Source: Prosthecobacter debontii (GTDB taxonomy: Bacteria > Verrucomicrobiota > Verrucomicrobiia > Verrucomicrobiales > Verrucomicrobiaceae). Taken from it: DNA of 64,000 bases. Both the position numbers and the translations under genes were made by a program. This document shows positions 1-64,000 of the stretch, one piece after another. The notes below the pieces were generated by a model. That model was given only the letters and a program-made list of their open reading frames with translations, searched no databases and was not told the DNA's origin. The stretch's first letter is position 1. Each line of letters opens with the position of its first letter. The DNA lies in NCBI GenBank assembly GCA_945860295.1, contig CAMAQH010000001.1, positions 62,001 to 126,000 of the forward strand. The letters are read 5' to 3'.

Positions 1-264
1 GAAGCGGCCTTCGCCAGCCTGCCCAAAATTCGCAAAACCAATCGAGGTGAGGAGAGCCTTCAATAGACCGGCCTTGATCAGGGTATAAGAAGTCTAGCTA
101 GAGCAGTCGTAGGCGCGATCTTCGATTTTACCGTGACCAGCACCGCGAACGTAAGGGCTGCCCTGGAGCGAATTCGCAGCATTGATAGCGTATTGGACTT
201 GAGTTGGCAGACAGGCGGAGCAAGCAGCGAAACGGCCTTCAAAACGGATCAGGTTGTTGGCCAT
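1..264 (-). pseudogene. NlpC/P60 (C40) peptidase, interrupted by an amber stop, 3' end outside window
   Basis: Read from the ATG at 264-262, the product contains INAANSLQGSPYVRGAGHGK and then YDCSS, which matches the catalytic-cysteine segment (YDCSG-x-TSY) of NlpC/P60 cell-wall endopeptidases. A TAG at 96-94 follows immediately. The same frame then continues with TSYTLIKAGLL and GFANFGQAGEGRF up to the window edge, as expected for the rest of the domain. Two changes sit together: Gly to Ser after the DCS, and a sense codon to TAG. A functional enzyme would need readthrough. I read it as a pseudogene. Family recognition is from motifs only, and the missing 3' part prevents a check for further lesions. 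Confidence 0.7.
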
Positions 265-265
265 A

Positions 266-487
266 TTATTTACGGAAGTTATGATTAATCGTTTGCCCCA
301 AAATTGATAAAAAAGATGCGATGCTTCGGCAAGCCACTCTCTGGGTGAGACTCGAAAAGTAGGTCCAGACCTCGTTGGCGGAAAAATGAGTCAAAGAGTC
401 GTAGTTAGCCCTGTAGGCGTCTGCGTCCTCAGGGGCATCAAAGGCTTGGATATAGGCCTTTAATGGCCTTGCTCTTCTGCGAGCCAA
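266..487 (-). CDS. hypothetical small protein (73 aa)
   Basis: This open frame ends two bases before the start of the broken NlpC/P60 gene on the same strand. Its composition is protein-like (for example AYIQAFDAPEDADAYRANYD), without low complexity, signal peptide or membrane segment. I recognise no family. It may be a real small gene, or the tail of a gene whose 5' part was replaced when the divergent ABC transporter region was joined. The 60 bases before the ABC start also overlap it, so at least one start in this area must be misplaced. Confidence 0.3.
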   Translation of the reverse strand: MARRRARPLKAYIQAFDAPEDADAYRANYDSLTHFSANEVWTYFSSLTQRVACRSIASFLSILGQTINHNFRK

Positions 488-545
488 TCATTTGCGTCCT
501 GCAACTGGCGGTTGTGTCATCGTTGATTCCCGCTTTCATGACCGA

Positions 546-2297
546 ATGCTCGAAGTCTTGAATGTGTCCCAAATCATCGTGCGTCCGAAGCGGGATGCAC
601 TTACGGTGCTGAATCAGGTGAGTTTTGGAGTCCCCAGAGGACACCTCATGGGGGTGATCGGAGCGACCGGCAGCGGCAAGAGCTGTCTGATAGGTTTGCT
701 GATGGGAGTTGAGCAGGCTTCGTCGGGGGTCATCGCTTTTCAAGGCAAGGATACATCGATCAGTCCTGCGCATCCGAATAGTATTGCCCATGTGCCGGCG
801 GAAGATGACACCCTTATCGGGGTGTTGACGGTGCGTGAGACGGTGATGAGTGCGCTCATGCTCCGAGTCGCAGGGCAGAGTTCCGATGAGCGTGTGGGCA
901 AAGCTTCACACATCCTTGTAGGCCTGGGCCTTGAAATGATTGCCTCTCAGCGTGTGACCACACTCACGCTGGCAGAGTGTCGGCGACTGAAGCTTGCGCT
1001 CGCTCTGGTCAGTGATGCACCTCTGGTGCTGTGTGATGAGTTTACCGATGGTCTTGATGTGCAGTCCGAGCAGGAACTCACGGCACTGCTGAAATTTGTC
1101 GTTAGCGATCAACCGGGGCGCATCGTCATTCATGCCACGCAGACGCTTGGGAATCTGAGTTCTTATGACACTGTGGTCATTTTGCATGAAGGCCATGTCT
1201 GCTTCCATGGACCCGCCCGTGCAGTGGCGCACTACTTCAGTATCAGCACGTTAGAGGAACTCTATCCGCGACTCTCCAAGCGCCCTGCTGAGCGCTGGGG
1301 TGACTCTTGGTCAAGGCATCGCGAATCGTATTATGAAGCCTTTAAGCTCGGTGATCTTGGGCAGTCCCTTGCAGAAAGACCTGAAGAGGAATCCACTGAA
1401 GGCGGAAAGGGTAAGGCGTCCGCCTTGAAGCGTGCGAACTCGAATCCTGCGGATGAAGATAACTTTACCACTCCACAAGCTTTACCTTCAGTTATTACAC
1501 AGGCTAGCCATCTCATACGCCGCCGTTGGAGTATTCTGCGTCGCACGCAGGGAGAGTGGCTACCGCACCTCGTACTGCTGATTCTCGCTTCGCTGCTAGC
1601 TTCGCTGCTAGTGGCCCCGAATACGGGGTATATTTCCGCTTCGAAGCGTGGTGCTCTCACTCCTGAGATCCTTTGGCCGGCTGCTTACACTTGTGCGATG
1701 GCGTTGTTTATTCAGATGCTGCTGATTTTGATCATGAGTGTCCATAATGGTTCTCGTGAGATCGCTAGGGAGCGGACTTTACTGGAGCGCGAACGCCGTG
1801 GCGGACTGAGAGTCTCCGCTTATCTGCTCGGTAAACTCGGCTTTCTTATTCCCATCGTGCTCGTGCAGAGTTTGACACTCGGCCTTTTTGGTGAGCTAAC
1901 GGGTTGCAGTCTACCCGGAAACGGATCTGCGCGTTTGCTGTTGCTGATGCTAACTGGCATTGCCTTCACCAGTCTCTGCCTCGGTATTTCAGCGCGCTGT
2001 CGCAGCGCTGAGCGTGCGCAAAATTTTGCTTGGATGCTGCTGCTGCTGAATGTGCTGCTTTGCGGTGCGCTGCTCGGCTTCCCACGTCTTCTCGGGGGCG
2101 TGATTCAGCCTCTCATTACCGCATACTACGGCTGGTCGGGCAGTGTCGAGACGCTGAAAGACACGGCTGTATTTGTGCCCATGACACAATTTGTTAAAAC
2201 TTGGTTCGCCACACCAACGGGTGCCATCGCGGCCCTGCTGTTGCATGCCTTTATTGGCTTGGTGCTCACGCTATCGGGTCTTAGAAAAACGCGGTGA
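546..2297 (+). CDS. ABCG-type ABC transporter, fused ATPase and ABC-2 permease, atypical ATPase motifs
   Basis: About 583 residues with an N-terminal nucleotide-binding domain followed by an ABC-2-type membrane domain, the ABCG/White order. The Walker A motif GATGSGKS lies near residues 39-46, Walker B is LVLCDEFTDGLD near 160-171, and an H-loop HATQ is present. The C-terminal half, from about residue 330, holds some six hydrophobic segments. The Q-loop reads VPAEDD where VPQED is usual, and the signature reads LTLAECRR where LSGGERRR is usual, so ATP hydrolysis may be weak or altered. I chose ATG 546 because the domain starts directly after it; an upstream TTG at 492 extends the frame. The substrate is unknown. 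The gene is convergent with the aldo/keto reductase. Confidence 0.85.
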   Translation: MLEVLNVSQIIVRPKRDALTVLNQVSFGVPRGHLMGVIGATGSGKSCLIGLLMGVEQASSGVIAFQGKDTSISPAHPNSIAHVPAEDDTLIGVLTVRETVMSALMLRVAGQSSDERVGKASHILVGLGLEMIASQRVTTLTLAECRRLKLALALVSDAPLVLCDEFTDGLDVQSEQELTALLKFVVSDQPGRIVIHATQTLGNLSSYDTVVILHEGHVCFHGPARAVAHYFSISTLEELYPRLSKRPAERWGDSWSRHRESYYEAFKLGDLGQSLAERPEEESTEGGKGKASALKRANSNPADEDNFTTPQALPSVITQASHLIRRRWSILRRTQGEWLPHLVLLILASLLASLLVAPNTGYISASKRGALTPEILWPAAYTCAMALFIQMLLILIMSVHNGSREIARERTLLERERRGGLRVSAYLLGKLGFLIPIVLVQSLTLGLFGELTGCSLPGNGSARLLLLMLTGIAFTSLCLGISARCRSAERAQNFAWMLLLLNVLLCGALLGFPRLLGGVIQPLITAYYGWSGSVETLKDTAVFVPMTQFVKTWFATPTGAIAALLLHAFIGLVLTLSGLRKTR

Positions 2298-3212
2298 TCA
2301 GGGTATCCCGTGCCCTTTGGCAGCGGTCCAGAGACCATACCAATCCTCCCGTTCCAGTTTGATCTCGGCGGACTTCGCTGTGGTGATCAGGCGCTCCAGT
2401 TTGTTTGTGCCAATGATCGGTAGCGGCTGGGAAGGGTGCGCCATGATCCAGGCGTAGGCCAGTTGATCCAGCGTGGCGTCACCATATTTAGCGGAAAGCT
2501 CGGCTGCTTTGGCCTGTAGGCGTGCGCCAGCAGGGTTCGTCTCGTCCATAAGTCTGCCCTGGGCCAGTGGGGACCAGGCCATTGGCTTGATGCCGAGCTT
2601 CTGGCACTGATCGGCGGTGCCGTCGAAAATCGGGTCCATGTGCAGGAGACTAAATTCGATCTGATTCGTCACCAGAGGCTGATCCATGCGGGAGTTCAGC
2701 AGATCAAACTGATGCACATTGTAGTTCGAGACACCGGCGCTGCGGATCTTGCCCTCTTTGATCAGTTTATTCAGCCCCGCAGCGGTTTCGTCAGCGCTGG
2801 TTAGCCAATCGGGGCGATGCACGAGAAACAAGTCGATGTAGTCTGTGCCCAGGAGGCGCAGTGATTTCTCAGCGCTCTTCACCAGCCGTGCCGCTTCAGC
2901 ATTGTAGAAAGCCACCTTCCGGTCGGGATGAAAATCACAAGGGACATAGATCCCGCACTTCGTCACGATCTCGAATTTCTCCCGCAGGCCCGGTGCTAGC
3001 TTTAAGGTCTGTCCCATGAACTCCTCAACTCGATACAGACCGTAGATTTCAGCCGTGTCCAGTGTGGTGATGCCCAGTTCAAGACAGGCGTGCAGGCGTT
3101 TTAGCAGATCGGTTGAATTGGCGGTCGCTGCATCATCCAAGAATCTCCAGGTGCCATAGATGAGACGTGAAAAGGTCGGGCCGTTCGTGGCGATAGGAAG
3201 ACGTGGGATCAT
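2298..3212 (-). CDS. aldo/keto reductase (YdhF-like)
   Basis: A 304-residue NADPH-dependent oxidoreductase of the AKR superfamily with a TIM barrel. The catalytic tetrad is visible: Asp and Tyr in TLDTAEIYG, Lys in IVTKCG, and His in LFLVHRPDW. The segment GVSNYNVHQFDLL and the C-terminal PIIGTNKLERL are typical of the cofactor-binding half, and the whole resembles E. coli YdhF. There is no signal peptide, so it should be cytosolic. The substrate cannot be told. The stop codon directly abuts that of the convergent ABC transporter with no room for a separate terminator. Its ATG is about 100 bases from rpsT, with the rpsT terminator in between. Confidence 0.88.
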   Translation of the reverse strand: MIPRLPIATNGPTFSRLIYGTWRFLDDAATANSTDLLKRLHACLELGITTLDTAEIYGLYRVEEFMGQTLKLAPGLREKFEIVTKCGIYVPCDFHPDRKVAFYNAEAARLVKSAEKSLRLLGTDYIDLFLVHRPDWLTSADETAAGLNKLIKEGKIRSAGVSNYNVHQFDLLNSRMDQPLVTNQIEFSLLHMDPIFDGTADQCQKLGIKPMAWSPLAQGRLMDETNPAGARLQAKAAELSAKYGDATLDQLAYAWIMAHPSQPLPIIGTNKLERLITTAKSAEIKLEREDWYGLWTAAKGHGIP

Positions 3213-3245
3213 GACAGGATGGGAAATGGTGCGTGAGTGATGGCT

Positions 3246-3282
3246 GCAAAAAACCCGCTGGTCACGTGAACACAGCGGGTTT
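3246..3282 (-). terminator. rho-independent terminator of rpsT
   Basis: A perfect 10-bp stem (3251-3260 with 3273-3282, AAACCCGCTG/CAGCGGGTTT) has a 12-base loop. On the minus strand it is followed by a T-run (the A-run at 3248-3253 on the plus strand). It lies 28 bases past the rpsT stop codon, so it should end the rpsT transcript. Confidence 0.85.
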
Positions 3283-3309
3283 GTTTTGAAAACTTGGGGA
3301 GCGGACTTG

Positions 3310-3582
3310 TTACACCTTCTTTGTCAGGGCGCCGACCTTTAAGGCTAGGCGACTTTTGAAACGAGACGAGGTGTTCTTGTGGAGCACTTTAGTCTTGGCT
3401 GCCTTGTCTGAAGCTGCGGTGAATTCGCTCAGGCTTGCGTTGGCTGCGGCGACATCACCTTTTTCGACGGCGGTGATAACTTTTTTCCGCAGAGTGCGAA
3501 TGCGACTCTTGACGGCTTGGTTAGCCGCAGTGCGCTTGATCGTTTTGCGGATATCTTTTTCTGAAGAGCGAATATTAGCCAT
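3310..3582 (-). CDS. rpsT: 30S ribosomal protein S20
   Basis: A 90-residue basic protein that binds the 5' domain of 16S rRNA during small-subunit assembly. It starts MANIRSSEKDIRKT and contains AANQAVKSRIRTLRKKV, the standard S20 opening and helix-1 pattern, and length and charge fit the family. A clear terminator follows. It appears monocistronic. Confidence 0.96.
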   Translation of the reverse strand: MANIRSSEKDIRKTIKRTAANQAVKSRIRTLRKKVITAVEKGDVAAANASLSEFTAASDKAAKTKVLHKNTSSRFKSRLALKVGALTKKV

Positions 3583-3678
3583 AAAGGGTCTGCTGTAAGG
3601 GGACGGTCTGTATAAGGCACCACTTATGGACTGTCAAACTGGAATCTGGTTGTTAAAGAAGCGACGCGAGCAATTGGC

Positions 3679-5091
3679 TCACAGCCCAGCGGCGCGTCGG
3701 GCCTCATTCACCTGACGGATAAAACGAGCACGCTCGCCAGTAGCATCAGTTCCTTTGCCTTTCTCGGCCAAGGCAAGCACTAGGTGATGGTTTAACTCAG
3801 GACTCTGATGATCGCCACGCAAGAGCATACTGAGGCCAACGACAGCAGATTCAAAAATAAAGTCTTCACGCGTTGCCTGCCGAGTGATCCCGCGATCTTG
3901 GACATTAAGTTTGGAACTATCAAATGGCCCTACTGTCTGTGTGGTAAAGCGACCTTTTTCGAGAGTCACCACGGCCACCGATTTGCCTGTATCTGCAACA
4001 TCATCGCTCACTGGTTGAAACTCATACCAAACAGTCTGTGAGCCTGCACTACGCAACTCGACAGCAGGAAGATGGCGCTCGCTGAGTCGGCGAAATTCGC
4101 GCACATTGCGGCGGTCAAAGGAGACTTGGAGAGGATAGGAGTTTGGCGTAATTGCAGCGGGCTGATCAGCAGGTAATTGCATCGTGATGCGTAGCAGCCG
4201 AGTGCTCCTGTTCCATGGGCAGGAGGCGATTTCCGCCTTCCATGAATGGATAAATACATCGGCCTTGGTTATCTTAGCATCCAGCTTTGGTTGAGGCGCT
4301 GGTTTCACGGGTACAGGTGAGGCAAAGTTGTCCTTGCCGCCCTTCATTGGCGCGGGGCGGATATCTGCGGGACGCAGCGAGAACTGATCCGTTGATTGAC
4401 GGCTCGTGCTGATGAAAGCTACATCCGTGCTGGGGTGTGTCACCGCGACAGGAATCACGGGTGCTGGGGTAGGAGATGAAATGACAATCTGCGTTGGAAT
4501 GGGTGCTTTTAGTTGTGGCGCAGTGAGGATCTCGACTGGTGTTTTCACAGTCGGCGTGGGAGCGGGTGCAGAAGCAAACACTGTAGGCGTCGATGCTACC
4601 GGAGGCGTCTTGACAAATAGAGGTGCAGACTCTGGCTGGGGCACCACGATCTCGATCTTTTCAGGAGCAGGCGGAACCGGTTTTACTGGCATATTTGCTA
4701 CTGCATTTTGATGATTGCCGAGATCGGCATGACGCCCCGCCCAGTAGGCCACCGCAGTCAGCGTGATCACGGCAGCGGCTTTGAGCAGACCGCCCATCAC
4801 AGGCCAGAGCGAAAAAGGCTTTTTCACCACCTGACGCGGCATCATCGGAGCCACGCGGCGTGGGATGTTCGTTGGGCGCAGCACCGCATGGCGCTGCTCC
4901 GGCAGTAGGCGCTCCTGTGGGATCGGCGCACGCTGGCGCAGTGCGTCCGTGACAGCCTCGATCTGTTCTAATTCGGAAGTGGCTGCGGGGCAATCGGATA
5001 GCAGTTTGTGAATTTCACCAGCCTGATGGGGATGCAGTTCCCCCAGCGAATAGGCAGTGAGTTCAGAGGTATCGTTGGCTGGGCTTGTCAT
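3679..5091 (-). CDS. membrane anti-sigma-like protein with YfbK-type C-terminal domain lacking vWA
   Basis: 470 residues, starting ten bases after the stop of the ECF sigma gene on the same strand. Residues 1-55 (ELTAYSLGELHPHQAGEIHK and following) look like the cytosolic helical anti-sigma region, but the Cys/His zinc ligands are absent. A membrane segment (LLKAAAVITLTAVAYWAG) lies near 105-122. A long Pro/Ala/Val-rich linker to about 270 follows. The end resembles YfbK: ASCPWNRSTRLLRI matches the segment just before the vWA domain, and FIFESAVVGLSMLLRG matches the C-terminal YfbK domain (DUF3520). The vWA domain normally between them, with DxSxS and about 170 residues, is missing. The probable role is to hold the neighbouring sigma factor at the membrane. 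Confidence 0.72.
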   Translation of the reverse strand: MTSPANDTSELTAYSLGELHPHQAGEIHKLLSDCPAATSELEQIEAVTDALRQRAPIPQERLLPEQRHAVLRPTNIPRRVAPMMPRQVVKKPFSLWPVMGGLLKAAAVITLTAVAYWAGRHADLGNHQNAVANMPVKPVPPAPEKIEIVVPQPESAPLFVKTPPVASTPTVFASAPAPTPTVKTPVEILTAPQLKAPIPTQIVISSPTPAPVIPVAVTHPSTDVAFISTSRQSTDQFSLRPADIRPAPMKGGKDNFASPVPVKPAPQPKLDAKITKADVFIHSWKAEIASCPWNRSTRLLRITMQLPADQPAAITPNSYPLQVSFDRRNVREFRRLSERHLPAVELRSAGSQTVWYEFQPVSDDVADTGKSVAVVTLEKGRFTTQTVGPFDSSKLNVQDRGITRQATREDFIFESAVVGLSMLLRGDHQSPELNHHLVLALAEKGKGTDATGERARFIRQVNEARRAAGL

Positions 5092-5101
5092 AAAATGAGA
5101 T

Positions 5102-5665
5102 TCAGGTGTGAGATTTGGTGGCGAGTTCGCGGTTCAGCAGCACGCGTAGTTTCTTGATGGCCATATGCATGATGAAACCGACATTGCCCACGCTGAGTCC
5201 CGTGATGTCGGCGATCTGTTGGTACGAACAGTCGTGGGTGAATTTGAGCCGGATGACTTCCTGTTGGTTGGGTCGCAGTTTTTCCACGAGATCCCAGATG
5301 TGCTCATACAGCTCATGAGAGATTGCATTCTCTGAGGGGTCAGGATCATAGGAAACAGCTGTATTGAGAGCGTCCTCATTACCCAGATCGAGTCGATGAT
5401 CCTTGCGCAGCACATCCAGAGCGCGGTTGCGGCAGACGGTGAAGAGCCATGCTTTGAGACTGTCCCGCACCTTGGCAGGATCGGTGAGATAAAGCTTGAG
5501 CATCGCGTCCTGCACGACCTCCCGCGCCCGCTCCACGTCCCCATTGAGGACGCCTGTCGTATAGGCGATGAGGCTGCTTTCATGCTGATCCAGCGCCCGC
5601 CTGACGAGGAGGGTGGCTTCTTCGGGCTGGGGTTGAATGGTGAGCATTGGAACACGGTGCGTCAT
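5102..5665 (-). CDS. ECF-family RNA polymerase sigma factor
   Basis: 187 residues with the two domains of a group 4 sigma-70 factor. Region 2 includes AREVVQDAMLKLYL and LKAWLFTVCRNRALDVLRK, and region 4 includes LRPNQQEVIRLKFTHDCSYQQIADITGLSVGNVGF, a helix-turn-helix that binds the -35 element. The anti-sigma-like gene follows after ten bases, so the two form a regulatory pair. Its targets are unknown. The preceding divergent sequence is a short spacer before the efflux operon, which runs the same way but begins separately. Confidence 0.92.
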   Translation of the reverse strand: MTHRVPMLTIQPQPEEATLLVRRALDQHESSLIAYTTGVLNGDVERAREVVQDAMLKLYLTDPAKVRDSLKAWLFTVCRNRALDVLRKDHRLDLGNEDALNTAVSYDPDPSENAISHELYEHIWDLVEKLRPNQQEVIRLKFTHDCSYQQIADITGLSVGNVGFIMHMAIKKLRVLLNRELATKSHT

Positions 5666-5710
5666 CTTAAACGCACGGGGAAGAAAAATATTAGGCTTGG
5701 CGATTCTACT

Positions 5711-7108
5711 TTACCACCCGCCGCCGAGGGCTTTTACCAGCAGGACGGTGGCTAGGAAAAGCTCGCCTTTCAGCTTGGTGCATTCGCGTTCAGCGCGGAG
5801 CAGTGTGCGCTGGGCATCGAGCACTTCGTAATAGGCGACGAGGCCGGAATCATAGCGCTTTTGGGCGAGTTCCAGAGCCTTTGTGGCGGAGGCAACGGTC
5901 ACGTCTTGTACTGCTGACTGCCGCCGCAGGACGTCGAGGGCACTGAGTGAATCCTCGGTGTCACGCATGGCAGTGAGCACGGTCTGGCGATAAGCTGCTG
6001 CGCCTTGTTCGTAGCGGGCCTTGGAGGCTTCGCTGTTTGACTTCACACGACCGCCACGCAGCAGCGGCCACTCGATGGCGGCAGGGCCGAGTCCCCAGAT
6101 GCGGCTGCTACTGCTGTCGATCAGTTGATAAAAACTCGTCTGCGAGCCGCCGCGCAGGCCGATTGTCAGTGTGGGAAAATAGGCCGCCCGAGCCACGCCG
6201 ATCTCGGCATTCAGGGCCGCCATCTGACGCTCCGCAGACGCGATGTCTGGTCGGCGCTCCAGCAGGCTGCTTGGTACGCTGCGTGGCAGAGAAGGCGGTG
6301 ATCCATCAAGCGGTTCGGCAGGCAAATTAAATTCTGTTGGCATCTTTCCAAGCAACAGAGCGATGGCGTGCTCGAGCTCCGCGCGCGGGCGCTCTAAACC
6401 TATCGCTTCGGCCTGCGTCTCCGCGAGATCCGTCTCCGCCTGAGCCACGTCGATCTGCGCGATGTCGCCCTGCGTGAAACGCTTCCTTGCCATGTCCACC
6501 GTGCGCTGCCGCACCGCCACGGTGCGCTTCAAAAGTGCGAGCTGAGCATCCTGCACACGCAGCGCGTAGTAGTTCATCGCCAGCTCGCTGAGCAACCCTA
6601 GCCGGGCGTTTTGTACATCAGCCTCGGCACTGTCGGCACGGGCTTTGCCAGCCTTGCTCTGGTTGCGGACGCGCCCCCAGAAATCCAGCTCATAGGTGAA
6701 GTCGAGCGTGTTAAGCAACGTGTTGCGCGTGCGACCGCCCGCGAATTGAAACGCCATCGTGCCCGTGCTGCGATCTCGCTGCGCGCTGTTGCGCATCGTG
6801 GCAAAAGGAAACAACCCAGAGCTATTCGCCCGAGCCTGCGCCCGAGCTTCGATTACTCGCTGGCGGGCGATTTCAAGCGTCGGACTTGCCGCCTCCGCCT
6901 CCGTCATCAACTGGCTCAATTTTGCATCCCCAAACAACCGCCACCAGTCTCCACGCGCCTCGGTATCACTCGGCTTCGCCGTGCGCCAGGGGCCATGCGT
7001 TTTGAACTCCGCAGGCAGGGACGATTCAGGCTCGTTGTATTTCGGAGCAACGTTGCATCCCGAAAACAACACGGCGCAAATAATGGAAATGGAGATCGAC
7101 TTCGTCAT
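5711..7108 (-). CDS. outer-membrane efflux lipoprotein, TolC/NodT family
   Basis: 465 residues starting with a lipoprotein signal (MTKSISISIICAVLFSGC, lipobox LFSGC), so the N-terminal cysteine near residue 18 is probably acylated. Two OEP repeats form the trimeric alpha-barrel duct: the first with TLEIARQRVIEARAQARA, the second with RRPDIASAERQMAALNAEIG and ALELAQKRYDSGLVAYYEVL. This is the exit channel of the RND pump encoded directly upstream. Its start overlaps the pump gene's stop by four bases, which indicates translational coupling. Confidence 0.93.
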   Translation of the reverse strand: MTKSISISIICAVLFSGCNVAPKYNEPESSLPAEFKTHGPWRTAKPSDTEARGDWWRLFGDAKLSQLMTEAEAASPTLEIARQRVIEARAQARANSSGLFPFATMRNSAQRDRSTGTMAFQFAGGRTRNTLLNTLDFTYELDFWGRVRNQSKAGKARADSAEADVQNARLGLLSELAMNYYALRVQDAQLALLKRTVAVRQRTVDMARKRFTQGDIAQIDVAQAETDLAETQAEAIGLERPRAELEHAIALLLGKMPTEFNLPAEPLDGSPPSLPRSVPSSLLERRPDIASAERQMAALNAEIGVARAAYFPTLTIGLRGGSQTSFYQLIDSSSSRIWGLGPAAIEWPLLRGGRVKSNSEASKARYEQGAAAYRQTVLTAMRDTEDSLSALDVLRRQSAVQDVTVASATKALELAQKRYDSGLVAYYEVLDAQRTLLRAERECTKLKGELFLATVLLVKALGGGW

Positions 7109-10100
7109 TCAGGTTTCGTTTGTTCGAGAGCCTCATCCAGCTTCCGGCTTGCATCGAGCGGCGAGCCAGTGCGTTTGGCCAGCAGCGCATACATCATCGG
7201 CACCAGAATCAACGTCACAAGAGTGGCGAGGCTGACGCCGAAGACGACGACAACTCCGACCACGCGCCGGGTTTCAAATCCTGCGCCGCTTCCGAGCATG
7301 AGCGGTAGTGCGCCCATCACCGTGGCGAGTGCGGTCATTAAAATGGGCCGCAGGCGCTGCTCGCTAGCGGTCAAGATGGCCTCGCGGAAGGCCACGCCTT
7401 CATCGCGGAGTTGATTGATAAACTCGACGATGAGGATGCCGTTCTTCGACGCAAGTCCGATGAGCATGATGAGGCCGATCTGGCTGTGGATGCTCTGATT
7501 CATGCCCATGAACATCAGGCCAAGCAGCGCACCGGCCACGGCCAACGGCACTGTCAGCATGATGGTGAAAGGATGCACGAAACTCTCGAACTGCGCCGCA
7601 AGCACGAGGAAGGCAATCAGCATCGCGAGACCAAAGACGAGCCCGATGTTACCCTGGTTCTGCTTCAGCTTCAGTGAGTTGCCTTTGTAGCCCACGATGG
7701 CGCTGCTGGGCAGTGTTTCGCGGATCAGGTCTTCCACATAAGTCACCGCTTCGCCAAGACTGTAGCCTGAGGCCAGCTCGGCATCGAAGGTGATGCTTCT
7801 CATGCGGTTGTAGCGGTTCAGCGTGCCGCTGTCGGCGAACTCTTCGGTCTTCACGAGGTTCGCCAGCGGGATGAGTTGTTTCGTGCGTTCACTGCGGACG
7901 AAGAGGTTGTTCAGATCCACCGGCGTGCGTTTGTTAGCGTAGTTGCCTTCGAGCATCACATCGTATTCTTCACCTTCGTGGATGAAGGTGGTCGCGCGTC
8001 GCCCACCGAGCATGGTTTCCAAAGTCATACCGATGTCCGCTGTCGAGACGCCGAGGTCAGCAGCACGCGCTTGATCAATTGTCACGCGTAGTTGCGGCTT
8101 GGTATCGCGGTAATCACAGTCGAAGCCGAGCAGTTTTGAATTCAGCCGACCCTTCGCGAGGATGAGGTCACGCCACTTAGCGAGTTCTTCATAGGTGGGG
8201 CCGCTGACCACGATTTCGAGCGGCTTGTTTAGCCCGCGCAGGATTGCCTGTCGCATGATGACAGATACCTTTGCTTCCGTCATCTCGGCGGTCTTGGCGC
8301 GCACTTCTTCCATGATTGTGAAACCATCCCGCCGTGTGCCGAAGGGCGTCAGTGTCATCACGGCGATGGAGTCGTTGAAGTCCGCTGAAGCACCAAAAGT
8401 TCTTGGCGCACGGGCATTCACACGAGTGGCCTCCTTCGTGTCTTCGACGAGATACATCAGGCGATCAGTGAGCTTATCGAGCGTCTGCACGGCATTGCCA
8501 TAAGTCGTGCCCGGCGGTGCGGTGGCAACGACGAAAAACGAGCCGCGATCCTCACGCGGCATGAACTCATCTGGGATGTGAATCAGCAGCCACACGCACA
8601 GCGCAATGATGCCTGCGACGATGGGGAAAGCTGAGCCGGGGAAGTGTAGCGCGCCATTCAGCACCCAGCGATAACTCCGCTGCACTGCTCCGAACACACG
8701 ATCCAAGATGCGCGCGATGAAACCATCGCCCTCGCGCCCGCGCAGCATTTTAGAAGCCATCATCGGCGTCAGCGTCAACGCCACAAAACCACTGAAGGCC
8801 ACAGCGATGGAAAGCGTGACGCTGAACTCTGCAAACATGCGTCCAGTGTCCCCCGGCATGAAGGCCACGGGGATGAACACACTCATCAGCACAAGCGTGG
8901 TGGCGATGACGGCGAACCCAACTTGGCGTGTGCCTTTGTATGCGGCGACGAGTGGGGTTTCCCCCTCTTCGATGCGGCGGTGAATGTTTTCCAAGACGAC
9001 GATGGCGTCATCCACCACAAGTCCGATCGCCAGCACGAAAGCGAGTAGCGTGAGGGTATTCATTGAGTAGCCAAACGCCTGCAAAACCAGGCAGGTGGCA
9101 AACACACTGACCGGCACGGCGACCGTCGGAATCAGCACCGCTCGGAAGCTGCCGAGAAAGAGGAAGATGATCGCCACCACCAGCGCCAGCGTGATGCCGA
9201 GCGTGCGATACACTTCATTCAGTGACTCCTCGATGAACTGGCTGATGTCGTAGCTGTTCTCCAGCTTCAAATCCGGCGGCAGCGTCTTGCGTATGTCATT
9301 GGCTTCTTCACGTACCGCGCGGGCGACTTCGAGCGGGTTCGAGCGCGACTGACGAATGATGCCGACGGATACCATGAGCACTCGGTTGCCTTTGAAAACC
9401 GTGCGTGCCTCCTCTGCACCGAGCGCGATCTTGGCCACCTCGCTCAGCCGCACCTGATAACCATTCGCGCCACGCGCGATGACGAGCTTCTCGAAGTCTT
9501 CGACACTGCGATACTGACGCGTCAGCCGCACGGTGAACTGCCGGTCGAGTGACTGCACCGTGCCGGCAGGCGGGTCCACATTTTCACTGCGCAACGCCTT
9601 TTCGACATCAATGGCGGTGAGTCCGCGCGCCGCGAGCGCCTCGCGGTCCAACCACACGCGCAAAGCATAACGCGAGCCACCATTGATGCGCACACGCGCC
9701 ACGCCGGGCAGCCGCGAGAAACGATCCACGAGGTATCGCTCGGCATAGTCGGTGAGTTCCAGCGTGTTCCGAGATTCGCTCGTGAGATTCAGATACATCA
9801 GCACCTCGGCACTGAGTTCCGTCTTGCCGACATTCGGCGGGTCCACCTCGGGCGGCAGCGTGGCGAGCACGGGACTGATCGCCTCGCGGATGTCATTCGC
9901 CGCCGCATCGAGATCTCGCCCGAGGGTGAACTCGACCGTGATCTCCGACTTCCCATCGACACTGATCGACGAGATGTTTTCGATGGCCTCCACCTGCGAG
10001 ATGCGATCTTCCAACCGCTGTGTGATGCGGCTTTCCACCACGCTCGCCGAAGCTCCACGATAATAAGTTTCCACCGTAACAATCGGTGGCTCGATGTCAG

Positions 10101-10212
10101 GAAACTCGCGCAACGGCAGCCGCGTGTAAGCGACGATACCAAAGGTGACGAGCACCAAGTTCATCACCAAAGCCAGCACTGGGCGGCGCACTGATGTATC
10201 AGAGAGCCACAT
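7105..10212 (-). CDS. RND efflux permease (AcrB/MexF/MdtC family)
   Basis: 1035 residues, the usual size of a proton-driven hydrophobe/amphiphile exporter. It starts MWLSDTSVRRPVLALV, has the two repeated sets of membrane segments with large periplasmic loops, and carries the proton-relay Asp pair in the GLVVDDAIVV segment near residue 405. The second half shows LIGLASKNGILIVEF. It should pump drugs, bile-like compounds or metabolites through the adaptor and the TolC-like channel on either side of it. Spacing is four bases from the adaptor and a four-base overlap with the channel gene. Substrate range cannot be inferred. Confidence 0.95.
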   Translation of the reverse strand: MWLSDTSVRRPVLALVMNLVLVTFGIVAYTRLPLREFPDIEPPIVTVETYYRGASASVVESRITQRLEDRISQVEAIENISSISVDGKSEITVEFTLGRDLDAAANDIREAISPVLATLPPEVDPPNVGKTELSAEVLMYLNLTSESRNTLELTDYAERYLVDRFSRLPGVARVRINGGSRYALRVWLDREALAARGLTAIDVEKALRSENVDPPAGTVQSLDRQFTVRLTRQYRSVEDFEKLVIARGANGYQVRLSEVAKIALGAEEARTVFKGNRVLMVSVGIIRQSRSNPLEVARAVREEANDIRKTLPPDLKLENSYDISQFIEESLNEVYRTLGITLALVVAIIFLFLGSFRAVLIPTVAVPVSVFATCLVLQAFGYSMNTLTLLAFVLAIGLVVDDAIVVLENIHRRIEEGETPLVAAYKGTRQVGFAVIATTLVLMSVFIPVAFMPGDTGRMFAEFSVTLSIAVAFSGFVALTLTPMMASKMLRGREGDGFIARILDRVFGAVQRSYRWVLNGALHFPGSAFPIVAGIIALCVWLLIHIPDEFMPREDRGSFFVVATAPPGTTYGNAVQTLDKLTDRLMYLVEDTKEATRVNARAPRTFGASADFNDSIAVMTLTPFGTRRDGFTIMEEVRAKTAEMTEAKVSVIMRQAILRGLNKPLEIVVSGPTYEELAKWRDLILAKGRLNSKLLGFDCDYRDTKPQLRVTIDQARAADLGVSTADIGMTLETMLGGRRATTFIHEGEEYDVMLEGNYANKRTPVDLNNLFVRSERTKQLIPLANLVKTEEFADSGTLNRYNRMRSITFDAELASGYSLGEAVTYVEDLIRETLPSSAIVGYKGNSLKLKQNQGNIGLVFGLAMLIAFLVLAAQFESFVHPFTIMLTVPLAVAGALLGLMFMGMNQSIHSQIGLIMLIGLASKNGILIVEFINQLRDEGVAFREAILTASEQRLRPILMTALATVMGALPLMLGSGAGFETRRVVGVVVVFGVSLATLVTLILVPMMYALLAKRTGSPLDASRKLDEALEQTKPE

Positions 10213-10215
10213 GCC

Positions 10216-11364
10216 TTACTTCGCACTCTCCCCGCTGCGTTTGGACGAGAGCGCCTCGGGGTCGAAGGCTTTCACGGGGCCGGTAAACTGGCCGGTGATT
10301 TTGATGACCATGCCATCCTGCAAAGCGACGAGTCCATCCGCGACGACGAGCTGGTTTTCTTCCAGGCCCTTGAGCACTTCGAGGTAGCCCGGCTTGCGGC
10401 GACCGGTGGTGATCTCGACACGCTTGGCTTTTTCCTCGGCGATGATGAATACAAAAGCCTTCGAGCCGATGGGCACGAGCGCGCGCTCGGGTATGGAGTT
10501 GGAGATGCGTGGCTCGACTCGGAGCGAGGCCGTGACGAGCATGCCCGGCTTGAGTAAAAGATCCGCGTTCGGCACCTCGGCGCGCGCGGCGATGGCTCGT
10601 GTGGCGGGATCAATACGCGAGTCTAGATGAGCGAGCTTGCCTTTGAAAACGCGGTCCCGAGTCGCTTCAGTGCGCGCTTCGATCTCGGTGCCTTCTTTGA
10701 TCATGCCGATGTAGGTTTCGGGCACGCTGAAGTCAATCTTCACTACATCAATCTTATCCAGTGAGACGATCACCGTGCCAGGTGAGACAAGCGCGCCGAC
10801 GCTGATGCGCCGCAGCCCGAGCCAGCCGTCGAATGGTGCCACGATGCGCCTGTCGGCGAGACGTGCTTCAGCTTCGAGAATGTTTTGCTTCGCGACATCG
10901 GCAAGCGTGCGCCGCTCTTCCAGACGCGCTTCGGGTGCGGCGCCATCTTTGACGAGACTTTGCAGGCGCGTGATCTCACGCTCGTGCTCCGTGAGCTGAG
11001 ACCTCGAAGCTGAGAGCGCCGCCAGTTCCTCAGCCGCGCTGAGTTCAACTAGCAGCGTGCCTTTTTTTACCTGCTGCCCATCTTGAAAATGTAGTGCCGT
11101 GACGGTCTCGGTGACATTCGCACTGAGGTCGATCGACTCATCTGCCGCCACCGTGCCAATGGCGAGCAAGTCGAGTGCGTATTCCATCTTTGTGACCTTG
11201 GCTGTCGAGACGACCATGGCTCCCTTCGCCTTTGGTGCAGCGGTTAGAGTCTGCTTCAGCACCTTTTGCTGCTGCCAAAACATCCATCCTCCACCTCCGA
11301 CAGCGGCGCTGATGAATAGAAAAACAATGGAGCGCAGCCAGGGCGCGGGACGGGAGTCGGACAT
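10216..11364 (-). CDS. RND efflux periplasmic adaptor (membrane fusion protein)
   Basis: About 382 residues with an N-terminal membrane anchor (LRSIVFLFISAAVGGGGWMF), a split lipoyl/biotinyl-like domain, a helical hairpin containing LTEHEREITRLQSLVKDGAAPEARLEER, and a beta-barrel/membrane-proximal domain (IVAPFDGWLGLRRISVGALV and following). It bridges the permease and the outer-membrane channel in the periplasm. It is the first gene of the three-gene operon. I used the ATG at 11364, in front of MSDSRPAP; the frame stays open to an ATG at 11391. Confidence 0.92.
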   Translation of the reverse strand: MSDSRPAPWLRSIVFLFISAAVGGGGWMFWQQQKVLKQTLTAAPKAKGAMVVSTAKVTKMEYALDLLAIGTVAADESIDLSANVTETVTALHFQDGQQVKKGTLLVELSAAEELAALSASRSQLTEHEREITRLQSLVKDGAAPEARLEERRTLADVAKQNILEAEARLADRRIVAPFDGWLGLRRISVGALVSPGTVIVSLDKIDVVKIDFSVPETYIGMIKEGTEIEARTEATRDRVFKGKLAHLDSRIDPATRAIAARAEVPNADLLLKPGMLVTASLRVEPRISNSIPERALVPIGSKAFVFIIAEEKAKRVEITTGRRKPGYLEVLKGLEENQLVVADGLVALQDGMVIKITGQFTGPVKAFDPEALSSKRSGESAK

Positions 11365-11487
11365 GATGGGGTAGAAACAAACGCGGCTCAATGGCTTCGC
11401 TAGCAGTCAAAACCAAGCTGGACAAGTTGGCATCAGACTCTAGCATTCGTTTCTCATGACCGCGCGCGCAACGGCTTTGCTCCATCT

Positions 11488-11511
11488 TACCCTGCGACTT
11501 ACGCAAGGGTA
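11488..11511. other. hairpin in the leuA upstream region
   Basis: A 9-bp stem with one bulged A (11488-11496 with 11502-11511, TACCCTGCG/CGCAAGGGTA) and a five-base loop lies about 115 bases before leuA. There is no T-run. I see no leucine-codon-rich leader peptide with it, so a role in attenuation is unsupported. Confidence 0.3.
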
Positions 11512-11625
11512 GGCGGCCCGCGTTTGCTCGTCATGCCCTTGCTGTCACGTCACGGCAGCCCTTCAGGTCCACCCCAGGAAATCTCTCCTGCCAATCTTGT
11601 CATCCCGTTTTAAATTTATCCCTTC

Positions 11626-13290
11626 ATGTTGAAGAATCCAGCCACCAAGTATCAGCCCTTCCCGCTGATCAATCTGCCAAACCGTCAATGGCCTGCCCGC
11701 CATCTCACCCAAGCCCCCATGTGGTGCAGTGTGGACCTGCGCGATGGCAATCAGGCGCTCGCCGTGCCGATGAATGTCTCGCAAAAGCTGGAGATGTTTG
11801 ATGCGCTCGTGAAGTGCGGCTTCAAGGAAATCGAGGTCGGTTTCCCCTCCGCCTCGAATACCGAGTTCAGCTTCAATCGCCGCCTCATCGAAGAGAAGCG
11901 CATCCCCGACGATGTCACCATCCAGTGCCTAGTGCAGGCGCGTGAGGACTTGATCGAAAAGACCGTCGAGTCCCTGCTCGGTGCGAAACAGGTGGTTATC
12001 CACATGTACAACAGCACGTCACCGGCACAGCGGAAGTATGTGTTTGGCAAGACCAAGGAGGAGATCGTGCAGATCGCCGTCAAAGGCGCGCAGATGATCA
12101 AGGATCGCCTGCATCGTCTGGAAGCCACCGGCACGCAGGTCACGCTGCAATATTCGCCCGAGAGTTTCAGCGCCACCGAAGTCGAGTTTGCCAAAGAGAT
12201 CAGCGAGGCCGTGATGGATGTCTGGCAGCCGACACCGCAGCGGAAGATGATCTTGAATTTGCCCGACACGGTCGAGGTCGCGATGCCTAATGTGTATGCC
12301 GATCAGATCGAATGGATCTGCACGCACATTAAAAACCGTGACAGCCTCATCATCAGCCTGCACACGCACAATGACCGCGGCACCGGCACAGCCGCCACCG
12401 AACTGGGCTTGCTGGCAGGTGCGGATCGTGTGGAAGGCACGCTTTTTGGGAATGGCGAGCGCACGGGCAATCTGGACATCGTCCAAGTCGCCATGAACCT
12501 CTACATGCACGGCATCTCCCCCGGCCTGGATTTTAGCGACATGAGCGGCCTGATCCACATGTATGAACGCACCACCGGCATGACCGTGGCCCCGCGTCAT
12601 CCTTACAGCGGTGAGCTGGTCTTCACCGCCTTCAGTGGCAGTCATCAGGACGCGATTAAGAAAGGTCTGACGGGTTATGACGAGCACAAAACCATCTGGG
12701 ATGTGCCCTACCTCACCATCGACCCGAACGACATCGGCCGCGAATACCGCGAGGTCATCCGCGTGAACAGTCAGAGCGGCAAAGGCGGTGTCGCTTATCT
12801 TCTCGAAAGCGAGTTCGGCATTGAGCTGCCGAAGGACATGCAGCGCGAGTTCGGCCCCATCGCCAACGACCTCGTAGACAAGCTTGGTCGCGAAGTCACT
12901 GCCACCGAGTTAAAGGACATGTTCTGGAAAGAATACATCGAGCGCGAGCAGCCCTACGCGCTGCATCACTTCCATGCCGATGGCGTGGACGGCGTCTTCA
13001 CCTGCCGTTGCAGCCTCGTCGTGAATGACCAGGAGCGCGGAATCGTAGGCACAGGCAACGGCCCCATCGCCGCCTTTGTGAATGCCCTCATTACTGATGC
13101 AGGAGCGCCGCCATTTGAAGTCGCCATCTACCGCGAGCAAAGCCTCAGCTCCGGCACCGAAGCCGCCGCCCTAGCCTACATCCAGATCAAGCTCACCAGC
13201 GGCAAAACCGTCTGGGGTGCCGGTGTGGACACAAATATCGAGCTGGCCTCCATCAAAGCGGTGGTCAGAGCGGTGAATCGCACGCTTTAG
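11626..13290 (+). CDS. leuA: 2-isopropylmalate synthase
   Basis: 554 residues catalysing the first committed step of leucine synthesis: 2-oxoisovalerate plus acetyl-CoA gives 2-isopropylmalate. The family markers are LRDGNQAL at the start of the TIM barrel, the metal-binding HTHNDRGTG, and GNGERTGN. The C-terminal part from about residue 430 is the LeuA dimer/allosteric domain that senses leucine. The N-terminal extension (KYQPFPLINLPNRQWP) and the length fit the actinobacterial-type (type 2) LeuA, also found in other phyla. No leuB, leuC or leuD lies nearby. Confidence 0.95.
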   Translation: MLKNPATKYQPFPLINLPNRQWPARHLTQAPMWCSVDLRDGNQALAVPMNVSQKLEMFDALVKCGFKEIEVGFPSASNTEFSFNRRLIEEKRIPDDVTIQCLVQAREDLIEKTVESLLGAKQVVIHMYNSTSPAQRKYVFGKTKEEIVQIAVKGAQMIKDRLHRLEATGTQVTLQYSPESFSATEVEFAKEISEAVMDVWQPTPQRKMILNLPDTVEVAMPNVYADQIEWICTHIKNRDSLIISLHTHNDRGTGTAATELGLLAGADRVEGTLFGNGERTGNLDIVQVAMNLYMHGISPGLDFSDMSGLIHMYERTTGMTVAPRHPYSGELVFTAFSGSHQDAIKKGLTGYDEHKTIWDVPYLTIDPNDIGREYREVIRVNSQSGKGGVAYLLESEFGIELPKDMQREFGPIANDLVDKLGREVTATELKDMFWKEYIEREQPYALHHFHADGVDGVFTCRCSLVVNDQERGIVGTGNGPIAAFVNALITDAGAPPFEVAIYREQSLSSGTEAAALAYIQIKLTSGKTVWGAGVDTNIELASIKAVVRAVNRTL

Positions 13291-13471
13291 TCAGTCATAT
13301 TGCCTCTGCCTTACCCAACTATGACTGGATAGGCAGCGGCACAGGCGGCGCGCAAAAGGGGCAAATCCTCTCAAGAATAATCTGGTTTATACTGCTGAGT
13401 CTTGAAATTCATAATTGGCGGGTTAATTTTTATGGAAATTCAACTTTTATGGCGAGCCTTTGAGCTTGCTC

Positions 13472-13776
13472 ATGCCTTTCCGTTCCCACCAGATTTTCAC
13501 TTTCCTGCTTATCGGCTCTGCCGCGATGAGCTTGTGCTGGCCGATGTGCAGTGAAGCAGCGGCACCGAAAACGCGGTTGGACATTGTGCCGATGTGGCAG
13601 GGGCAACCTCTGATCAGAGAAGAGCCGAGCGAACCGCAGGTGCTCGCGTGAGTCGGCTGGATTATTTGCTCTCGAAGTTGGCTCTGAAACGCGCTGATGG
13701 CTCATAGTTGGCGTCGCGTGACTGGTCACTGCCCACGCCTGTGCGCCAAGTGCAACTAAATCCAGCTGCCGTCTGA
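13472..13776 (+). pseudogene. MbnP-like secreted protein, frameshifted and truncated
   Basis: From ATG 13472 a signal peptide (MPFRSHQIFTFLLIGSAAM...CSEAAA) precedes LDIVPMWQGQPL. The frame stops at the TGA at 13649. One base back, from 13648, the sequence continues as VSRLDYLLSKLALKRADGS, stops at a TAG at 13705, and continues LASRDW to 13776. Joined, SRLDYLLSKLALKRADGS-W-LASRDW matches the conserved core of the MbnP-type family (pattern SRLxYLLSxxALxRADGxW), with the TAG standing for the expected Trp codon. So there is a -1 frameshift, a nonsense mutation and a missing C-terminal half. Family assignment rests on motif memory. Intact relatives are periplasmic, some linked to copper or di-heme peroxidase partners. 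Confidence 0.6.
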
Positions 13777-13843
13777 CTGCCGTCCTAGCGGCTGTTTTGT
13801 GCCCTTTTCGGCCCCTTCATCCGGTCGCCTCTCCTACGTGGAG

Positions 13844-13918
13844 TGGCGACCCCTACGAGAATCGAACTCGTATCGCATCCGTGAAAGGGATGTGTCCTAA
13901 CCGTTAGACGAAGGGGTC
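13844..13918 (-). tRNA. tRNA-Glu (anticodon TTC)
   Basis: The minus strand folds as a cloverleaf: acceptor stem GACCCCT/AGGGGTC, anticodon stem CATCC/GGATG around loop CTTTCAC giving anticodon TTC, and a T arm with GTTCGATTC. The discriminator is G at 13847, and the 3' CCA is encoded (13844-13846 on the plus strand read tgg). Confidence 0.96.
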
Positions 13919-14089
13919 ATGCTCTGTTTGAGCGGGTCGCGATTCTGCTCCACGACGGCGGTTCCGCAAGGAAAAAGATGGCTTTTCTCGACTTGCTTCA
14001 CTGGGGCTCTGCAACAGGCCACCTGCATGAGCAAATCGTGAGGATGAAAAGTGCGGGGCCTTTCGTTCGACCCCGCCCCGTGATTGATC

Positions 14090-15868
14090 TCACTGCGCTT
14101 GGAGCAGCGACTTCTTAGCCATCATGGCCATCAGCGCTTCGATCATGCCTGAGTTTCCACCTGCACCGCCAGTGACTAGCACGTCGGGCACGACGCGGAG
14201 GTTCTTTTCCGCGATGATTTGGAAGAGCTGCATGAGCGCATAAGTGTCCTGACCGACGGCTGAAATACCCGCGCTGTGGGCTTCAGCTTTAGCCTGGCCT
14301 GTGGCGCGGATGGCGTCGGCTTCACCATTGGCGCGGAGTCGCGTGCTGGTGGCTTCGCCCTCGCTTTTCTTCACGGCAGAGCTTGCATGGAGTTCGGCGA
14401 TCTGCACGCCTTGCTCGGCACCGACGATCTGGTTTTGGATGTCAGCGAGCGAGGTCTGACGGACGAGTTGCTGGCGCTGTTTTTCTGCCGCTTCCTGCAT
14501 CTCGTAGGTCTTGCGCTGCTCTTCGGCGATCTTGCGATCGGTCTGTGTTTTCATGAGCGACTCGGGCGGTGTGATGTCGCCGATCAGCGTGTCGATGGCT
14601 TCCACGTCATACTCGCGCAAAGCAGCCGCGATGTGTGAAGCAGCCTCATGCTGGCGCTCACTGCGCGCGCTGAGGAAGTCGAGCACGGTGTAGTCTTGAG
14701 CACTGTTGCGGAAGTAGTTGCCGACGATAGGCTGCAAAACGTGGTCGATGAGATTTTGCAATGAACCGGCACGGCTGATCACCTTCGGCGCTTCATTGGC
14801 TCCGATGTGGATAATCTGCGAGACATCGAGATTAAAAGCAAAGCCATCTCGTGAACGCACGGTGATGGAGTTGAGCTTCTCATCAAAGCGATGCGACTCG
14901 GTGCGGCTTGCCCAGTTGAGCACGATGTTCGTCGTGGGCACGAGTTCCACGCGCTGGATGCGCAGATTGATCGGGTGTTTGCCGGGCAGCAAGGGCTTCA
15001 CCCAGACGCCTTTGTGTCCCACTTCGACGAGGTCTCCATGCTTGAAGTCCGGCCCGCTCACATCTTCATGCGCTTTACCAACATAAGAGATGACGACACC
15101 GACATGACCGATGGGGATTTCGATCATTTCCGTCTGCTCGACATCGGCGAACCAAGGATTCAAATTCCACTGACCGCTTAGCAGGATTTGCTCCTGCAAG
15201 CCACGGCTACCACCGGCATTGAGGAAAGCTTGCGCGTCCTGGAAGTTGTTGTGTCCAGGAATCATCGAACCCGCCATTTCACCCTGCTCGATGGACACGC
15301 CGTCCATGGTGGTGACGATGCCGACAAGATCCGCCGCCACATGGAGCAGGCGGAGTTTCTCCGCTGACAAACCATGTTCATGAGCGGTGCGTGATGTGAT
15401 CACCGTAAAGAGCGCTGGATTGATGCGGTAAGTACCCGCAGTGAGCACACCGAGTTGGCGGCCTTTTTCACCGCCATGGGTGAGGAAAGCACGTGCGTCC
15501 TGGAAGTGATCACAGCCGACCATGCGGCCAAGAATTCGCTCAGGAGGAATGGCGTCACCTGCTCTTGCCACGATGAGTGCCAGCTCACCCTGAGGAACGA
15601 CGAGCATGGGCACGCGCTGCACCTGATACTGCCAGATCCAGTAGCCGAAATGCAATCCGGGAGGCAGCGTATCAGCTTGGAAACCGGCCTCGCCATTGAG
15701 GGCGAGCATCTTACCAGGCTTGAGATTTTTGAGAGCGAAACGTTTGATGACGACGCCCACTTCTTGCTCGCCGATACGCACGAGACTGACAAAGCAGAAG
15801 GCGATGATGACGCCGATGATGATGAAGGACCAGGGATGTTGAAGAATAAAAATAAACAGAGGATTCAT
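14090..15868 (-). CDS. SPFH/flotillin-like membrane protein with three N-terminal repeats
   Basis: About 592 residues. A single membrane segment (WSFIIIGVIIAFCFVSLV) lies near 13-30. The SPFH/band 7 core is around 280-420, and an Ala/Glu/Gln-rich coiled coil (KIAEEQRKTYEMQEAAEKQ) around 420-540, as in flotillins that scaffold membrane microdomains. Unusually, the segment before the SPFH core consists of about 65-residue repeats. Units near 91-154 and 180-240 share HFQDARAFLTHGG/NNFQDAQAFLNAGG and end TYRINPALF/QWNLNPWF. A third, partial unit near 251-290 shares the start IGHVGVVISYVGK and the end LLPGKHPINL. The ATG at 15868 directly precedes the membrane segment. Upstream on the same strand lie the structured leader and the c-di-AMP riboswitch. 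Confidence 0.85.
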   Translation of the reverse strand: MNPLFIFILQHPWSFIIIGVIIAFCFVSLVRIGEQEVGVVIKRFALKNLKPGKMLALNGEAGFQADTLPPGLHFGYWIWQYQVQRVPMLVVPQGELALIVARAGDAIPPERILGRMVGCDHFQDARAFLTHGGEKGRQLGVLTAGTYRINPALFTVITSRTAHEHGLSAEKLRLLHVAADLVGIVTTMDGVSIEQGEMAGSMIPGHNNFQDAQAFLNAGGSRGLQEQILLSGQWNLNPWFADVEQTEMIEIPIGHVGVVISYVGKAHEDVSGPDFKHGDLVEVGHKGVWVKPLLPGKHPINLRIQRVELVPTTNIVLNWASRTESHRFDEKLNSITVRSRDGFAFNLDVSQIIHIGANEAPKVISRAGSLQNLIDHVLQPIVGNYFRNSAQDYTVLDFLSARSERQHEAASHIAAALREYDVEAIDTLIGDITPPESLMKTQTDRKIAEEQRKTYEMQEAAEKQRQQLVRQTSLADIQNQIVGAEQGVQIAELHASSAVKKSEGEATSTRLRANGEADAIRATGQAKAEAHSAGISAVGQDTYALMQLFQIIAEKNLRVVPDVLVTGGAGGNSGMIEALMAMMAKKSLLQAQ

Positions 15869-16019
15869 GATGAAATATAGATTTGAGATTTGGTTTGTGG
15901 CGTGATGGAGCGCGGGTTTTCTAACCCGACGCATCTCGATCATGCGCGATTTGAAAAAACTGAAGATGCTATGCTTAGCCTATTGCTCGATGCTCCTACG
16001 GCGGCGTGACCGGGAGATG

Positions 16020-16150
16020 TGCCTTAAAGGCAGCGACAAGGTCGTGATTCATAGATGTGGTTTCACTGTCGGCTTTTTGCCGGACGGTTTCCCGTCCTGC
16101 TCAAGCAGGTCTATCTGGGGAAACCATGGTCCCGATGCACTTGCACCGGG
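16020..16150 (-). other. structured leader RNA between the riboswitch and the SPFH gene
   Basis: On the minus strand this stretch is dense in perfect hairpins: CCCGxTGCA/TGCAxCGGG (16131-16150), CCTGC-TTGA-GCAGG (16096-16109), GACGG-GAAA-CCGTC (16083-16096), CGGC-AAAAA-GCCG (16070-16082) and TGCCTT/AAGGCA (16020-16032). A 7-bp stem TGGTTTC/GAAACCA (16120-16126 with 16058-16064) can enclose three of them as a multi-helix junction. No long open frame with protein-like content fits. It may be the expression platform of the riboswitch or an independent RNA. I do not recognise the family. Confidence 0.5.
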
Positions 16151-16164
16151 CAGAGGATCGCCCT

Positions 16165-16330
16165 CCCAAATTGCCTGCGAGGTTAGCTGTCGGACTAGGT
16201 CTTGGAAGTGACCCCTCGGACGGTTACCCGCCCTCGTGCGCCCCTTCCTGGAGTCTCTTGCGATTCTCCAGGAGATTGGTTCCCCCGCGCCACCACTCAG
16301 GAAGGAGTGATGACTTCGGCTGCGTGACGA
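16165..16330 (-). promoter_or_regulatory. c-di-AMP riboswitch (ydaO/yuaA class)
   Basis: Read on the minus strand, the region carries the hallmark conserved blocks of the ydaO/yuaA aptamer in order. GCGGGGGAACCAATC is followed by a stable hairpin (CTCCTGGAG/CTCCAGGA), then GAGGGCGGGTAACC, and finally GTCCGACAGCTAACCTCGCA near 16199-16180. The last block is nearly identical to the B. subtilis ydaO sequence ATCCGTCAGCTAACCTCGTA. The class binds cyclic di-AMP and usually turns genes for wall remodelling and potassium or osmolyte handling off. Here the first downstream gene on the strand is the SPFH protein about 300 bases on. Boundaries are approximate. Confidence 0.88.
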
Positions 16331-16392
16331 TTAACGAGCGGACAACCAATTTTGTCAAATGAGCCAATTGTAATCGCAGTCATCGAAGACTC

Positions 16393-18534
16393 TCAAAACT
16401 TGATGCCAACACGAACACCAAAGGTCGTTGGGGCGCCGCTTTCACCGATGAAGCCGGATGGGGCTAGTCCAGCGTAATTGAAGGTGAGCGGGATGTAGTC
16501 GGTGCCGAGCGCGTTGTTCACAAAGGCTTCGACATACCACGCTCCACTGCGAGCACCGAGGCGGAAGTTGGCGAGGGTGTAGGCATCTTGAGCGGCGGTG
16601 TTTTGAGCGTCGTAATTGAAGGAGCCGATGGTCTGGATGTCGGCTCGTGCATAGACACTGAGTCGAGCCGTCAGAGGGACATCAATCAGAATACCGAAGC
16701 TGGTGGTATAGTTGGGAGTGAAGGGCAGTTGTTTGCCGCTGAGGGCGACGCCGCTGTCGGTGGCATTGGAGAGGAACTGGGTGTCCTGCCAGCCTGCGCT
16801 GCCGAAGACGCTGACCATGCGGTTGAGCTTGTAGTCGAGATTGAGTTCAAGCCCCTGAGAGGTGGCATCCCCCGCATTGGCGATGAAGAATTGGCCTGCG
16901 CCGAGTGGCTGGTTGAGTTGTAGATCCTTCCAGTCGGTGTAGAAGGCAGCGATGCTAAAGCTTAGTTTGTTAGACAGGGCGAGGCCCTTGAGTCCGACCT
17001 CATAATTCCAGCTCCGCTCTTCTTCATACAAGGCAGGGCCAGTGGCATTGAAGCCGCCCGCTTTGTAGCCACTCGCCATGCTGAAGTAAGTCATGAGATC
17101 AGGTGTGAGGCGGTAACTGATGGCGGCCTGGGGCGTGATCTGGCTGAACTCACGATCTGCTTTCACGATGGCCGCCGGACCCAGCGCTGGAACTGAGGTG
17201 CTGAGGATGTCGGCATCTTTACTTTCGTAGTCCAGGCGGAGTCCAGCGGTGATGTCCAAACGATCCCAAAGGGTAAGCGTGCCCTGCACATAGCTGCCAA
17301 TGCCCATGTCGGTTAGCTCGGCTTTGCCAATCGTGCGGAGTATGGCTGGAATGGGACTCAGCGGCGGGTTCAAGATATTGGAGGCGTCCTGCTCATATTG
17401 GGCTTGAAAAAGGAACATGCCTGCCTGCCAACTGAGCTTCACATCATCACTCAGCGTCACCGGTTCACCTGTCGGATTGGCAAAGCGAAACTCCTGAGTC
17501 CAAGTGCTCATCTGTTCGCGATTTGAGCGCGTGGCGAGAGGGAAGGGGAGGTAATCGAGGTCTGTGCTGTCCGCTGTTTCCCAGCCGACATGGCCTGTGG
17601 TGGAAGTGAAATCGAAAGCGTTAGCATGATAAGTAATCTGCAAGGTCGGCATGATCACGTCGCGTGATGAGAAGCCCACAAAATCGCGCGCCGACTGACG
17701 CGGTTGGCGGCGCAAGGCAGCGAGATCATTGAGCGCGTAGTCACCGTCATCCGCCGATTCACCTGCGATGATGAAACGCACTTCGAGATCATCATTGGGC
17801 ACCCACAGAAACTGCGCTTTGCCAAAGTTGGCGCTGCGATTGTCGAGGTCGTTGCCCGTGAGTGTGTTGGTGGTGAATCCATCGCGCTCGCTATGACCAC
17901 CGGCGAAGCTGAAGCCGAGTTGATCTTTGATGAGCGGTGCCGTGACACTGCCACGGAAGTCATAGAGGTTGTAGCTGCCAAAGGTCGTCTGAAACTCGCC
18001 ACCGAAACTCGTGAGTGAAGGGCGGCGGCTGGTGATGTTGATCAGACCGCCGACGGTGTTTCGTCCATACAGCGCTCCGAGTGGGCCGCGCACGAAGTCG
18101 ATCTGCTCGACATCGAGTAGCTCCAAGCTGGAGGAGTTAGCACTGAATTGTGGCACGCCGTCGATGTAAGTCGTGACGCCCGGATTCATTGGCGAAGCGC
18201 CGATGCCGCGAAAGCGTGGGTTGCTGAGCTTGCGCGCGCTGAACTCAGTAAACATCGTATTCGGCGCATGAATCGCCGCATCCTTCACAAAGCGCACCAT
18301 GGCAGAGTCGAGGAAGTTGTGATCACTCACAGTGGCACTGAGTGGCAGACTGAGCAGATCCTGATGCAGCTTTGGAGCCGAGATGATGATTGGCTCGATT
18401 TCAGGCACCTCAGGCACCGCTTTCGCCACCGGCAGCGGGACGGCAGTGGGTGGCTTGTTGGGCAGGTCAGCGGCCAGGGCATTGCCAATCAAGGATGTGA
18501 AAAGAAATGGAAGCAGTAAACGCAGGCAGGTCAT
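16393..18534 (-). CDS. TonB-dependent outer-membrane receptor
   Basis: About 713 residues. A signal peptide (MTCLRLLLPFLFTSLIGNALA) is followed by a proline-rich stretch and a TonB-box-like EPIIISAPK. Next come the plug domain (FRGIGASPMNPGVTTYIDGV, then VDFVRGPLGALYGRNTVGG-like sequence) and a 22-strand barrel ending in the terminal aromatic VGIKF. It takes up large or chelated ligands at the cost of proton-motive force. The ligand is unknown and no siderophore or vitamin genes adjoin it. The ATG at 18534 directly precedes the signal peptide. The gene is divergent from the dehydrogenase-cytochrome gene, with a roughly 150-base intergenic region. Confidence 0.92.
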   Translation of the reverse strand: MTCLRLLLPFLFTSLIGNALAADLPNKPPTAVPLPVAKAVPEVPEIEPIIISAPKLHQDLLSLPLSATVSDHNFLDSAMVRFVKDAAIHAPNTMFTEFSARKLSNPRFRGIGASPMNPGVTTYIDGVPQFSANSSSLELLDVEQIDFVRGPLGALYGRNTVGGLINITSRRPSLTSFGGEFQTTFGSYNLYDFRGSVTAPLIKDQLGFSFAGGHSERDGFTTNTLTGNDLDNRSANFGKAQFLWVPNDDLEVRFIIAGESADDGDYALNDLAALRRQPRQSARDFVGFSSRDVIMPTLQITYHANAFDFTSTTGHVGWETADSTDLDYLPFPLATRSNREQMSTWTQEFRFANPTGEPVTLSDDVKLSWQAGMFLFQAQYEQDASNILNPPLSPIPAILRTIGKAELTDMGIGSYVQGTLTLWDRLDITAGLRLDYESKDADILSTSVPALGPAAIVKADREFSQITPQAAISYRLTPDLMTYFSMASGYKAGGFNATGPALYEEERSWNYEVGLKGLALSNKLSFSIAAFYTDWKDLQLNQPLGAGQFFIANAGDATSQGLELNLDYKLNRMVSVFGSAGWQDTQFLSNATDSGVALSGKQLPFTPNYTTSFGILIDVPLTARLSVYARADIQTIGSFNYDAQNTAAQDAYTLANFRLGARSGAWYVEAFVNNALGTDYIPLTFNYAGLAPSGFIGESGAPTTFGVRVGIKF

Positions 18535-18541
18535 GTTGTAA

Positions 18542-18623
18542 CTGATCAGGGAACGCCGCGCGGAAGCTGGCAACCGCTTTGTTCAAAGTGGAGTGCGGCC
18601 TTCGCGTCTTCGTCCACTGATCA
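18542..18623 (-). other. nested inverted repeats in the TonB-receptor leader
   Basis: Within the 5' leader of the receptor gene, TGATCA (18543-18548) can pair with TGATCA (18618-18623), and inside it AGTGGA (18587-18592) pairs with TCCACT (18613-18618). A GCGG/CCGC helix lies between. The sequence does not match a riboswitch class I know (it is not cobalamin or SAM-I). It may equally contain a palindromic operator serving both divergent genes. Confidence 0.3.
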
Positions 18624-18684
18624 TGATTTGAGTGTGGTTTTGTGATAGCCAGAGGCTTTGGCTTTCGCTAAAACCCATGGCTGC

Positions 18685-21480
18685 ATGATCTCACGCTTTC
18701 TTTTATTGCTTCTAATGACCGCCACGGCGCACGCTCGTAGCCCGTGGACGACTTCACGCATTCAGGGTTCGCCTGAGCTGGCGAAGCCATTCATCGCTGA
18801 TGAGATTCTGACCCAGCAGGATGTGGCAGATGTGCTGGAGATCGTGAGCTTGCCTGGAAAAATAATCGTGGCGGAAAATGGTGGGAAGATCTGGTCGCTG
18901 CCGCGTGATCTATCGGCATCGACCAAAGATCTCATGATCGATTTGAAGGCGAAGTATCCAGCGCTGGATCACACCTATGGGATGGCGTTTCATCCGAAGT
19001 GGCGAGAGAATAAAGAGGTTTTTATCACCTATACTTTGGGTGCTGGCGTGGAGGATGGGACGAAGCTTTCGCGTTTCAAACTGAGTTCTATCGAGCCGAT
19101 GATCATTGACCCTGAGAGTGAGGAAGGCGTGCTCGCCTGGCTTTCGGGTGGGCACAATGGAGCCAGCATTCAGTTTGGTCCTGATGGCATGCTCTACATC
19201 AGCACGGGAGATGCTGAAGTGCCTGCACCACCTGATCCGCGCAACACGGGCCAGGATACGAGTGACCTGCTTAGCAGTGTGCTGCGAATCGATATTGATA
19301 AGCGTGAGGGCGGTAAAAACTATGGCGTGCCTGCCGACAATCCTTTTATGGGTAAGGCCAATGCGCGGCCTGAGATATGGGCCTTTGGATTTCGTAATCC
19401 ATGGAAGATCAGCTTCGATCTCCAAGGTCGCCTGTGGTGTGGGGATGTCGGTTGGGAGCTGTGGGAGATGATTCATTTGGTTGGGCGTGGCACGAACCAT
19501 GGCTGGAGTGCGATGGAGGCGACGCAGACGGTGAAGCCAGAGTTGCTCAGCCCGCTCGCACCGATTACTCCGCCAGTCGTCGCACATCCACACACTGAGG
19601 CCGCGAGCATCACGGGAGGTTTTGTTTATCATGGGAAAGCGCTACCTGAACTTGATGGAGCCTACGTCTATGGCGACTACGAGACGGGCAAGGTCTGGGC
19701 GCTGTGGCATGATGGGACCAAGATCACTCGGCACGAAGAGATCGCTGATACGCCGCATAAAATCGTTACCTTTGGTCGGCTCGACGACGGCGAGATCATC
19801 TATGCGCACTGGGGAAAGCCGAGCACATTTTATCGACTCATTCGCAACCCCGCTGTCAGTCAGCCCGCAAGCTTTCCGCACAAGCTGAGCGAGACGGGTT
19901 TGTTCGCGGATGTGGTGAATCAAACGCCTGCGACAGGTGTGTATGAATTCAACGTCACCGAGCCAATGTGGCATGATCGACTTGTGGGTCAGCGCTTCAT
20001 CGCTTTGCCCGGTGAATCCAAGATCGAAGCCTCGATCTTGAAGAAGAAAGATGGCAGTCCGAATGGAAGCAAAGTGCTGTGGCCGAAGGATGCGGTGCTA
20101 GCGAAAACACTGAGTACGCCTGATGTTGCTGCGCGCCTCGTGGAGACGCAAATTCTGCATCACGATGGCGAAACTTGGACGGGCTACAGTTACCGCTGGA
20201 ACTCTGAGCAAACGGACGCGGAGTTGGTGGCGGTGAATGGTGCGGAGACTGAGGTTCCAGTAGAGCAGGCCCCCATTCAGCATCGCTTTCATGCCCGAGC
20301 TGAGTGCGTCCGTTGTCATACGCCTTGGACGGGTTTCGCGTTGGGTTTTCAGCCACAGCAGCTTGCTAGCATTAGTGGCCAGTCTGCGCGCGAGACGGCC
20401 CTGAGCGTGGGCTTGGTGAATGAGGCTTTTTTTGAAACTAGCGCGGCTCGTGTCGTCAATAGTCGCGACACGAAAGCTGATCTGGATGCTCGCGCGCGCT
20501 CATGGTTGCACGCCAACTGTGCGCACTGCCATCGGCAGAATGGTGGTGGATCGGTGGCGCTCAGGTTGAACTTGGAGCTGCCGCTTCTTGAGACGGTCTT
20601 GATCGGTGAGAAGCCGCTACGTGGTGACATGGGTATCATGGATGCGCGGCTGATTGCTCCTGGTGTGCCTTCGCATAGCACGCTGCTGGCTCGTATTGCA
20701 CGAACTGGTGCGGGGCGGATGCCGATCATCGGATCAAACGAGGTGGACATGCACGGCTTTGATCTGCTTTGGCAATGGATCGAGGGACTTGGTAAGCATA
20801 CTCCGCCTTTGGTCGGAAAATATCCGCTGACTGCGGCGACTTCAAATGAAGCTCACACGGTTTCAGACGCGCTGAGTGTGTTGGAGTCTCGTCATACTTC
20901 TCGAGTGATGACCAGCGAACCTGACAAGCGTTTCGAGTCCTACCTTGGCTCCACTGATCCAAACATCGCGCCGCTCTTTGAGCGTTTTTTACCGCCAGAC
21001 AAGCGGCGTAAAACAATTGGGCTGACGCCAGATGTGCCGCAGCTTATTGCCATGTCGGGTGATTCAAAACGCGGCGGTGAACTGCTGTCTCCGACTGGGC
21101 GCGCGGGGACTTGTCTGGCTTGTCATTTCGTGAATGGAACGGGTCGCGACTTTGGGCCGGATCTCTCGAAGGTGGGTGCTCGTTTGACTAAGGAGCTGTT
21201 GCTAGAAAGCCTGTTGCAGCCTTCCAAGATGATCGCTCAAGGTTTCGCGGCTTACACGGCGACCTTGTCTGATGGTAGTATGCAGATGGGATTCATGGTG
21301 AAGCAGACGAAGGATGTGGCTGCGCTGAAACTTGTTACAGGACAGTCGATCACGCTGCGGATGGAAGAGGCGAAGACGATCAAATCGCTGCCAAGCTCGC
21401 TGATGCCCGAGGGGCTGCTGCAGTCACTCACGGCTCAGGAAGTGGCTGACTTGCTGGCGTTTTTAGTTTCGCTGAAGTGA
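18685..21480 (+). CDS. secreted glucose/sorbosone dehydrogenase-like propeller fused to heme-binding domains
   Basis: About 931 residues after a signal peptide (MISRFLLLLLMTATAHA). Residues 30-380 form a GSDH-type beta-propeller (YGMAFHPKW, GHNGASIQFGPDGMLYIS, WAFGFRNPW), the fold of soluble PQQ aldose dehydrogenases. The middle has two CxxCH heme motifs (CVRCH and CAHCH) in a TIGR03806-like region. The end is the Pirellula/Verrucomicrobium-type putative heme-binding domain (TIGR02603-like) with CLACHFVNGTGRDFGPDL and a C-terminal EVADLLAFL. One polypeptide may oxidise a sugar and pass electrons through three hemes in the periplasm. This architecture is typical of Planctomycetota and Verrucomicrobiota. 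A terminator follows. Confidence 0.85.
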   Translation: MISRFLLLLLMTATAHARSPWTTSRIQGSPELAKPFIADEILTQQDVADVLEIVSLPGKIIVAENGGKIWSLPRDLSASTKDLMIDLKAKYPALDHTYGMAFHPKWRENKEVFITYTLGAGVEDGTKLSRFKLSSIEPMIIDPESEEGVLAWLSGGHNGASIQFGPDGMLYISTGDAEVPAPPDPRNTGQDTSDLLSSVLRIDIDKREGGKNYGVPADNPFMGKANARPEIWAFGFRNPWKISFDLQGRLWCGDVGWELWEMIHLVGRGTNHGWSAMEATQTVKPELLSPLAPITPPVVAHPHTEAASITGGFVYHGKALPELDGAYVYGDYETGKVWALWHDGTKITRHEEIADTPHKIVTFGRLDDGEIIYAHWGKPSTFYRLIRNPAVSQPASFPHKLSETGLFADVVNQTPATGVYEFNVTEPMWHDRLVGQRFIALPGESKIEASILKKKDGSPNGSKVLWPKDAVLAKTLSTPDVAARLVETQILHHDGETWTGYSYRWNSEQTDAELVAVNGAETEVPVEQAPIQHRFHARAECVRCHTPWTGFALGFQPQQLASISGQSARETALSVGLVNEAFFETSAARVVNSRDTKADLDARARSWLHANCAHCHRQNGGGSVALRLNLELPLLETVLIGEKPLRGDMGIMDARLIAPGVPSHSTLLARIARTGAGRMPIIGSNEVDMHGFDLLWQWIEGLGKHTPPLVGKYPLTAATSNEAHTVSDALSVLESRHTSRVMTSEPDKRFESYLGSTDPNIAPLFERFLPPDKRRKTIGLTPDVPQLIAMSGDSKRGGELLSPTGRAGTCLACHFVNGTGRDFGPDLSKVGARLTKELLLESLLQPSKMIAQGFAAYTATLSDGSMQMGFMVKQTKDVAALKLVTGQSITLRMEEAKTIKSLPSSLMPEGLLQSLTAQEVADLLAFLVSLK

Positions 21481-22708
21481 CCAAAAGCAAAGAGCACCGG
21501 GAGTGAACTCCACGGTGCTCTTCGGGGTTTGTTTGGCTGTTGAGGGGGAGTGGTTATGCGGCCATGACAGGGGCCATCTGACGGGCGAAGACTTCACGAT
21601 GGAGCGCACTGGAGCTTCGTCATCGACGACGAGAATGGTGTCGCGTTGGCTGACATGTATGTGCGTTCGTCGGAGATATTGGTTGGGGGTCTCTTCCTCG
21701 ATGTTTTCAGGATCGTTGCTGCGTGGTAGGAAGACGCGGAATTCGGTGCCTTGGTTTTCGACACTGTCGAACTCGATCCAACTGCCGTGCTCACGCACGA
21801 TGTCCTGAGCCATACTGAGGCCAAGTCCTGTGCCGCGACCTGGATCTTTGGTGGTGAAGAAGAGCTCGAAGATCTGGTGGCGCATGCCTTCTGCGATGCC
21901 GTGCCCATTGTCACGAACGACGATCATGGCGAACTCGGCGGTCCCTGCATCATCCTGCTCGAGGTGCATGACGTTTTCGATACCGATCTCGATGATGCCG
22001 TTTTCTGCGGTCACGGCATCGCGTGCATTGAGGCAGAGATTGAGCAGCACCTGTTCGAGCTGAGTGGCGTCGGCGGTGGCGAATGAGGCATTCATGCCAG
22101 CGCGGACGCGAATGGTGAGGCGAGGGTCCACGCTGTGTTTGAGCAAGCTCTGCACATCAGCCATGAGCTTCTTAAGATTGGTGACTTAGCGCAGTTGGTT
22201 GCTCGTGCTGCAGCGTGAGAAGCCAAGGAGTTGCTTGACCAAATCCGCAGCACGCTGGGTGGCGTGATTGGCATTCTGGAGGCGGTCGCGCATGTCGGGA
22301 CTGTTCGCCGCTGGTGAAAGCTCAGCCAGGGTGAGATTGCCACGGATAGCGGTAAGCACGTTGCTAATGTCATGGGCGATGCCGCCTGCGAGTTGGCCTA
22401 TGTTGCCGAGCTTTTGGGATTCACGAACTTGCTTCCGCAGGCCACGTATTTCGCTGCAATCGCGTATCATCCACAGACGATCTCTGAGTCATCTGAGATT
22501 CGAGTCCATCGAGTCTGCTCTTGAGCGCACTGACTCTCATGGCCGCGGCAAGGAGGTTGCCTTTGACCTGTTCGATCTCCCGGCGCAGTTCCCGGTGTAG
22601 TTCCTCCCTGGTTTCGGGAATGATCATTTCACTCGTCGTCTGCCAGTGGCTGGAGGCCGGCGTGGCGTCGCGAGTTGGCTCCGGCACTTCAATGGGGGAC
22701 GGATTCAT
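21463..22708 (-). pseudogene. hybrid sensor histidine kinase, decayed
   Basis: Pieces of one kinase lie in order on the minus strand. From ATG 22708 a coiled-coil N-terminus (REELHRELRREIEQVKGN) runs to about 22421. A different frame then carries the linker SEIRGLRKQVRESQKLGNIG and the H-box GGIAHDISNVLTAIRGNL, up to an in-frame TAA at 22188-22186. The same frame continues with the ATPase domain: N-box LLNLCLNARDAV, G1 VVRDNGHGI, and RGTGLGLSMAQDIV. It then enters a receiver domain (TILVVDDEAPVRSIV) that loses similarity after about 16 residues and runs into the terminator of the opposing gene. So there is one frameshift, one nonsense codon and a receiver missing its phospho-acceptor Asp. A functional protein is very unlikely. 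Confidence 0.82.
21490..21522 (+). terminator. rho-independent terminator after the dehydrogenase-cytochrome gene
   Basis: A 10-bp stem (21490-21499 with 21513-21522, AAGAGCACCG/CGGTGCTCTT), extended inward by a small GGAGT/ACTCC-like helix, lies ten bases past the stop codon. A GT-rich stretch follows on the plus strand. On the minus strand it precedes AAAGC-rich sequence, so the main direction is plus. Confidence 0.75.
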
Positions 22709-22728
22709 GATTCCAGCGCTCTATTTTG

Positions 22729-23082
22729 CTAGGCGACGGTTGAGTGGCGGGCTTCGACACTGCTTTGATGCACGGCTAGGGCTGAGAGTCCTTTGGCTGC
22801 GCGCTTTTTAGGTGGCCTACTATCAAATTTGGTGGGCAGGATCGATGTCTTGGCCATTTCAACTACGTGATCTATGAAAGGCGAGAGCGCTACAGGCAGT
22901 GGCGGCGGCATTTGATTCGCGGCGTTCGTCGGAAAGGGACTATGGCTCGAAAATACTTCGCTTGATGACTCAATGTGAAGCTCAACCTCATCCACGTAGG
23001 GGCTGGCTACTTCCGCTGTGGCCGAGCTAGAGTTGAGCGGGGCATGATGTTTGGACGTGAGGAAAGAGATAGCCAAGAGCAT
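22729..23082 (-). CDS. hypothetical protein (117 aa)
   Basis: An open frame 20 bases upstream of the decayed kinase on the same strand, starting at the edge of a very AT-rich block that could supply its promoter. It is rich in Ser, Pro, Ala and Val with a basic stretch near the end (DSRPPKKRAAKG) and a short hydrophobic start (MLLAISFL). I recognise no domain. Composition is plausible for a real protein but it could also be part of the decayed kinase locus. Confidence 0.4.
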   Translation of the reverse strand: MLLAISFLTSKHHAPLNSSSATAEVASPYVDEVELHIESSSEVFSSHSPFPTNAANQMPPPLPVALSPFIDHVVEMAKTSILPTKFDSRPPKKRAAKGLSALAVHQSSVEARHSTVA

Positions 23083-23393
23083 TTATTATAATAATTATAA
23101 ATTATATAATAAAAAGGGTCTAGTATAAAATAAATGCTTCTGAATATCCGCCTCGACCAGATACCGAAGCGAGACCCATTTTTGTTTTGGCTTTAGCAAC
23201 TGGACCGCATGGCTTCGTCACTGACCTAATTCGAGGAAGTGCCTATTAGAGAAGGCACTAAGCACGCATTGAGGCAGATTTTCGCGTCGTTTTTCTTGTC
23301 ACTAGATGCCGAGTGGCCTATGAAGCGGTACGTTTCTGATATTGCTCTCTTTTCAATCTCTTAATCGGCGGCCCCTTACCTCACATTGGAACC
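23083..23393. other. gene-free stretch with an AT-rich block
   Basis: The first 60 bases (23083-23140) are almost pure A/T with several TATAAT-like hexamers on both strands, in sharp contrast with the GC-rich surroundings. It is a likely promoter zone for the 117-residue gene on the minus strand and perhaps lptD. A 7-bp hairpin (AGTGCCT/AGGCACT, 23238-23259) lies further on without a T-run. No coding potential is visible. Confidence 0.5.
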
Positions 23394-25898
23394 ATGACTT
23401 TCCTTCGACTGTCTGTAGCCCTGGCATACTTCGCCCTGTTTTGCGTTACCGACGCACGGGGGCAAACGATACTCGACTCCCTTACCAGCGACCTGAACAT
23501 CGAGGGCGTCGAGACGACCTATGATCCAGCCACTGGACTCGCAATTGCCAAAGGAGACGTGCACATCAGTTACGCCGATGTCGAGATCCGCTGCGGCATG
23601 GCCAGCTATAACGCGACGACGGGGGAGGTGATCGCGCGTGAAAATGTGGTGATCTGGAAAGCCGGCACGACTTACAAAGGAGAAAACATCATCTACAACG
23701 CCAACACAGGTGACATCAGTGGTGATGCCGTGCGTAGTGCCATGCCCATGGAGACAGGCAGCTTCTTCTACCAAACCGACAAATTTGAGACGGAAACGAA
23801 GCTGATCCAGCGAGTCGATGGCGGTGAAACCTACCTGACCACTCATGATTCAGAGGACCCAAACTTCCGCCTCCGCGCCCGTAGCCTGACCATTTACCCG
23901 GATGACCGGGTCGTGCTCAAAAATGTCAGCGTCATGATTGGTGACACACCGGTTTTCTACCTCCCCTACATCTCGCAGCCATTGGATGGTGAAGTCGGCT
24001 ACAAGTTCAATCCAGGCTACCAGAGCCGCTGGGGTGCCTTTTTGCTTAATCAGTATGGTGTCATCCACGGAGATCACACGATGGCCAAATACCATCTCGA
24101 TCTGCGCTCAACTCGCGGTGTGGGTGTGGGTGCTGACTTTCAATCGCTCAAGCACAGAGACAACTGGTTCAACTTCACCGGCCTCAAACTCTATTATCAA
24201 AGGGATGGTGATCCGACCCTGAACAAAACCGGTGACGTGCGTGGTCCAGTGCCGACCAATCGCTATCGCGTCAATTTTCAGCACCGCATCTACCTGCCAG
24301 GGCCGGAAAAGAGCACATGGTACATGGATTTTGACATCAACAAAATCAGTGACGCCCACTTCTACGAAGACTTCTTCTTCAACGACTTCCGCGAGACGCC
24401 TGAGCCTGACAACCAAGTCTCACTCATCCACACCGACCCGCGTTATGTGGCAAGTTTGATGTTCCGGTTTCAGGCAAATGGGTTCTACAGTGTAGGCGAA
24501 AAGCTGCCTGAGTTGAGCATCGACTGGACTCGCCGCCCGCTGTGGAATTCGGGCATTTTCCATCAGGGCACGGCTTCACTAGGTTTCATAAGAGACCAAT
24601 TAAGTGATGCACTTGATGCTGGCGCTAATGATAATGATGACTTCGGACTCTGGTCGCGCATACAAAATGTCTACCTGGGCGGCGGCAGTCCTTCAGTATC
24701 TGATTTCAGCAGTATCTTGGGAGTTCTGGGTTTGGGTCCTCGCAATGCTCTTCTCAATCCCTTAACTATTCCCGAGTTTCTACTAGCGCAGGGACGACTC
24801 AAGGGAAGAACACCGAGAACCTCCAGCTTCACACGTTTCCATGCCTACCATGAGCTACTTTACCCCAAGACTTTCTTTGGTTGGCTGAATGTCGTGCCGC
24901 GTGTCGGCGCAGGAGTCACTCATTATTGGGGTATAAACAGCCCATATTTAGACAAATATAATCGGAGTTCTCTGAGTGGCGACGAAACCAAAGGCATCTT
25001 CCACGCTGGACTCGATGTTTCCTTCAAGGTCACTAAAACTTGGGAAGAATTCACCAACGAAACACTCGGCATCGACGGCCTGCGCCACGTCTTGCAGCCG
25101 TACATGAATGTCTCTTATCTGGATGCCAGCCAGCCCACGGGCTTCCCCTCCATCGACCGCCTCTCCCGCACGACTCGCCCGCGTTCCCTCGACGTGCCGC
25201 TTTACTCCGCCGTGGATGATCTGCGCTCATGGAATGTGACCCGCCTCGGTGTTCGCAATCACCTCCAAACACGCCGCGATTACACCAAGGAGTCAGGCAA
25301 TGGCCGCTTCCTCTCCGCCACTGAAGATCCCTCGCAGACTTACACCTTTGCTGGCATGAACACCTATGTGGATGTCTTTTCCAAAGACCCAGAGTTCAAT
25401 CGTGACGTCTCAAATCTCTACAACGAAATTTTCTTCCGGCCTGTGCCCTGGGTAAATTTCTGGATGGATATGCAGCTCCCCATCATGAGTTCGACCGGCA
25501 ACTTCACCGAGCTTAATCAGGGCATCACCCTCATGCCCTCGAGTTCGCTCTCACTTACCCTGGGTCACCAATACATCTCAGGCAGTCCCTACTTCCAAAG
25601 CTCCAATCTTATCTTCTCCCGTATTTATGCTCGGGTCACTGATAACTGGGGAGTTTCCATGAACCACATCTATGAAATGGATGACGGCACCATGGAGTTC
25701 CAGAGCTACAGCGTGACTCGTGATCTCACGAGTTGGGTCGCCTCCATCGGTGCTATGATGCGTGACAATCGCAGGGGTCAGTCTGAAATCGGTATTCTCT
25801 TCTCACTCACACTAAAAGATTTCCCCGGCCTGATTATACCCCTCGACATTGATCCGAACCCATCGGGTCGTGGAGGCAGCCAGAATTCTGGACGTTAG
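23394..25898 (+). CDS. lptD: LPS-assembly protein LptD (OstA/Imp)
   Basis: 834 residues: a signal peptide (MTFLRLSVALAYFALFCVTDARG), an N-terminal OstA/LptA-like beta-jellyroll (TYDPATGLAIAKGDVHISYAD, YNATTGEVIARENVVI) to about residue 150, and a large beta-barrel domain containing FYLPYISQPLDGEVGYKFNP-like sequence. It inserts lipopolysaccharide into the outer leaflet of the outer membrane with LptE. This indicates an LPS-bearing diderm. The C-terminus is unusual for a barrel in being Gly/Ser/Asn-rich (GRGGSQNSGR). No lptA or lptE is adjacent. Confidence 0.9.
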   Translation: MTFLRLSVALAYFALFCVTDARGQTILDSLTSDLNIEGVETTYDPATGLAIAKGDVHISYADVEIRCGMASYNATTGEVIARENVVIWKAGTTYKGENIIYNANTGDISGDAVRSAMPMETGSFFYQTDKFETETKLIQRVDGGETYLTTHDSEDPNFRLRARSLTIYPDDRVVLKNVSVMIGDTPVFYLPYISQPLDGEVGYKFNPGYQSRWGAFLLNQYGVIHGDHTMAKYHLDLRSTRGVGVGADFQSLKHRDNWFNFTGLKLYYQRDGDPTLNKTGDVRGPVPTNRYRVNFQHRIYLPGPEKSTWYMDFDINKISDAHFYEDFFFNDFRETPEPDNQVSLIHTDPRYVASLMFRFQANGFYSVGEKLPELSIDWTRRPLWNSGIFHQGTASLGFIRDQLSDALDAGANDNDDFGLWSRIQNVYLGGGSPSVSDFSSILGVLGLGPRNALLNPLTIPEFLLAQGRLKGRTPRTSSFTRFHAYHELLYPKTFFGWLNVVPRVGAGVTHYWGINSPYLDKYNRSSLSGDETKGIFHAGLDVSFKVTKTWEEFTNETLGIDGLRHVLQPYMNVSYLDASQPTGFPSIDRLSRTTRPRSLDVPLYSAVDDLRSWNVTRLGVRNHLQTRRDYTKESGNGRFLSATEDPSQTYTFAGMNTYVDVFSKDPEFNRDVSNLYNEIFFRPVPWVNFWMDMQLPIMSSTGNFTELNQGITLMPSSSLSLTLGHQYISGSPYFQSSNLIFSRIYARVTDNWGVSMNHIYEMDDGTMEFQSYSVTRDLTSWVASIGAMMRDNRRGQSEIGILFSLTLKDFPGLIIPLDIDPNPSGRGGSQNSGR

Positions 25899-26028
25899 CC
25901 GTGTATTGAAGGCGGGTTGTATGACATTAAAGTCAGACTTAACCGATTCAGATCTCAGGTTTAATTGTTAAGATAGGTTACTCGAACGTTCTCTTTTTCG
26001 TCATTTCTAATTTCACCTTACCCATTAC

Positions 26029-27345
26029 ATGAAGCTCACCATCATCGGCTCAGGTTACGTCGGACTCACCACAGGTGCCTGCTTTGCAGAAGTCGGCCAC
26101 AATGTCCTCTGTGTGGACAATGATCCGCTTAAGGTGGAGACACTGCTTGCCGGCCAAATCCCCATCTACGAACCAGGGCTGGAGGACATGGTGAAAAAAA
26201 ATGTCGCTGCTCGTCGTCTCCGCTTCACCACCAGCACTGAAGAAGGCGTCGATCATGGTGAAGTGCTTTTCATCGCTGTCCCGACCCCCCCCCAGCCTGA
26301 CGGCAGCGTGGACCTCAGTTTCATCGAAAAAGTCGCGCGTGAGATTTCTCAGTTCCTCACCAGCTACCGCGTCATCGTGGATAAAAGCACCGTGCCAGTG
26401 AAGACTGGCGAGCGTGTCACCCAGACCATCCGTCGTTACGCCAAACCAGGCGTTGAGTTTGATGTCATCAGCAATCCAGAGTTCCTCAGAGAAGGCTGTG
26501 CCGTCGCTGATCTCATGAAGCCTGACCGCATCGTCATCGGTGGTAACAGTGACCGCGCGCTCGCCCTCATGCAGAAAGTGTATGAGCCATTCGTCGCTCC
26601 TGTTCTGGTCACTGATATTAACAGCGCCGAACTCATCAAGCACGCCGCCAACAGCTTCCTCGCCCTCAAGATCAGCTACATTAATGCCCTGGCAGAGATC
26701 TGCGAAAACAGTGGCGCAGACGTGCTCAAGGTCGCTGAAGGCATCGGTGCCGACAAGCGTATCGGTCGTGATTTCCTCTCCGCCGGACTAGGTTACGGCG
26801 GATCATGTTTCCCAAAGGACATCGCCGCCTTTATCGCCATTAGCGAGCAGATCGGCATCCCCTTCGATCTGCTTAAAGAAGTCGAGCGCATCAATGCACG
26901 CCAGCTTGAGCGCTTTCTCAATTCCATCCGTGAGGCACTTTGGGTGCTGAAGGACAAAAAACTCGCCGTTTGGGGACTGTCCTTCAAGCCCAACACCGAC
27001 GACGTCCGATCTTCCGTCGCCATCAGTCTTGTCGAGAGACTCGTCGGTGAAGGAGCCGACGTCACCGCCTACGACCCCAAGGCCATGGACAAGGCCAGAG
27101 CGCTGCCAGTCGCAGGCAAGATCAAGCTTGCTGAAAGCGCCCTTGAGGCCGCATCCGGCGCAGAAGCCCTCATCATCGCCACCGAGTGGCGTGAGTTTGC
27201 CAGTGTCGATCTCGCCGAGTTGCGTGAGGTCATGCGCACCCCACTTATTTTTGACGGACGCAATCTGATAGATCCAGTGGCCGCTGCCGACTTTGGATTC
27301 CAATACCGTGGCATCGGCCGTGGTGTTGTGGAGGCACGAGGCTAA
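26029..27345 (+). CDS. UDP-glucose/GDP-mannose dehydrogenase family (probable UDP-glucose 6-dehydrogenase)
   Basis: 438 residues. An N-terminal Rossmann domain starts with GSGYVGLTTGACFAEVGH, the middle helical domain contains AELIKHAANSFLALKISYIN, and the catalytic cysteine lies in GYGGSCFPKD near residue 259. The C-terminal UDP-binding domain has WGLSFKPNTDDVRSS. It oxidises a nucleotide sugar to its uronic acid in two NAD-dependent steps, feeding capsule or LPS synthesis. UDP-glucose is the likeliest substrate by resemblance, but GDP-mannose and UDP-N-acetyl sugars cannot be excluded. rsmB starts three bases after its stop. Confidence 0.92.
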   Translation: MKLTIIGSGYVGLTTGACFAEVGHNVLCVDNDPLKVETLLAGQIPIYEPGLEDMVKKNVAARRLRFTTSTEEGVDHGEVLFIAVPTPPQPDGSVDLSFIEKVAREISQFLTSYRVIVDKSTVPVKTGERVTQTIRRYAKPGVEFDVISNPEFLREGCAVADLMKPDRIVIGGNSDRALALMQKVYEPFVAPVLVTDINSAELIKHAANSFLALKISYINALAEICENSGADVLKVAEGIGADKRIGRDFLSAGLGYGGSCFPKDIAAFIAISEQIGIPFDLLKEVERINARQLERFLNSIREALWVLKDKKLAVWGLSFKPNTDDVRSSVAISLVERLVGEGADVTAYDPKAMDKARALPVAGKIKLAESALEAASGAEALIIATEWREFASVDLAELREVMRTPLIFDGRNLIDPVAAADFGFQYRGIGRGVVEARG

Positions 27346-27348
27346 CTA

Positions 27349-28659
27349 ATGATCATGCCAGCTACACGCATCCCATCCCCCGGCTTCCGAGCCACCAGCA
27401 TCCGCTCCGTCGCCATCGAGGTGCTCACCGAATGGCAGAAAACGCCACGCTTCGCCGTGGACATTCTTGATGACTGGACACGCCGCACCGCGCTCTCCGC
27501 GCCCAATGCCGCCTTCCTTCACGACATCGTATTCACCTCCCTGCGGAACCTCAGCCTGCTCGATCACTGGACCGACCATCTCACGGATAACAAACACCTC
27601 GATCATCGCACTCGTTGGCTCCTGCGCATCGGTCTCTGCCAGCTCATCCTACTCGGCGTCCCATCTCATGCCGCCGTGAATGAAACCGTCGCCGTTGCGG
27701 GCCGCTCTGGCGCCCTCATCAATGCCGTGCTTCGTCGTGCCGACCGCGAGCAGCGGCAGCTTCTGGAAAAAGCGCACACACTGCCCCTCGCCATCGCCCA
27801 CTCGCACCCCGAGTTCCTCATTCGCCGATGGATCAAAATCATGGGCAAGGCCAAGGCCGAGTCCGTCTGCCAGTGGAATCAAAACCAAGCCCCCACGCAC
27901 ATTCGAGTCAATCGACTCATCGACGGAGCCGTCGAGCGCATGGCACGCCTCCCCGGCCTGCTCGCCCACACCAGTGAAGAAGACTTCTTCGAGTGCGAGA
28001 CCCCACCGCGTGAGGCCCTCAAGCACGGCCTCTGCTACGTCCAAGATCCCAGCACCGCCATCGCCCCGAAAATGCTTGGCGCACTCCCCGGTGAAAGCGT
28101 GCTCGACGCCTGTGCCGCTCCTGGTGGGAAAACCGCCATCATCTCCCAGATGATGTGTAATGAGGGCCGCCTCATCGCCTGCGATTCCTCCACCGCACGC
28201 CTGCCGCGGTTGCGTGAAAACCTCACCCGCCTTCATGCCCGCAATGCCCAGGTCATGCAGCATGATTTCCTCTCAGACACACCGCCACCTTTTGGCGATC
28301 TCCTGTTTGATCGCATCTTGCTGGATGTTCCTTGTTCAAACACCGGCGTCATGCGCCGCCGCATAGACGTCCGCTGGCGCTTGCAGGAGGAAGAGTTCGC
28401 CACGCTTGCCCAGACCCAGCGCGCCATCGTCGAGTCCGCCCTCCGCTATCTGAAGCCCGGCGGCAGCCTCGTCTATAGCACCTGCAGCATCGACCCCGAG
28501 GAAAATCAGCAGATCGTCCGCGCCGTGTTAGAAACCCATCCAGAGCTAGAAATGGCCGAAAGCCGCCTCGTCTTCCCCCCAAAAGACCTCATGGACGGAG
28601 CCTATGCCGCCCGCCTCTTGAAGAAGGCCTGGCCACCTGTGCCAGCAGGTGGGCTTTGA
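27349..28659 (+). CDS. rsmB: 16S rRNA (cytosine-967-C5)-methyltransferase
   Basis: 436 residues. An N-terminal NusB-like helical RNA-binding domain (about 20-150, with LLRIGLCQLILLGVPSHAAV and GALINAVLRR) is joined to a Rossmann methyltransferase. The SAM site is DACAAPGGKTAIISQM, and the two cysteines of RNA m5C methyltransferases are in LDVPCSNTGV and the catalytic YSTCSIDPEEN. It modifies 16S rRNA before assembly. A 7-bp hairpin (28633-28652) overlaps the stop codon and might help end the transcript, but the T-run is weak. The gene is probably cotranscribed with the dehydrogenase in front. Confidence 0.92.
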   Translation: MIMPATRIPSPGFRATSIRSVAIEVLTEWQKTPRFAVDILDDWTRRTALSAPNAAFLHDIVFTSLRNLSLLDHWTDHLTDNKHLDHRTRWLLRIGLCQLILLGVPSHAAVNETVAVAGRSGALINAVLRRADREQRQLLEKAHTLPLAIAHSHPEFLIRRWIKIMGKAKAESVCQWNQNQAPTHIRVNRLIDGAVERMARLPGLLAHTSEEDFFECETPPREALKHGLCYVQDPSTAIAPKMLGALPGESVLDACAAPGGKTAIISQMMCNEGRLIACDSSTARLPRLRENLTRLHARNAQVMQHDFLSDTPPPFGDLLFDRILLDVPCSNTGVMRRRIDVRWRLQEEEFATLAQTQRAIVESALRYLKPGGSLVYSTCSIDPEENQQIVRAVLETHPELEMAESRLVFPPKDLMDGAYAARLLKKAWPPVPAGGL

Positions 28660-29079
28660 AACGTGAAGGCGTTATGTGATCTTGGTTTCACAAGGGATTG
28701 CTGGTTTATTTTCATAGATACGCATCGTCAATTTGTTCATAGCAGAGTGCTGAGATGCCTTTTGCCCAGGTCAGTGCTGGAGAGCGGAGCTTTTCATGTT
28801 TTGAGGGCTCTACTAGGCACGCCGGATCGCTTATGAATTGGGGGACGCTCTGGCGCTATCACGCTGTGCATCACAGCACTAAAAAGCTGTGGTTTTTTAA
28901 TACCGGACGTCCAATGAAATCAGTTTCAAAGTTGCTATGCCAAAAGGCATCTGGGGCCAAATCGTAGAGCCTTTCCGATGGAGGAAAATGCAGACTGCGG
29001 CCGAGATTGGCACATCTAAGTGTGAGCTGCTTTGAGGAGTAAAGTTGAGGTTTCGCGACTTCCGACAATGCGCCACTGT
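28660..29079. other. gene-free stretch of about 420 bases
   Basis: Short open frames on both strands look like chance: none has a recognisable domain or convincing start. The sequence between two convergent genes holds a few weak hairpins such as TGCCAAAAGGCA near 28940. It could be a degraded gene or a dispersed repeat, which this window alone cannot show. Confidence 0.4.
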
Positions 29080-29628
29080 TTACCGCGCTGCACTGGCGAT
29101 GACTTCACGGGCGGTGTGCTCGCCGAGTAGCTTGGAGGCATTCACTTCGACGAGGCTCTCACGACCGAGGAACTCCATGAGGACTTTGATGCGTTCTTCT
29201 CCGCTGTGGATGCTGTTGACGATGCCTTTCAGCCCGCGCATGGGGCCTTCCGTTAACTCCACGGTATCGCCCACTTTGACGCCGATGTGGATCTCTTTGA
29301 TGACTTGGCCTTCCATCTCCTGGCGGATCAATTCGATCACGCGATCAGACACGGGAGTCATCTGCCCGCCGAAGTCCACGATGCGGATGACATTCTGCGA
29401 ATGTTTCACGGCCCGCATGGATGTGGCAGGGGTGAAGCGCGCGAAGAAGTAGCTGGGGAAGAGTGCCTCGATAAACCAGACCTTTCCGCGCTTGGTGATG
29501 CGCTGGAATTTGATGCGTGGGCAGTAAGTCTCGACATCTGGCAGGCCGAGCATGAGGCCTGCGGCAAGGTGCTCGCACTTCGGTCGGGAGTGGATGACAT
29601 ACCAAGCGGGGGTTTCAGAAAACTTCAT
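29080..29628 (-). CDS. NusG-family transcription elongation factor paralogue (RfaH/UpxY-like)
   Basis: About 182 residues. The N-terminal NGN domain (WYVIHSRPKCEHLAA, TYCPRIKFQRITKRGK, EALFPSYFFARF) binds the RNA polymerase clamp. The C-terminal KOW domain has VGDTVELTEGPMRGLKGIV. The housekeeping nusG normally sits with secE and ribosomal genes. This copy is alone near lptD, a UDP-sugar dehydrogenase and glycosyltransferases, so it is probably a specialised paralogue for long polysaccharide operons. I placed the start at ATG 29628, just before KFSETPAWYVI; the frame extends to 29691. Confidence 0.85.
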   Translation of the reverse strand: MKFSETPAWYVIHSRPKCEHLAAGLMLGLPDVETYCPRIKFQRITKRGKVWFIEALFPSYFFARFTPATSMRAVKHSQNVIRIVDFGGQMTPVSDRVIELIRQEMEGQVIKEIHIGVKVGDTVELTEGPMRGLKGIVNSIHSGEERIKVLMEFLGRESLVEVNASKLLGEHTAREVIASAAR

Positions 29629-29727
29629 GTGCCTGAGGTAACATGGGGGCAGGGAAGCGGGCAACCTCAAACCCGTTTGCGCATTCCGCACCTCTGCGCC
29701 AGTCTGCGCACCCTTACCCTAACCTGC

Positions 29728-30318
29728 ATGTTCAAAGAACTCCACGACTACCTCTACCACCTGTCACCGACGGGCGGTCTGCCGATGAAGCCTGTGGGCA
29801 TTCTGCTGGGTCTGGCCCTGTTGGTGACGCATCTCTGGGCCTGGCGCAATGCGGATAAGGCGAAGGCTTTTCTGCGCTCTTTTCCCCGTCATTATGGCTG
29901 GGGTGTGGCGCTGCTGACGATTGATTTTTTCTGGAGCATGATGGTGCTGTCGAACATGGACATGGGTGAGTTCTTCTTCCTGCGTAAATGGTTCCTGACT
30001 CTGGTGCCGATCGGCTTTGTGCTGGTGCTGATCTATGTGAAGGAATTTCTCTCCGTGCGTGCTCTGGGAAGCCTGATGCTGCTGGTCTCTGGTGTGGTGC
30101 TGGCGGCAGCTTTTCTCCAGCCTCCCGTCACGCGCCTACTGCTGCCTGTTCTGGCTTATGCTTGGATCATTTCGGGCATGTTCTTTGTCGGTATGCCTTT
30201 CCTGATGCGTGACTGGACGACCTGGCTGCTGGCTAAAGAAGGCCGCTGGAGTCTGGCGGTGTGGGGCGGGATCGGCTACGGCGCGGCGCTGCTGGTGCTG
30301 GCAGTTCTGACTTACTGA
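29728..30318 (+). CDS. hypothetical integral membrane protein
   Basis: About 196 residues with five to six hydrophobic segments (GILLGLALLVTHLWAW, WGVALLTIDFFWSMMVL, WFLTLVPIGFVLVLIYV, ALGSLMLLVSGVVLAAAF, LPVLAYAWIISGMFFV, GIGYGAALLVLAVL). It has no recognised family motif. The ATG at 29728 begins MFKELHDYLYHLSP, and the frame is open well upstream over the divergent NusG paralogue. The glycosyltransferase gene starts three bases after its stop, so the two are probably cotranscribed. Confidence 0.75.
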   Translation: MFKELHDYLYHLSPTGGLPMKPVGILLGLALLVTHLWAWRNADKAKAFLRSFPRHYGWGVALLTIDFFWSMMVLSNMDMGEFFFLRKWFLTLVPIGFVLVLIYVKEFLSVRALGSLMLLVSGVVLAAAFLQPPVTRLLLPVLAYAWIISGMFFVGMPFLMRDWTTWLLAKEGRWSLAVWGGIGYGAALLVLAVLTY

Positions 30319-30320
30319 GC

Positions 30321-31229
30321 ATGGAGCCGCAGCGTCCTCGTGTGCTAGTGATCCGTGGCGGGGCGATTGGTGACTTCATCCTCACGCTGCCGGCGATCCG
30401 GCTGCTGCGGGAAAGCATCGCGGGGTGCCATCTCGAAGCACTGGGTTATCCCGGCATCGTCGAATTGGCCAAGCACGCGGGTCTTGCCGATGCTACACGC
30501 AGTCTAGAGCACCGGACGATGGCTTCTTTGTTTGCACCTGGAGCGTCCATTGATCCTGCTTTGGTGGAGTATCTATGCAGCTTCAATCTCGTCGTCAGTT
30601 ACCTCTTTGATCCTGATGGTATCTTGCGTGCGAACCTGGAACGCATCGGCGTGAAGACGCTCATCGAGTGCCCGCATCGTGTGGTCGATGGGCAAGGCCA
30701 CGCTTCAGAGCAGCTCGCGCGTCCGCTGCAAAAGTTGGCGATGTTTTTAGAAGAGCCTGGATGGCGCGCGCCGCTTTTCATTTCTACACCACTCGCCAGC
30801 GCGAGACGCATCACCATTCATCTCGGCAGCGGATCGGAGACGAAGAACTGGCCTGCCGAGCACTGGCAGCGACTCGCAGATGAATTGCAAACGCGGCATC
30901 CGCAGACCTCGATAGTTTTCATCACTGGAGAGGCTGAGGCAGCGCGTGGGACCAGAGCAGGTGCAGCCAGCGATCATTGGCACGCATTGCCACTTGCCGA
31001 GCTGGCAGATCGTCTCGGCACTTGCCAGTTCTTCCTCGGTCACGACAGCGGCATCTCACATCTTGCCTCGGCTTGCGGTGTGCCATGCATCCTTCTTTTT
31101 GGTCCCACCAACCCAACTACCTGGGCTCCGCCACAATCAACGGTGCAGGTTCTGCGCGCTCCGGCGGGTGATTTGAATCTGTTACCTTATGAGGTCGTGC
31201 GTGACACGGTGATGGCTCGGTTGGTGTGA
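30321..31229 (+). CDS. glycosyltransferase family 9 (heptosyltransferase-like)
   Basis: About 302 residues of the GT-B fold. The N-terminus VLVIRGGAIGDFILTLPAIR is the family's phosphate-contacting glycine-rich start. The C-terminal half has the donor-binding HLGSGSETKNWPAEHWQRLA and the diagnostic FLGHDSGISHLASACGVP followed by LFGPTNPTTW. GT9 enzymes add heptose or related sugars to the inner LPS core from ADP-linked donors. Which sugar is used here is unknown. It is likely cotranscribed with the membrane protein before it. Confidence 0.9.
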   Translation: MEPQRPRVLVIRGGAIGDFILTLPAIRLLRESIAGCHLEALGYPGIVELAKHAGLADATRSLEHRTMASLFAPGASIDPALVEYLCSFNLVVSYLFDPDGILRANLERIGVKTLIECPHRVVDGQGHASEQLARPLQKLAMFLEEPGWRAPLFISTPLASARRITIHLGSGSETKNWPAEHWQRLADELQTRHPQTSIVFITGEAEAARGTRAGAASDHWHALPLAELADRLGTCQFFLGHDSGISHLASACGVPCILLFGPTNPTTWAPPQSTVQVLRAPAGDLNLLPYEVVRDTVMARLV

Positions 31230-31296
31230 TAAAAGTCTGGAAACTCGTGCCAAGCCTGCCTTGTGACGACTCTGTGACGTGCTATTTTTTGTCCTC

Positions 31297-31923
31297 ATGT
31301 CTGATTCACCGCGTTTACGCACACTCCTAATCCTCGGTGCCCCTGGCAGTGGCAAAGGCACGCAGGGAAAGGTCCTGGGTTCCATCCCGCGCTTCCATCA
31401 TCTGGCCTGTGGAGATGTCTTTCGCTCGCTCGACACGCGCACCACTTTGGGACAAAAATTTGTCGAATACTCCAGCCGTGGCGAACTCGTGCCCGATGAT
31501 TTAACTGTGCAACTCTGGCGCGCAAACATCAAACAGCGTGTGGACGGCCACGTCTTCAAACCTGAGATCGACTTTCTGGTGCTCGACGGCATCCCGCGCA
31601 ATGTCGAGCAGGCGAAGTACATGGAGCAGGACATCGACGTGCTGAAAGTTTTCCACCTCAGTTGCCCCGACCGCACCGAGCTTGCTCGTCGTCTGCGTAA
31701 ACGCGCCCTGAAGGACAACCGCTTCGATGACGCCAACGAGTCTGTCATTCAGCAGCGCTTCGCCACGTACGAGGCCGAGACGAAACCGATTCTCGATTAC
31801 TATGCAGGCGACCGAATCTGCCAGATCGATGCCAGCCAGCCACCAGCTAAGGTGCTATACGACATCATCGCTGGCGTCATGACACTCGACGCTTGGCGTG
31901 AAATCGAGAAGATGAAGGTCTAG
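31297..31923 (+). CDS. adenylate kinase-family nucleoside monophosphate kinase
   Basis: About 208 residues. The P-loop is GAPGSGKGTQ, the NMP-binding segment includes HLACGDVFRSL, FVEYSSRGELVPDD and the LDGIPRN motif (usually DGFPR), and the arginine-rich lid region reads LRKRALKDNRFDD without zinc cysteines. It interconverts AMP, ATP and ADP in the cytosol. The Ile in DGIPR and the short lid make it somewhat divergent, so it may be a paralogue of the main adk. The ATG at 31297 begins MSDSPRLRTL. fmt follows after three bases, so the two are cotranscribed. Confidence 0.85.
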   Translation: MSDSPRLRTLLILGAPGSGKGTQGKVLGSIPRFHHLACGDVFRSLDTRTTLGQKFVEYSSRGELVPDDLTVQLWRANIKQRVDGHVFKPEIDFLVLDGIPRNVEQAKYMEQDIDVLKVFHLSCPDRTELARRLRKRALKDNRFDDANESVIQQRFATYEAETKPILDYYAGDRICQIDASQPPAKVLYDIIAGVMTLDAWREIEKMKV

Positions 31924-31926
31924 CCC

Positions 31927-32859
31927 ATGCGCATCCTTTTTATCGGCACAGGAGACATTGGTCTGCCCTCACTGGAGTGGTTGCTTTCAACCCCGAAGCA
32001 TGAAGTCGTCGGCGTCATCACACAGCCAGATAAACCCGCTGGTCGTAAGCTCGTGCTCACACCGCCAGAGGTGAAAGTGCGTTCATTGGCCGCTGGTTTG
32101 ACCGTCCTGCAACCGCCGAAGATTCGCTATATTGTCGATGAACTAAAATTGTTTCAGGCCGATGTCGCTGTGGTCGTCGCCTATGGGCAAATCCTGCCGC
32201 GCACGGTGCTCGATGTCCCACGTCTCGCCTGTCTGAACATCCACGCATCCCTTTTGCCAAGACATCGCGGCGCATCGCCGATCCAGGCAGTGATTCGCGA
32301 GGGCGATGCCGAGACCGGCGTGACCATTATGTTCATGGATGAAGGCCTTGATACAGGAGACATTTTGCTCATGGACGCCATGCCCATTCTGCCCACCGAC
32401 ACTGGCGGCGTGCTGCATGACAAGCTCGCCCTCGCCGCGCCCGCCAGCCTGGAGCGCGCGCTGGATATTATCGCCGCTGGCCATCCGCCACGCACACCGC
32501 AGGACAACGCGCTCACCACGCACTGCGGCAAGTTGAAGCGTGAAGACGGTCGCCTAGACTGGACTCGCAGCGCCGAGGCATTGGAGCGCCTCATCCGTGC
32601 CTACAATCCCTGGCCTGGCACGAGTTGTCTGTTGCCTGATGGTAAGCCACTCAAAGTCCACCGTGCCACGATCATCGAAGGTGAAGCATGCCCCTTAGCT
32701 GGCACCATTGTCTCCGCCGATCCCAAAGTGGGCCTAATCATCAGTTGCGGCACAGGATTGCTGAAGCTCGAAGAAGTCCAAGCCGAAGGCGGGAAACGCC
32801 TCTCCGCAGCCGACTTCCTGCGCGGTCACACGCTGGAGGTCGGGACGAGACTTGCGTAA
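31927..32859 (+). CDS. fmt: methionyl-tRNA formyltransferase
   Basis: 310 residues. The N-terminal formyl-transferase domain starts MRILFIGTGDIGLPSLEWL and has the catalytic Asn-His-Asp set in NIHASLLPRHRGASP (Asn, His) and GLDTGDIL (Asp). The C-terminal OB-like domain begins about residue 205 (GRLDWTRSAEALERLIRAYN). It formylates initiator methionyl-tRNA using 10-formyl-THF. It starts three bases after the adenylate kinase-like gene. No def gene adjoins it in this window. Confidence 0.95.
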   Translation: MRILFIGTGDIGLPSLEWLLSTPKHEVVGVITQPDKPAGRKLVLTPPEVKVRSLAAGLTVLQPPKIRYIVDELKLFQADVAVVVAYGQILPRTVLDVPRLACLNIHASLLPRHRGASPIQAVIREGDAETGVTIMFMDEGLDTGDILLMDAMPILPTDTGGVLHDKLALAAPASLERALDIIAAGHPPRTPQDNALTTHCGKLKREDGRLDWTRSAEALERLIRAYNPWPGTSCLLPDGKPLKVHRATIIEGEACPLAGTIVSADPKVGLIISCGTGLLKLEEVQAEGGKRLSAADFLRGHTLEVGTRLA

Positions 32860-32886
32860 CCTTTATTTGTCCCGCAAACTCTGCTC

Positions 32887-33201
32887 ATGGAAACGCTCAC
32901 CTATCCGCACATCACACTCGCCGTAGACGGGCGGGCGTGGATCACCGGCTGCAACACCAAAGTAATCGAGGTTGCGCTCGATCATATGGCTCATGGCTGG
33001 ACGGCAGAGGAAATTCATTTTCAGCATCCGCACCTGCCGCTTTCACACATTCACTCAGCGCTCGCCTATTACTACGATCACCGTAGCGAGCTTGATGAGG
33101 CTATGTCGGTTCAGGTTGAGTCCGTTGCTTCGTTTAGGGCGGCGTCATCTCCTTTCATGCTGGCAGAGCGTGCCAGACCGAGAAAACTTGTGACGGCCTA
33201 A
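32887..33201 (+). CDS. DUF433 antitoxin
   Basis: 104 residues. The DUF433 domain covers the first 75 or so, with PHITLAVDGRAWITGCNTKV, then GWTAEEIHFQHPHLPLSHIHSALAYYYDH in the usual winged-helix order (motif GWT-EEI-x-HP-LPL-IH-AL-YYYDH). DUF433 proteins act as DNA-binding antitoxins to PIN-like DUF5615 toxins, and such a toxin gene follows after five bases but is interrupted. The antitoxin itself is intact. Confidence 0.85.
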   Translation: METLTYPHITLAVDGRAWITGCNTKVIEVALDHMAHGWTAEEIHFQHPHLPLSHIHSALAYYYDHRSELDEAMSVQVESVASFRAASSPFMLAERARPRKLVTA

Positions 33202-33206
33202 AACTC

Positions 33207-33557
33207 ATGGCTGCCGGTCTTTATATGGACGTGCATGTGCCACGAGCGGTAACAATCGCTTTGCGAAAGAGAGGCGTGGATGTTTTGACGGCTTAGGAAG
33301 ATGGTACTCATGTCTGGCCAGATGATGAGCTGCTGGATCGTGCCACCGAGTTGAGCCGCATGGTTGTCACCCAGGACGAAGATTTTCTGGGGGAAGCACA
33401 TCGTCGGCAGGAACTCGGTGAGCCTTTTGCCACGGTGATTTACGGTCACCAACTTATCGTCAGCCTCTCCGACTTGATTCGCGATCTCGAAATTCTCGCT
33501 CAAATCGCCGAGGAAAGAGATGTCACGGATCAGGTCATTTATCTGCCACTCAAGTAG
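33207..33557 (+). pseudogene. DUF5615 PIN-like toxin, interrupted by an amber stop
   Basis: From ATG 33207 the frame reads AAGLYMDVHVPRAVTIALRK, then RGVDVLTA, then TAG at 33294-33296, then EDGTHVWPDDELLDRATELS and VVTQDEDFL to a TAA-type end at 33557. The expected family segment is DVLTAQEDG, so the TAG replaces a Gln codon (CAG to TAG, a single change). The acidic residues of the PIN-like nuclease (Asp in MDVHVP and in TQDEDFL) are otherwise kept. It forms the toxin half of the pair with the DUF433 gene. A reinitiation at ATG 33360 would lack the first catalytic Asp. Confidence 0.85.
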
Positions 33558-33584
33558 TCCGCATAGTGTACTGTGCGGACCACG

Positions 33585-33646
33585 TCACACCTCGCTCTTC
33601 GGTTCGAGCAGAAGGATGCCCACGATGAACCTGATCACCGCGATGT
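33585..33646 (-). pseudogene. 3'-end relic of a second MFS transporter gene
   Basis: On the minus strand this 62-base piece reads IAVIRFIVGILLLEPKSEV-stop, closely matching the C-terminal IAVISFIVGFLLPEPKSEE-stop of the MFS gene at 34378-34440. The bases also align (the stretch CCCACGATGAA is shared, with scattered substitutions). Similarity stops abruptly at about 33646. The stop codon of the neighbouring hypothetical gene falls within the relic. Confidence 0.75.
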
Positions 33647-34309
33647 CTCACCAATGTCGCTCTTTATGCATCTGACGCTGATGAGATGACGATCTTTTGG
33701 AATAAAGTCCATGATCTCTGCACCTTGATTTCTAAAAAGACTCCAACCTAGTTTCTTGAGAGCAAAACCTGTATCTGCAACGAATCGTATTCTTGAGGCC
33801 CCGAATGTTTTCGGCGGATGAACCGGAACATAGCCACAGATGTCTCTGGGAAAGTGAGGCTGCATGTAAGAGACATCGATGGTGAATAGCTTTTTCAACA
33901 TGTGAAAAGGCAAAGACACTTCATAGACGCAAAGAAACCAATCTTTAGGCAGGCCGCATACGAAACGAGGTGTGCCAGCAACTGTAATATCATTGCGGAT
34001 CACGCCTTTAAACCTCCTGTTTCCAAGCTTCAAAACAGGAACAGTTTCAGTTTTAGGAGTTCCTAGAACTGGCAGCAAGACAGGAATAAAAACGAACACA
34101 TGGGTGTCAGGATCTTTTGGCCAATCGTCTTTATCCATTTCGAATGTGTACTTGCCACAGACCTGCGAATTCCCCGACTGCACGGTGACCGTTACGTCTT
34201 CGCATACCATCGTTATGTTACGACGATTAGGATCGACCGCGATTGGATTGCCTTGGACAAAGGAAATCGTCAAGGTCAGAGCTATGAAAAATTGGGACAG
34301 GAGTTTCAT
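33635..34309 (-). CDS. hypothetical secreted protein
   Basis: About 224 residues with a signal peptide (MKLLSQFFIALTLTISFVQG). The mature part is beta-rich with several Cys (VCEDVTVTV, QVCGKYTFEM, RFVCGLPKDWFLCVYEV). I do not recognise a family. It lies between the 3' relic of an MFS gene and an intact MFS gene on the same strand, and its last codons and stop come from the relic sequence, so it was probably inserted between or fused into a duplicated locus. Its lower GC compared with neighbours is consistent with acquisition, though not proof. Confidence 0.65.
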   Translation of the reverse strand: MKLLSQFFIALTLTISFVQGNPIAVDPNRRNITMVCEDVTVTVQSGNSQVCGKYTFEMDKDDWPKDPDTHVFVFIPVLLPVLGTPKTETVPVLKLGNRRFKGVIRNDITVAGTPRFVCGLPKDWFLCVYEVSLPFHMLKKLFTIDVSYMQPHFPRDICGYVPVHPPKTFGASRIRFVADTGFALKKLGWSLFRNQGAEIMDFIPKDRHLISVRCIKSDIGETSR

Positions 34310-34377
34310 GCAAATCCAACGGATTGGGACGCTGGCCGAAGGCATTCAGCCAGCGTATCGAAACCTCTTTCTAAAGA

Positions 34378-35853
34378 TCACTCCTCACTTTTGGGCTCTG
34401 GCAGCAGGAAGCCCACGATGAAACTGATCACCGCAATGCTTGTGCCGACATAACCGGCGGCCATCGCGACGTGCATCGGGAGAAGCGGTCCTTTGCCTGC
34501 GAGCATCGGAGCGACAAAGCTGGTTGTGACGAACGCCATGCTCGTGCCGATCATGCGCCCGCCCACGTTTGTGGCGAAACTACCGCCCGTGCCGCGCAGA
34601 TGCAGAGGGAACACTTTGGGCAGGTATTCACCGAAGTAACTGAACTGAGCCACGGTGAGCAAGCCACAGATGGCATAGGCCCATAGGAAGGTTGATCCGC
34701 CCTGTTCGAACAGTTTGAAATAAGTCAGCGGCAGGAGAACCATGGCGGGGATCTGGAAGATCCTCAGGAGCTTCACACGGCTGATGCCCACGATGAGCAG
34801 CACCGCCAGGAGGATGCGTCCGACGAGACCGCCAAGTTCCTGATGAAGCTGCACTTTATCGCCCATGGACTTCACCTTTTCGTTCAGCGGCTTTTGCTGG
34901 CCAAAGTTTGCTTTGATCTTGCCAATGACTTCTTTGCGCGCTGGATCAGTGGCCGCGAGCTTGTTGAGTTCTATGTTGAGGCCTTCAGCTTCTTTGCGCA
35001 GCGGAGCCAATTCCTTGGACTCGGCCTTTAACTCAGGCAGTCCTGGAGTCACTCGTGCCACCGTGACCTGGAGCGCGCCAAATGCGATGCCATAAGCGCA
35101 AGCTGACAGCGCTGCTGTGACGAGTGTCACGCGGCGAAGCTCTGGCGAAAAGAGAGCGCCAAAACTTGGGCGCTTCAGCAAGCCCGCTGCACGGCGATCA
35201 ATCCAAACCTGACTCTCAGGCACAAACGGCAGCAGCAGTGCAATCGGGATGGCGGGTAGGATGCCCGTCATCAGCAAGTAGCGCCATGATCCGGGATCGG
35301 TTGCACCAAGAGCGACTGGCAGCCCCATGTGGGATAGATCTGCGCCATGCTTGCTGATCCAGACACTCACGCCTGTCACGAGCAAGCCGCCGAGCGAGGC
35401 AAAGGCCTGCGTGATACCGAGCCACTTCTCCCTTTCCTTTTTGTCGGAGAACACTTCCGCCAGCCAAGTGATCGCCGCCACGAACTCCACGCACACGCCG
35501 ATGAAGGTCGTGCTGCGGAAGAAAATGAACATCGGCAATGTGGTCGCAAACGCCGCGCAAAAGGGCGAGAGCGAATACATGAAGATGCTCGCCGCCATGA
35601 TCTTCTTCCGCCCAAAGCGGTCCACCAGCCAGCCACCGAGCAAGCCAAACACACCGCCGCATAGAGCCGCAATCCACAGCAGCTTGCCCACCCAGTCCGT
35701 GACCATCGGATTGTTCAGCGGCACTTTTAATAATTCCGCAATCGCTGGGGCCGCGACCAGCGGAGTCATCAGCAGTTCATAAGTGTCGAAAAGAAATCCG
35801 ATGCTGGCGATGACGATGATCAGCCAAGTGGTGGTGGTGAATTTGGAAGGCAT
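34378..35853 (-). CDS. MFS transporter with an internal coiled-coil loop
   Basis: 491 residues with about twelve hydrophobic segments and the MFS signature in the first cytosolic loop (GGWLVDRFGRKKIMA). The sequence resembles sugar/metabolite:proton symporters of the sugar porter or shikimate type. A hydrophilic insertion of about 70 residues between the halves (PELKAESKELAPLRKEAEGL to KVKSMGDKVQLHQEL) is predicted helical/coiled coil and lies in the central loop. The substrate is unknown. A degenerate copy of its 3' end lies 0.8 kb downstream. Confidence 0.88.
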   Translation of the reverse strand: MPSKFTTTTWLIIVIASIGFLFDTYELLMTPLVAAPAIAELLKVPLNNPMVTDWVGKLLWIAALCGGVFGLLGGWLVDRFGRKKIMAASIFMYSLSPFCAAFATTLPMFIFFRSTTFIGVCVEFVAAITWLAEVFSDKKEREKWLGITQAFASLGGLLVTGVSVWISKHGADLSHMGLPVALGATDPGSWRYLLMTGILPAIPIALLLPFVPESQVWIDRRAAGLLKRPSFGALFSPELRRVTLVTAALSACAYGIAFGALQVTVARVTPGLPELKAESKELAPLRKEAEGLNIELNKLAATDPARKEVIGKIKANFGQQKPLNEKVKSMGDKVQLHQELGGLVGRILLAVLLIVGISRVKLLRIFQIPAMVLLPLTYFKLFEQGGSTFLWAYAICGLLTVAQFSYFGEYLPKVFPLHLRGTGGSFATNVGGRMIGTSMAFVTTSFVAPMLAGKGPLLPMHVAMAAGYVGTSIAVISFIVGFLLPEPKSEE

Positions 35854-35862
35854 GGGCGGAGA

Positions 35863-35902
35863 GGTTGACGGTTGTTAACAGTGGTTGACGGTTGTTGACA
35901 GT
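35863..35902. repeat. 20-bp tandem direct repeat flanking the four-helix-bundle gene
   Basis: Two head-to-tail 20-base units, GGTTGACGGTTGTTAACAGT (35863-35882) and the same with one change (35883-35902), followed by a partial third. It lies between the MFS start and the four-helix-bundle stop codon. Confidence 0.9.
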
Positions 35903-35907
35903 TGTTT

Positions 35908-36285
35908 TCAGAGTTCCTGCGCTCGGCGCAGTTGGGAGTCTCGGAGATTGTGGATGCGCACGGCCAAATCAAAGGCTTGATCCAAAAGCGCGTCGGTATC
36001 TTTAGCCGTGGTAAATTGGAGGTCGGTGGCGATGATCAGATCCGAAGCAGTTTCCATCAGAGAACCGTGAGCTTGGCTGGAGTAGTGAGCCTGATCCTTG
36101 AGGGTAGCTCTCCCGCAGCCTTCAGCCAAATTGTTCGCCACCGAAACGGCGGCCCGAGTGAGCTGGCCTGTCAGGCCAAATCGCTCGTCGCGTGGGAAAG
36201 TGCATGAGCACTGGTAAACACCCATCACGAGCTTTCTGGCATCTTGCCAGAGCTCAAGCTTCTCGAATGGAAATGGTTTCCTCAT
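35908..36285 (-). CDS. four-helix-bundle protein (S23/IVP-like family)
   Basis: 125 residues with the family pattern: FEKLELWQDARKLVMGVYQ near the start, FPRDERFGLTGQLTRAAVSV followed by NLAEGCGR, and AHGSLMETASDLIIATDL. Such proteins (first seen encoded in 23S rRNA intervening sequences, and related to the Avd factor of diversity-generating retroelements) form pentameric helical bundles that bind nucleic acid. Here there is no rRNA or reverse transcriptase. The gene stands alone between 20-bp repeats on both sides, as if carried by a small mobile unit. Confidence 0.85.
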   Translation of the reverse strand: MRKPFPFEKLELWQDARKLVMGVYQCSCTFPRDERFGLTGQLTRAAVSVANNLAEGCGRATLKDQAHYSSQAHGSLMETASDLIIATDLQFTTAKDTDALLDQAFDLAVRIHNLRDSQLRRAQEL

Positions 36286-36289
36286 GGGA

Positions 36290-36406
36290 GTTGACGTTGG
36301 TTTACAGTTGTTGACGATGGTTGACGGTTGTCTGTATCAGCGGCGTAGCCGCATCGGTTTGGCAGCCACTGTAAACAACAGTCAACCACCGTAAACCACC
36401 GTCAAC
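36290..36406. repeat. GTTGACGGTTG-type repeats in direct and inverted orientation
   Basis: 36290-36330 repeats the left block's sequence theme (GTTGACG, TTTACAG, GTTGACGGTTG) in the same orientation. 36369-36406 carries it inverted (GTCAACCACCGTAAACCACC). The two arms can form a long imperfect hairpin whose tip contains GCGGC-GTA-GCCGC. Confidence 0.8.
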
Positions 36407-36413
36407 TTCTGCC

Positions 36414-37334
36414 TCATGCTAGCAATGGCCTGACCATGTCCAAAATCTTCGGCACCTCGACAAAGGGGTCAGCGGCCACTTCGTACTCCAGCGTGAACCA
36501 GCCTTGGTAGTTAGCATCGCGTAGGATTTTCAAAAGACGCGGCACATCGGCAGGCTGGCCTTCGCCTTTCTTGCTGCCTTTGGGACTCATCTCCATCTTG
36601 AGTTGAACGTTGACGGCATAAGGCGCGATCTTTGCGAGGTCGCCATACGGATCTTCGGTGTGGAAGTTGCCGCTGTCCCAGTTGATGCCAGCCCAGGGGC
36701 TGTTCGCGGCTTTGATCATCTTTACTAGATTGTCTGGTTCAGCGACAATACCGCCATGGTTTTCGAGTCCGAGGAAAACGCCTTTTGTCGCGGCGTAATC
36801 AAGACATTCCTGGTAGGCTTCGAGGCAATTAGCGACGGCCTTTTCTTCACTGAGATCCTTTGGTTGTGCACCCGCGAAGACGCGGATGTGCGGTGCATTC
36901 ATCAGTGCGGCGTGGTCGATCCACTTCTTCGTGTAGGCGATCTGTTCGTCGAGCTTCTCGCCTTTCGGCAGAGCAAAGTTGTTGCCGACCGCGGTGCCAG
37001 CGAGCTGGACGCCACGCAGGTAGGCTCGGCGCTTTACTTCGAGCAGGAATTTCTCATCCACATCCGGCGGGAAGAAGTAGCTGGTGACTTCAGCCCCCGG
37101 CACATTGTTGTCCGCACACCAGTCGATGAAATCCAGGATGCTCCAAGGCTTACGGTCGCCCTTCGGTTTCTGCTCCTTGTCACGGCTCCACTGGAAGTAT
37201 TCGCGGAAGCTGTAAGCGGCCACGCCAAGCTGCATTCGGCTTTTGCCCGCGCGGTTGATGGGCTCGATGGCAGGCAGAGTGGAGGCGCTGAGCGCCCCGA
37301 GGCTGGCGGAGATAAATTGGCGGCGTGAGATCAT
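36414..37334 (-). CDS. Tat-exported sugar phosphate isomerase/epimerase-like protein
   Basis: 306 residues. A twin-arginine signal (MISRRQFISASLGALSAS) implies folded export to the periplasm. The rest is a xylose-isomerase-like TIM barrel (AP_endonuc_2 family), with RVFAGAQPKDL, GLENHGGIV (metal Glu and His), GINWDSGNFH, and FTLEYEVAADPF near the end. Members of this family act as hydroxypyruvate isomerases, inosose dehydratases or keto-glycoside processing enzymes; many are Tat-exported in this phylum. The substrate is unknown. It is divergent from the GT4 gene. Confidence 0.87.
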   Translation of the reverse strand: MISRRQFISASLGALSASTLPAIEPINRAGKSRMQLGVAAYSFREYFQWSRDKEQKPKGDRKPWSILDFIDWCADNNVPGAEVTSYFFPPDVDEKFLLEVKRRAYLRGVQLAGTAVGNNFALPKGEKLDEQIAYTKKWIDHAALMNAPHIRVFAGAQPKDLSEEKAVANCLEAYQECLDYAATKGVFLGLENHGGIVAEPDNLVKMIKAANSPWAGINWDSGNFHTEDPYGDLAKIAPYAVNVQLKMEMSPKGSKKGEGQPADVPRLLKILRDANYQGWFTLEYEVAADPFVEVPKILDMVRPLLA

Positions 37335-37450
37335 GAGAGTGAGTGAACGAATGGATTGCCCCCTGATTAACAGGATTCTTCAAATTGGAAAACAACCTTG
37401 TCGTTTGAGTGGTGAAAATCATTGCCACTCAGACTGCAAAGAACTAGCAC

Positions 37451-38725
37451 ATGCGGTACATGTCCGAAATCGATGGGATCTATAGTGAAGATGGGTGCGT
37501 GGGCGAGCCGTCCTCGCGCTCAGAGACACCGCGTCGTGGCCAGAAGTTGTTGTTTGTGTCGAATCTTTTTCCCGACAGCACTGCACCCTATTTAGGACTC
37601 GATAATGCGACCGTGCTGCATGAGCTGCGCCTCGCGCATGGCTGGGACTTGAGCGTGGTTTGTCCGCGTCCCACTCTTTCGCTCAATAGACTGACTCGTG
37701 CTGAGGGTGGCTGGAAATGCCGTGCGCAAGATGCGGTGCTAAAGCCTAGCTTCATTCCTGTGCCCTATGTGCCGCGTGTGGGCAGTCGGGTGAATCATCA
37801 GCTCATGGCTGCCAGATTACGCCCACTGTTGAAGAGCATGGACTTTGATGTCCTGCTCGTTTCATGGCTGTATCCTGACGGCTGCGCACTGGCGATGATC
37901 GCCCGCAAAATGGGGAAACCCTGCGTGCTCATTACGCAGGGTAGTGATACGCATCAGTACCTGAGGCAACCTGTGCGGCGGCGACTGATTCTACATGCCA
38001 TCACTCAGACTCACGGCGTCATCGCCCGCAGTCGTGATCTCGCCCGCCGTCTTGCTGAGGCTGGCGCGGATGCCGGGAAGCTGCATCCTATCTACAATGG
38101 CGTGGATCTCGCCGTCTTCCGCCCGCAGCCGCAGGCAGCAGCTCGCGCGCAGCTTGGTCTGTCAGCAGATGCTCGAATCGCCCTTTTCGTGGGTAATTTT
38201 CTCGACGTGAAAAACCCGCTCATGCTGGTGCTCGCCTTTGCGGATTTTGTGAAAAGCACCCCGGAGAAAAATAATCTGCTCATGATGGCGGGTCGCGGTC
38301 CGATGCTTGATGAGGTTCGTGAACATGCCGCCACGCTCGGCATGGCGGATCGCGTGGTGCTCACGGGGCCACTCGACTCTGGCCAGATTGCGTTGCGCAT
38401 GGCGGCGGCGGATTTTCTCTGTCTCTCCAGCCGAAATGAAGGGCTGCCAAATGTGATTCTAGAAGCCTTTGCCTGCGGGCTGCCTGTGCTCAGTACCGAT
38501 GTCGGCGGCATCTCTGAAGTGGTGAATGATCCAGCGCGAGGACTGCTCGTCACGCCTGGAGATCAAAACGCTTACACCCAGGGCTTAAAGCACATGACGG
38601 CTACCACTTGGCAGCGCAATGTGATCGCTGAATTCGGCGCACGCTTTTCGTGGAAGAATGCGGCTGCGGCCTACGACGTTCTACTCCGACCTCTAACGCC
38701 ATGCATCGAATCACTCTCTCTCTAG
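37451..38725 (+). CDS. glycosyltransferase family 4
   Basis: 424 residues, GT-B fold. The acceptor half starts LLFVSNLFPDSTAPYLG, with HPIYNGVDLAVFRP in the middle. The donor half has ALFVGNFLDVKNP, LTGPLDSGQIALRMAAADF and the retaining-GT signature SSRNEGLPNVILEAFACGLP with its two Glu. It transfers a sugar from a nucleotide donor to a polysaccharide or lipid carrier at the cytosolic membrane face. The start at 37451 is followed by an acidic N-terminal stretch; an ATG at 37460 is possible. The following esterase gene overlaps its end by 25 bases. Confidence 0.9.
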   Translation: MRYMSEIDGIYSEDGCVGEPSSRSETPRRGQKLLFVSNLFPDSTAPYLGLDNATVLHELRLAHGWDLSVVCPRPTLSLNRLTRAEGGWKCRAQDAVLKPSFIPVPYVPRVGSRVNHQLMAARLRPLLKSMDFDVLLVSWLYPDGCALAMIARKMGKPCVLITQGSDTHQYLRQPVRRRLILHAITQTHGVIARSRDLARRLAEAGADAGKLHPIYNGVDLAVFRPQPQAAARAQLGLSADARIALFVGNFLDVKNPLMLVLAFADFVKSTPEKNNLLMMAGRGPMLDEVREHAATLGMADRVVLTGPLDSGQIALRMAAADFLCLSSRNEGLPNVILEAFACGLPVLSTDVGGISEVVNDPARGLLVTPGDQNAYTQGLKHMTATTWQRNVIAEFGARFSWKNAAAAYDVLLRPLTPCIESLSL

Positions 38726-39894
38726 TTTCTCTTCTGTTTAGCATCGCTCACGCTGAGCCTGTCAAAGTCCGCCTCTGGCCTGATGGCGCTCCTGGGGCAA
38801 AGGGGCAGGAGGATAAAGATCAGCCCTTTGTTTATGTCTGGTCTGCTGCCAAAGAAAAAGCGAATGGCGCGGCCTTTGTCGTGTGCCCCGGCGGCGGTTA
38901 CGGGGGGCTCGCAGCAGATCATGAGGGCACACAGGTAGCGAAGTGGTTCAATGGTCTCGGCGTCTCCGCTTTCGTGCTGCATTATCGCCTCGGCAGTCAG
39001 GGGTATCATTACCCGATTCAGCTCATCGACGTGCAGCGCGCGATACGCCATGTGCGGGCCAATGCTAAGGAGTATGGCATCGACCCGAATCGCATCGGTA
39101 TCGTTGGTTTTTCCGCAGGCGGGCATCTGACCTCAATGGCGGCGACTCTCTTTGATGAAAAGCCAGCCGGTGCCACGAATGACGCTGTGGATAAGGTAAG
39201 CGCGCGGCCTGATGTAGCGGCTCCGACCTATCCTGTGATCTCGATGATCGAGTCCTATCGGCATGATGGCTCACGGAAAAATCTCCTCGGTCCGAACAAC
39301 AGCGACGAGCTTGCCGCGCAAGTCAGCACCGAGCGCCGCGTGACTCCGCAGACACCCCCGATCTTCCTTTTCCAGACGGATGAAGATACGGTCGTGCCTG
39401 CCGAGAATGCTGTGGCGTTTTACCTCGCCTGTCGGAAAAATAAAGTGCCCGCCGAGCTGCATGTCTATCGTCCAGGACCGCATGGTGTCGGCCTTTTTCT
39501 GGGTGATCCCGTGCTCGGCACATGGAGCGGCCACTTTCGTGATTGGCTGCGTAATCAGGGCTTTCTCAAGCCTGCTAAACGCACGGCAATCTCTGGTAAA
39601 GCCACGGTGAATGGAACGCCAGTAAGCTGGGGCAGCGTGATCTTCACGCCTGAAGATCCAAGCGCTGCCGTAGCTTGCGCACGAGTCATGCATGGTAGCT
39701 TTAAACTTGATGGAAAAACTGGACCGGTGGTCGGTAAAGTTAAACTCACTGTTAGCTACAGTGCGGCAGATGTGCCCGGCCTCGATACGGACGATGGCTC
39801 AGTAACGACGAGTGAACAGAAGCCTGGGGCAGGAGATTGGACCATGGAAGTTGGCGAGAGTCAAAAGCCACTGGAGCTTCAAATAAAGCGCTGA
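38701..39894 (+). CDS. secreted alpha/beta-hydrolase esterase with a C-terminal beta domain
   Basis: About 397 residues. After a signal peptide (MHRITLSLVSLLFSIAHA) comes a BD-FAE/lipase-type alpha/beta-hydrolase: oxyanion segment VCPGGGYGGLAADHEG, nucleophile elbow GFSAGGHL (Ser), and a C-terminal HxxG in RPGPHGVGLF (His). A carboxypeptidase-regulatory-like beta domain (SGKATVNGTPVSWGSVIFTP) follows from about 300. Such enzymes deacetylate xylan or other plant and algal polysaccharides. The cluster with a LacI regulator and a sulfatase suggests breakdown of a decorated glycan. The ATG at 38701 overlaps the end of the GT4 gene. Confidence 0.87.
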   Translation: MHRITLSLVSLLFSIAHAEPVKVRLWPDGAPGAKGQEDKDQPFVYVWSAAKEKANGAAFVVCPGGGYGGLAADHEGTQVAKWFNGLGVSAFVLHYRLGSQGYHYPIQLIDVQRAIRHVRANAKEYGIDPNRIGIVGFSAGGHLTSMAATLFDEKPAGATNDAVDKVSARPDVAAPTYPVISMIESYRHDGSRKNLLGPNNSDELAAQVSTERRVTPQTPPIFLFQTDEDTVVPAENAVAFYLACRKNKVPAELHVYRPGPHGVGLFLGDPVLGTWSGHFRDWLRNQGFLKPAKRTAISGKATVNGTPVSWGSVIFTPEDPSAAVACARVMHGSFKLDGKTGPVVGKVKLTVSYSAADVPGLDTDDGSVTTSEQKPGAGDWTMEVGESQKPLELQIKR

Positions 39895-39897
39895 CCC

Positions 39898-40890
39898 ATG
39901 CAACGTCCAACACTCGCTGACATCGCCGCGCAGCTCGGTGTCTCGAAGATGTCCGTGTCTCGTGCCCTGCGTGGTGAGCGTCAGGTAAGCGCGGGGTTAC
40001 GTGAGCGTGTGCTACATGCTGCGACGGCGATGGGCTACCGCCCTGATCCTCAGATCGCGAAGTTGATGACGCATATGAGCCGCTCGAAACGTGTCGCATC
40101 CCCCATCACGCTCGCGTTTATCTGGGCGGAGCAGAAGGAGGAGTCAGCCAAAACTTCCTCATGGTCAGAGGAACTTGTTCGCGGCGCTCATGTGCGAGCC
40201 GATCAGCTAGGCTATCGTCTGGAGGAGTTTCATCTCAAAGCACGCGGCATGACCGCACGTCGCATGTCTGGCATCCTTGAAGCGCGGGGCATCCCCGGCT
40301 TCATCCTTTCGCCGCTTTTCTCACGCAGCCGTGGGCATGTTTCTATGCAGTGGGAGAAGTTTAGCAGTGTGGTCATCGGACTCGGCTACGCCCGCCCAGC
40401 CTTGCATCGTGTGCATCACCATCACTTCCTAGGCATGATGAATGCTATGCGGATGCTGAAAAGGCAGGGTTTCCGCCGCATCGGGTTTTATGCAGAGAGC
40501 ACGATCAATGAGCGCATGTATCGCGCCTGGTCGGCCAGCTTTCTCGCGCATCATCCACTGCCTGTGACTCAGTCTGCTGAACTCTTGGCCCTGCATCGAC
40601 AGATCAAGCACGCTGATTTTCAGACCTGGTTGAAGTCGGCCAAACCTGATGTCGTCATCGAGACGGGCTATCATTTGACCGAGTGGTTGCCGCCCTCTGG
40701 TAAGATCGCTCACGCCACCCTTGGCTGGCGTGCTGACTGCCCCGGCATCGCTGGCATCGACCAGCAGGCTCATGTGCTGGGTGCGGCGGCGGTGGACCTC
40801 CTTGTGGCTCAGCATCAGCAGAATGAACGCGGCATCCCTGAGCACGCCAAGATCGTCATGACTGAGGGCCTCTGGCGCGCTGCAAGATAG
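39898..40890 (+). CDS. LacI-family transcriptional regulator
   Basis: 330 residues. The DNA-binding helix-turn-helix is at the very start (LADIAAQLGVSKMSVSRALRG) with the hinge-helix region, followed by a periplasmic-binding-protein-like sensor domain (FIWAEQKEESAKTSSW, GFRRIGFYAESTINERMYR, GIDQQAHVLGAAAVDLLVAQ). It probably controls the neighbouring esterase/sulfatase genes in response to a sugar. It starts three bases after the esterase stop, so it is cotranscribed. I did not find a clear palindromic operator in the short gaps. Confidence 0.9.
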   Translation: MQRPTLADIAAQLGVSKMSVSRALRGERQVSAGLRERVLHAATAMGYRPDPQIAKLMTHMSRSKRVASPITLAFIWAEQKEESAKTSSWSEELVRGAHVRADQLGYRLEEFHLKARGMTARRMSGILEARGIPGFILSPLFSRSRGHVSMQWEKFSSVVIGLGYARPALHRVHHHHFLGMMNAMRMLKRQGFRRIGFYAESTINERMYRAWSASFLAHHPLPVTQSAELLALHRQIKHADFQTWLKSAKPDVVIETGYHLTEWLPPSGKIAHATLGWRADCPGIAGIDQQAHVLGAAAVDLLVAQHQQNERGIPEHAKIVMTEGLWRAAR

Positions 40891-40918
40891 GCAACGAGCC
40901 ATCGTTTTCTGCCGTCTC

Positions 40919-42586
40919 ATGTGCGCCCTCTTCATTCTCTCTGCTCTTTGTCCGATGCTCTCGGCGGCAAAGCCTAACGTACTACTTATCTGCGTGGACG
41001 ACCTCAAGCCCACCATCGGTTGCTTTGGAGACACTCACGCGAAGACGCCGAACATTGACCGACTCGCCGCACGCGGGATGCTCTTTGAAAAGGCCTTCTG
41101 CAATCAGGCCGTGTGCTCGCCCTCACGCAATGCCCTGCTTACCAGTCTGCGCCCGCAGACGCTCGGCATCTACGAACTCAGCACAAACTTCCGCAAAGGT
41201 TCGCCTGATGCAGTCACGCTGCCGCAGCTCTTTAAAAACAATGGCTATCGCGCTGAAGGCCTTGGCAAGATCTTCCATGTCGGCCATGGCAATGTGAATG
41301 ATGAAGCATCGTGGAGTGTGCCTCATTATTCACCGAAGACGATCAGCTACGCGCTGAAGGAAAACAATCCACCGACCTCGACACGTGAAGAGGCCCTGTT
41401 TGATAACAAAAAGGAAGCCTGGAAACTGCCTCGCGGCGCGCCTACAGAAAACGCCGACGTGCCCGACAATCGCTATGGAGATGGCATGATCGCCGATGAA
41501 GCCATCAAGCGCCTCGAAGCCGCGAAGCAAAAGCCAGATGAGCCATTCTTCCTCGCTGTGGGCTTCCTGAAACCCCATCTGCCTTTCGTTGCTCCGAAAA
41601 AATACTGGGACCTGCATGATCCCGCCACACTCCCCAAGCCGACGTCTCATCAAGCGCCTGAAGGTGCGCCCGAGTTCGCGCCATCGTCATGGGGAGAACT
41701 TCGTCAGTATAAAGACATGCCGGATACCGGCCCCGTCACACAGGAGCAGCAGCGCCACCTCATCCACGGCTACTATGCGGCTACGAGTTACATGGACGCG
41801 CAGCTCGGCAAGGTGCTGGACGCGCTGGATGCCACAGGCTTCACCTCAAACACTATCATCGTCTTCTGGGGAGATCACGGCTGGCATCTCGGTGACCATG
41901 GCATGTGGTGTAAACACACGAACTATGAGCAGGCAGCGCACATCCCAGTCATCGTCAGCGCACCCGGAATCACGCAGGCCGGCTCGCGCACTAAGTCTCT
42001 GATCGAGACGGTGGACATCTACCCCACACTTGCCGAGCTGGCCGCTCTACCTGCTCCTGCCAATCTTGATGGACGCAGCTTTGTCACCGTACTCAAAGAT
42101 GCCTCAGCCAGCATCAGGGATCACGCCATCCACGTCTATCCGCGCGGTGAAGGGCTGGGTCGTGCCATCCGCACGGATCGTTATCGCCTCGTCGAATGGA
42201 AGCCCATCGGTGCGGGTGCTGAGAAGTCCGTGTTTGAACTCTACGACTATCAAGCGGACCCGCTTGAGTCGAAAAACCTCGCCAGTGATCAGCCTGACAT
42301 CGTGGCAGAACTCCGCGAATTACTGACGCAGCATCCTGAAGCCAAGCGGCAAATTCAAAGCAAGCCCGGCGCCAATAAAGCCGAGCCGAATAAGTCCGAA
42401 CTAACCAAAGATCGCGGAGTGATGTTTGACCAGCGTGATAAGGACAAAGACGGTAAGCTCACGCGGGCGGAATTTCTTCTCAGTCAACCCGATCCTGAAG
42501 AGGCCCCGAAGCGCTTCCCGAAATTCGACACGGACGGTAGCGGCGTGCTGAGCAGTGAGGAGTTCATCAAAGGCGGGAAAAAGTAA
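40919..42586 (+). CDS. sulfatase (iduronate-2-sulfatase type) with C-terminal EF-hands
   Basis: 555 residues. A short signal peptide (ALFILSALCPMLSAA) precedes the formylglycine-dependent sulfatase domain: metal-binding NVLLICVDDLKPTIGC, and the active-site CSPSR (residue Cys near 65, to be converted to formylglycine by a maturase not present here). The C-terminal metal Asp/His lie in FWGDHGWHLGDHGMWCKHT. The tail from about 500 has two EF-hand loops (DQRDKDKDGKLTRAEF and DTDGSGVLSSEEF). It removes sulfate from sulfated polysaccharides in the periplasm. It follows the LacI regulator by 28 bases. Confidence 0.93.
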   Translation: MCALFILSALCPMLSAAKPNVLLICVDDLKPTIGCFGDTHAKTPNIDRLAARGMLFEKAFCNQAVCSPSRNALLTSLRPQTLGIYELSTNFRKGSPDAVTLPQLFKNNGYRAEGLGKIFHVGHGNVNDEASWSVPHYSPKTISYALKENNPPTSTREEALFDNKKEAWKLPRGAPTENADVPDNRYGDGMIADEAIKRLEAAKQKPDEPFFLAVGFLKPHLPFVAPKKYWDLHDPATLPKPTSHQAPEGAPEFAPSSWGELRQYKDMPDTGPVTQEQQRHLIHGYYAATSYMDAQLGKVLDALDATGFTSNTIIVFWGDHGWHLGDHGMWCKHTNYEQAAHIPVIVSAPGITQAGSRTKSLIETVDIYPTLAELAALPAPANLDGRSFVTVLKDASASIRDHAIHVYPRGEGLGRAIRTDRYRLVEWKPIGAGAEKSVFELYDYQADPLESKNLASDQPDIVAELRELLTQHPEAKRQIQSKPGANKAEPNKSELTKDRGVMFDQRDKDKDGKLTRAEFLLSQPDPEEAPKRFPKFDTDGSGVLSSEEFIKGGKK

Positions 42587-42610
42587 GCCCGCCATAGCTG
42601 ACGGGCTTAC
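42583..42610. terminator. inverted repeat between convergent genes
   Basis: A 9-bp perfect stem (42583-42591 with 42602-42610, GTAAGCCCG/CGGGCTTAC) with a ten-base loop overlaps the sulfatase stop codon and lies 27 bases from the stop of the convergent surface-protein gene. A T-run is lacking on both strands, so factor-independent termination is doubtful. Confidence 0.4.
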
Positions 42611-42636
42611 AGAATCAGTTCACGCTAAGTAGATCT

Positions 42637-44343
42637 TCAGTAGGCCTCTTCGACGCTGGAGGTCCAGGGAAGTGGGCCATTGAAGCCGTTGTTATAGTCG
42701 TAGTGCATGAAGTAGGCGCGGTCATAGCCGGTGCCACCATTCACATTGACGTAGCTATTGAAGTCATTGCCCACAGTCGCCAAGGTAGGGTTTGAACCAG
42801 CGGCGAAGATGTCGTTACCATTGCCCAAGTTGATGTTCACGGTGCCGTGGAAGACGCTGTAGATGGATGAGACAGCAGTGTCTGTTTCGAAAGCCACATA
42901 GTCATCACCACTGCCTGTATTGACGGTCACGGCACGGTCAAAGATGCTGTCACGAACGACGACATCACTTTCAGCAGTGCCCGTTAGATTGATACCGACA
43001 TTGCCACGGAAATCACTGTCGATGAGGCGCACTGTGTCGATCCCGCCAAAGGCCACGGTAGTGTTGACGGTGAGGTTGCCGTAGATATCCGAGTCGCGCA
43101 CCATGACATCGGCGCTGCCAGTTCCAGTGCTGATGGTGACATTGCCACGCACGGTGATCAGTGCGCTGTCTCCCTGATAGTGGCCGACATCTACCACATC
43201 ATTGCCCGTGCTCGCTGCATAGGAAACGGAGCCGATGGAACCATTCGTGGCATTTATGCTGAGCGCATTGTTTCCGGTTGATGCATTCATGCTCATCAGC
43301 CCACCGATGATCACCCTCGGACCATCCACAATCAGCGTGTCATTGCCAGTCGTGCCAATAAAACTTAGCGCGCCACCGATGCGGATCGATGCCGCAGTAT
43401 TCAGGTCGAGTAAGTTCGTGCCCGCGCCGCCATTGAACCCAAGATTCGTAATAACCTGGAGGCTTTGACCCGCTAAGGTCACGCTATCCAGGCCGGTGCC
43501 ACCGACATAGCTAAGAGCATTGGCTTTGATCAGTGCAGCCGAGTCGCTGAGCACACTTTTCGTGCCATGTCCGAGGCTCATGGCAAAAGTGCTGAGAGTC
43601 TCGATACTGCCCGTAAGAGTTATCTTATCGTCACCAGAACTGGAGAGTAGAGATAGAGCGCCAGTCGCGCGCAGGCTATCGTCACCGAGTCCGCCGATTT
43701 CAAAGTCAGTCGGACTCGTGGTGCTGGTGCGCAGAGTGATTGCGCCTTTCACATCACCCAGAGCAGCTGCCAGAATGTAGGTTTGCTTCTCAATGGCTGA
43801 GCCACCTGCGATGGCACTGATCGCCCCATTCGAGAGCAGTCTATTGGCATTCACATCAAAGGTATTTTGCCCCGTGCCGAGATCTACGGAGAGGCCTTTG
43901 CCAAAGAAGAGATTACCACCAGCAGTGAAGTAGTCGTGTCCGTTGCCGAGGCGCACCGTGGCTGTGTTGCTGATGGTCGTGCTAGTGAGATCGAGGGTGT
44001 CATGGCCCTCACCACCATCGACGGTGAGCGTGCCTGGGATAATCGCCTGAGAGATGATTAAGTTGTCATGGCCAGCACCGAGATTGGCCTTCAAGGAAAG
44101 CGGCGCGGCGAAAGTGATGCTCGGCAATAGTGGGCCGCCATTCATGCTGAACTGGGTCGTGCCGCTTGTCTGTGGCGCGATCGTCCAGTTATTGCCGGAC
44201 TCGGTGATTTGTAGATCGTTTGAGAGCGCATCACCATTCACGGTGAGCACACCCGATGTCATGCTGAGTAATACGATGCCGGCAGGTGCCAAGCGGGATT
44301 CCAAGGATTCAAGAACCGAGGAGGAGGAAGTGTTTTGTTTCAT
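42637..44343 (-). CDS. beta-strand-repeat surface protein with LEPR-XLL-like N-terminus
   Basis: 568 residues. The N-terminus SVLESLESRLAPAGIVLLS resembles the LEPR-XLL motif found at the start of large surface proteins in Planctomycetota and relatives. The body is a series of beta-solenoid-like repeats of hydrophobic strands and turns (ANLGAGHDNLIIS, VDGGEGHDTLDLTS, VRLGNGHDYFTAGG, INLGNGNDIFAAGSN), rich in Asn, Asp, Gly and Thr, similar to calcium-binding RTX-like turns. It has no classical signal peptide or sortase motif. The probable location is the cell surface; the exact role is unknown. Confidence 0.8.
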   Translation of the reverse strand: MKQNTSSSSVLESLESRLAPAGIVLLSMTSGVLTVNGDALSNDLQITESGNNWTIAPQTSGTTQFSMNGGPLLPSITFAAPLSLKANLGAGHDNLIISQAIIPGTLTVDGGEGHDTLDLTSTTISNTATVRLGNGHDYFTAGGNLFFGKGLSVDLGTGQNTFDVNANRLLSNGAISAIAGGSAIEKQTYILAAALGDVKGAITLRTSTTSPTDFEIGGLGDDSLRATGALSLLSSSGDDKITLTGSIETLSTFAMSLGHGTKSVLSDSAALIKANALSYVGGTGLDSVTLAGQSLQVITNLGFNGGAGTNLLDLNTAASIRIGGALSFIGTTGNDTLIVDGPRVIIGGLMSMNASTGNNALSINATNGSIGSVSYAASTGNDVVDVGHYQGDSALITVRGNVTISTGTGSADVMVRDSDIYGNLTVNTTVAFGGIDTVRLIDSDFRGNVGINLTGTAESDVVVRDSIFDRAVTVNTGSGDDYVAFETDTAVSSIYSVFHGTVNINLGNGNDIFAAGSNPTLATVGNDFNSYVNVNGGTGYDRAYFMHYDYNNGFNGPLPWTSSVEEAY

Positions 44344-44415
44344 GGCTGCACGTTTGAGTGCGGCCTTATGGACTGTGAGTCTCAGAAGTTTATTCGGATA
44401 TTTTATGCCGACTTC

Positions 44416-47133
44416 TCAGCGCCCGCCAGGGCGGTTGAAGATTGGCGGAATAACCTTCTTCAAAAGCGGCAACAAGGATTTGGGTGCCTCACCGGCGATA
44501 CGTTCGGCTTCGCGTTTGTCGGCTTCGCTCGGTGCCTCACGCATTCCTTTCTTGTCTTGTGCGGTGCTTTTGAAGATTTTCGACGACCATTTTGCATCGG
44601 AGATGGACCCCTCACCTTTGTACTGCAGCAGTTCGCTAAAGGGTAGGAATACAATGCCGGGGAGACCCCGCACACGCACCTGAGCGCTGAGATCCAGCTC
44701 ATCGCGGATGAAGTCTATCTTGCCATTGAGCAAGATTTTAAAGGTGCTCGTCAGCGCCTCGAAGTCATCCGTCATGATGTAGCCATCCGCGACGCTGAAG
44801 GTGCAGTCAGCTTCTTTGGCGATGTTGTACCCAGAGATCTGCTTTGGCAAAATCGTGCCCAACATGGGTGCCAAAAGTCCGACGATGGGAATGGAGTAAA
44901 GGTTACCATTCAAGATGGAAAGGGCCCCGCCTCCCTTCAGTTCGTTCCAGTCGTTGAGTTTGCCGGTGAACTTAAAATGCCCCGTTATGTCACCCTCGGT
45001 GTCATTGTTCTTTGAATAGACTTGAGCTGACTTCTGAAGGCTCACACTTTTCAGCCTGATCTCTCCAGAATAGTCATCAGGGCGGCGGTTTGCGCCCGCA
45101 ATCCCGTCGATCCCAAAGCCGCCATCTAGCAGGGTAGAGAGCACCTCGAAGTGGATGCCATTACCGCGCTCGTAAACTTTGGCAGCGACTTTTTCAAAGG
45201 GCAGTTTTTTTCCAAAAACCTCATACGGAAAACGGGCAGCCTTCACCGCGACCGAGAAGCTGTTGCTGTCAGGTCGCAGATCCACCCTGCCCTTTGCGCT
45301 CATCGGGCCCCCGTATAGCTGACCACTGACATCAAAGTCCAGAATGGGGCCTTTGAAGATCAGATCACCCACCGGTTCACTGATCAGATAATCCTCACCG
45401 AAGAGTTGATAATGGCCGGGTCCGCTTGGATGTCGGAACTTAACCCGGAAGTCACTTTTTTCTGTCTCACCCCGATAATAAATAATGCCATCCGCCTCCA
45501 CAGAAGTGGTGTTGGGCAGTCGGTAGCGCGCGACGATGTCCGCCGTCTTCGGCGCGAAAACGCCTACAACACCGACCGGGTCCATGCTTGTTTTCACACC
45601 TTTCAGACGCACCCATTTCTCAGCATCATCGACATGCACATGCACTGCCTCACCCACGCCTTCAGGGCGCTTCATGATTAAATTCCGGTAATGCTGAATG
45701 GGCCCCTGAAACTCCACATCAGCCTGCAATTCATCAAGCTCTAAGCCTCGATACTTGAAGTGCCGAAGATCACCATGACCTGTATTTAAACACTTCTGAG
45801 GATCAGGTTCTGGACCCACACCGTTGAGCACGAAATTGATCGACGACTCCGGCGTGAATTGGAAACGCTGGATGATGTCCCGAGTCGCCTTCATCTTCGC
45901 AAAAGGCAGAAAAGCATTCGGATCCATGCGCAATGTGAGCTGATACCTGCAACCCTGTGTCTCATGCACCAGCGTTTGTGCTGACAGTGTGCCCGTTTTA
46001 TGCCGCAACAGAAGATCGCGGATATACACGCCTTCAGGAGCCACACCGATCATCGTTTTCACTCCATCAAAAACCTCACCGCGAGTGCTGAAGCGTCCAC
46101 AGTCCAGACTTCCCGTCACCTGCACAGGCCGCTTGTGCTTCGACAATGGGCCATCCACGTGCCACACGCCCTCCAGCGCAAAATGCGGGGATTCATAAAA
46201 GACGATCTCACGCAGATTGTCGCTGTTGAGAAACGTCTGAGCCAGGCCTGGTAAATCCGCACTGGAGGTTAGGTGAAAGCGCAGATCATCGGCACCCATC
46301 ATCCAAGTCGCACTCGCATTCACCTCCCCCAGGTGATCTTTTAAATGCAAGCGAGTCAGGTCCACAAAGCCTGCGTTGTATTCCGCTTCAGCGCGCAACT
46401 CCTTGCAGGCATAGCCCTCGTAGCCCAGGCCTTCAGCATCGAAATAAAGTTTTGCATTCATCTCCGTCATGCGGTCCAGAGAACCGTGGACCTCAAGACT
46501 GAGACGTGGCGCTTTCGCAAACTCAAAACGCTTAAGCCAATCTAGGCCGCGGCGGATGCGCAGCCGGTGATTATGCAATGCCTGAACCTTCTGCATCGTC
46601 GTGGTTGATTCAGCTTCGGGCTTACTGCCAACAGCAGGTTCTGGCGGCAATAAAAGCTCGCCAGAGACACTTAGCACGATACCCGACATAGTGCCCTCAG
46701 ACTGCTGGAGTTCCAGTCGGCCCTCACTCAAAAAAGCCCGTGCACTGAGGTCTTCGATTTCGATCACTGTGGGTGATGCCGACTCTGGGTCCACAGGCAG
46801 CGTCACATTGGTGTGGCTCAGTTCCAGGCCTTCGAGCACGAACTGCTTTTCCAAAAGCTTGCCAAAATTAAAATCCAAATTCAGTCGATCAATCGCCACC
46901 AGCACCTGCTTGTGATCCGCGTCCGCAAAGACCCGTACGTCCCGTGCAACGATGCCGCCGATCGGATTCAGAATCAGTCGATCGAAATCCAAATGAAGAC
47001 CTCGCCCCGCCATCTCCTTGATTACAAATTCCCGCCAACTCGTTCCAAACGCATCCGTGCTGACATAGATCACCCCGGCCAGCAGTCCGCTGGTCAGTAC
47101 AAGTTTGATCACGCCATTGAGAAAACGCCGCAT
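44416..47133 (-). CDS. AsmA-like/DUF3971 envelope protein
   Basis: 905 residues. An N-terminal membrane anchor (NGVIKLVLTSGLLAGVIYVS) precedes a long beta-groove protein. Signs of the AsmA/TamB/YhdP group are the N-terminal LILNPIGGIVARDVRVFADA and the C-terminal GGGALSILNGNLYSIPIVGLL followed by AQVRVRGLPGIVFLPFSELL. Such proteins form periplasmic bridges for phospholipid transport to the outer membrane. The terminus is polar (PPIFNRPGGR). It is divergent from the double SGNH gene, with a 105-base gap holding both promoters. Confidence 0.82.
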   Translation of the reverse strand: MRRFLNGVIKLVLTSGLLAGVIYVSTDAFGTSWREFVIKEMAGRGLHLDFDRLILNPIGGIVARDVRVFADADHKQVLVAIDRLNLDFNFGKLLEKQFVLEGLELSHTNVTLPVDPESASPTVIEIEDLSARAFLSEGRLELQQSEGTMSGIVLSVSGELLLPPEPAVGSKPEAESTTTMQKVQALHNHRLRIRRGLDWLKRFEFAKAPRLSLEVHGSLDRMTEMNAKLYFDAEGLGYEGYACKELRAEAEYNAGFVDLTRLHLKDHLGEVNASATWMMGADDLRFHLTSSADLPGLAQTFLNSDNLREIVFYESPHFALEGVWHVDGPLSKHKRPVQVTGSLDCGRFSTRGEVFDGVKTMIGVAPEGVYIRDLLLRHKTGTLSAQTLVHETQGCRYQLTLRMDPNAFLPFAKMKATRDIIQRFQFTPESSINFVLNGVGPEPDPQKCLNTGHGDLRHFKYRGLELDELQADVEFQGPIQHYRNLIMKRPEGVGEAVHVHVDDAEKWVRLKGVKTSMDPVGVVGVFAPKTADIVARYRLPNTTSVEADGIIYYRGETEKSDFRVKFRHPSGPGHYQLFGEDYLISEPVGDLIFKGPILDFDVSGQLYGGPMSAKGRVDLRPDSNSFSVAVKAARFPYEVFGKKLPFEKVAAKVYERGNGIHFEVLSTLLDGGFGIDGIAGANRRPDDYSGEIRLKSVSLQKSAQVYSKNNDTEGDITGHFKFTGKLNDWNELKGGGALSILNGNLYSIPIVGLLAPMLGTILPKQISGYNIAKEADCTFSVADGYIMTDDFEALTSTFKILLNGKIDFIRDELDLSAQVRVRGLPGIVFLPFSELLQYKGEGSISDAKWSSKIFKSTAQDKKGMREAPSEADKREAERIAGEAPKSLLPLLKKVIPPIFNRPGGR

Positions 47134-47238
47134 GTGTTCAGGCCCTCAGTGTGCTGCCTCTGCCGCGCCTTTGCAATCGCAGGCTGCCGCAAGCAGCTAG
47201 CGCAAGACCTCTTCATACTCATTCGTAAACTTCCGCTC

Positions 47239-48735
47239 ATGAATTTCCGTCTTTTATTACTGCTGCCATTCCTTGCTCTTAATCTACACGCATTGGAGCC
47301 AACGAATGTAAAGGAGGCGGCGGAGAAGAAGGCGGCTGCAAACAAATTAACGGCGGAGAAGTTCGCGCAATGGAAGGCGACGTTGCCGCCGGAGCAGCAG
47401 GCCTGGGAGACGGTGCTGGAGGAGAACCTCGGCATGGGTTTTTATCTGCCTCTGTATCAGGCGGACAAACTGGCGGGCCGTGTCACGGCCTGGGATTATG
47501 TGAAGGATGATCCGAAGCTGCCTCGCGTGCTGCTGATCGGCGATTCGGTCTCGCGCGGTTACACGTTGGCGACGCAGAAAGCACTAGCAGGTGCGGCAAA
47601 CGTGCACCGTGCGCCGGAAAACTGCGGACCGACGGCGAATGGGCTCAAGAAGCTTAAGGTCTGGCTCGGTGAGGGGAAGTGGGACATCATTCACTTCAAC
47701 TTTGGGATTCATGATCGGAAGACGCCGCTGCCAGATTACGAGAAGCGGCTGAATGAAATCACCACTCAACTGAAGGCGACAGGTGCCAAGGTGATCTGGG
47801 CAAGCACGACTCCCGTGGCTGAAGGCGGGATGAAGGATGCAACAGCGTCCGATCTCGTGATTCGAAACGAGGCGGCAGCGCGCGTGATGGCTAAGCATGG
47901 CGTGGATATCGACGACCTATATGCAGCTATGCTGCCACATTCAGCGGAGTATCAGAACCCGAAGGACGTACACTTCGGCGAGCCCGGCTATCAATTCCTC
48001 GGACAGCAGGTGGCGGCATCCGTCAGGAAACACATCCCACTGCTGACGACGGTGAACACGGCGGTGATCCCGACGGGGAAGCTAGAAAAAGATGGCTATG
48101 GCTGGGAAGAGCGACACGCGGAAATCATGAAGATCAAAGCTGAGCTGAATCCTGAGATTGTGCTGATCGGTGACTCGATCACTCACTTCTGGGGTGGTCT
48201 GCCGGATGGCGGTAAGATGGGGAATCGAGGCACGGAAACCTGGCAGAGTTTGTTCGGCAAACGGCGCGTGCTGAATCTTGGCTTTGGCTGGGACCGCACG
48301 CAGAACGTACTGAAGCGGATCGAACTCGGTGAGCTAGATGGCCTGAAACCAAAGGCTATCGTGATTCACATCGGAACGAACAATCTAGCTGGGACAGTCA
48401 ATGCACGGGCAAGCACGCCGGAGGAGATTGTGGGCGGCATTAGTGCGATCATTGAGCAATCTCTTTCAAAGTGCCCTGATGCTAAGATCATCCTGATGGC
48501 GATCTTTCCGCGCGGCAAAACGGCGGCTGATCCGAAGCGGGCCATTTTGCAGGACATCAACACGCGTCTCGCTGCTGGACCGGGACGACATGCGGGTGTG
48601 ACCTTTCTCGACATCACTGGCAAGTGGCTAGAGACTGATGGCATTATATCCAAAGACAACATGCCTGATTCACTGCACCCGAATCAGAAAGGCTACGCCG
48701 TGTGGGCGGAGGCGTTGAAGGGTTTGCTTCCGTGA
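47239..48735 (+). CDS. secreted protein with two tandem SGNH/GDSL hydrolase domains
   Basis: About 498 residues after a signal peptide (MNFRLLLLLPFLALNLHA). Two SGNH domains follow: the first near 85-270 (LLIGDSVSRGY, HFNFGIHD, DVHFGEPGYQ) and the second near 290-498 (VLIGDSITHFW, HIGTNNL, PDSLHPNQKGY). Each has the nucleophile Ser and terminal Asp-x-x-His; the second has the block III Gly-x-Asn (GTN) clearly. Such enzymes remove acyl groups from carbohydrates; with two sites it may act on two kinds of ester. The ATG at 47239 starts the signal peptide, while the frame is open further upstream over the divergent gene. Confidence 0.87.
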   Translation: MNFRLLLLLPFLALNLHALEPTNVKEAAEKKAAANKLTAEKFAQWKATLPPEQQAWETVLEENLGMGFYLPLYQADKLAGRVTAWDYVKDDPKLPRVLLIGDSVSRGYTLATQKALAGAANVHRAPENCGPTANGLKKLKVWLGEGKWDIIHFNFGIHDRKTPLPDYEKRLNEITTQLKATGAKVIWASTTPVAEGGMKDATASDLVIRNEAAARVMAKHGVDIDDLYAAMLPHSAEYQNPKDVHFGEPGYQFLGQQVAASVRKHIPLLTTVNTAVIPTGKLEKDGYGWEERHAEIMKIKAELNPEIVLIGDSITHFWGGLPDGGKMGNRGTETWQSLFGKRRVLNLGFGWDRTQNVLKRIELGELDGLKPKAIVIHIGTNNLAGTVNARASTPEEIVGGISAIIEQSLSKCPDAKIILMAIFPRGKTAADPKRAILQDINTRLAAGPGRHAGVTFLDITGKWLETDGIISKDNMPDSLHPNQKGYAVWAEALKGLLP

Positions 48736-48745
48736 AGTGTGTACA

Positions 48746-51700
48746 TTAGGGCTTTAGCCCGATCACATATTCGCGAGTGAAGACGGCGTCGATGCTTCCA
48801 CGCAGGCGGCCTTCGACGAAGCTGCTGCGGTCTTCGGAGACGTATTCGGGGATGTTGGGATTAGGCGCGAGTTCCCAGGAATGATCGCTACGATGCACGG
48901 CAAACACGCGACCTGCGTAGTCATGCAGGACTTCGAGTCCACCGGTGAATTTGCGGGTGCGGTAGCGCTGGTCTTGAGCAAGCTGGCCCCAGCCGGTCAT
49001 GGTGCCGTCACGCTGCAAGGCGACTCCGTAACCTGAGGCGATGCTGATGCCGACGAGGTCGCGCATGTTTGTCGGCAATGGGGTGACGGGCGGTGTCAGC
49101 ATGCCCCAGTAAACGGGTGTGCCGTCACGTAGGATCGCACACCAGCCAAGGGTGGTCGGGATGTAGAAGAGCTTGGCGACAGGGCCTAAACCTGTGGGCG
49201 GTGTGGGGTCGCCGCTGCCTACATTCTGGATGCTGCCATCGGTGCAAAGGGCGTAACCAGAGCCGGCTGTGCCTGCATGGACGCTCAGGGCTGCTTTGCC
49301 ATCGGAAGCCTGCCAGGTCGTAGCGTTCTCGACGGTGCTTGGACTCCAGGCGATGACTTTGCCATCGCCTCGCAGAGCGAGCGCGGCGCTGCCCGTGCTG
49401 TCGATCTGCACCACATCGGTCGCGGCAGATGGCGCAGATACAGGCGAGCCGTCCCATTGACCCCAGGCACGCAAACTACCATCAGGCAGCAAAGCGAAAA
49501 CATGCTCTTCGCCACCGGCAATGGCGACGACTGGGCCGAGACTCCGTGGCACGCGATTGACCTCAGGTGGCGGTGTTATGGGGCTGGTATTTAAAGCGGT
49601 GCGCTGGATCGAAAAGACGCTGCCCGCGCGGTCGGGTCGTTTGGTCGGCGTGCCTGCGGAGGCGGCTGACTGGGGCGTGTCAGACTTGGGTTCTGACGAT
49701 TCCATCTGCTGCCATTCTTTGAGCACTGCTGCTACGAGAGCGATACCGATGCTGTCACCTGCGGCTTCGCGTTTTTGGCGCAGTGGTGTGAGATAGGATT
49801 CCACGGATTTGGCGCTTGTAGCTGCAGATACTTTTTGTTTTTTGAGTAGTGTGGTGAGTTGCTGGCGGTAGATGGTGCGGTTCTTCAGCAGTATTGCGGA
49901 TAGAGAGACGTCCATGCCCGCATTCGGAAGCGAATTACCGAGGGTGATGAGATCCACTTCTTGCTTGATGGCATTCTGCTCAGTGGGGGATCTGCCAGGA
50001 ATTTCACGACGCAGTGCATTAATATACAGGGCGTCCAGTTTCTGGCGCTGCTCGGCGATCTCTTTGGCATCAGTGGGGGCAAAGGATTCTCTGAGTTTAA
50101 GCCGCAGCGCGGCCAGCTCTGGGTCATGCTTGGCGAGGTCCGCCATCTGAGTGGTGATGAGCGCATCGGTGGCCGTCTTGCTGATGAGCGTGGCCCATTT
50201 GGGTAGGCGCCAGAGGATGAGGTCAGAGGTGCCGTCCTGCTGTTTTTTCGAGTCCTTGTAGCGCGTGCTGAGCACGGCCCAGTGCTCGTCTCGACTGACG
50301 GTGATGTCGGTGACTGGCTCGCTCAAAGTGGCGCGCCAGACTTCATCGCCGCTGCTCACTTCATAGGCGCGTAGGGAGCTGTCAGACCATGATGTGAACA
50401 TGAGTCGGTTTCTATCCACGATCTTGCCAGCTAAGGCGCTGGGGCCTTCACGCGGCGGTGATGGTAGTGCTTTGATGAGGCTGAGGTCGGGTAAAGAAAC
50501 CACCTTTGGGGAGCTGCCTACGGTGTAAGTCATGGTGGCTCCAGGCTCGGCGAAGAAGCGTGTGATGTAACCGAGGGCCGAGCTATCGAGCTTGGTGAAC
50601 TGATCGCTGGTGGTGGAGTAGCTCACGGCATAGGGGCGGTAGGTTTTGGTCGCTGCATCACTTAGCTCAGAGCCGGTGATGATGAAGTCCCGGCCATCAG
50701 GCGTCAGGGTCATGGCGTAGATGCGGCCTTGGTGGATACTCACGGGCTCAAAGGAGCCGCCTGTCTGCGGTTTCCAGATCATGATATCCTGGGAAACATC
50801 ATCGCGCTTGCCAGACGCTAGCACGGTTTTGCCATCTGCTGAAAGTGCTACGTTATACATCTGATCGTTGGGGTATCGAGCGGTATGGAGCACCTTGCCA
50901 CTGGCCAGCTCTATGAGCGCGACCTTATCTGTCTGGGCGCTGTGAAGCACGGCGATTGACTCGTCTGCACTGAGTTGCATGCGCGAGATTTGCGCCATTT
51001 CTGGATCGACTTTGAGCAGCTCCTTTTGCGTGGCGACATCCCACACGCGCAGTGTGGCGTCCATGCTGACGGAGACGACTCTGCGCTGATCTTTGAGCAG
51101 CTTCAGGGAATAGGCCGGACCGCGGTGACCATGGAAGTGTGCGACCTCACCGGGGCTGCCATCAGGCACTGTGTAGGCTGGCGCGTCGGGCAGTTGGATC
51201 ACGGGTTCTGCCATGTCCTGCGTCACTTTGGTCGCGACCATCGGTGGTGCTTTTTCGACTGGGGCTGGATCGGGTGTTGGCTCGCTTGGTTTGACTGGTT
51301 CTTCCACCTTCGTCTTCTCTGGCGCGTCGTCATTTTTTGCTACTTCGATGCTCACTTTGTCTTTGAGCATTAGCCAGGTAAATACCCCAACCAAAAGCAT
51401 ACAGGCCAAGCCCCAACCAATCGGCCCGAGTAGGCGGGCCAGGCGTGCGAACGCGGATGGTCGATAGCTCGTGTATGACTCTGGTGGCTCGATTTTTTCT
51501 CGTGGTGCAGGCCCAGTTTTCTTTGCCGTGTTGGTCTGCTGCTGCTTCTCCGCCGTAGCGGTTAGCAGGGCGATTTTCACTTCACTCGCCTTTTGATAGC
51601 GCTCGTCAGGGTCACTTATTAGGCACTTTGAAATTACATCGGCAAAGCCATCGGGTAAGCCTTTGCTCGCATCCTTTCCTGCCGCAGTCGGTGTCTTGCC

Positions 51701-52387
51701 GGTGAGCATCTCATGAATGACCACGCCGAGCGAGTAGATGTCTGCGCGGTGATCCACGACTGCGCCGACGATGAAGCGCTCTGGCGCGGTGTAGTCAGGC
51801 GTGCCGTATTCAGGCTCGTCGGCATTGGGCTGTGCGGTCAGATCGCGAGCGAGTCCGAAGTCGGCAACCTTCACTTTCCAGTCATTGGTGATGAGAATGT
51901 TGGCCGGTTTGATGTCACGATGAGCCACACCTCGGTCATGGGCAAATTGCAGCGCATCACAAAGTTGAGCGATGACCTCGCGCGCTCTCTGTGGCGTAAT
52001 TTCGCCCGCGCGTGTGCGCAGATGCAGGTCTTGCCCCTCGACATACTCCATCACTAAAAATAGATGACGCGCATGAGTCTGGCCGAAGTCGAACACAGCG
52101 ACGATATGCGGATGCACCAACTTGGCCATGGAGCGCGCTTCTTTGATGAAGCGCTGCGTTGCTTCGTCACTCTCAGCGGCTGCAATGGGTAGCACTTTGA
52201 TCGCTACCCAGCGGTCCAAGGCTGCCTGTCGTGCTTTATAAACTGCACCCATGCCGCCCACGCCGATGATGTCATGCATCTCGTATTGGGGCAGCAAATA
52301 GGCGAGTTCCTGGAGGGACGGATACGCCGCATCTGCCGCCTCGGGTGGAGGCTGTGGGATGGAGGGATCATTCAGCTCGTTGGACAT
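48746..52387 (-). CDS. membrane Ser/Thr protein kinase with WD40- and RCC1-like propellers
   Basis: 1213 residues. A Hanks-type kinase domain occupies about 35-300 (P-loop GVGGMGAVYKA, VAIK, catalytic HRDIKPANIL, DFGLA, APERF). One membrane segment is near 320-345 (WGLACMLLVGVFTWLML). Outside the membrane come WD40-like repeats (VAHFHGHRGPAYSLKLL, VVSVSMDATLRVWDVATQ) from about 405, a helical stretch around 730-880, and an RCC1-like propeller at the end (HVFALLPDGSLRAWGQW, ALALRGDGKVIAW, GYGVALQRDGTMTGWGQL). Signals sensed by the outer domains may drive phosphorylation inside. The sequence names no substrate, and ggt is divergent. Confidence 0.9.
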   Translation of the reverse strand: MSNELNDPSIPQPPPEAADAAYPSLQELAYLLPQYEMHDIIGVGGMGAVYKARQAALDRWVAIKVLPIAAAESDEATQRFIKEARSMAKLVHPHIVAVFDFGQTHARHLFLVMEYVEGQDLHLRTRAGEITPQRAREVIAQLCDALQFAHDRGVAHRDIKPANILITNDWKVKVADFGLARDLTAQPNADEPEYGTPDYTAPERFIVGAVVDHRADIYSLGVVIHEMLTGKTPTAAGKDASKGLPDGFADVISKCLISDPDERYQKASEVKIALLTATAEKQQQTNTAKKTGPAPREKIEPPESYTSYRPSAFARLARLLGPIGWGLACMLLVGVFTWLMLKDKVSIEVAKNDDAPEKTKVEEPVKPSEPTPDPAPVEKAPPMVATKVTQDMAEPVIQLPDAPAYTVPDGSPGEVAHFHGHRGPAYSLKLLKDQRRVVSVSMDATLRVWDVATQKELLKVDPEMAQISRMQLSADESIAVLHSAQTDKVALIELASGKVLHTARYPNDQMYNVALSADGKTVLASGKRDDVSQDIMIWKPQTGGSFEPVSIHQGRIYAMTLTPDGRDFIITGSELSDAATKTYRPYAVSYSTTSDQFTKLDSSALGYITRFFAEPGATMTYTVGSSPKVVSLPDLSLIKALPSPPREGPSALAGKIVDRNRLMFTSWSDSSLRAYEVSSGDEVWRATLSEPVTDITVSRDEHWAVLSTRYKDSKKQQDGTSDLILWRLPKWATLISKTATDALITTQMADLAKHDPELAALRLKLRESFAPTDAKEIAEQRQKLDALYINALRREIPGRSPTEQNAIKQEVDLITLGNSLPNAGMDVSLSAILLKNRTIYRQQLTTLLKKQKVSAATSAKSVESYLTPLRQKREAAGDSIGIALVAAVLKEWQQMESSEPKSDTPQSAASAGTPTKRPDRAGSVFSIQRTALNTSPITPPPEVNRVPRSLGPVVAIAGGEEHVFALLPDGSLRAWGQWDGSPVSAPSAATDVVQIDSTGSAALALRGDGKVIAWSPSTVENATTWQASDGKAALSVHAGTAGSGYALCTDGSIQNVGSGDPTPPTGLGPVAKLFYIPTTLGWCAILRDGTPVYWGMLTPPVTPLPTNMRDLVGISIASGYGVALQRDGTMTGWGQLAQDQRYRTRKFTGGLEVLHDYAGRVFAVHRSDHSWELAPNPNIPEYVSEDRSSFVEGRLRGSIDAVFTREYVIGLKP

Positions 52388-52496
52388 GCTGGAAGTACGT
52401 CGGAAAAAGGAGCCGCAGGTTACATCGTGACAGTCGGTTTAGGCTAGAGGAAAAAGCATGGATAGAGTGTCTGCATGGTGCTTGTTTCACCTCATT

Positions 52497-54173
52497 ATGA
52501 TTCGCCCACTTCTGATCCTGCAATTGATCCTGTGCTTGAGCCTCGCGACCGCTCATGCTGAAGAGTCGGGCTTCCCCAAATTTGCCGCAGCCACAGTTCA
52601 ACCGCTGGCCACGGATGCCGCAACCAATGCAGTCAGACGTGGCGGTAATGCGGTGGATGCTGCCGTGGCCGCAGGATTGACCCTGGGCGTAGTGGATGGC
52701 CATAACTCAGGCATCGGTGGAGGTTGCTTTCTCGTGATCCGAGCCGCAGATGGAACGATCACCTGCATCGACGGACGTGAGATGGCTCCTGCGAAAGCCA
52801 GTCGAGATATGTATGTGATCGGTGGCAAACTCGATAATGAAGCGAGTAAGACTGGTGCGTTGGCCTCGGGCATTCCCGGCGCTTTGCGAGCTTATGACCT
52901 AGCTTTGAAAAAGCATGGCAAACTGAAGCTCGCTGATTTACTGCTGCCAGCCGCAGAGATCGCCGAGAAAGGCTTCATCATTGACGAAGTGTATGCGCGG
53001 AAGCTCGCAGCCACGGCAGATAAACTGAAACTCTTCCCTGCGACAGCCATGATCTTTTTTAAAGCTGACGGCACGCCGCTGAAGAAGGCTGATCTTCTGG
53101 TGCAGAAGGATCTGGCGAAAACGTATCGCGCTATCGCCAAGCATGGGCTCGACTGGTTTTACGGTGGCGAATACGCGCAAAAGGTGGAAAACTGGATGAA
53201 GAAGAACGGTGGCATCTCTACCGCCGCAGACTTTGCTAATTACAAAGCCATCGAGCGTGAGCCAGTGCGTGGGAAGTATCGCGGTTACGACATCGTGGCT
53301 ATGTCGCCGCCGAGCAGCGGTGGTGTGCATGTGGCGCAGATTCTTGGCATCATGGAGCATTTTCCGATCCGGCACTTCCGCGCCAGCAGTCGTGTGCATG
53401 TCATCACTGAGGCCATGAAGCTGGCCTTTGCCGACCGTGCTTACTGGCTGGGTGATCCTGATTTTGTTAAAGTGCCACGCGGCCTCATCGATCCCGTGTA
53501 TGCGAAAGAACTCGCGGCAAGGATTAACCTCGATCATACGACGCCCGTGCCTGCTCACGGCACGCCACCCCATTGGGACGGTGACATCTTCGGCAAGCAC
53601 ACCACGCATCTCAGCACAGCCGATGTGGACGGGAACTGGGTGGCACTGAATCAGACGATCAACACCGCCTTTGGCAGCAAGGTCATCATCCCCGGAACCG
53701 GCGTGCTGCTCAATGATGAGATGGATGACTTCGCTGTCCAGCCGGGTGTGCCAAATGCCTTTAAACTTATCGGTGCTGAGGCCAATAGCATCGCTCCGGG
53801 CAAGCGCCCGCTTTCTAGCATGAGTCCGACACTCGTGTTTAAGGACGGCCAGCCGATACTCACGGTCGGTGCGGCTGGTGGGCCGACGATCATCACGCAG
53901 ACATTACTCTTGATTTCCAATATGATCGACCAAGGCATGGCTCCAAACGAAGCGCTGAAGCAGCCGCGCTTTCATCAGCAATGGACGCCTGACGAACTCA
54001 AAATTGAGATGACTTTTGATGCTGAAACACTCCAGCGAGTCGAGGCCTTTGGTCACAAACTTGAAAAGTCCTCAGGCTTCGGAGCCTGCCAATGCGTGAT
54101 GTGGGATGCGCGGCGGAAACTCTTGGTGCCAGCCCATGATCCACGTGTGCCTGGTAAGGCAGATGGAATGTAA
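52497..54173 (+). CDS. ggt: gamma-glutamyltransferase
   Basis: About 558 residues with a signal peptide (MIRPLLILQLILCLSLATAHA). The proenzyme is of the Ntn-hydrolase type: large-subunit start VDAAVAAGLTLGVVDGHNSG and RTGALASG-like AIPGALRAY region, and the self-cleavage/nucleophile Thr in KHTTHLSTADVDGN near residue 370, followed by GSKVIIPGTGVLLNDEMDDF. It cleaves glutathione and gamma-glutamyl compounds in the periplasm. Length and order are standard. The next gene starts 40 bases after the stop and may be cotranscribed. Confidence 0.92.
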   Translation: MIRPLLILQLILCLSLATAHAEESGFPKFAAATVQPLATDAATNAVRRGGNAVDAAVAAGLTLGVVDGHNSGIGGGCFLVIRAADGTITCIDGREMAPAKASRDMYVIGGKLDNEASKTGALASGIPGALRAYDLALKKHGKLKLADLLLPAAEIAEKGFIIDEVYARKLAATADKLKLFPATAMIFFKADGTPLKKADLLVQKDLAKTYRAIAKHGLDWFYGGEYAQKVENWMKKNGGISTAADFANYKAIEREPVRGKYRGYDIVAMSPPSSGGVHVAQILGIMEHFPIRHFRASSRVHVITEAMKLAFADRAYWLGDPDFVKVPRGLIDPVYAKELAARINLDHTTPVPAHGTPPHWDGDIFGKHTTHLSTADVDGNWVALNQTINTAFGSKVIIPGTGVLLNDEMDDFAVQPGVPNAFKLIGAEANSIAPGKRPLSSMSPTLVFKDGQPILTVGAAGGPTIITQTLLLISNMIDQGMAPNEALKQPRFHQQWTPDELKIEMTFDAETLQRVEAFGHKLEKSSGFGACQCVMWDARRKLLVPAHDPRVPGKADGM

Positions 54174-54212
54174 TCCAATTTTTTAGTTCGCCAGATCGTC
54201 GTTCACATCAGC

Positions 54213-55961
54213 ATGTTATTCGCTAAGCCTCTTCTCCCTGTTCTCCTGGTTCTTTTTCTCGTTGCCGTGGCGACACTACGGAGATCTGACCGATCCGTCC
54301 CATCCGGTGCATGTGCTCTGGCTAGACTTGGCTATGGTTTAGCCAAGCTCTGCTTGCTGCTTCTGCCCCTGGAGTGGATGCAGCATTTGTATGCGAATGC
54401 CGAGCCGCTCGCGGTTAGCTCCAAGGCGGTCTGGCTCACTTCGCTGACACTGACTTGCCAGATGTATCTTGCCTTCTCAGGCGTCGGAGATGTTTGCATC
54501 GCTATCGCTCAGCTTCGTGGGAAAGCGGTGCGTGAGTTCTGCGATGCGCCCTATCGTGCGGGCGGCTTCATTGGCCTCTGGCAGCGGTTGCATCTTGGAC
54601 TCACACGCTGTGGCAAAACGGTGTGTGTGACGTTGTTGCCGACTCTCTTACTAGTCGCTGGCGTGGCCGCTTTGTGGCGTGGTTGGTCACTGGCAATTCT
54701 TCTTTGGCTGCTCGTGCAGGTGCTACTCATTGTGCTAGAAAGCTGGCGTGGCAAAAGTTTGTTTGCGCCACTGCCACAGCCTTTGCGGGTGATCTTGGTC
54801 ATGCTGGTGATCATCATCACCAATGTGCTGCTCGTGACACCTGATCTGAGGCTCGCACTCGATCGTCTTTGGCTGATGTTTAGTGCTGCTAAGCCGACGT
54901 TGTATTCGCTGATGCTCGACAAGCGTTTGGCCAGTAACTGGCAGCAATCCATGCTAAGTATTGCCGTGCTGGTCAGTGTGGGTTTGCCGCCGCTTGGCTG
55001 GGTTCTTCAGCAATCGAACAAGATATGGCAGGTCATCGGTATCTTACTGCTGCCAGTGTCTTTGCTCATGGCTCTGCGTGAAAGCTGGAAGCTGTCAGCC
55101 ACGATCCAAATGATCACGCAACGTCCGGTGATAGAGCTCTTTGGTGAAGGCAATTCGCGAGTCTATCACGGCTATGAAGGCTGGTTGTTTTCTCAGTCGG
55201 AGCTGGATCGCCTTACACTCAAACGAGTGAACCCAAGCGCTACTAAGTCACTGGTGATGCTGGCAGAAAAATTAAAAGCCACTGGTGTGCCGCTATTCGT
55301 GATCGCCATGCCGACCAAAGCAGCGCTTTATCCAGCGAATATTCTGAGTGCTGAATATAATAACCCAGTGCAGCCGCCTGGCCAAAAAGCCAAGCTGGAG
55401 CAACTGCACACTGCGGGCATTGAGGTGTTGGACCCGTCCCAGGTTCTGTGGGATCGACTCATCCGCGCTGAGGCCTATTACCAGAATGACAGTCACTGGA
55501 CGCCCGAAACGATGAAGGAGGTAGCGCTTCTCGCGGCGAAGCAGATTCGCAAAAAATGGCCAGCGCTGCATCAAACCGACACGCCCCTGATCAATGCCAC
55601 CATTTTGGATCGCACGGATGTCGGTGATCTCGCGAGAGTGCTGCTGCCGCTGAGTGAAAGTTGGTTCGGCACAGAGTTCGCCCAGCTTGTGTCGATTCGC
55701 GGTTTGGAAGGTGATCTAAAATCTCCCATACTACTCGTCGGTGGCGAGTTATTGCGAGTCTATGAAGATGCCGACTCAAGCTTTGGCAATGCCAATGGTC
55801 AGTCTCAGGACGCAGGCTTCGCCACACAATTAGCCGCACTGCTTGGTCGGGCATTGCATGTGCAAAGGGCCGATGTAACCAAGATCACTGCGGCCGAGTT
55901 CGCCGAGTCGGCAGGCAAGAAGAAGCTGGTGATCTTCCTGCTGCCTGCGGATGCGCTTTGA
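54213..55961 (+). CDS. fusion of a C-terminal half-MBOAT domain and an AlgJ/AlgX-like SGNH domain
   Basis: 582 residues. The first 300 are membrane-embedded and align with the second half of MBOAT O-acyltransferases (AlgI/PatA type): LTCQMYLAFSGVGDVCIAIA matches the YxxQIYFDFSGYSD core, FIGLWQRLHLGL matches EFWRRWHISL, and LWRGWSLAILLWLLVQVLL matches LWHGxSWxFVLWGLxHGLL. TNVLLVTPDLRLALDRLWLMF fits the C-terminal part. The first MBOAT half is missing, and the catalytic His of LWHG is Arg (residue 156). Residues 310-582 look like AlgJ/AlgX SGNH-type acetyltransferases, with YHGYEGWLFSQSE, VIAMPTKAALYP, YYQNDSHWTPETMK (in place of DTHW) and a late GGELLRVY. Probably a polysaccharide acetylation protein; the acyl donor step must come from elsewhere. 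Confidence 0.72.
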   Translation: MLFAKPLLPVLLVLFLVAVATLRRSDRSVPSGACALARLGYGLAKLCLLLLPLEWMQHLYANAEPLAVSSKAVWLTSLTLTCQMYLAFSGVGDVCIAIAQLRGKAVREFCDAPYRAGGFIGLWQRLHLGLTRCGKTVCVTLLPTLLLVAGVAALWRGWSLAILLWLLVQVLLIVLESWRGKSLFAPLPQPLRVILVMLVIIITNVLLVTPDLRLALDRLWLMFSAAKPTLYSLMLDKRLASNWQQSMLSIAVLVSVGLPPLGWVLQQSNKIWQVIGILLLPVSLLMALRESWKLSATIQMITQRPVIELFGEGNSRVYHGYEGWLFSQSELDRLTLKRVNPSATKSLVMLAEKLKATGVPLFVIAMPTKAALYPANILSAEYNNPVQPPGQKAKLEQLHTAGIEVLDPSQVLWDRLIRAEAYYQNDSHWTPETMKEVALLAAKQIRKKWPALHQTDTPLINATILDRTDVGDLARVLLPLSESWFGTEFAQLVSIRGLEGDLKSPILLVGGELLRVYEDADSSFGNANGQSQDAGFATQLAALLGRALHVQRADVTKITAAEFAESAGKKKLVIFLLPADAL

Positions 55962-55968
55962 CCGCTCT

Positions 55969-57843
55969 TTAGCAGCTCGTTTTACTCGGCAGATCGACGA
56001 GCATTTGGGCATTACTCGGGTAGCGTTCCATGAGTTGCAGGACGCGCTGGATGGCGTCGATGGGCTTGTGGCCGGCTAGACCGCGACGCAGCATGTGGAT
56101 CTTGTCGAGTTGAAAGGACTGCAGGAGCAGTTCTTCACGGCGTGTGCCCGATTTAAAGATGTTCACGGCGGGGTAATAGAACTGCTCGGCGATCTTGCGA
56201 TCGAGCACGAGTTCCAGATTGCCGGTGCCTTTGAACTCCTGGAAAATGAGATCATCCATTCGGCTGCCGGTTTCGACCAGCGCCGTGGCGAGAACGGTGA
56301 GGCTGCCTGCTCCACGAGTATTACGAGCAGCAGCAAAAAGTCGGCGAGGGATCTCCATAGCACCCACCCCCATACCGCCGCTCATGGTGGCTCCACCTTG
56401 CTTGGCGTTATTGAAGGCACGGGCGAGGCGGGTGATGGAATCCATCAGAATAAAGACGTGCTCACCGCATTCGACGAGGCGCTTAGCGCGCTCGACAGCA
56501 AAGGCGGCGATGCGTGTGTGGCTGCGGATGTCCTGATCGTTCGAACTGGCGTAGATTTCAGCCTGTGGGAGGATACGCTTGAACTCGGTGACTTCTTCGG
56601 GGCGCTCGTCGACCAGCAGGATCATGAGATGCATGGTCGGGTGGTTTTCCACGACGGCTTCGGCAATGTGCTGAAGCAACGTGGTCTTACCTGCACGAGG
56701 CGGGGCGACGATGAGTCCACGCTGACCACGGCCGACGGGAGTGAACATGTCGATCACGCGTGTGGTGAAGCGGTCTTTGCGTGTTTCGAGCTGGATCTTT
56801 TTATTGGGATTGATGGCTTTCAGCTCTTCAAAGAGTGGCATGTCACGCATGGCCTCTGGGGCTCGGCCATTCACTTCAGCGATGCTGGTGACCTGTGGCC
56901 CACGCGGACCTTTCTGGGCGATGCCCTTCATGTACATGCCTTCACGCAGACCGTATTGTCGGATGAAGTCTCCGGAGACAAAGGCGTCATTCGGATGTTG
57001 CACATACATGCGCTCGCGCTGGCGTAGGAAGCCATAGCCTTTGGGGGTCATTTCGAGAACACCATCGGCAGGCTCAGGTGGTCCGAGCGGTGCTTCAGGC
57101 AGGCGGGGACGATCATCCTCGTTGTTGCTATAATGGTTATTCCGCTGCTGTGAATTCTGCGAATGCTGGGAGCCGCCGCGTGAAGAACCACGTTCTTCGT
57201 TGTTGCCGCCTTGGCCCTCTGATGGTGGTGGGCCTTTGCCTTCCTGAGCAAGTCGTCGTGCGATCTTTTCCTGACGGAAGCGTTCACGGCGCTCTTTCCA
57301 ACGCTCAAATTTGGTTTTACGGCGTTCCTGCGAAGCGCCTTCACCCTGTGGATTGCCATCGCCTCTGGGAGCCTGATAATTGGGCTGCGGCTGTGCTGGC
57401 GCTGGTGCAGGTTCGGAGGCCACGACTGACTCGATGACTGGCTCGGGGGTCGCGATCACGGCTGGGACTGCGGCGATGATCACAGGAGGAGCGACTGGTT
57501 CAGAGGCTGGCGCAGGTACGTGCGTCTCAGCTTTCCTTGTCTGCATTTGCACGAGGATCGCGGCAGCTTTTTTTCGGACGGCAGATGTGCGAGTGGGCTT
57601 CGTGACGGGAGCTTCCTCAATGACGATAGGCGCGGCAGCTTTTTTAGCAGCGGGCTTTTTTGCGGCAGCTTTTTTGGCTGTTGCTTTGACGGCGATGGGT
57701 ACAGCGATGACTACGGCCTTCTTGGTGGCAGTTTTTTTAGCTGGAGCTTTTTTGGCGGCAGCTTTCTTGGCCACCACTTTTTTGGCGGCAGTTTTCTTTT
57801 TGGGCTTTGCCGGTTGGTCGTCTAAAGGGAGTTTGTCGCTCAT
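55969..57843 (-). CDS. rho: transcription termination factor Rho with a long basic N-terminal extension
   Basis: 624 residues, about 200 more than E. coli Rho. Residues 258-624 are the canonical core: RNA-binding cold-shock-like GVLEMTPKGYGFLRQRERMY, Walker A APPRAGKTTLL near 380, and LLVDERPEEVTEFK with the R-loop/Q-loop segments after it. Residues 12-70 are lysine/alanine-rich repeats (KKAAAKKAPAKKTATKKA) like histone H1 tails, then a Pro/Ala/Val linker and an Arg/Gln/Asn/Gly-rich part (RRKTKFERWKERRERFRQ) to about 250. Long N-terminal inserts in Rho are known in other phyla and may aid RNA binding or condensation. YebC lies upstream. Confidence 0.93.
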   Translation of the reverse strand: MSDKLPLDDQPAKPKKKTAAKKVVAKKAAAKKAPAKKTATKKAVVIAVPIAVKATAKKAAAKKPAAKKAAAPIVIEEAPVTKPTRTSAVRKKAAAILVQMQTRKAETHVPAPASEPVAPPVIIAAVPAVIATPEPVIESVVASEPAPAPAQPQPNYQAPRGDGNPQGEGASQERRKTKFERWKERRERFRQEKIARRLAQEGKGPPPSEGQGGNNEERGSSRGGSQHSQNSQQRNNHYSNNEDDRPRLPEAPLGPPEPADGVLEMTPKGYGFLRQRERMYVQHPNDAFVSGDFIRQYGLREGMYMKGIAQKGPRGPQVTSIAEVNGRAPEAMRDMPLFEELKAINPNKKIQLETRKDRFTTRVIDMFTPVGRGQRGLIVAPPRAGKTTLLQHIAEAVVENHPTMHLMILLVDERPEEVTEFKRILPQAEIYASSNDQDIRSHTRIAAFAVERAKRLVECGEHVFILMDSITRLARAFNNAKQGGATMSGGMGVGAMEIPRRLFAAARNTRGAGSLTVLATALVETGSRMDDLIFQEFKGTGNLELVLDRKIAEQFYYPAVNIFKSGTRREELLLQSFQLDKIHMLRRGLAGHKPIDAIQRVLQLMERYPSNAQMLVDLPSKTSC

Positions 57844-57864
57844 GAGGGGTCAGGGAGAGGGTAT

Positions 57865-58614
57865 TCAGTAAAGGGAGTCGGCGATCTCGTCGGCGATCTC
57901 GAAGTTTGAATGCACGGTTTGGGTGTCGTCGTAGTCGTCGAGCAGGTCGTAGATTTTGATCACGGACTTGGCGACCTCGAGATCGGTTAGGGTGATCGAG
58001 GCGTTTGGCTGGTAAATGAGCTTTTGGGAGGTGGTGCTGACACCCTTTTCACGGAGCGCTCCGACGACTTGAAATAACTGGTCTGTGGTGCTGTAGATAA
58101 TCCAGTCATCACCGTCGTCTTGCACATCTTCGGCCCCGGCATCGAGCGCTAGTTCCATGGCGGCATCTTCAGTCAGGCCGCCTTTTTCCAAACGGATTTC
58201 GCCACGGCGGCTGAACTGATAAGCAACGCTGCCAATCTCGGCAAAGGTGCCGCCGTTCTTGGCAAGTAGCAGCCGCAGGTCGTTGGCGGCGCGGTTGCGA
58301 TTGTCGGTGACGACTTCAATCATAAAAGCGATGCCGCCTGGGCCATAGGCCTCATAGGTGATCTCTTCGATGGTTGTGCCGCCGAGTTCGCCGCTGCCTT
58401 TTTTGATGGCGCGTTCGATGTTGTCATTCGGAGCATTGGCATTGCGTGCCGCGAGAATGGCGGAGCGTAGGCGGGCATTGAGGTCGGGATTTGATCCGCC
58501 GTTCTTGGCGGCGATGGTGATCTCCTTGGCTAACTTGCTAAAGGCATTACCACGTTTCGCGTCCACCACAGCTTTGCCGCGCTTGATTTTGGACCATTTA
58601 TTATGTCCTGCCAT
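57865..58614 (-). CDS. YebC/PmpR family regulator (TACO1-like)
   Basis: About 249 residues with MAGHNKWSKIKRGKAVVDAK at the start, the best-known hallmark of the family, then RLRSAILAARNANAPNDNI and a three-domain order typical of YebC. YebC proteins act in ribosome rescue at polyproline stretches and/or as transcriptional regulators; current evidence favours a translational role for many. The ATG at 58614 fits the family start exactly, although the frame remains open to 58818. Rho is 22 bases downstream. Confidence 0.95.
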   Translation of the reverse strand: MAGHNKWSKIKRGKAVVDAKRGNAFSKLAKEITIAAKNGGSNPDLNARLRSAILAARNANAPNDNIERAIKKGSGELGGTTIEEITYEAYGPGGIAFMIEVVTDNRNRAANDLRLLLAKNGGTFAEIGSVAYQFSRRGEIRLEKGGLTEDAAMELALDAGAEDVQDDGDDWIIYSTTDQLFQVVGALREKGVSTTSQKLIYQPNASITLTDLEVAKSVIKIYDLLDDYDDTQTVHSNFEIADEIADSLY

Positions 58615-58922
58615 GTTGCTTGGGGGTTTAGAGAAAAGCTGGGATGAGCCGCTGCCTAAGCGGTGCTCCCTGAGCTGAAGTGGATGGGGATGTTGAAGGG
58701 GGGATAGCGGCATTGCCGCGGTCTCCGCTCGTTCCAAGCCGAAGCTTGTCGCAGGATGGGTTTCGTCAGCAAAAGATGCTTTCAAAACCGCAGCTCCAGT
58801 CACCGGAGCGGACACCAATGTTCACCTGATTGAGAGAACCAGGAACGCGCAGAGTGTGGGACAAGCGAGCGGCCTTGCAAGATGTTTTTTCACACCGTCC
58901 CTAGCGCTTGGCCCTCAGGCTA
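58615..58922. other. gene-free stretch between yebC-like and accD genes
   Basis: A roughly 310-base spacer before the YebC start on the minus strand. An open frame covers part of it but has no family-like content, and the true YebC start lies at its end. A GCTCC/GGAGC hairpin near 58790-58806 is the only structure I notice. It probably holds the promoter of the yebC-rho unit. Confidence 0.5.
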
Positions 58923-59759
58923 TCACGCTGCATTCACGGCATAGCGCAAAATGCTGGCTAGCTTGGTGCGCATATCTTTGCGCTCCACGATCATATCTAC
59001 CAGACCATGCAGCATCATGAACTCAGCGGTCTGAAATCCAGGTGGTAAATCAGCATGAGTCGTCTCTTTTACCACTCGTGGTCCGGCAAAGCCGATCATG
59101 CACTTCGGTTCAGCGATAATGACATCTCCGAGTGTGGCAAAGCTGGCCGTGACACCTCCCGTGGTCGGATGCGTGAGCACTGAAATGTAGGGCAGACGTG
59201 CGGCTGAATGACGTGCCAGAGCACCGCTCGTTTTCGCCATTTGCATGAGGCTGAGGATGCCTTCATGCATTCGCGCTCCACCCGAGGCGGAGAAAACGAT
59301 GACGGGCTTTCTTTCTGCCGTGGCGGTTTCGATGGCGCGGGTGATTTTTTCACCGACGACGCTGCCCATGGAGGCACCGAGAAAGCGGAAATCCATGACC
59401 GCGATCAGTGATGGAATGCCTTCGATGATACAGCGCCCTGTGACGACGGCCTCCTTCAGGCCTGTCTTGGCCTGGTAGGCCTTCACTTTATCGACATAGC
59501 CTTTGAATCCGAGTGCATCTACGGAGTCGAGTTGGAGGTCCATTTCCTCAAAGGTGCCCTCATCGACAAGACTCGCGATACGCTCGCCGCTGCTGATGGT
59601 GAAGTGGTAACCGCAACTCGTGCAGACACGCAGATTTTTGGCCAATGCCTGCTCGAAGAGACTTTCGGCACAGGACGGACATTTGGTCCATAGCCCCTCA
59701 GGCATGTCCTTCTTTTTTTCACCGAGTCCGTCAACGGAGCGTTTTTTGAAAAATCCCAT
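58923..59759 (-). CDS. accD: acetyl-CoA carboxylase carboxyltransferase subunit beta
   Basis: About 278 residues. The N-terminal four-Cys zinc ribbon is CPSCAESLFEQAL...CTSC near 25-50. The carboxyltransferase core follows, with RFLGASMGSVVGEKITRAIE, SASGGARMHEGILSLMQMAKTS and PTTGGVTASFA. It transfers the carboxyl group from biotin to acetyl-CoA with the AccA subunit in fatty-acid synthesis. The start is placed at ATG 59759, in front of GFFKKRSVDGLG. ComF lies upstream with a 128-base gap. Confidence 0.95.
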   Translation of the reverse strand: MGFFKKRSVDGLGEKKKDMPEGLWTKCPSCAESLFEQALAKNLRVCTSCGYHFTISSGERIASLVDEGTFEEMDLQLDSVDALGFKGYVDKVKAYQAKTGLKEAVVTGRCIIEGIPSLIAVMDFRFLGASMGSVVGEKITRAIETATAERKPVIVFSASGGARMHEGILSLMQMAKTSGALARHSAARLPYISVLTHPTTGGVTASFATLGDVIIAEPKCMIGFAGPRVVKETTHADLPPGFQTAEFMMLHGLVDMIVERKDMRTKLASILRYAVNAA

Positions 59760-59887
59760 GATGTCATATGTCTGCGTCCAGAACCGCAGGCTGTCCACCA
59801 TCTCCTCGGGTTGGCAGACCGCAGGAGTGCTGAGAACGCCCCAGCAGGGTTCAAACAGCCCAACCGACGCTGGACTTGGGATAAATT

Positions 59888-60694
59888 CTAGCCGCGTGCT
59901 GCGGTGATGACCACCACTTTTTCAGCCCCGGCCTGCCGTTTTAGCACCTTGGCGCATTCGTGGGCCGTGGCTCCAGTCGTCAGCACATCGTCCACCAGCA
60001 GGATTTTACGCCCGAGCAGATCTGGCCGGGGCCGCCATGGTAAAGCCAGCCGGAGGGCGAAAACGCCGCGCAGATTCTCCAACCTTTGCCGCCGCTGCAG
60101 CTTCGCTTGAGTCGAGGTGAGGCGTGTGCGCCGCAGCGCCTGCACCGCTGGGATGCCGGTTTCCTCAGCCAGCATCCGGCACAGTTCCCAGCTTTGATTG
60201 AACTCGCGCCGCATCTCCCGCAGAAAGTGCAGCGGCACAGGCACTAGCAACCACTGAGAGAGATCCTCACCGATGAGGCGCGGATCATTCAGAGCAGGTT
60301 TCAGAGTGTCTGCCAACACGCCACGCAGGGAGAGATCACGGCTGTATTTGAATTGGTGAATGAGTTCCCGAAGAACCCCACGCGCCTTAAAGGCTGAGAT
60401 AGCAAAATCGAAGGCCATGCGCCGCCCATCACAGTTTGAACAGCGGAACTCGCGAGTCATCGGGCCATCAAAAGACTCCCCGCACACCGAGCAATACGGC
60501 GGCTTGATCGGCTCCAAATCACCCAAGCAGACCTGGCACAGCCAAGCATCGATACCAGAACGTGGTGCGTGTTTTTCCAGTGTCACATCGCAAGCCGGAC
60601 AGAGGCGTGGGAAAACCGTATCGAGGACAAGCATCCCACCGCGCCGAAGTAACGGGGAGGTAATTAGGGACTCATGTGGACCGGGGTAGGCCAT
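59888..60694 (-). CDS. ComF-family amidophosphoribosyltransferase-like protein
   Basis: About 268 residues. Four Cys pairs near the start form zinc sites (LCPACDVTL, LCQVCLGDL, YCSVCGESF, RCSNCDGRR). The phosphoribosyltransferase part includes PVPLHFLREMRREFNQSWEL and the PRPP loop LLVDDVLTTGATAHECA near the end. ComF proteins in competent bacteria help single-stranded DNA uptake; in others they serve unclear nucleotide or DNA-related roles. The start could be 60694 or the downstream ATG at 60634, which begins MLVLDTVFPRLCPAC; the latter fits the family length better. Confidence 0.88.
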   Translation of the reverse strand: MAYPGPHESLITSPLLRRGGMLVLDTVFPRLCPACDVTLEKHAPRSGIDAWLCQVCLGDLEPIKPPYCSVCGESFDGPMTREFRCSNCDGRRMAFDFAISAFKARGVLRELIHQFKYSRDLSLRGVLADTLKPALNDPRLIGEDLSQWLLVPVPLHFLREMRREFNQSWELCRMLAEETGIPAVQALRRTRLTSTQAKLQRRQRLENLRGVFALRLALPWRPRPDLLGRKILLVDDVLTTGATAHECAKVLKRQAGAEKVVVITAARG

Positions 60695-60820
60695 GGTTAG
60701 AATTCTGGAGCCGTCCGTAGCGCACAGCAAGTCCGACACGATGTCAAATTCCGACGCCTTTGGTTTCCACAAGGCCGTGAATCCTTTGACAAATCATGCC
60801 GCATTGGCGCAGGGAACGAG

Positions 60821-61882
60821 ATGTCTCCTGAATCTCAGCCCACACGCCGAATCGAGCTCCTGCTCTTCGTTGACACGCTGCTACTTTATATTTTGAATGT
60901 AGTCGCCACGGATCATCGCGACCTCATCTGGGATGAGGGGCGTTACCACAAATATGCAGAGCACCTCACGCAGGGTTTCTACGTCACGCCAGAGAAGCCC
61001 GACATCATCAATGGTCCCGGTTACCCACTCGTAATGGCATCGATGATTGCCGCGGCCGTGCCGGTGATGGGGCAGCGCATGTTGAATACTCTATTCATGG
61101 CCTTCGCTGTCTGGTTCAGTTTCCGCGCAGTTCTACCGTATGCAGGCAGGCACTGGGCGCTGATCGTGGCTCTGATCACTGCACTGCATCCGAGTCTCGT
61201 CCGCGTCGGACCGTATCTCATGACGGAAGCGCTTGCTGTGTGCTGCATCGCAGGATTTGGCTGGGCCTTTAGCGCTGCACTGAGGGCTGAAAAGTGGCAC
61301 TGGAGTTTGATCCTTGCGGCTGGGGTTGCCTTTGGGTGGCTGACGCTGACACGGGTCTTTTTTGGCAATGTCATCATGGCGACCGTGGTGTTTTTGGTGC
61401 TACTGCTGATCGTCTGGAAAAGCCAGCGCGGTAAGCTGCTGCGAGCACTGGCTGTGATGGCGGCGTCTTTTACCATCTGTGTGCCTTGGCTAGCTTTCAC
61501 CAAAGCGCAGACGGGTGATCTCCTTTGCTGGTCCACAAATTCGAGTGAGTTACTCTACTGGGCGACGAGCACTCATGAAGGCGAAAATGGGCACTGGTTC
61601 TCCGAAGATGACTCTTTAAATAAAAAGGAACTCATCGTTGTGACCTTTATTGCCGTGAATGGACCCATTATACTGATGGCTTTCGTCACCTTCGTCATTG
61701 GTTTCAGAAGCAGCCGCCATGTGCCGATCGAGATCGCTCTCCTGGCACTCATGATCCTCATATATAAGGGCGGCAGCAGCCTAGCTCCGTGTCTGCCACT
61801 TTACTCCGTCGTCATCTGGCCCTGGTTAGGACTGTGCATCGCAGCGGTGTTGTCTAAGCATCTGCGAGTCAGTTTGGCGTGA
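60821..61882 (+). CDS. GT-C-type membrane glycosyltransferase (ArnT/PMT-like)
   Basis: 353 residues with about nine hydrophobic segments. The first outside loop has the GT-C Asp-Glu motif IWDEGRYHKYAEHLTQGFYV near 37. Its PPxYP-like continuation is NGPGYPLVMASM. The rest of the membrane part includes MTEALAVCCIAGFGWAFS and LTRVFFGNVIMATVVF. Such enzymes take sugars from lipid-linked donors at the periplasmic face of the inner membrane. It is shorter than ArnT (about 550), lacking a C-terminal periplasmic domain. The substrate is unknown. Confidence 0.8.
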   Translation: MSPESQPTRRIELLLFVDTLLLYILNVVATDHRDLIWDEGRYHKYAEHLTQGFYVTPEKPDIINGPGYPLVMASMIAAAVPVMGQRMLNTLFMAFAVWFSFRAVLPYAGRHWALIVALITALHPSLVRVGPYLMTEALAVCCIAGFGWAFSAALRAEKWHWSLILAAGVAFGWLTLTRVFFGNVIMATVVFLVLLLIVWKSQRGKLLRALAVMAASFTICVPWLAFTKAQTGDLLCWSTNSSELLYWATSTHEGENGHWFSEDDSLNKKELIVVTFIAVNGPIILMAFVTFVIGFRSSRHVPIEIALLALMILIYKGGSSLAPCLPLYSVVIWPWLGLCIAAVLSKHLRVSLA

Positions 61883-61942
61883 ACTACTATTGCACAGTGG
61901 TTGCGGAATAGCTTGAGAGGGCCTAGGCACAGCTTTGACATC

Positions 61943-62371
61943 ATGCACGCCGCAGGCCCCAAGAACCCACTCCATGGCATCACGCTGGAGAAAATGCTCA
62001 TTCAGCTCGAAGCCCACTACGGCTGGGAGATGCTGGGTCAGATGATCAAGATCAACTGTTTTAGTTTTCATCCCAGCATCAAGTCCAGCCTCATCTTCCT
62101 GCGCCGAACTCCCTGGGCGCGAGCAAAGGTGGAGGAACTTTATCTCGACTCGATTCCCGATATGCAACCCAAAGTCGAACCCGCACTTGCATCAGGCACG
62201 GTGCAGATTGCTGACCTCGACATAGGCCTGACGGAGACGCGCGGAGATCTCGCGCATGAGCACCTGCAAGAGAGTGATCTTCAAACTCGGTTAAGTGAGG
62301 GTCAGAGCGATGAACCAAGCGCAAGTGCTGATGAGGCACTCGACCGTGTCGACAGCGAGCACGTCGACTAA
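61943..62371 (+). CDS. DUF2132 (VF530) family protein with an abnormal C-terminal extension
   Basis: 142 residues from ATG 61943. Residues 1-65 match the VF530 family well: [22 protein letters not shown], then [20 protein letters not shown] and [12 protein letters not shown]. The family normally ends near this point (about 70-80 residues). Here about 75 further acidic, Ser/Asp-rich residues follow, and most of them lie antisense to the collapsed glutaminase-cNMP pseudogene (62192-62667). The extension probably arose when the original stop was lost in the deletion that truncated the neighbour. VF530 proteins are small DNA-binding-like proteins of unknown role. Confidence 0.8.
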
Positions 62372-62667
62372 GCGCGGTGAGTCATTGAGAAAGGCCATCT
62401 CTCCCACGTTCATGCCAGCGGTGAGCACATCAATACGGCGGCAACTTTTCTCTTCGTCGAGGATCTGCTCTTCGGCATTCCCTTCGAGAGGAACAAACAT
62501 CTCTTCGGCACTTCATAGACATGATCATCGCGCGTGGCGATGCAGATGCCGAACCACTTGGGATCAGCTTTGGAAAGTTCGGGAATATAGTCCGCGCCAG
62601 CACCTTCCATGATGGGTGCATAGTGGGCATGGAGTTTCTCAAGATACTCTTGGATAGAAGCGAGCAT
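62192..62667 (-). pseudogene. glutaminase-cNMP-binding fusion, collapsed by internal deletion
   Basis: Three pieces lie in order on the minus strand. From ATG 62667 the start of a glutaminase (IQEYLEKLHAHYAPIMEGAG, ADYIPELSKADPKWFGICIA, HVYEV) runs about 55 residues. A second frame then carries part of a cyclic-nucleotide-binding domain ([40 protein letters not shown]). A third frame gives its end ([20 protein letters not shown] then SNLHRA and a TGA at 62194-62192). Glutaminases fused to STAS/cNMP domains exist in other bacteria. Here the catalytic Ser/Lys region and most of the enzyme are gone, and two frame changes separate the rest. It lies directly downstream of the spermidine-synthase-like gene. 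Confidence 0.78.
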
Positions 62668-62733
62668 CAGACCACACCAAGCTGGTATAGAGCCGAAGAG
62701 GTGGAATATATTCGCGTCTGCAGAATCCATGTC

Positions 62734-63486
62734 TCAAGCCACCGCTGCCTTACCGGGTCGTGTGGCCACAAAGACGGTATGTGTCTTGCGCTTGGCCTGC
62801 GGGTAGGCGCGCGTCGGCACGACCTCGACCTTGAAGCCTGCTTTTTTCAGCCGCTTTTCAAAACGCCGGTCCTGGCTGGCTGACCAAAAAGTCGCGAGGG
62901 CACCTGGCTTCAGGGCTTGCGTGATCGCACCAAAACCCTGTGCCTGATAGAGCCGCGAGTTACCATCCTGAACCATGGCGATGGGGCCATTGTCCACATC
63001 TAGCAGGATCGCGTCATAGTGGCCTTTGGGCGCTTGATTGATCACTTCAAACACATCTCCCACTGTGATCTGCACGCGCGGATCATCCAGCAGCAGACCA
63101 TTCACCGCGCTCAGATGCTCGCGGTTCCAGGCCACAATCTCCGGTAGCAGCTCTGCCACCTGCACCGTGGCATCCTTGGCCACCAGTTCAAGCGCACGAC
63201 GCAGCGTGAAGCCGAAGCCGAGTCCGCCGATCAGCACGCGCGCTCCTGCCAGCGGGCTCAGTCGCGAGCAGGCTAGCTCGGCCAGCACCGTCTCCGATTC
63301 ATACGCATTCGTGCCCATCAGCGGCTGGCGATCCACTCGTAGATAAAAATGCGTGTCGTGTGAGTGCAGTGTCAGTTCGGCACCCTCAGGAGTGCGTGCT
63401 TGGGCGATGTTGAGGAAAGGTTTCAAAAGGAGGTGTTGCCATTCGTGCCAAATGTCACGCTGCGCATCTTGAAATGCGCTGCGCAC
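62734..63486 (-). CDS. spermidine synthase-like methyltransferase-fold protein
   Basis: 250 residues with a Rossmann methyltransferase fold: motif I RVLIGGLGFGFTLRRALELV, acidic VQVAELLPEIVAWNREHL, and the DDPRVQITVGDVFEVI segment followed by YDAILLDVDNGP. This is the spermidine/spermine synthase family, including many uncharacterised members, but the catalytic Asp pair of true synthases is only partly matched. The start is uncertain: an ATG at 63486, or a TTG inside LLLKPFLNIA. The recN gene is divergent, with 43 bases between the starts. Confidence 0.8.
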   Translation of the reverse strand: MRSAFQDAQRDIWHEWQHLLLKPFLNIAQARTPEGAELTLHSHDTHFYLRVDRQPLMGTNAYESETVLAELACSRLSPLAGARVLIGGLGFGFTLRRALELVAKDATVQVAELLPEIVAWNREHLSAVNGLLLDDPRVQITVGDVFEVINQAPKGHYDAILLDVDNGPIAMVQDGNSRLYQAQGFGAITQALKPGALATFWSASQDRRFEKRLKKAGFKVEVVPTRAYPQAKRKTHTVFVATRPGKAAVA

Positions 63487-63529
63487 TCCCCATACTCAGG
63501 CGAACAATTCCCCGACCTCACTGCGCGCC

Positions 63530-64000
63530 ATGCTTTCCTTTCTTAAAATCCGCAACCTAGCCCTCGTCGAGGATGTCACATGGGACCTGGTGCCTGGCCT
63601 CGTCGGAGTAACAGGCGAGACCGGGGCAGGAAAGTCGATCATCGTCGGCGCGCTCAAACTCATCCTCGGCGAGCGCGCGGACCGCAGCCTCATCCGCACC
63701 GGGCAGGACGCCTGCACGGTGGAGGCTAGCTTTCATCTCAAAAACAGTACCGCAGTAGATGCCGTGCTGGAAGAGGCAGGCATGGAGTCCTGCCAGGATG
63801 GTGAGCTGCTCATCAAGCGCACCGTCAGCGCCAGCGGCGCGAACAAGCAGTTTGTTAACTGCTCGCCCGTAACTATCCAGGTGCTCAAAGGGCTGGGGGA
63901 GTTTCTCGTCGATCTGCACGGACCGCATGATCATCAGTCGTTGAACTCGCAGGAGAAGCAGCTTGAGATGCTCGACAAATTTGCCGCGCTCGAAGACTTG
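63530..64000 (+). CDS. recN: DNA repair protein RecN, N-terminal part (continues past the window)
   Basis: 157 codons are visible from ATG 63530, with no stop before the window end. The start MLSFLKIRNLALVEDVTWDL and the Walker A GETGAGKSIIVGALKLILGE, followed by RADRSLIRTGQ, then VSASGANKQFVNCSPVTIQVL and LVDLHGPHDHQSLNS, are all standard RecN. RecN is an SMC-like ATPase that acts early in double-strand-break repair. The gene is divergent from the spermidine-synthase-like gene, and its promoter must lie in the 43-base gap or overlap that gene. Confidence 0.95.
   Translation, partial: MLSFLKIRNLALVEDVTWDLVPGLVGVTGETGAGKSIIVGALKLILGERADRSLIRTGQDACTVEASFHLKNSTAVDAVLEEAGMESCQDGELLIKRTVSASGANKQFVNCSPVTIQVLKGLGEFLVDLHGPHDHQSLNSQEKQLEMLDKFAALEDL

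Follow-up and report, generated by a model that had tools for sequence, protein, structure and literature searches.

In the 64,000-nucleotide stretch of Prosthecobacter debontii DNA analysed here (the window), a c-di-AMP riboswitch of the ydaO/yuaA class stands on the minus strand in front of a gene for an SPFH/Band_7 protein, and the same arrangement recurs in other Verrucomicrobiota, where the SPFH gene shares its regulon with K+ transporters. The sequence comparisons reported below show that the association of riboswitch and SPFH gene is genuine, that it is widespread within a single phylum and that it is linked to genes for potassium transport. As to its mode of action, we think it probable, taking all parts of the reading jointly, that the riboswitch has its own promoter, that its transcript extends into the SPFH gene, that this gene is a regular member of a c-di-AMP/potassium regulon and that control is exerted by an OFF switch which masks a start codon.

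The riboswitch and the genes downstream of it

The initial annotation had recognized a ydaO/yuaA riboswitch on the minus strand by its sequence blocks, and had proposed a search with the Infernal/Rfam ydaO-yuaA covariance model. This search bears it out: the match to RF00379 covers model positions 1-134 of 134 and reaches 49.5 bits (E = 1.7e-8 for the whole 64-kb window), against a curated gathering cut-off of 38 bits, and the quoted blocks are confirmed in the alignment, where the conserved GCCGAA, GCGGGGGAACCAAU and CCGACAGCUAACCUCGCAGGC are all found. A chance match or an artefact of the model is excluded, because the match is full length, lies above the cut-off and recurs before orthologous genes. 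By its sequence, then, the element would be a genuine and canonical c-di-AMP riboswitch; it gives the sole RF00379 match in the 4.68-Mb genome (an assembly of 75 contigs, 95% complete). Since the genome also holds one diadenylate cyclase (DAC) domain (on G000:C7) and one 7TM-HD (PgpH-type) protein (PF07698, 60.7 bits, on G000:C13), the c-di-AMP signal should exist in the host, which, judged from these homologies, should both make and degrade it. Next to the DAC frame, on the same strand, is a frame that we named by eye as GlmM-like (phosphoglucosamine mutase); the genome has one Kup gene and no match to TrkH.

The SPFH gene starts at the ATG at 15868, on the same strand as the riboswitch and 288 nt from the aptamer. 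Its product matches Band_7 (PF01145) with an E-value of 4.3e-29, which passes the Pfam cut-off. The name flotillin, given to it at the outset, does not hold in the strict sense: at E ≤ 0.001 Pfam gives Band_7 only, NCBIfam gives no match, and the nearest solved relative, which is the sole match of a PDB profile search, is QmcA, with a weak score (2.1e-5). By the models tested, the protein would be classed as SPFH/Band_7 and not as a flotillin. Its predicted structure, of low confidence (mean pLDDT 51.7), suggests an N-terminal helix and long C-terminal helices.

The gene had also been described as the only one downstream on its strand. This stands as far as long genes are concerned, the SPFH gene being the sole one found on the minus strand between the riboswitch and a tRNA at 13918, and fails for short ones, as a reading frame of 18 codons intervenes (Table 1). 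It is the ATG of this frame, and not that of the SPFH gene, that comes first after the aptamer; the SPFH gene begins 127 nt past the stop of the short frame without a clear Shine-Dalgarno sequence. Other members of the genus have, between riboswitch and SPFH gene, a small frame that is either Zn-ribbon-like (Cys pairs, by eye) or variable, and often also a bPH_5 membrane protein (PF10882, E = 2.8e-12 for L019). A small Zn-ribbon-like frame occupies the same place in three loci of a different family (L142, L144 and L129), the Pfam match for that of L144 being below the curated cut-off. PADLOC gave no match for the SPFH, bPH_5 and small-frame proteins submitted. In the window the middle genes of the relatives are missing, and the same start codon opens just 18 codons; a comparison with L162 and L163, which are close relatives, shows that the aptamer in its 3′ portion and the switch strand described below have remained nearly identical, the hairpins after the switch strand being less alike. 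SPFH appears to come first after the riboswitch in 12 class loci outside the genus, where its predicted start is 104-152 nt past the aptamer.

Elsewhere in the window, two repeat regions were seen: short tandem repeats whose unit resembles GGCAGCTTTTTTAGC at 57632-57798, Ala/Lys-rich by eye on the minus strand, and clustered 10/20-bp repeats of the GTTGACAGTT type, in both orientations, at 35863-36406.

Table 1. Positions of the elements of the riboswitch-SPFH locus in the window
Feature	Position	Strand	Basis
TTGACA, -35-like element	16353..16358	(-)	conserved columns in alignment A1
TTAATC, -10-like element, 18 nt after TTGACA	16329..16334	(-)	sequence and alignment A1
c-di-AMP (ydaO/yuaA) riboswitch aptamer, RF00379	16157..16331	(-)	cmscan
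GGGGGAACC, conserved aptamer strand able to pair with the switch strand	16278..16286	(-)	duplex and minimum-energy fold
GGUUUCCCC, switch strand of the putative expression platform	16117..16125	(-)	position conserved in leaders
GAAACCA, start-proximal predicted partner of the switch strand	16058..16064	(-)	predicted duplex
18-codon reading frame, in place of the small gene of relatives	15996..16052	(-)	translation; comparison with L162, L163 and own-genus loci
SPFH/Band_7 protein, 592 aa	14090..15868	(-)	Pfam PF01145, ORF list, orthologues

Conservation of the association and the potassium regulon

Among 56 genomes, including that of the window, RF00379 was found in 12 and the SPFH protein in 11, all of them within the 12, and in these 11 genomes the riboswitch and the gene lie together. 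In 55 of the 56 genomes, then, either both occur or neither does; the exception is G002, in which a bPH_5 gene follows the riboswitch and a search of the genome found no SPFH gene. On a larger scale, a scan of a genome database with the SPFH alignment A2 gave 570 loci. Of the best 80, 37 have RF00379 upstream on the same strand, and these are titled Verrucomicrobiota (34), 'bacterium' (L177 and L196) or Bacteroidetes (L199), the assignment to Verrucomicrobiota being checked for Methylacidimicrobium, Phragmitibacter and Brevifollis and made by name for the rest. Control of such a protein had been thought unusual for this riboswitch class; within Verrucomicrobiota it is not. RF00379 is absent at the other 43 of these best 80 loci, which by their titles come from cyanobacteria (33), Chloroflexi/Anaerolineae (8), Proteobacteria (one) and Bacteroidota (one); two of them, L202 and L211, have less than 250 nt of upstream DNA and say little, and none appeared when ten of the 43 were rescanned under more permissive settings. 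Outside Verrucomicrobiota, ATP synthase beta- and epsilon-like genes, recognized by eye, occur at 19 loci each among the matches listed, and at L205, L206, L208 and L218, for example, they lie upstream of the SPFH orthologue without a riboswitch. By eye, no K+ gene was seen in the neighbour clusters present in at least three loci outside Verrucomicrobiota.

In a sample of 384 genomes of the class, SPFH profile matches occur in 49. Above 1000 bits, 15 of the 16 matches adjoin a riboswitch match (one of the 15 at 37.9 bits, i.e. just under the cut-off), and at one of these 16 closest matches, G272:C49, there is no RF00379 within about 1.3 kb upstream. Four SPFH paralogues at about 650-670 bits have no adjoining riboswitch. 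In a distant tier of 11 matches, at 263-281 bits, a riboswitch is present at five (G037, G072, G159, G243 and G271) and does not adjoin the other six.

RF00379 itself was found in 85 of the 384 genomes. Of the 99 class matches listed we examined 97; the two left out were G220:C130, which lies at a contig end, and G391:C202, which scores below the cut-off. Downstream genes were assigned to types by phmmer, each type being represented by one protein checked in Pfam. In a few loci, e.g. L095 and L110, the assigned gene is second in line after the riboswitch, and contig ends truncate L161 and L108. A recognized type of gene lies downstream of the riboswitch in 93 of the 97 loci: the SPFH type of the window in 20, a second Band_7 type in 6, and K+ transporters and related permeases in 67, these last being divided between Kup (24), KimA-like proteins (22), a Usp-domain protein (15), KdpA (4) and TrkH (2). 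The four riboswitches without a recognized target among the types tested are L149, L153, L155 and L160; L149 and L153 belong to genus g18, of which three other loci (L151, L154 and L156) have an SPFH gene at the riboswitch. The KimA-like representative matches the solved KimA structure 6s3k at 8.4e-60. Twelve genomes of the class have two or more matches, and in 9 of them a riboswitch of a K+ transporter or related permease is paired with one of an SPFH or second Band_7 gene. The link can be closer still: a KimA-like gene follows the SPFH gene on the same strand, behind one riboswitch, at L173:4359-6428, L187:4430-6199 and L203:2940-4928, i.e. in at least three of the 37 riboswitch loci (among the best 80 of 570), the gene caller having displaced the SPFH frame in six. 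No such gene was found among the class SPFH loci within the DNA extracted.

The SPFH gene thus shares a regulon with K+ transporters in Verrucomicrobiota, which suggests that the SPFH scaffold belongs to a potassium and osmotic-stress programme. Two other gene types of this regulon deserve mention. A second, distant Band_7 protein comes right after the riboswitch in L072, L113, L128, L133, L134 and L141 (the Pfam check being of L128 only), and SPFH proteins may, judged from these sequences, have been recruited twice to c-di-AMP riboswitches. The Usp-type protein, of about 600 aa, is found at L095, L096, L100, L103, L106, L107, L108, L110, L116, L121, L125, L135, L137, L145 and L148. Its representative, L137, has a C-terminal Usp domain, and neither a Pfam transporter nor a solved structure was matched; from its genomic place alone we infer a role in K+ transport, and it is possibly a K+ permease of a type not yet described.

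Leader transcription, a proposed switch and alternative explanations

Upstream of the aptamer there is a conserved promoter-like site. TTGAC sits 27 nt 5′ of the aptamer in the window and is found up to 60 nt upstream of it in 31 of 38 SPFH-type leaders (median distance 31 nt); 200 mononucleotide shuffles gave 2.6 leaders on average and never more than 6. The arrangement TTGACA-18-TTAATC would put the transcript start at the 5′ edge of the aptamer. It was not listed by a generic promoter scan, which gave a different site at 16396-16367 (one found, 0.5 expected). A TonB-receptor gene, at 16393-18573 on the same strand, ends at 16393, and the element could have been the 3′ end of its transcript; this is less likely because the promoter-like site, conserved in most leaders, lies between the two. 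A scan of 15800-16600 for intrinsic terminators found no terminator-like site between the riboswitch and the SPFH gene.

The evidence for a switch comes from predicted pairings. In 37 of the 38 SPFH-type leaders a strand of the type GGUCUCCCC follows the aptamer at a distance of 27-34 nt (in L181 it is the second match to the pattern). In the window this strand is GGUUUCCCC, and its predicted duplex with GGGGGAACC of the aptamer has an energy of -19.1 kcal/mol (z = -3.67, with 0 of 100 shuffles as good); the unconstrained minimum-energy fold of the leader contains the same pairing. Over the 38 leaders, the anti-aptamer duplex has a mean z of -1.23 and is in the top 5 of 100 shuffles for 11 of them. 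The switch strand is also predicted to pair with GAAACCA, at -8.1 kcal/mol versus a mean of -4.9 with the switch strands of other loci. Outside the genus, many relatives have the Shine-Dalgarno sequence GGAGA in the place of GAAACCA, and in leaders such as L170, L174 and L177 this GGAGA, just ahead of the start, faces UCUCC in the switch strand. A local hairpin copy in the window, GGGAAACC, about 62 nt after the aptamer, is predicted to be a better partner of the switch strand (-14.0 kcal/mol).

When own switch strands were compared with swapped ones over the whole downstream region, no effect was seen (own strands better in 19 of 37 leaders). Confined to the start region, a segment chosen after the whole-region result was known, and with leader rows that are related to each other, the test favoured the own strand over the swapped mean in 31 of the 45 leaders (Wilcoxon p 0.004; as good a result in 23 of 5000 permutations). 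The 45 are what remained of 54 leaders after dropping four identical ones (L163, L019, L111 and L120) and five in which the pattern used finds no switch strand (L014, L087, L151, L154 and L156, all of the distant SPFH tier). The start codon was here the first ATG beyond a fixed distance; with six start codons reassigned by eye (L018, L080, L180, L182, L188 and L189) and L181 corrected, the count became 32 of 45 (20 of 5000 permutations), and after thinning to 32 dissimilar rows it was 23 of 32 (again 20 of 5000). We take this as evidence of moderate weight for a translational OFF switch. In the KimA-like loci L068-L071, the start codon comes almost directly after the aptamer, with a GAGAGG-like sequence inside the aptamer 3′ end, which represents a different platform, likely of the same sign as in the SPFH leaders.

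The mechanism that we favour would then be as follows. The riboswitch would be transcribed from its own promoter and the transcript would run on into the SPFH gene. At low c-di-AMP, as in K+ shortage, the aptamer would be open, with GGGGGAACC paired to GGUUUCCCC, and the start site free; at high c-di-AMP the aptamer would close and release GGUUUCCCC, which would pair just before the start codon, in many relatives with the Shine-Dalgarno GGAGA, and so block translation. The second messenger would turn the operon off, and the SPFH scaffold would be made when K+ uptake is needed. The weakest step is how control reaches the SPFH gene in the window, and here we are uncertain: since the controlled start codon opens merely 18 codons, translational coupling or polarity would be needed.

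This same need, together with the distance between aptamer and SPFH gene, speaks for a riboswitch that does not mask a start but acts on transcription, through termination (Rho-dependent or factor-aided) inside the long leader; translation of a leader frame, namely the one of 18 codons or, in relatives, the small gene, would then decide the access of Rho. We consider this possible and somewhat doubtful, because the SPFH start is so close to the aptamer in the 12 class loci outside the genus, because GGAGA facing UCUCC in L170, L174 and L177 fits direct translational control, and because no intrinsic terminator-like site was seen, by a scan that looks for intrinsic terminators and not for Rho sites. 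The small and bPH_5 genes invite another explanation, namely that the riboswitch once controlled these genes, now lost, and is a leftover with little effect on SPFH. The order of genes in the own genus, where a small frame, often together with a bPH_5 gene, separates the riboswitch from SPFH, agrees with this, as does G002, which keeps riboswitch and bPH_5 gene without a detected SPFH gene. We find it improbable nonetheless: despite the loss of the small gene, the switch strand and the 3′ portion of the aptamer are still nearly identical to those of L162 and L163, other families have SPFH as the first long gene after the riboswitch, and the two come and go together in all but one of the 56 genomes. 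Finally, c-di-AMP could turn SPFH on. The sign cannot be read from the sequence with certainty, as the leader folds into several alternatives, yet the pairing of the switch strand with the aptamer core predicts a free start site without ligand, sister riboswitches precede K+ importers, and the kdp example tested in Bacillus thuringiensis is an OFF switch, according to parts of the report (PMC6488665); we therefore hold an ON switch to be very improbable.

Known systems and meaning

The element of the window resembles other members of the RF00379 class in its full length, its conserved blocks and its position 5′ of a gene on the same strand, and its counterparts in related genomes precede Kup, KdpA, TrkH and KimA-like genes. 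It differs from the known cases in its target, an SPFH/Band_7 protein. K+ transporters are already described as targets of c-di-AMP riboswitches, with Verrucomicrobia among the phyla, in the available portion of one paper, where c-di-AMP is also seen to block kdp expression in B. thuringiensis through a riboswitch whose platform is a terminator (PMC6488665); unlike this terminator, the platform here looks translational. With KimA and Kup under c-di-AMP riboswitches, the locus has in common the aptamer family, the genomes and, in three loci, direct proximity, whereas SPFH proteins are not transporters. A second parallel is pspA-ydjGHI of Bacillus subtilis, where, following an excerpt of the report, YdjI, an SPFH protein, responds to membrane stress together with two small partner proteins (PMC8581546). 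In both cases an SPFH protein goes with two small partners under stress control, the partners being here, in relatives of the window, the Zn-ribbon-like frame and the bPH_5 membrane protein. The control differs, as that of pspA-ydjGHI is by sigma-W (same excerpt, PMC8581546) and that of our locus would be by a second-messenger riboswitch, and inspection of the listed ORFs around the locus, rather than a dedicated search, showed no PspA-like gene.

What is new would thus be the target gene rather than the class of RNA. No paper that links a c-di-AMP riboswitch to SPFH or stomatin was found in the literature searched, which did not include the gene lists of Block 2010 and Nelson 2013, where Band 7 proteins could be mentioned. 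The words Verrucomicrobi, Nostoc and potassium are absent, by a word search, from the accessible part of a 2009 survey of prokaryotic SPFH subfamilies (PMC2636767).

If the reading is correct, the c-di-AMP regulon of a phylum would be widened from ion import to the organisation of the membrane. For one bacterial SPFH protein, the riboswitch would name the controlling signal, c-di-AMP and hence potassium and turgor, turning a 'membrane scaffold' of vague role into a testable hypothesis, and the riboswitch-free orthologues of cyanobacteria and Chloroflexi would allow the same protein family to be compared with and without this control. At this point we can put forward only tentatively that c-di-AMP governs membrane organisation along with ion transport, that in Verrucomicrobiota the SPFH scaffold is central to the programme of K+ uptake and turgor and is made only when c-di-AMP falls, and that it may assemble or protect the K+ importers (KimA, Kup) whose riboswitches, genomes and, in some species, operon it shares.
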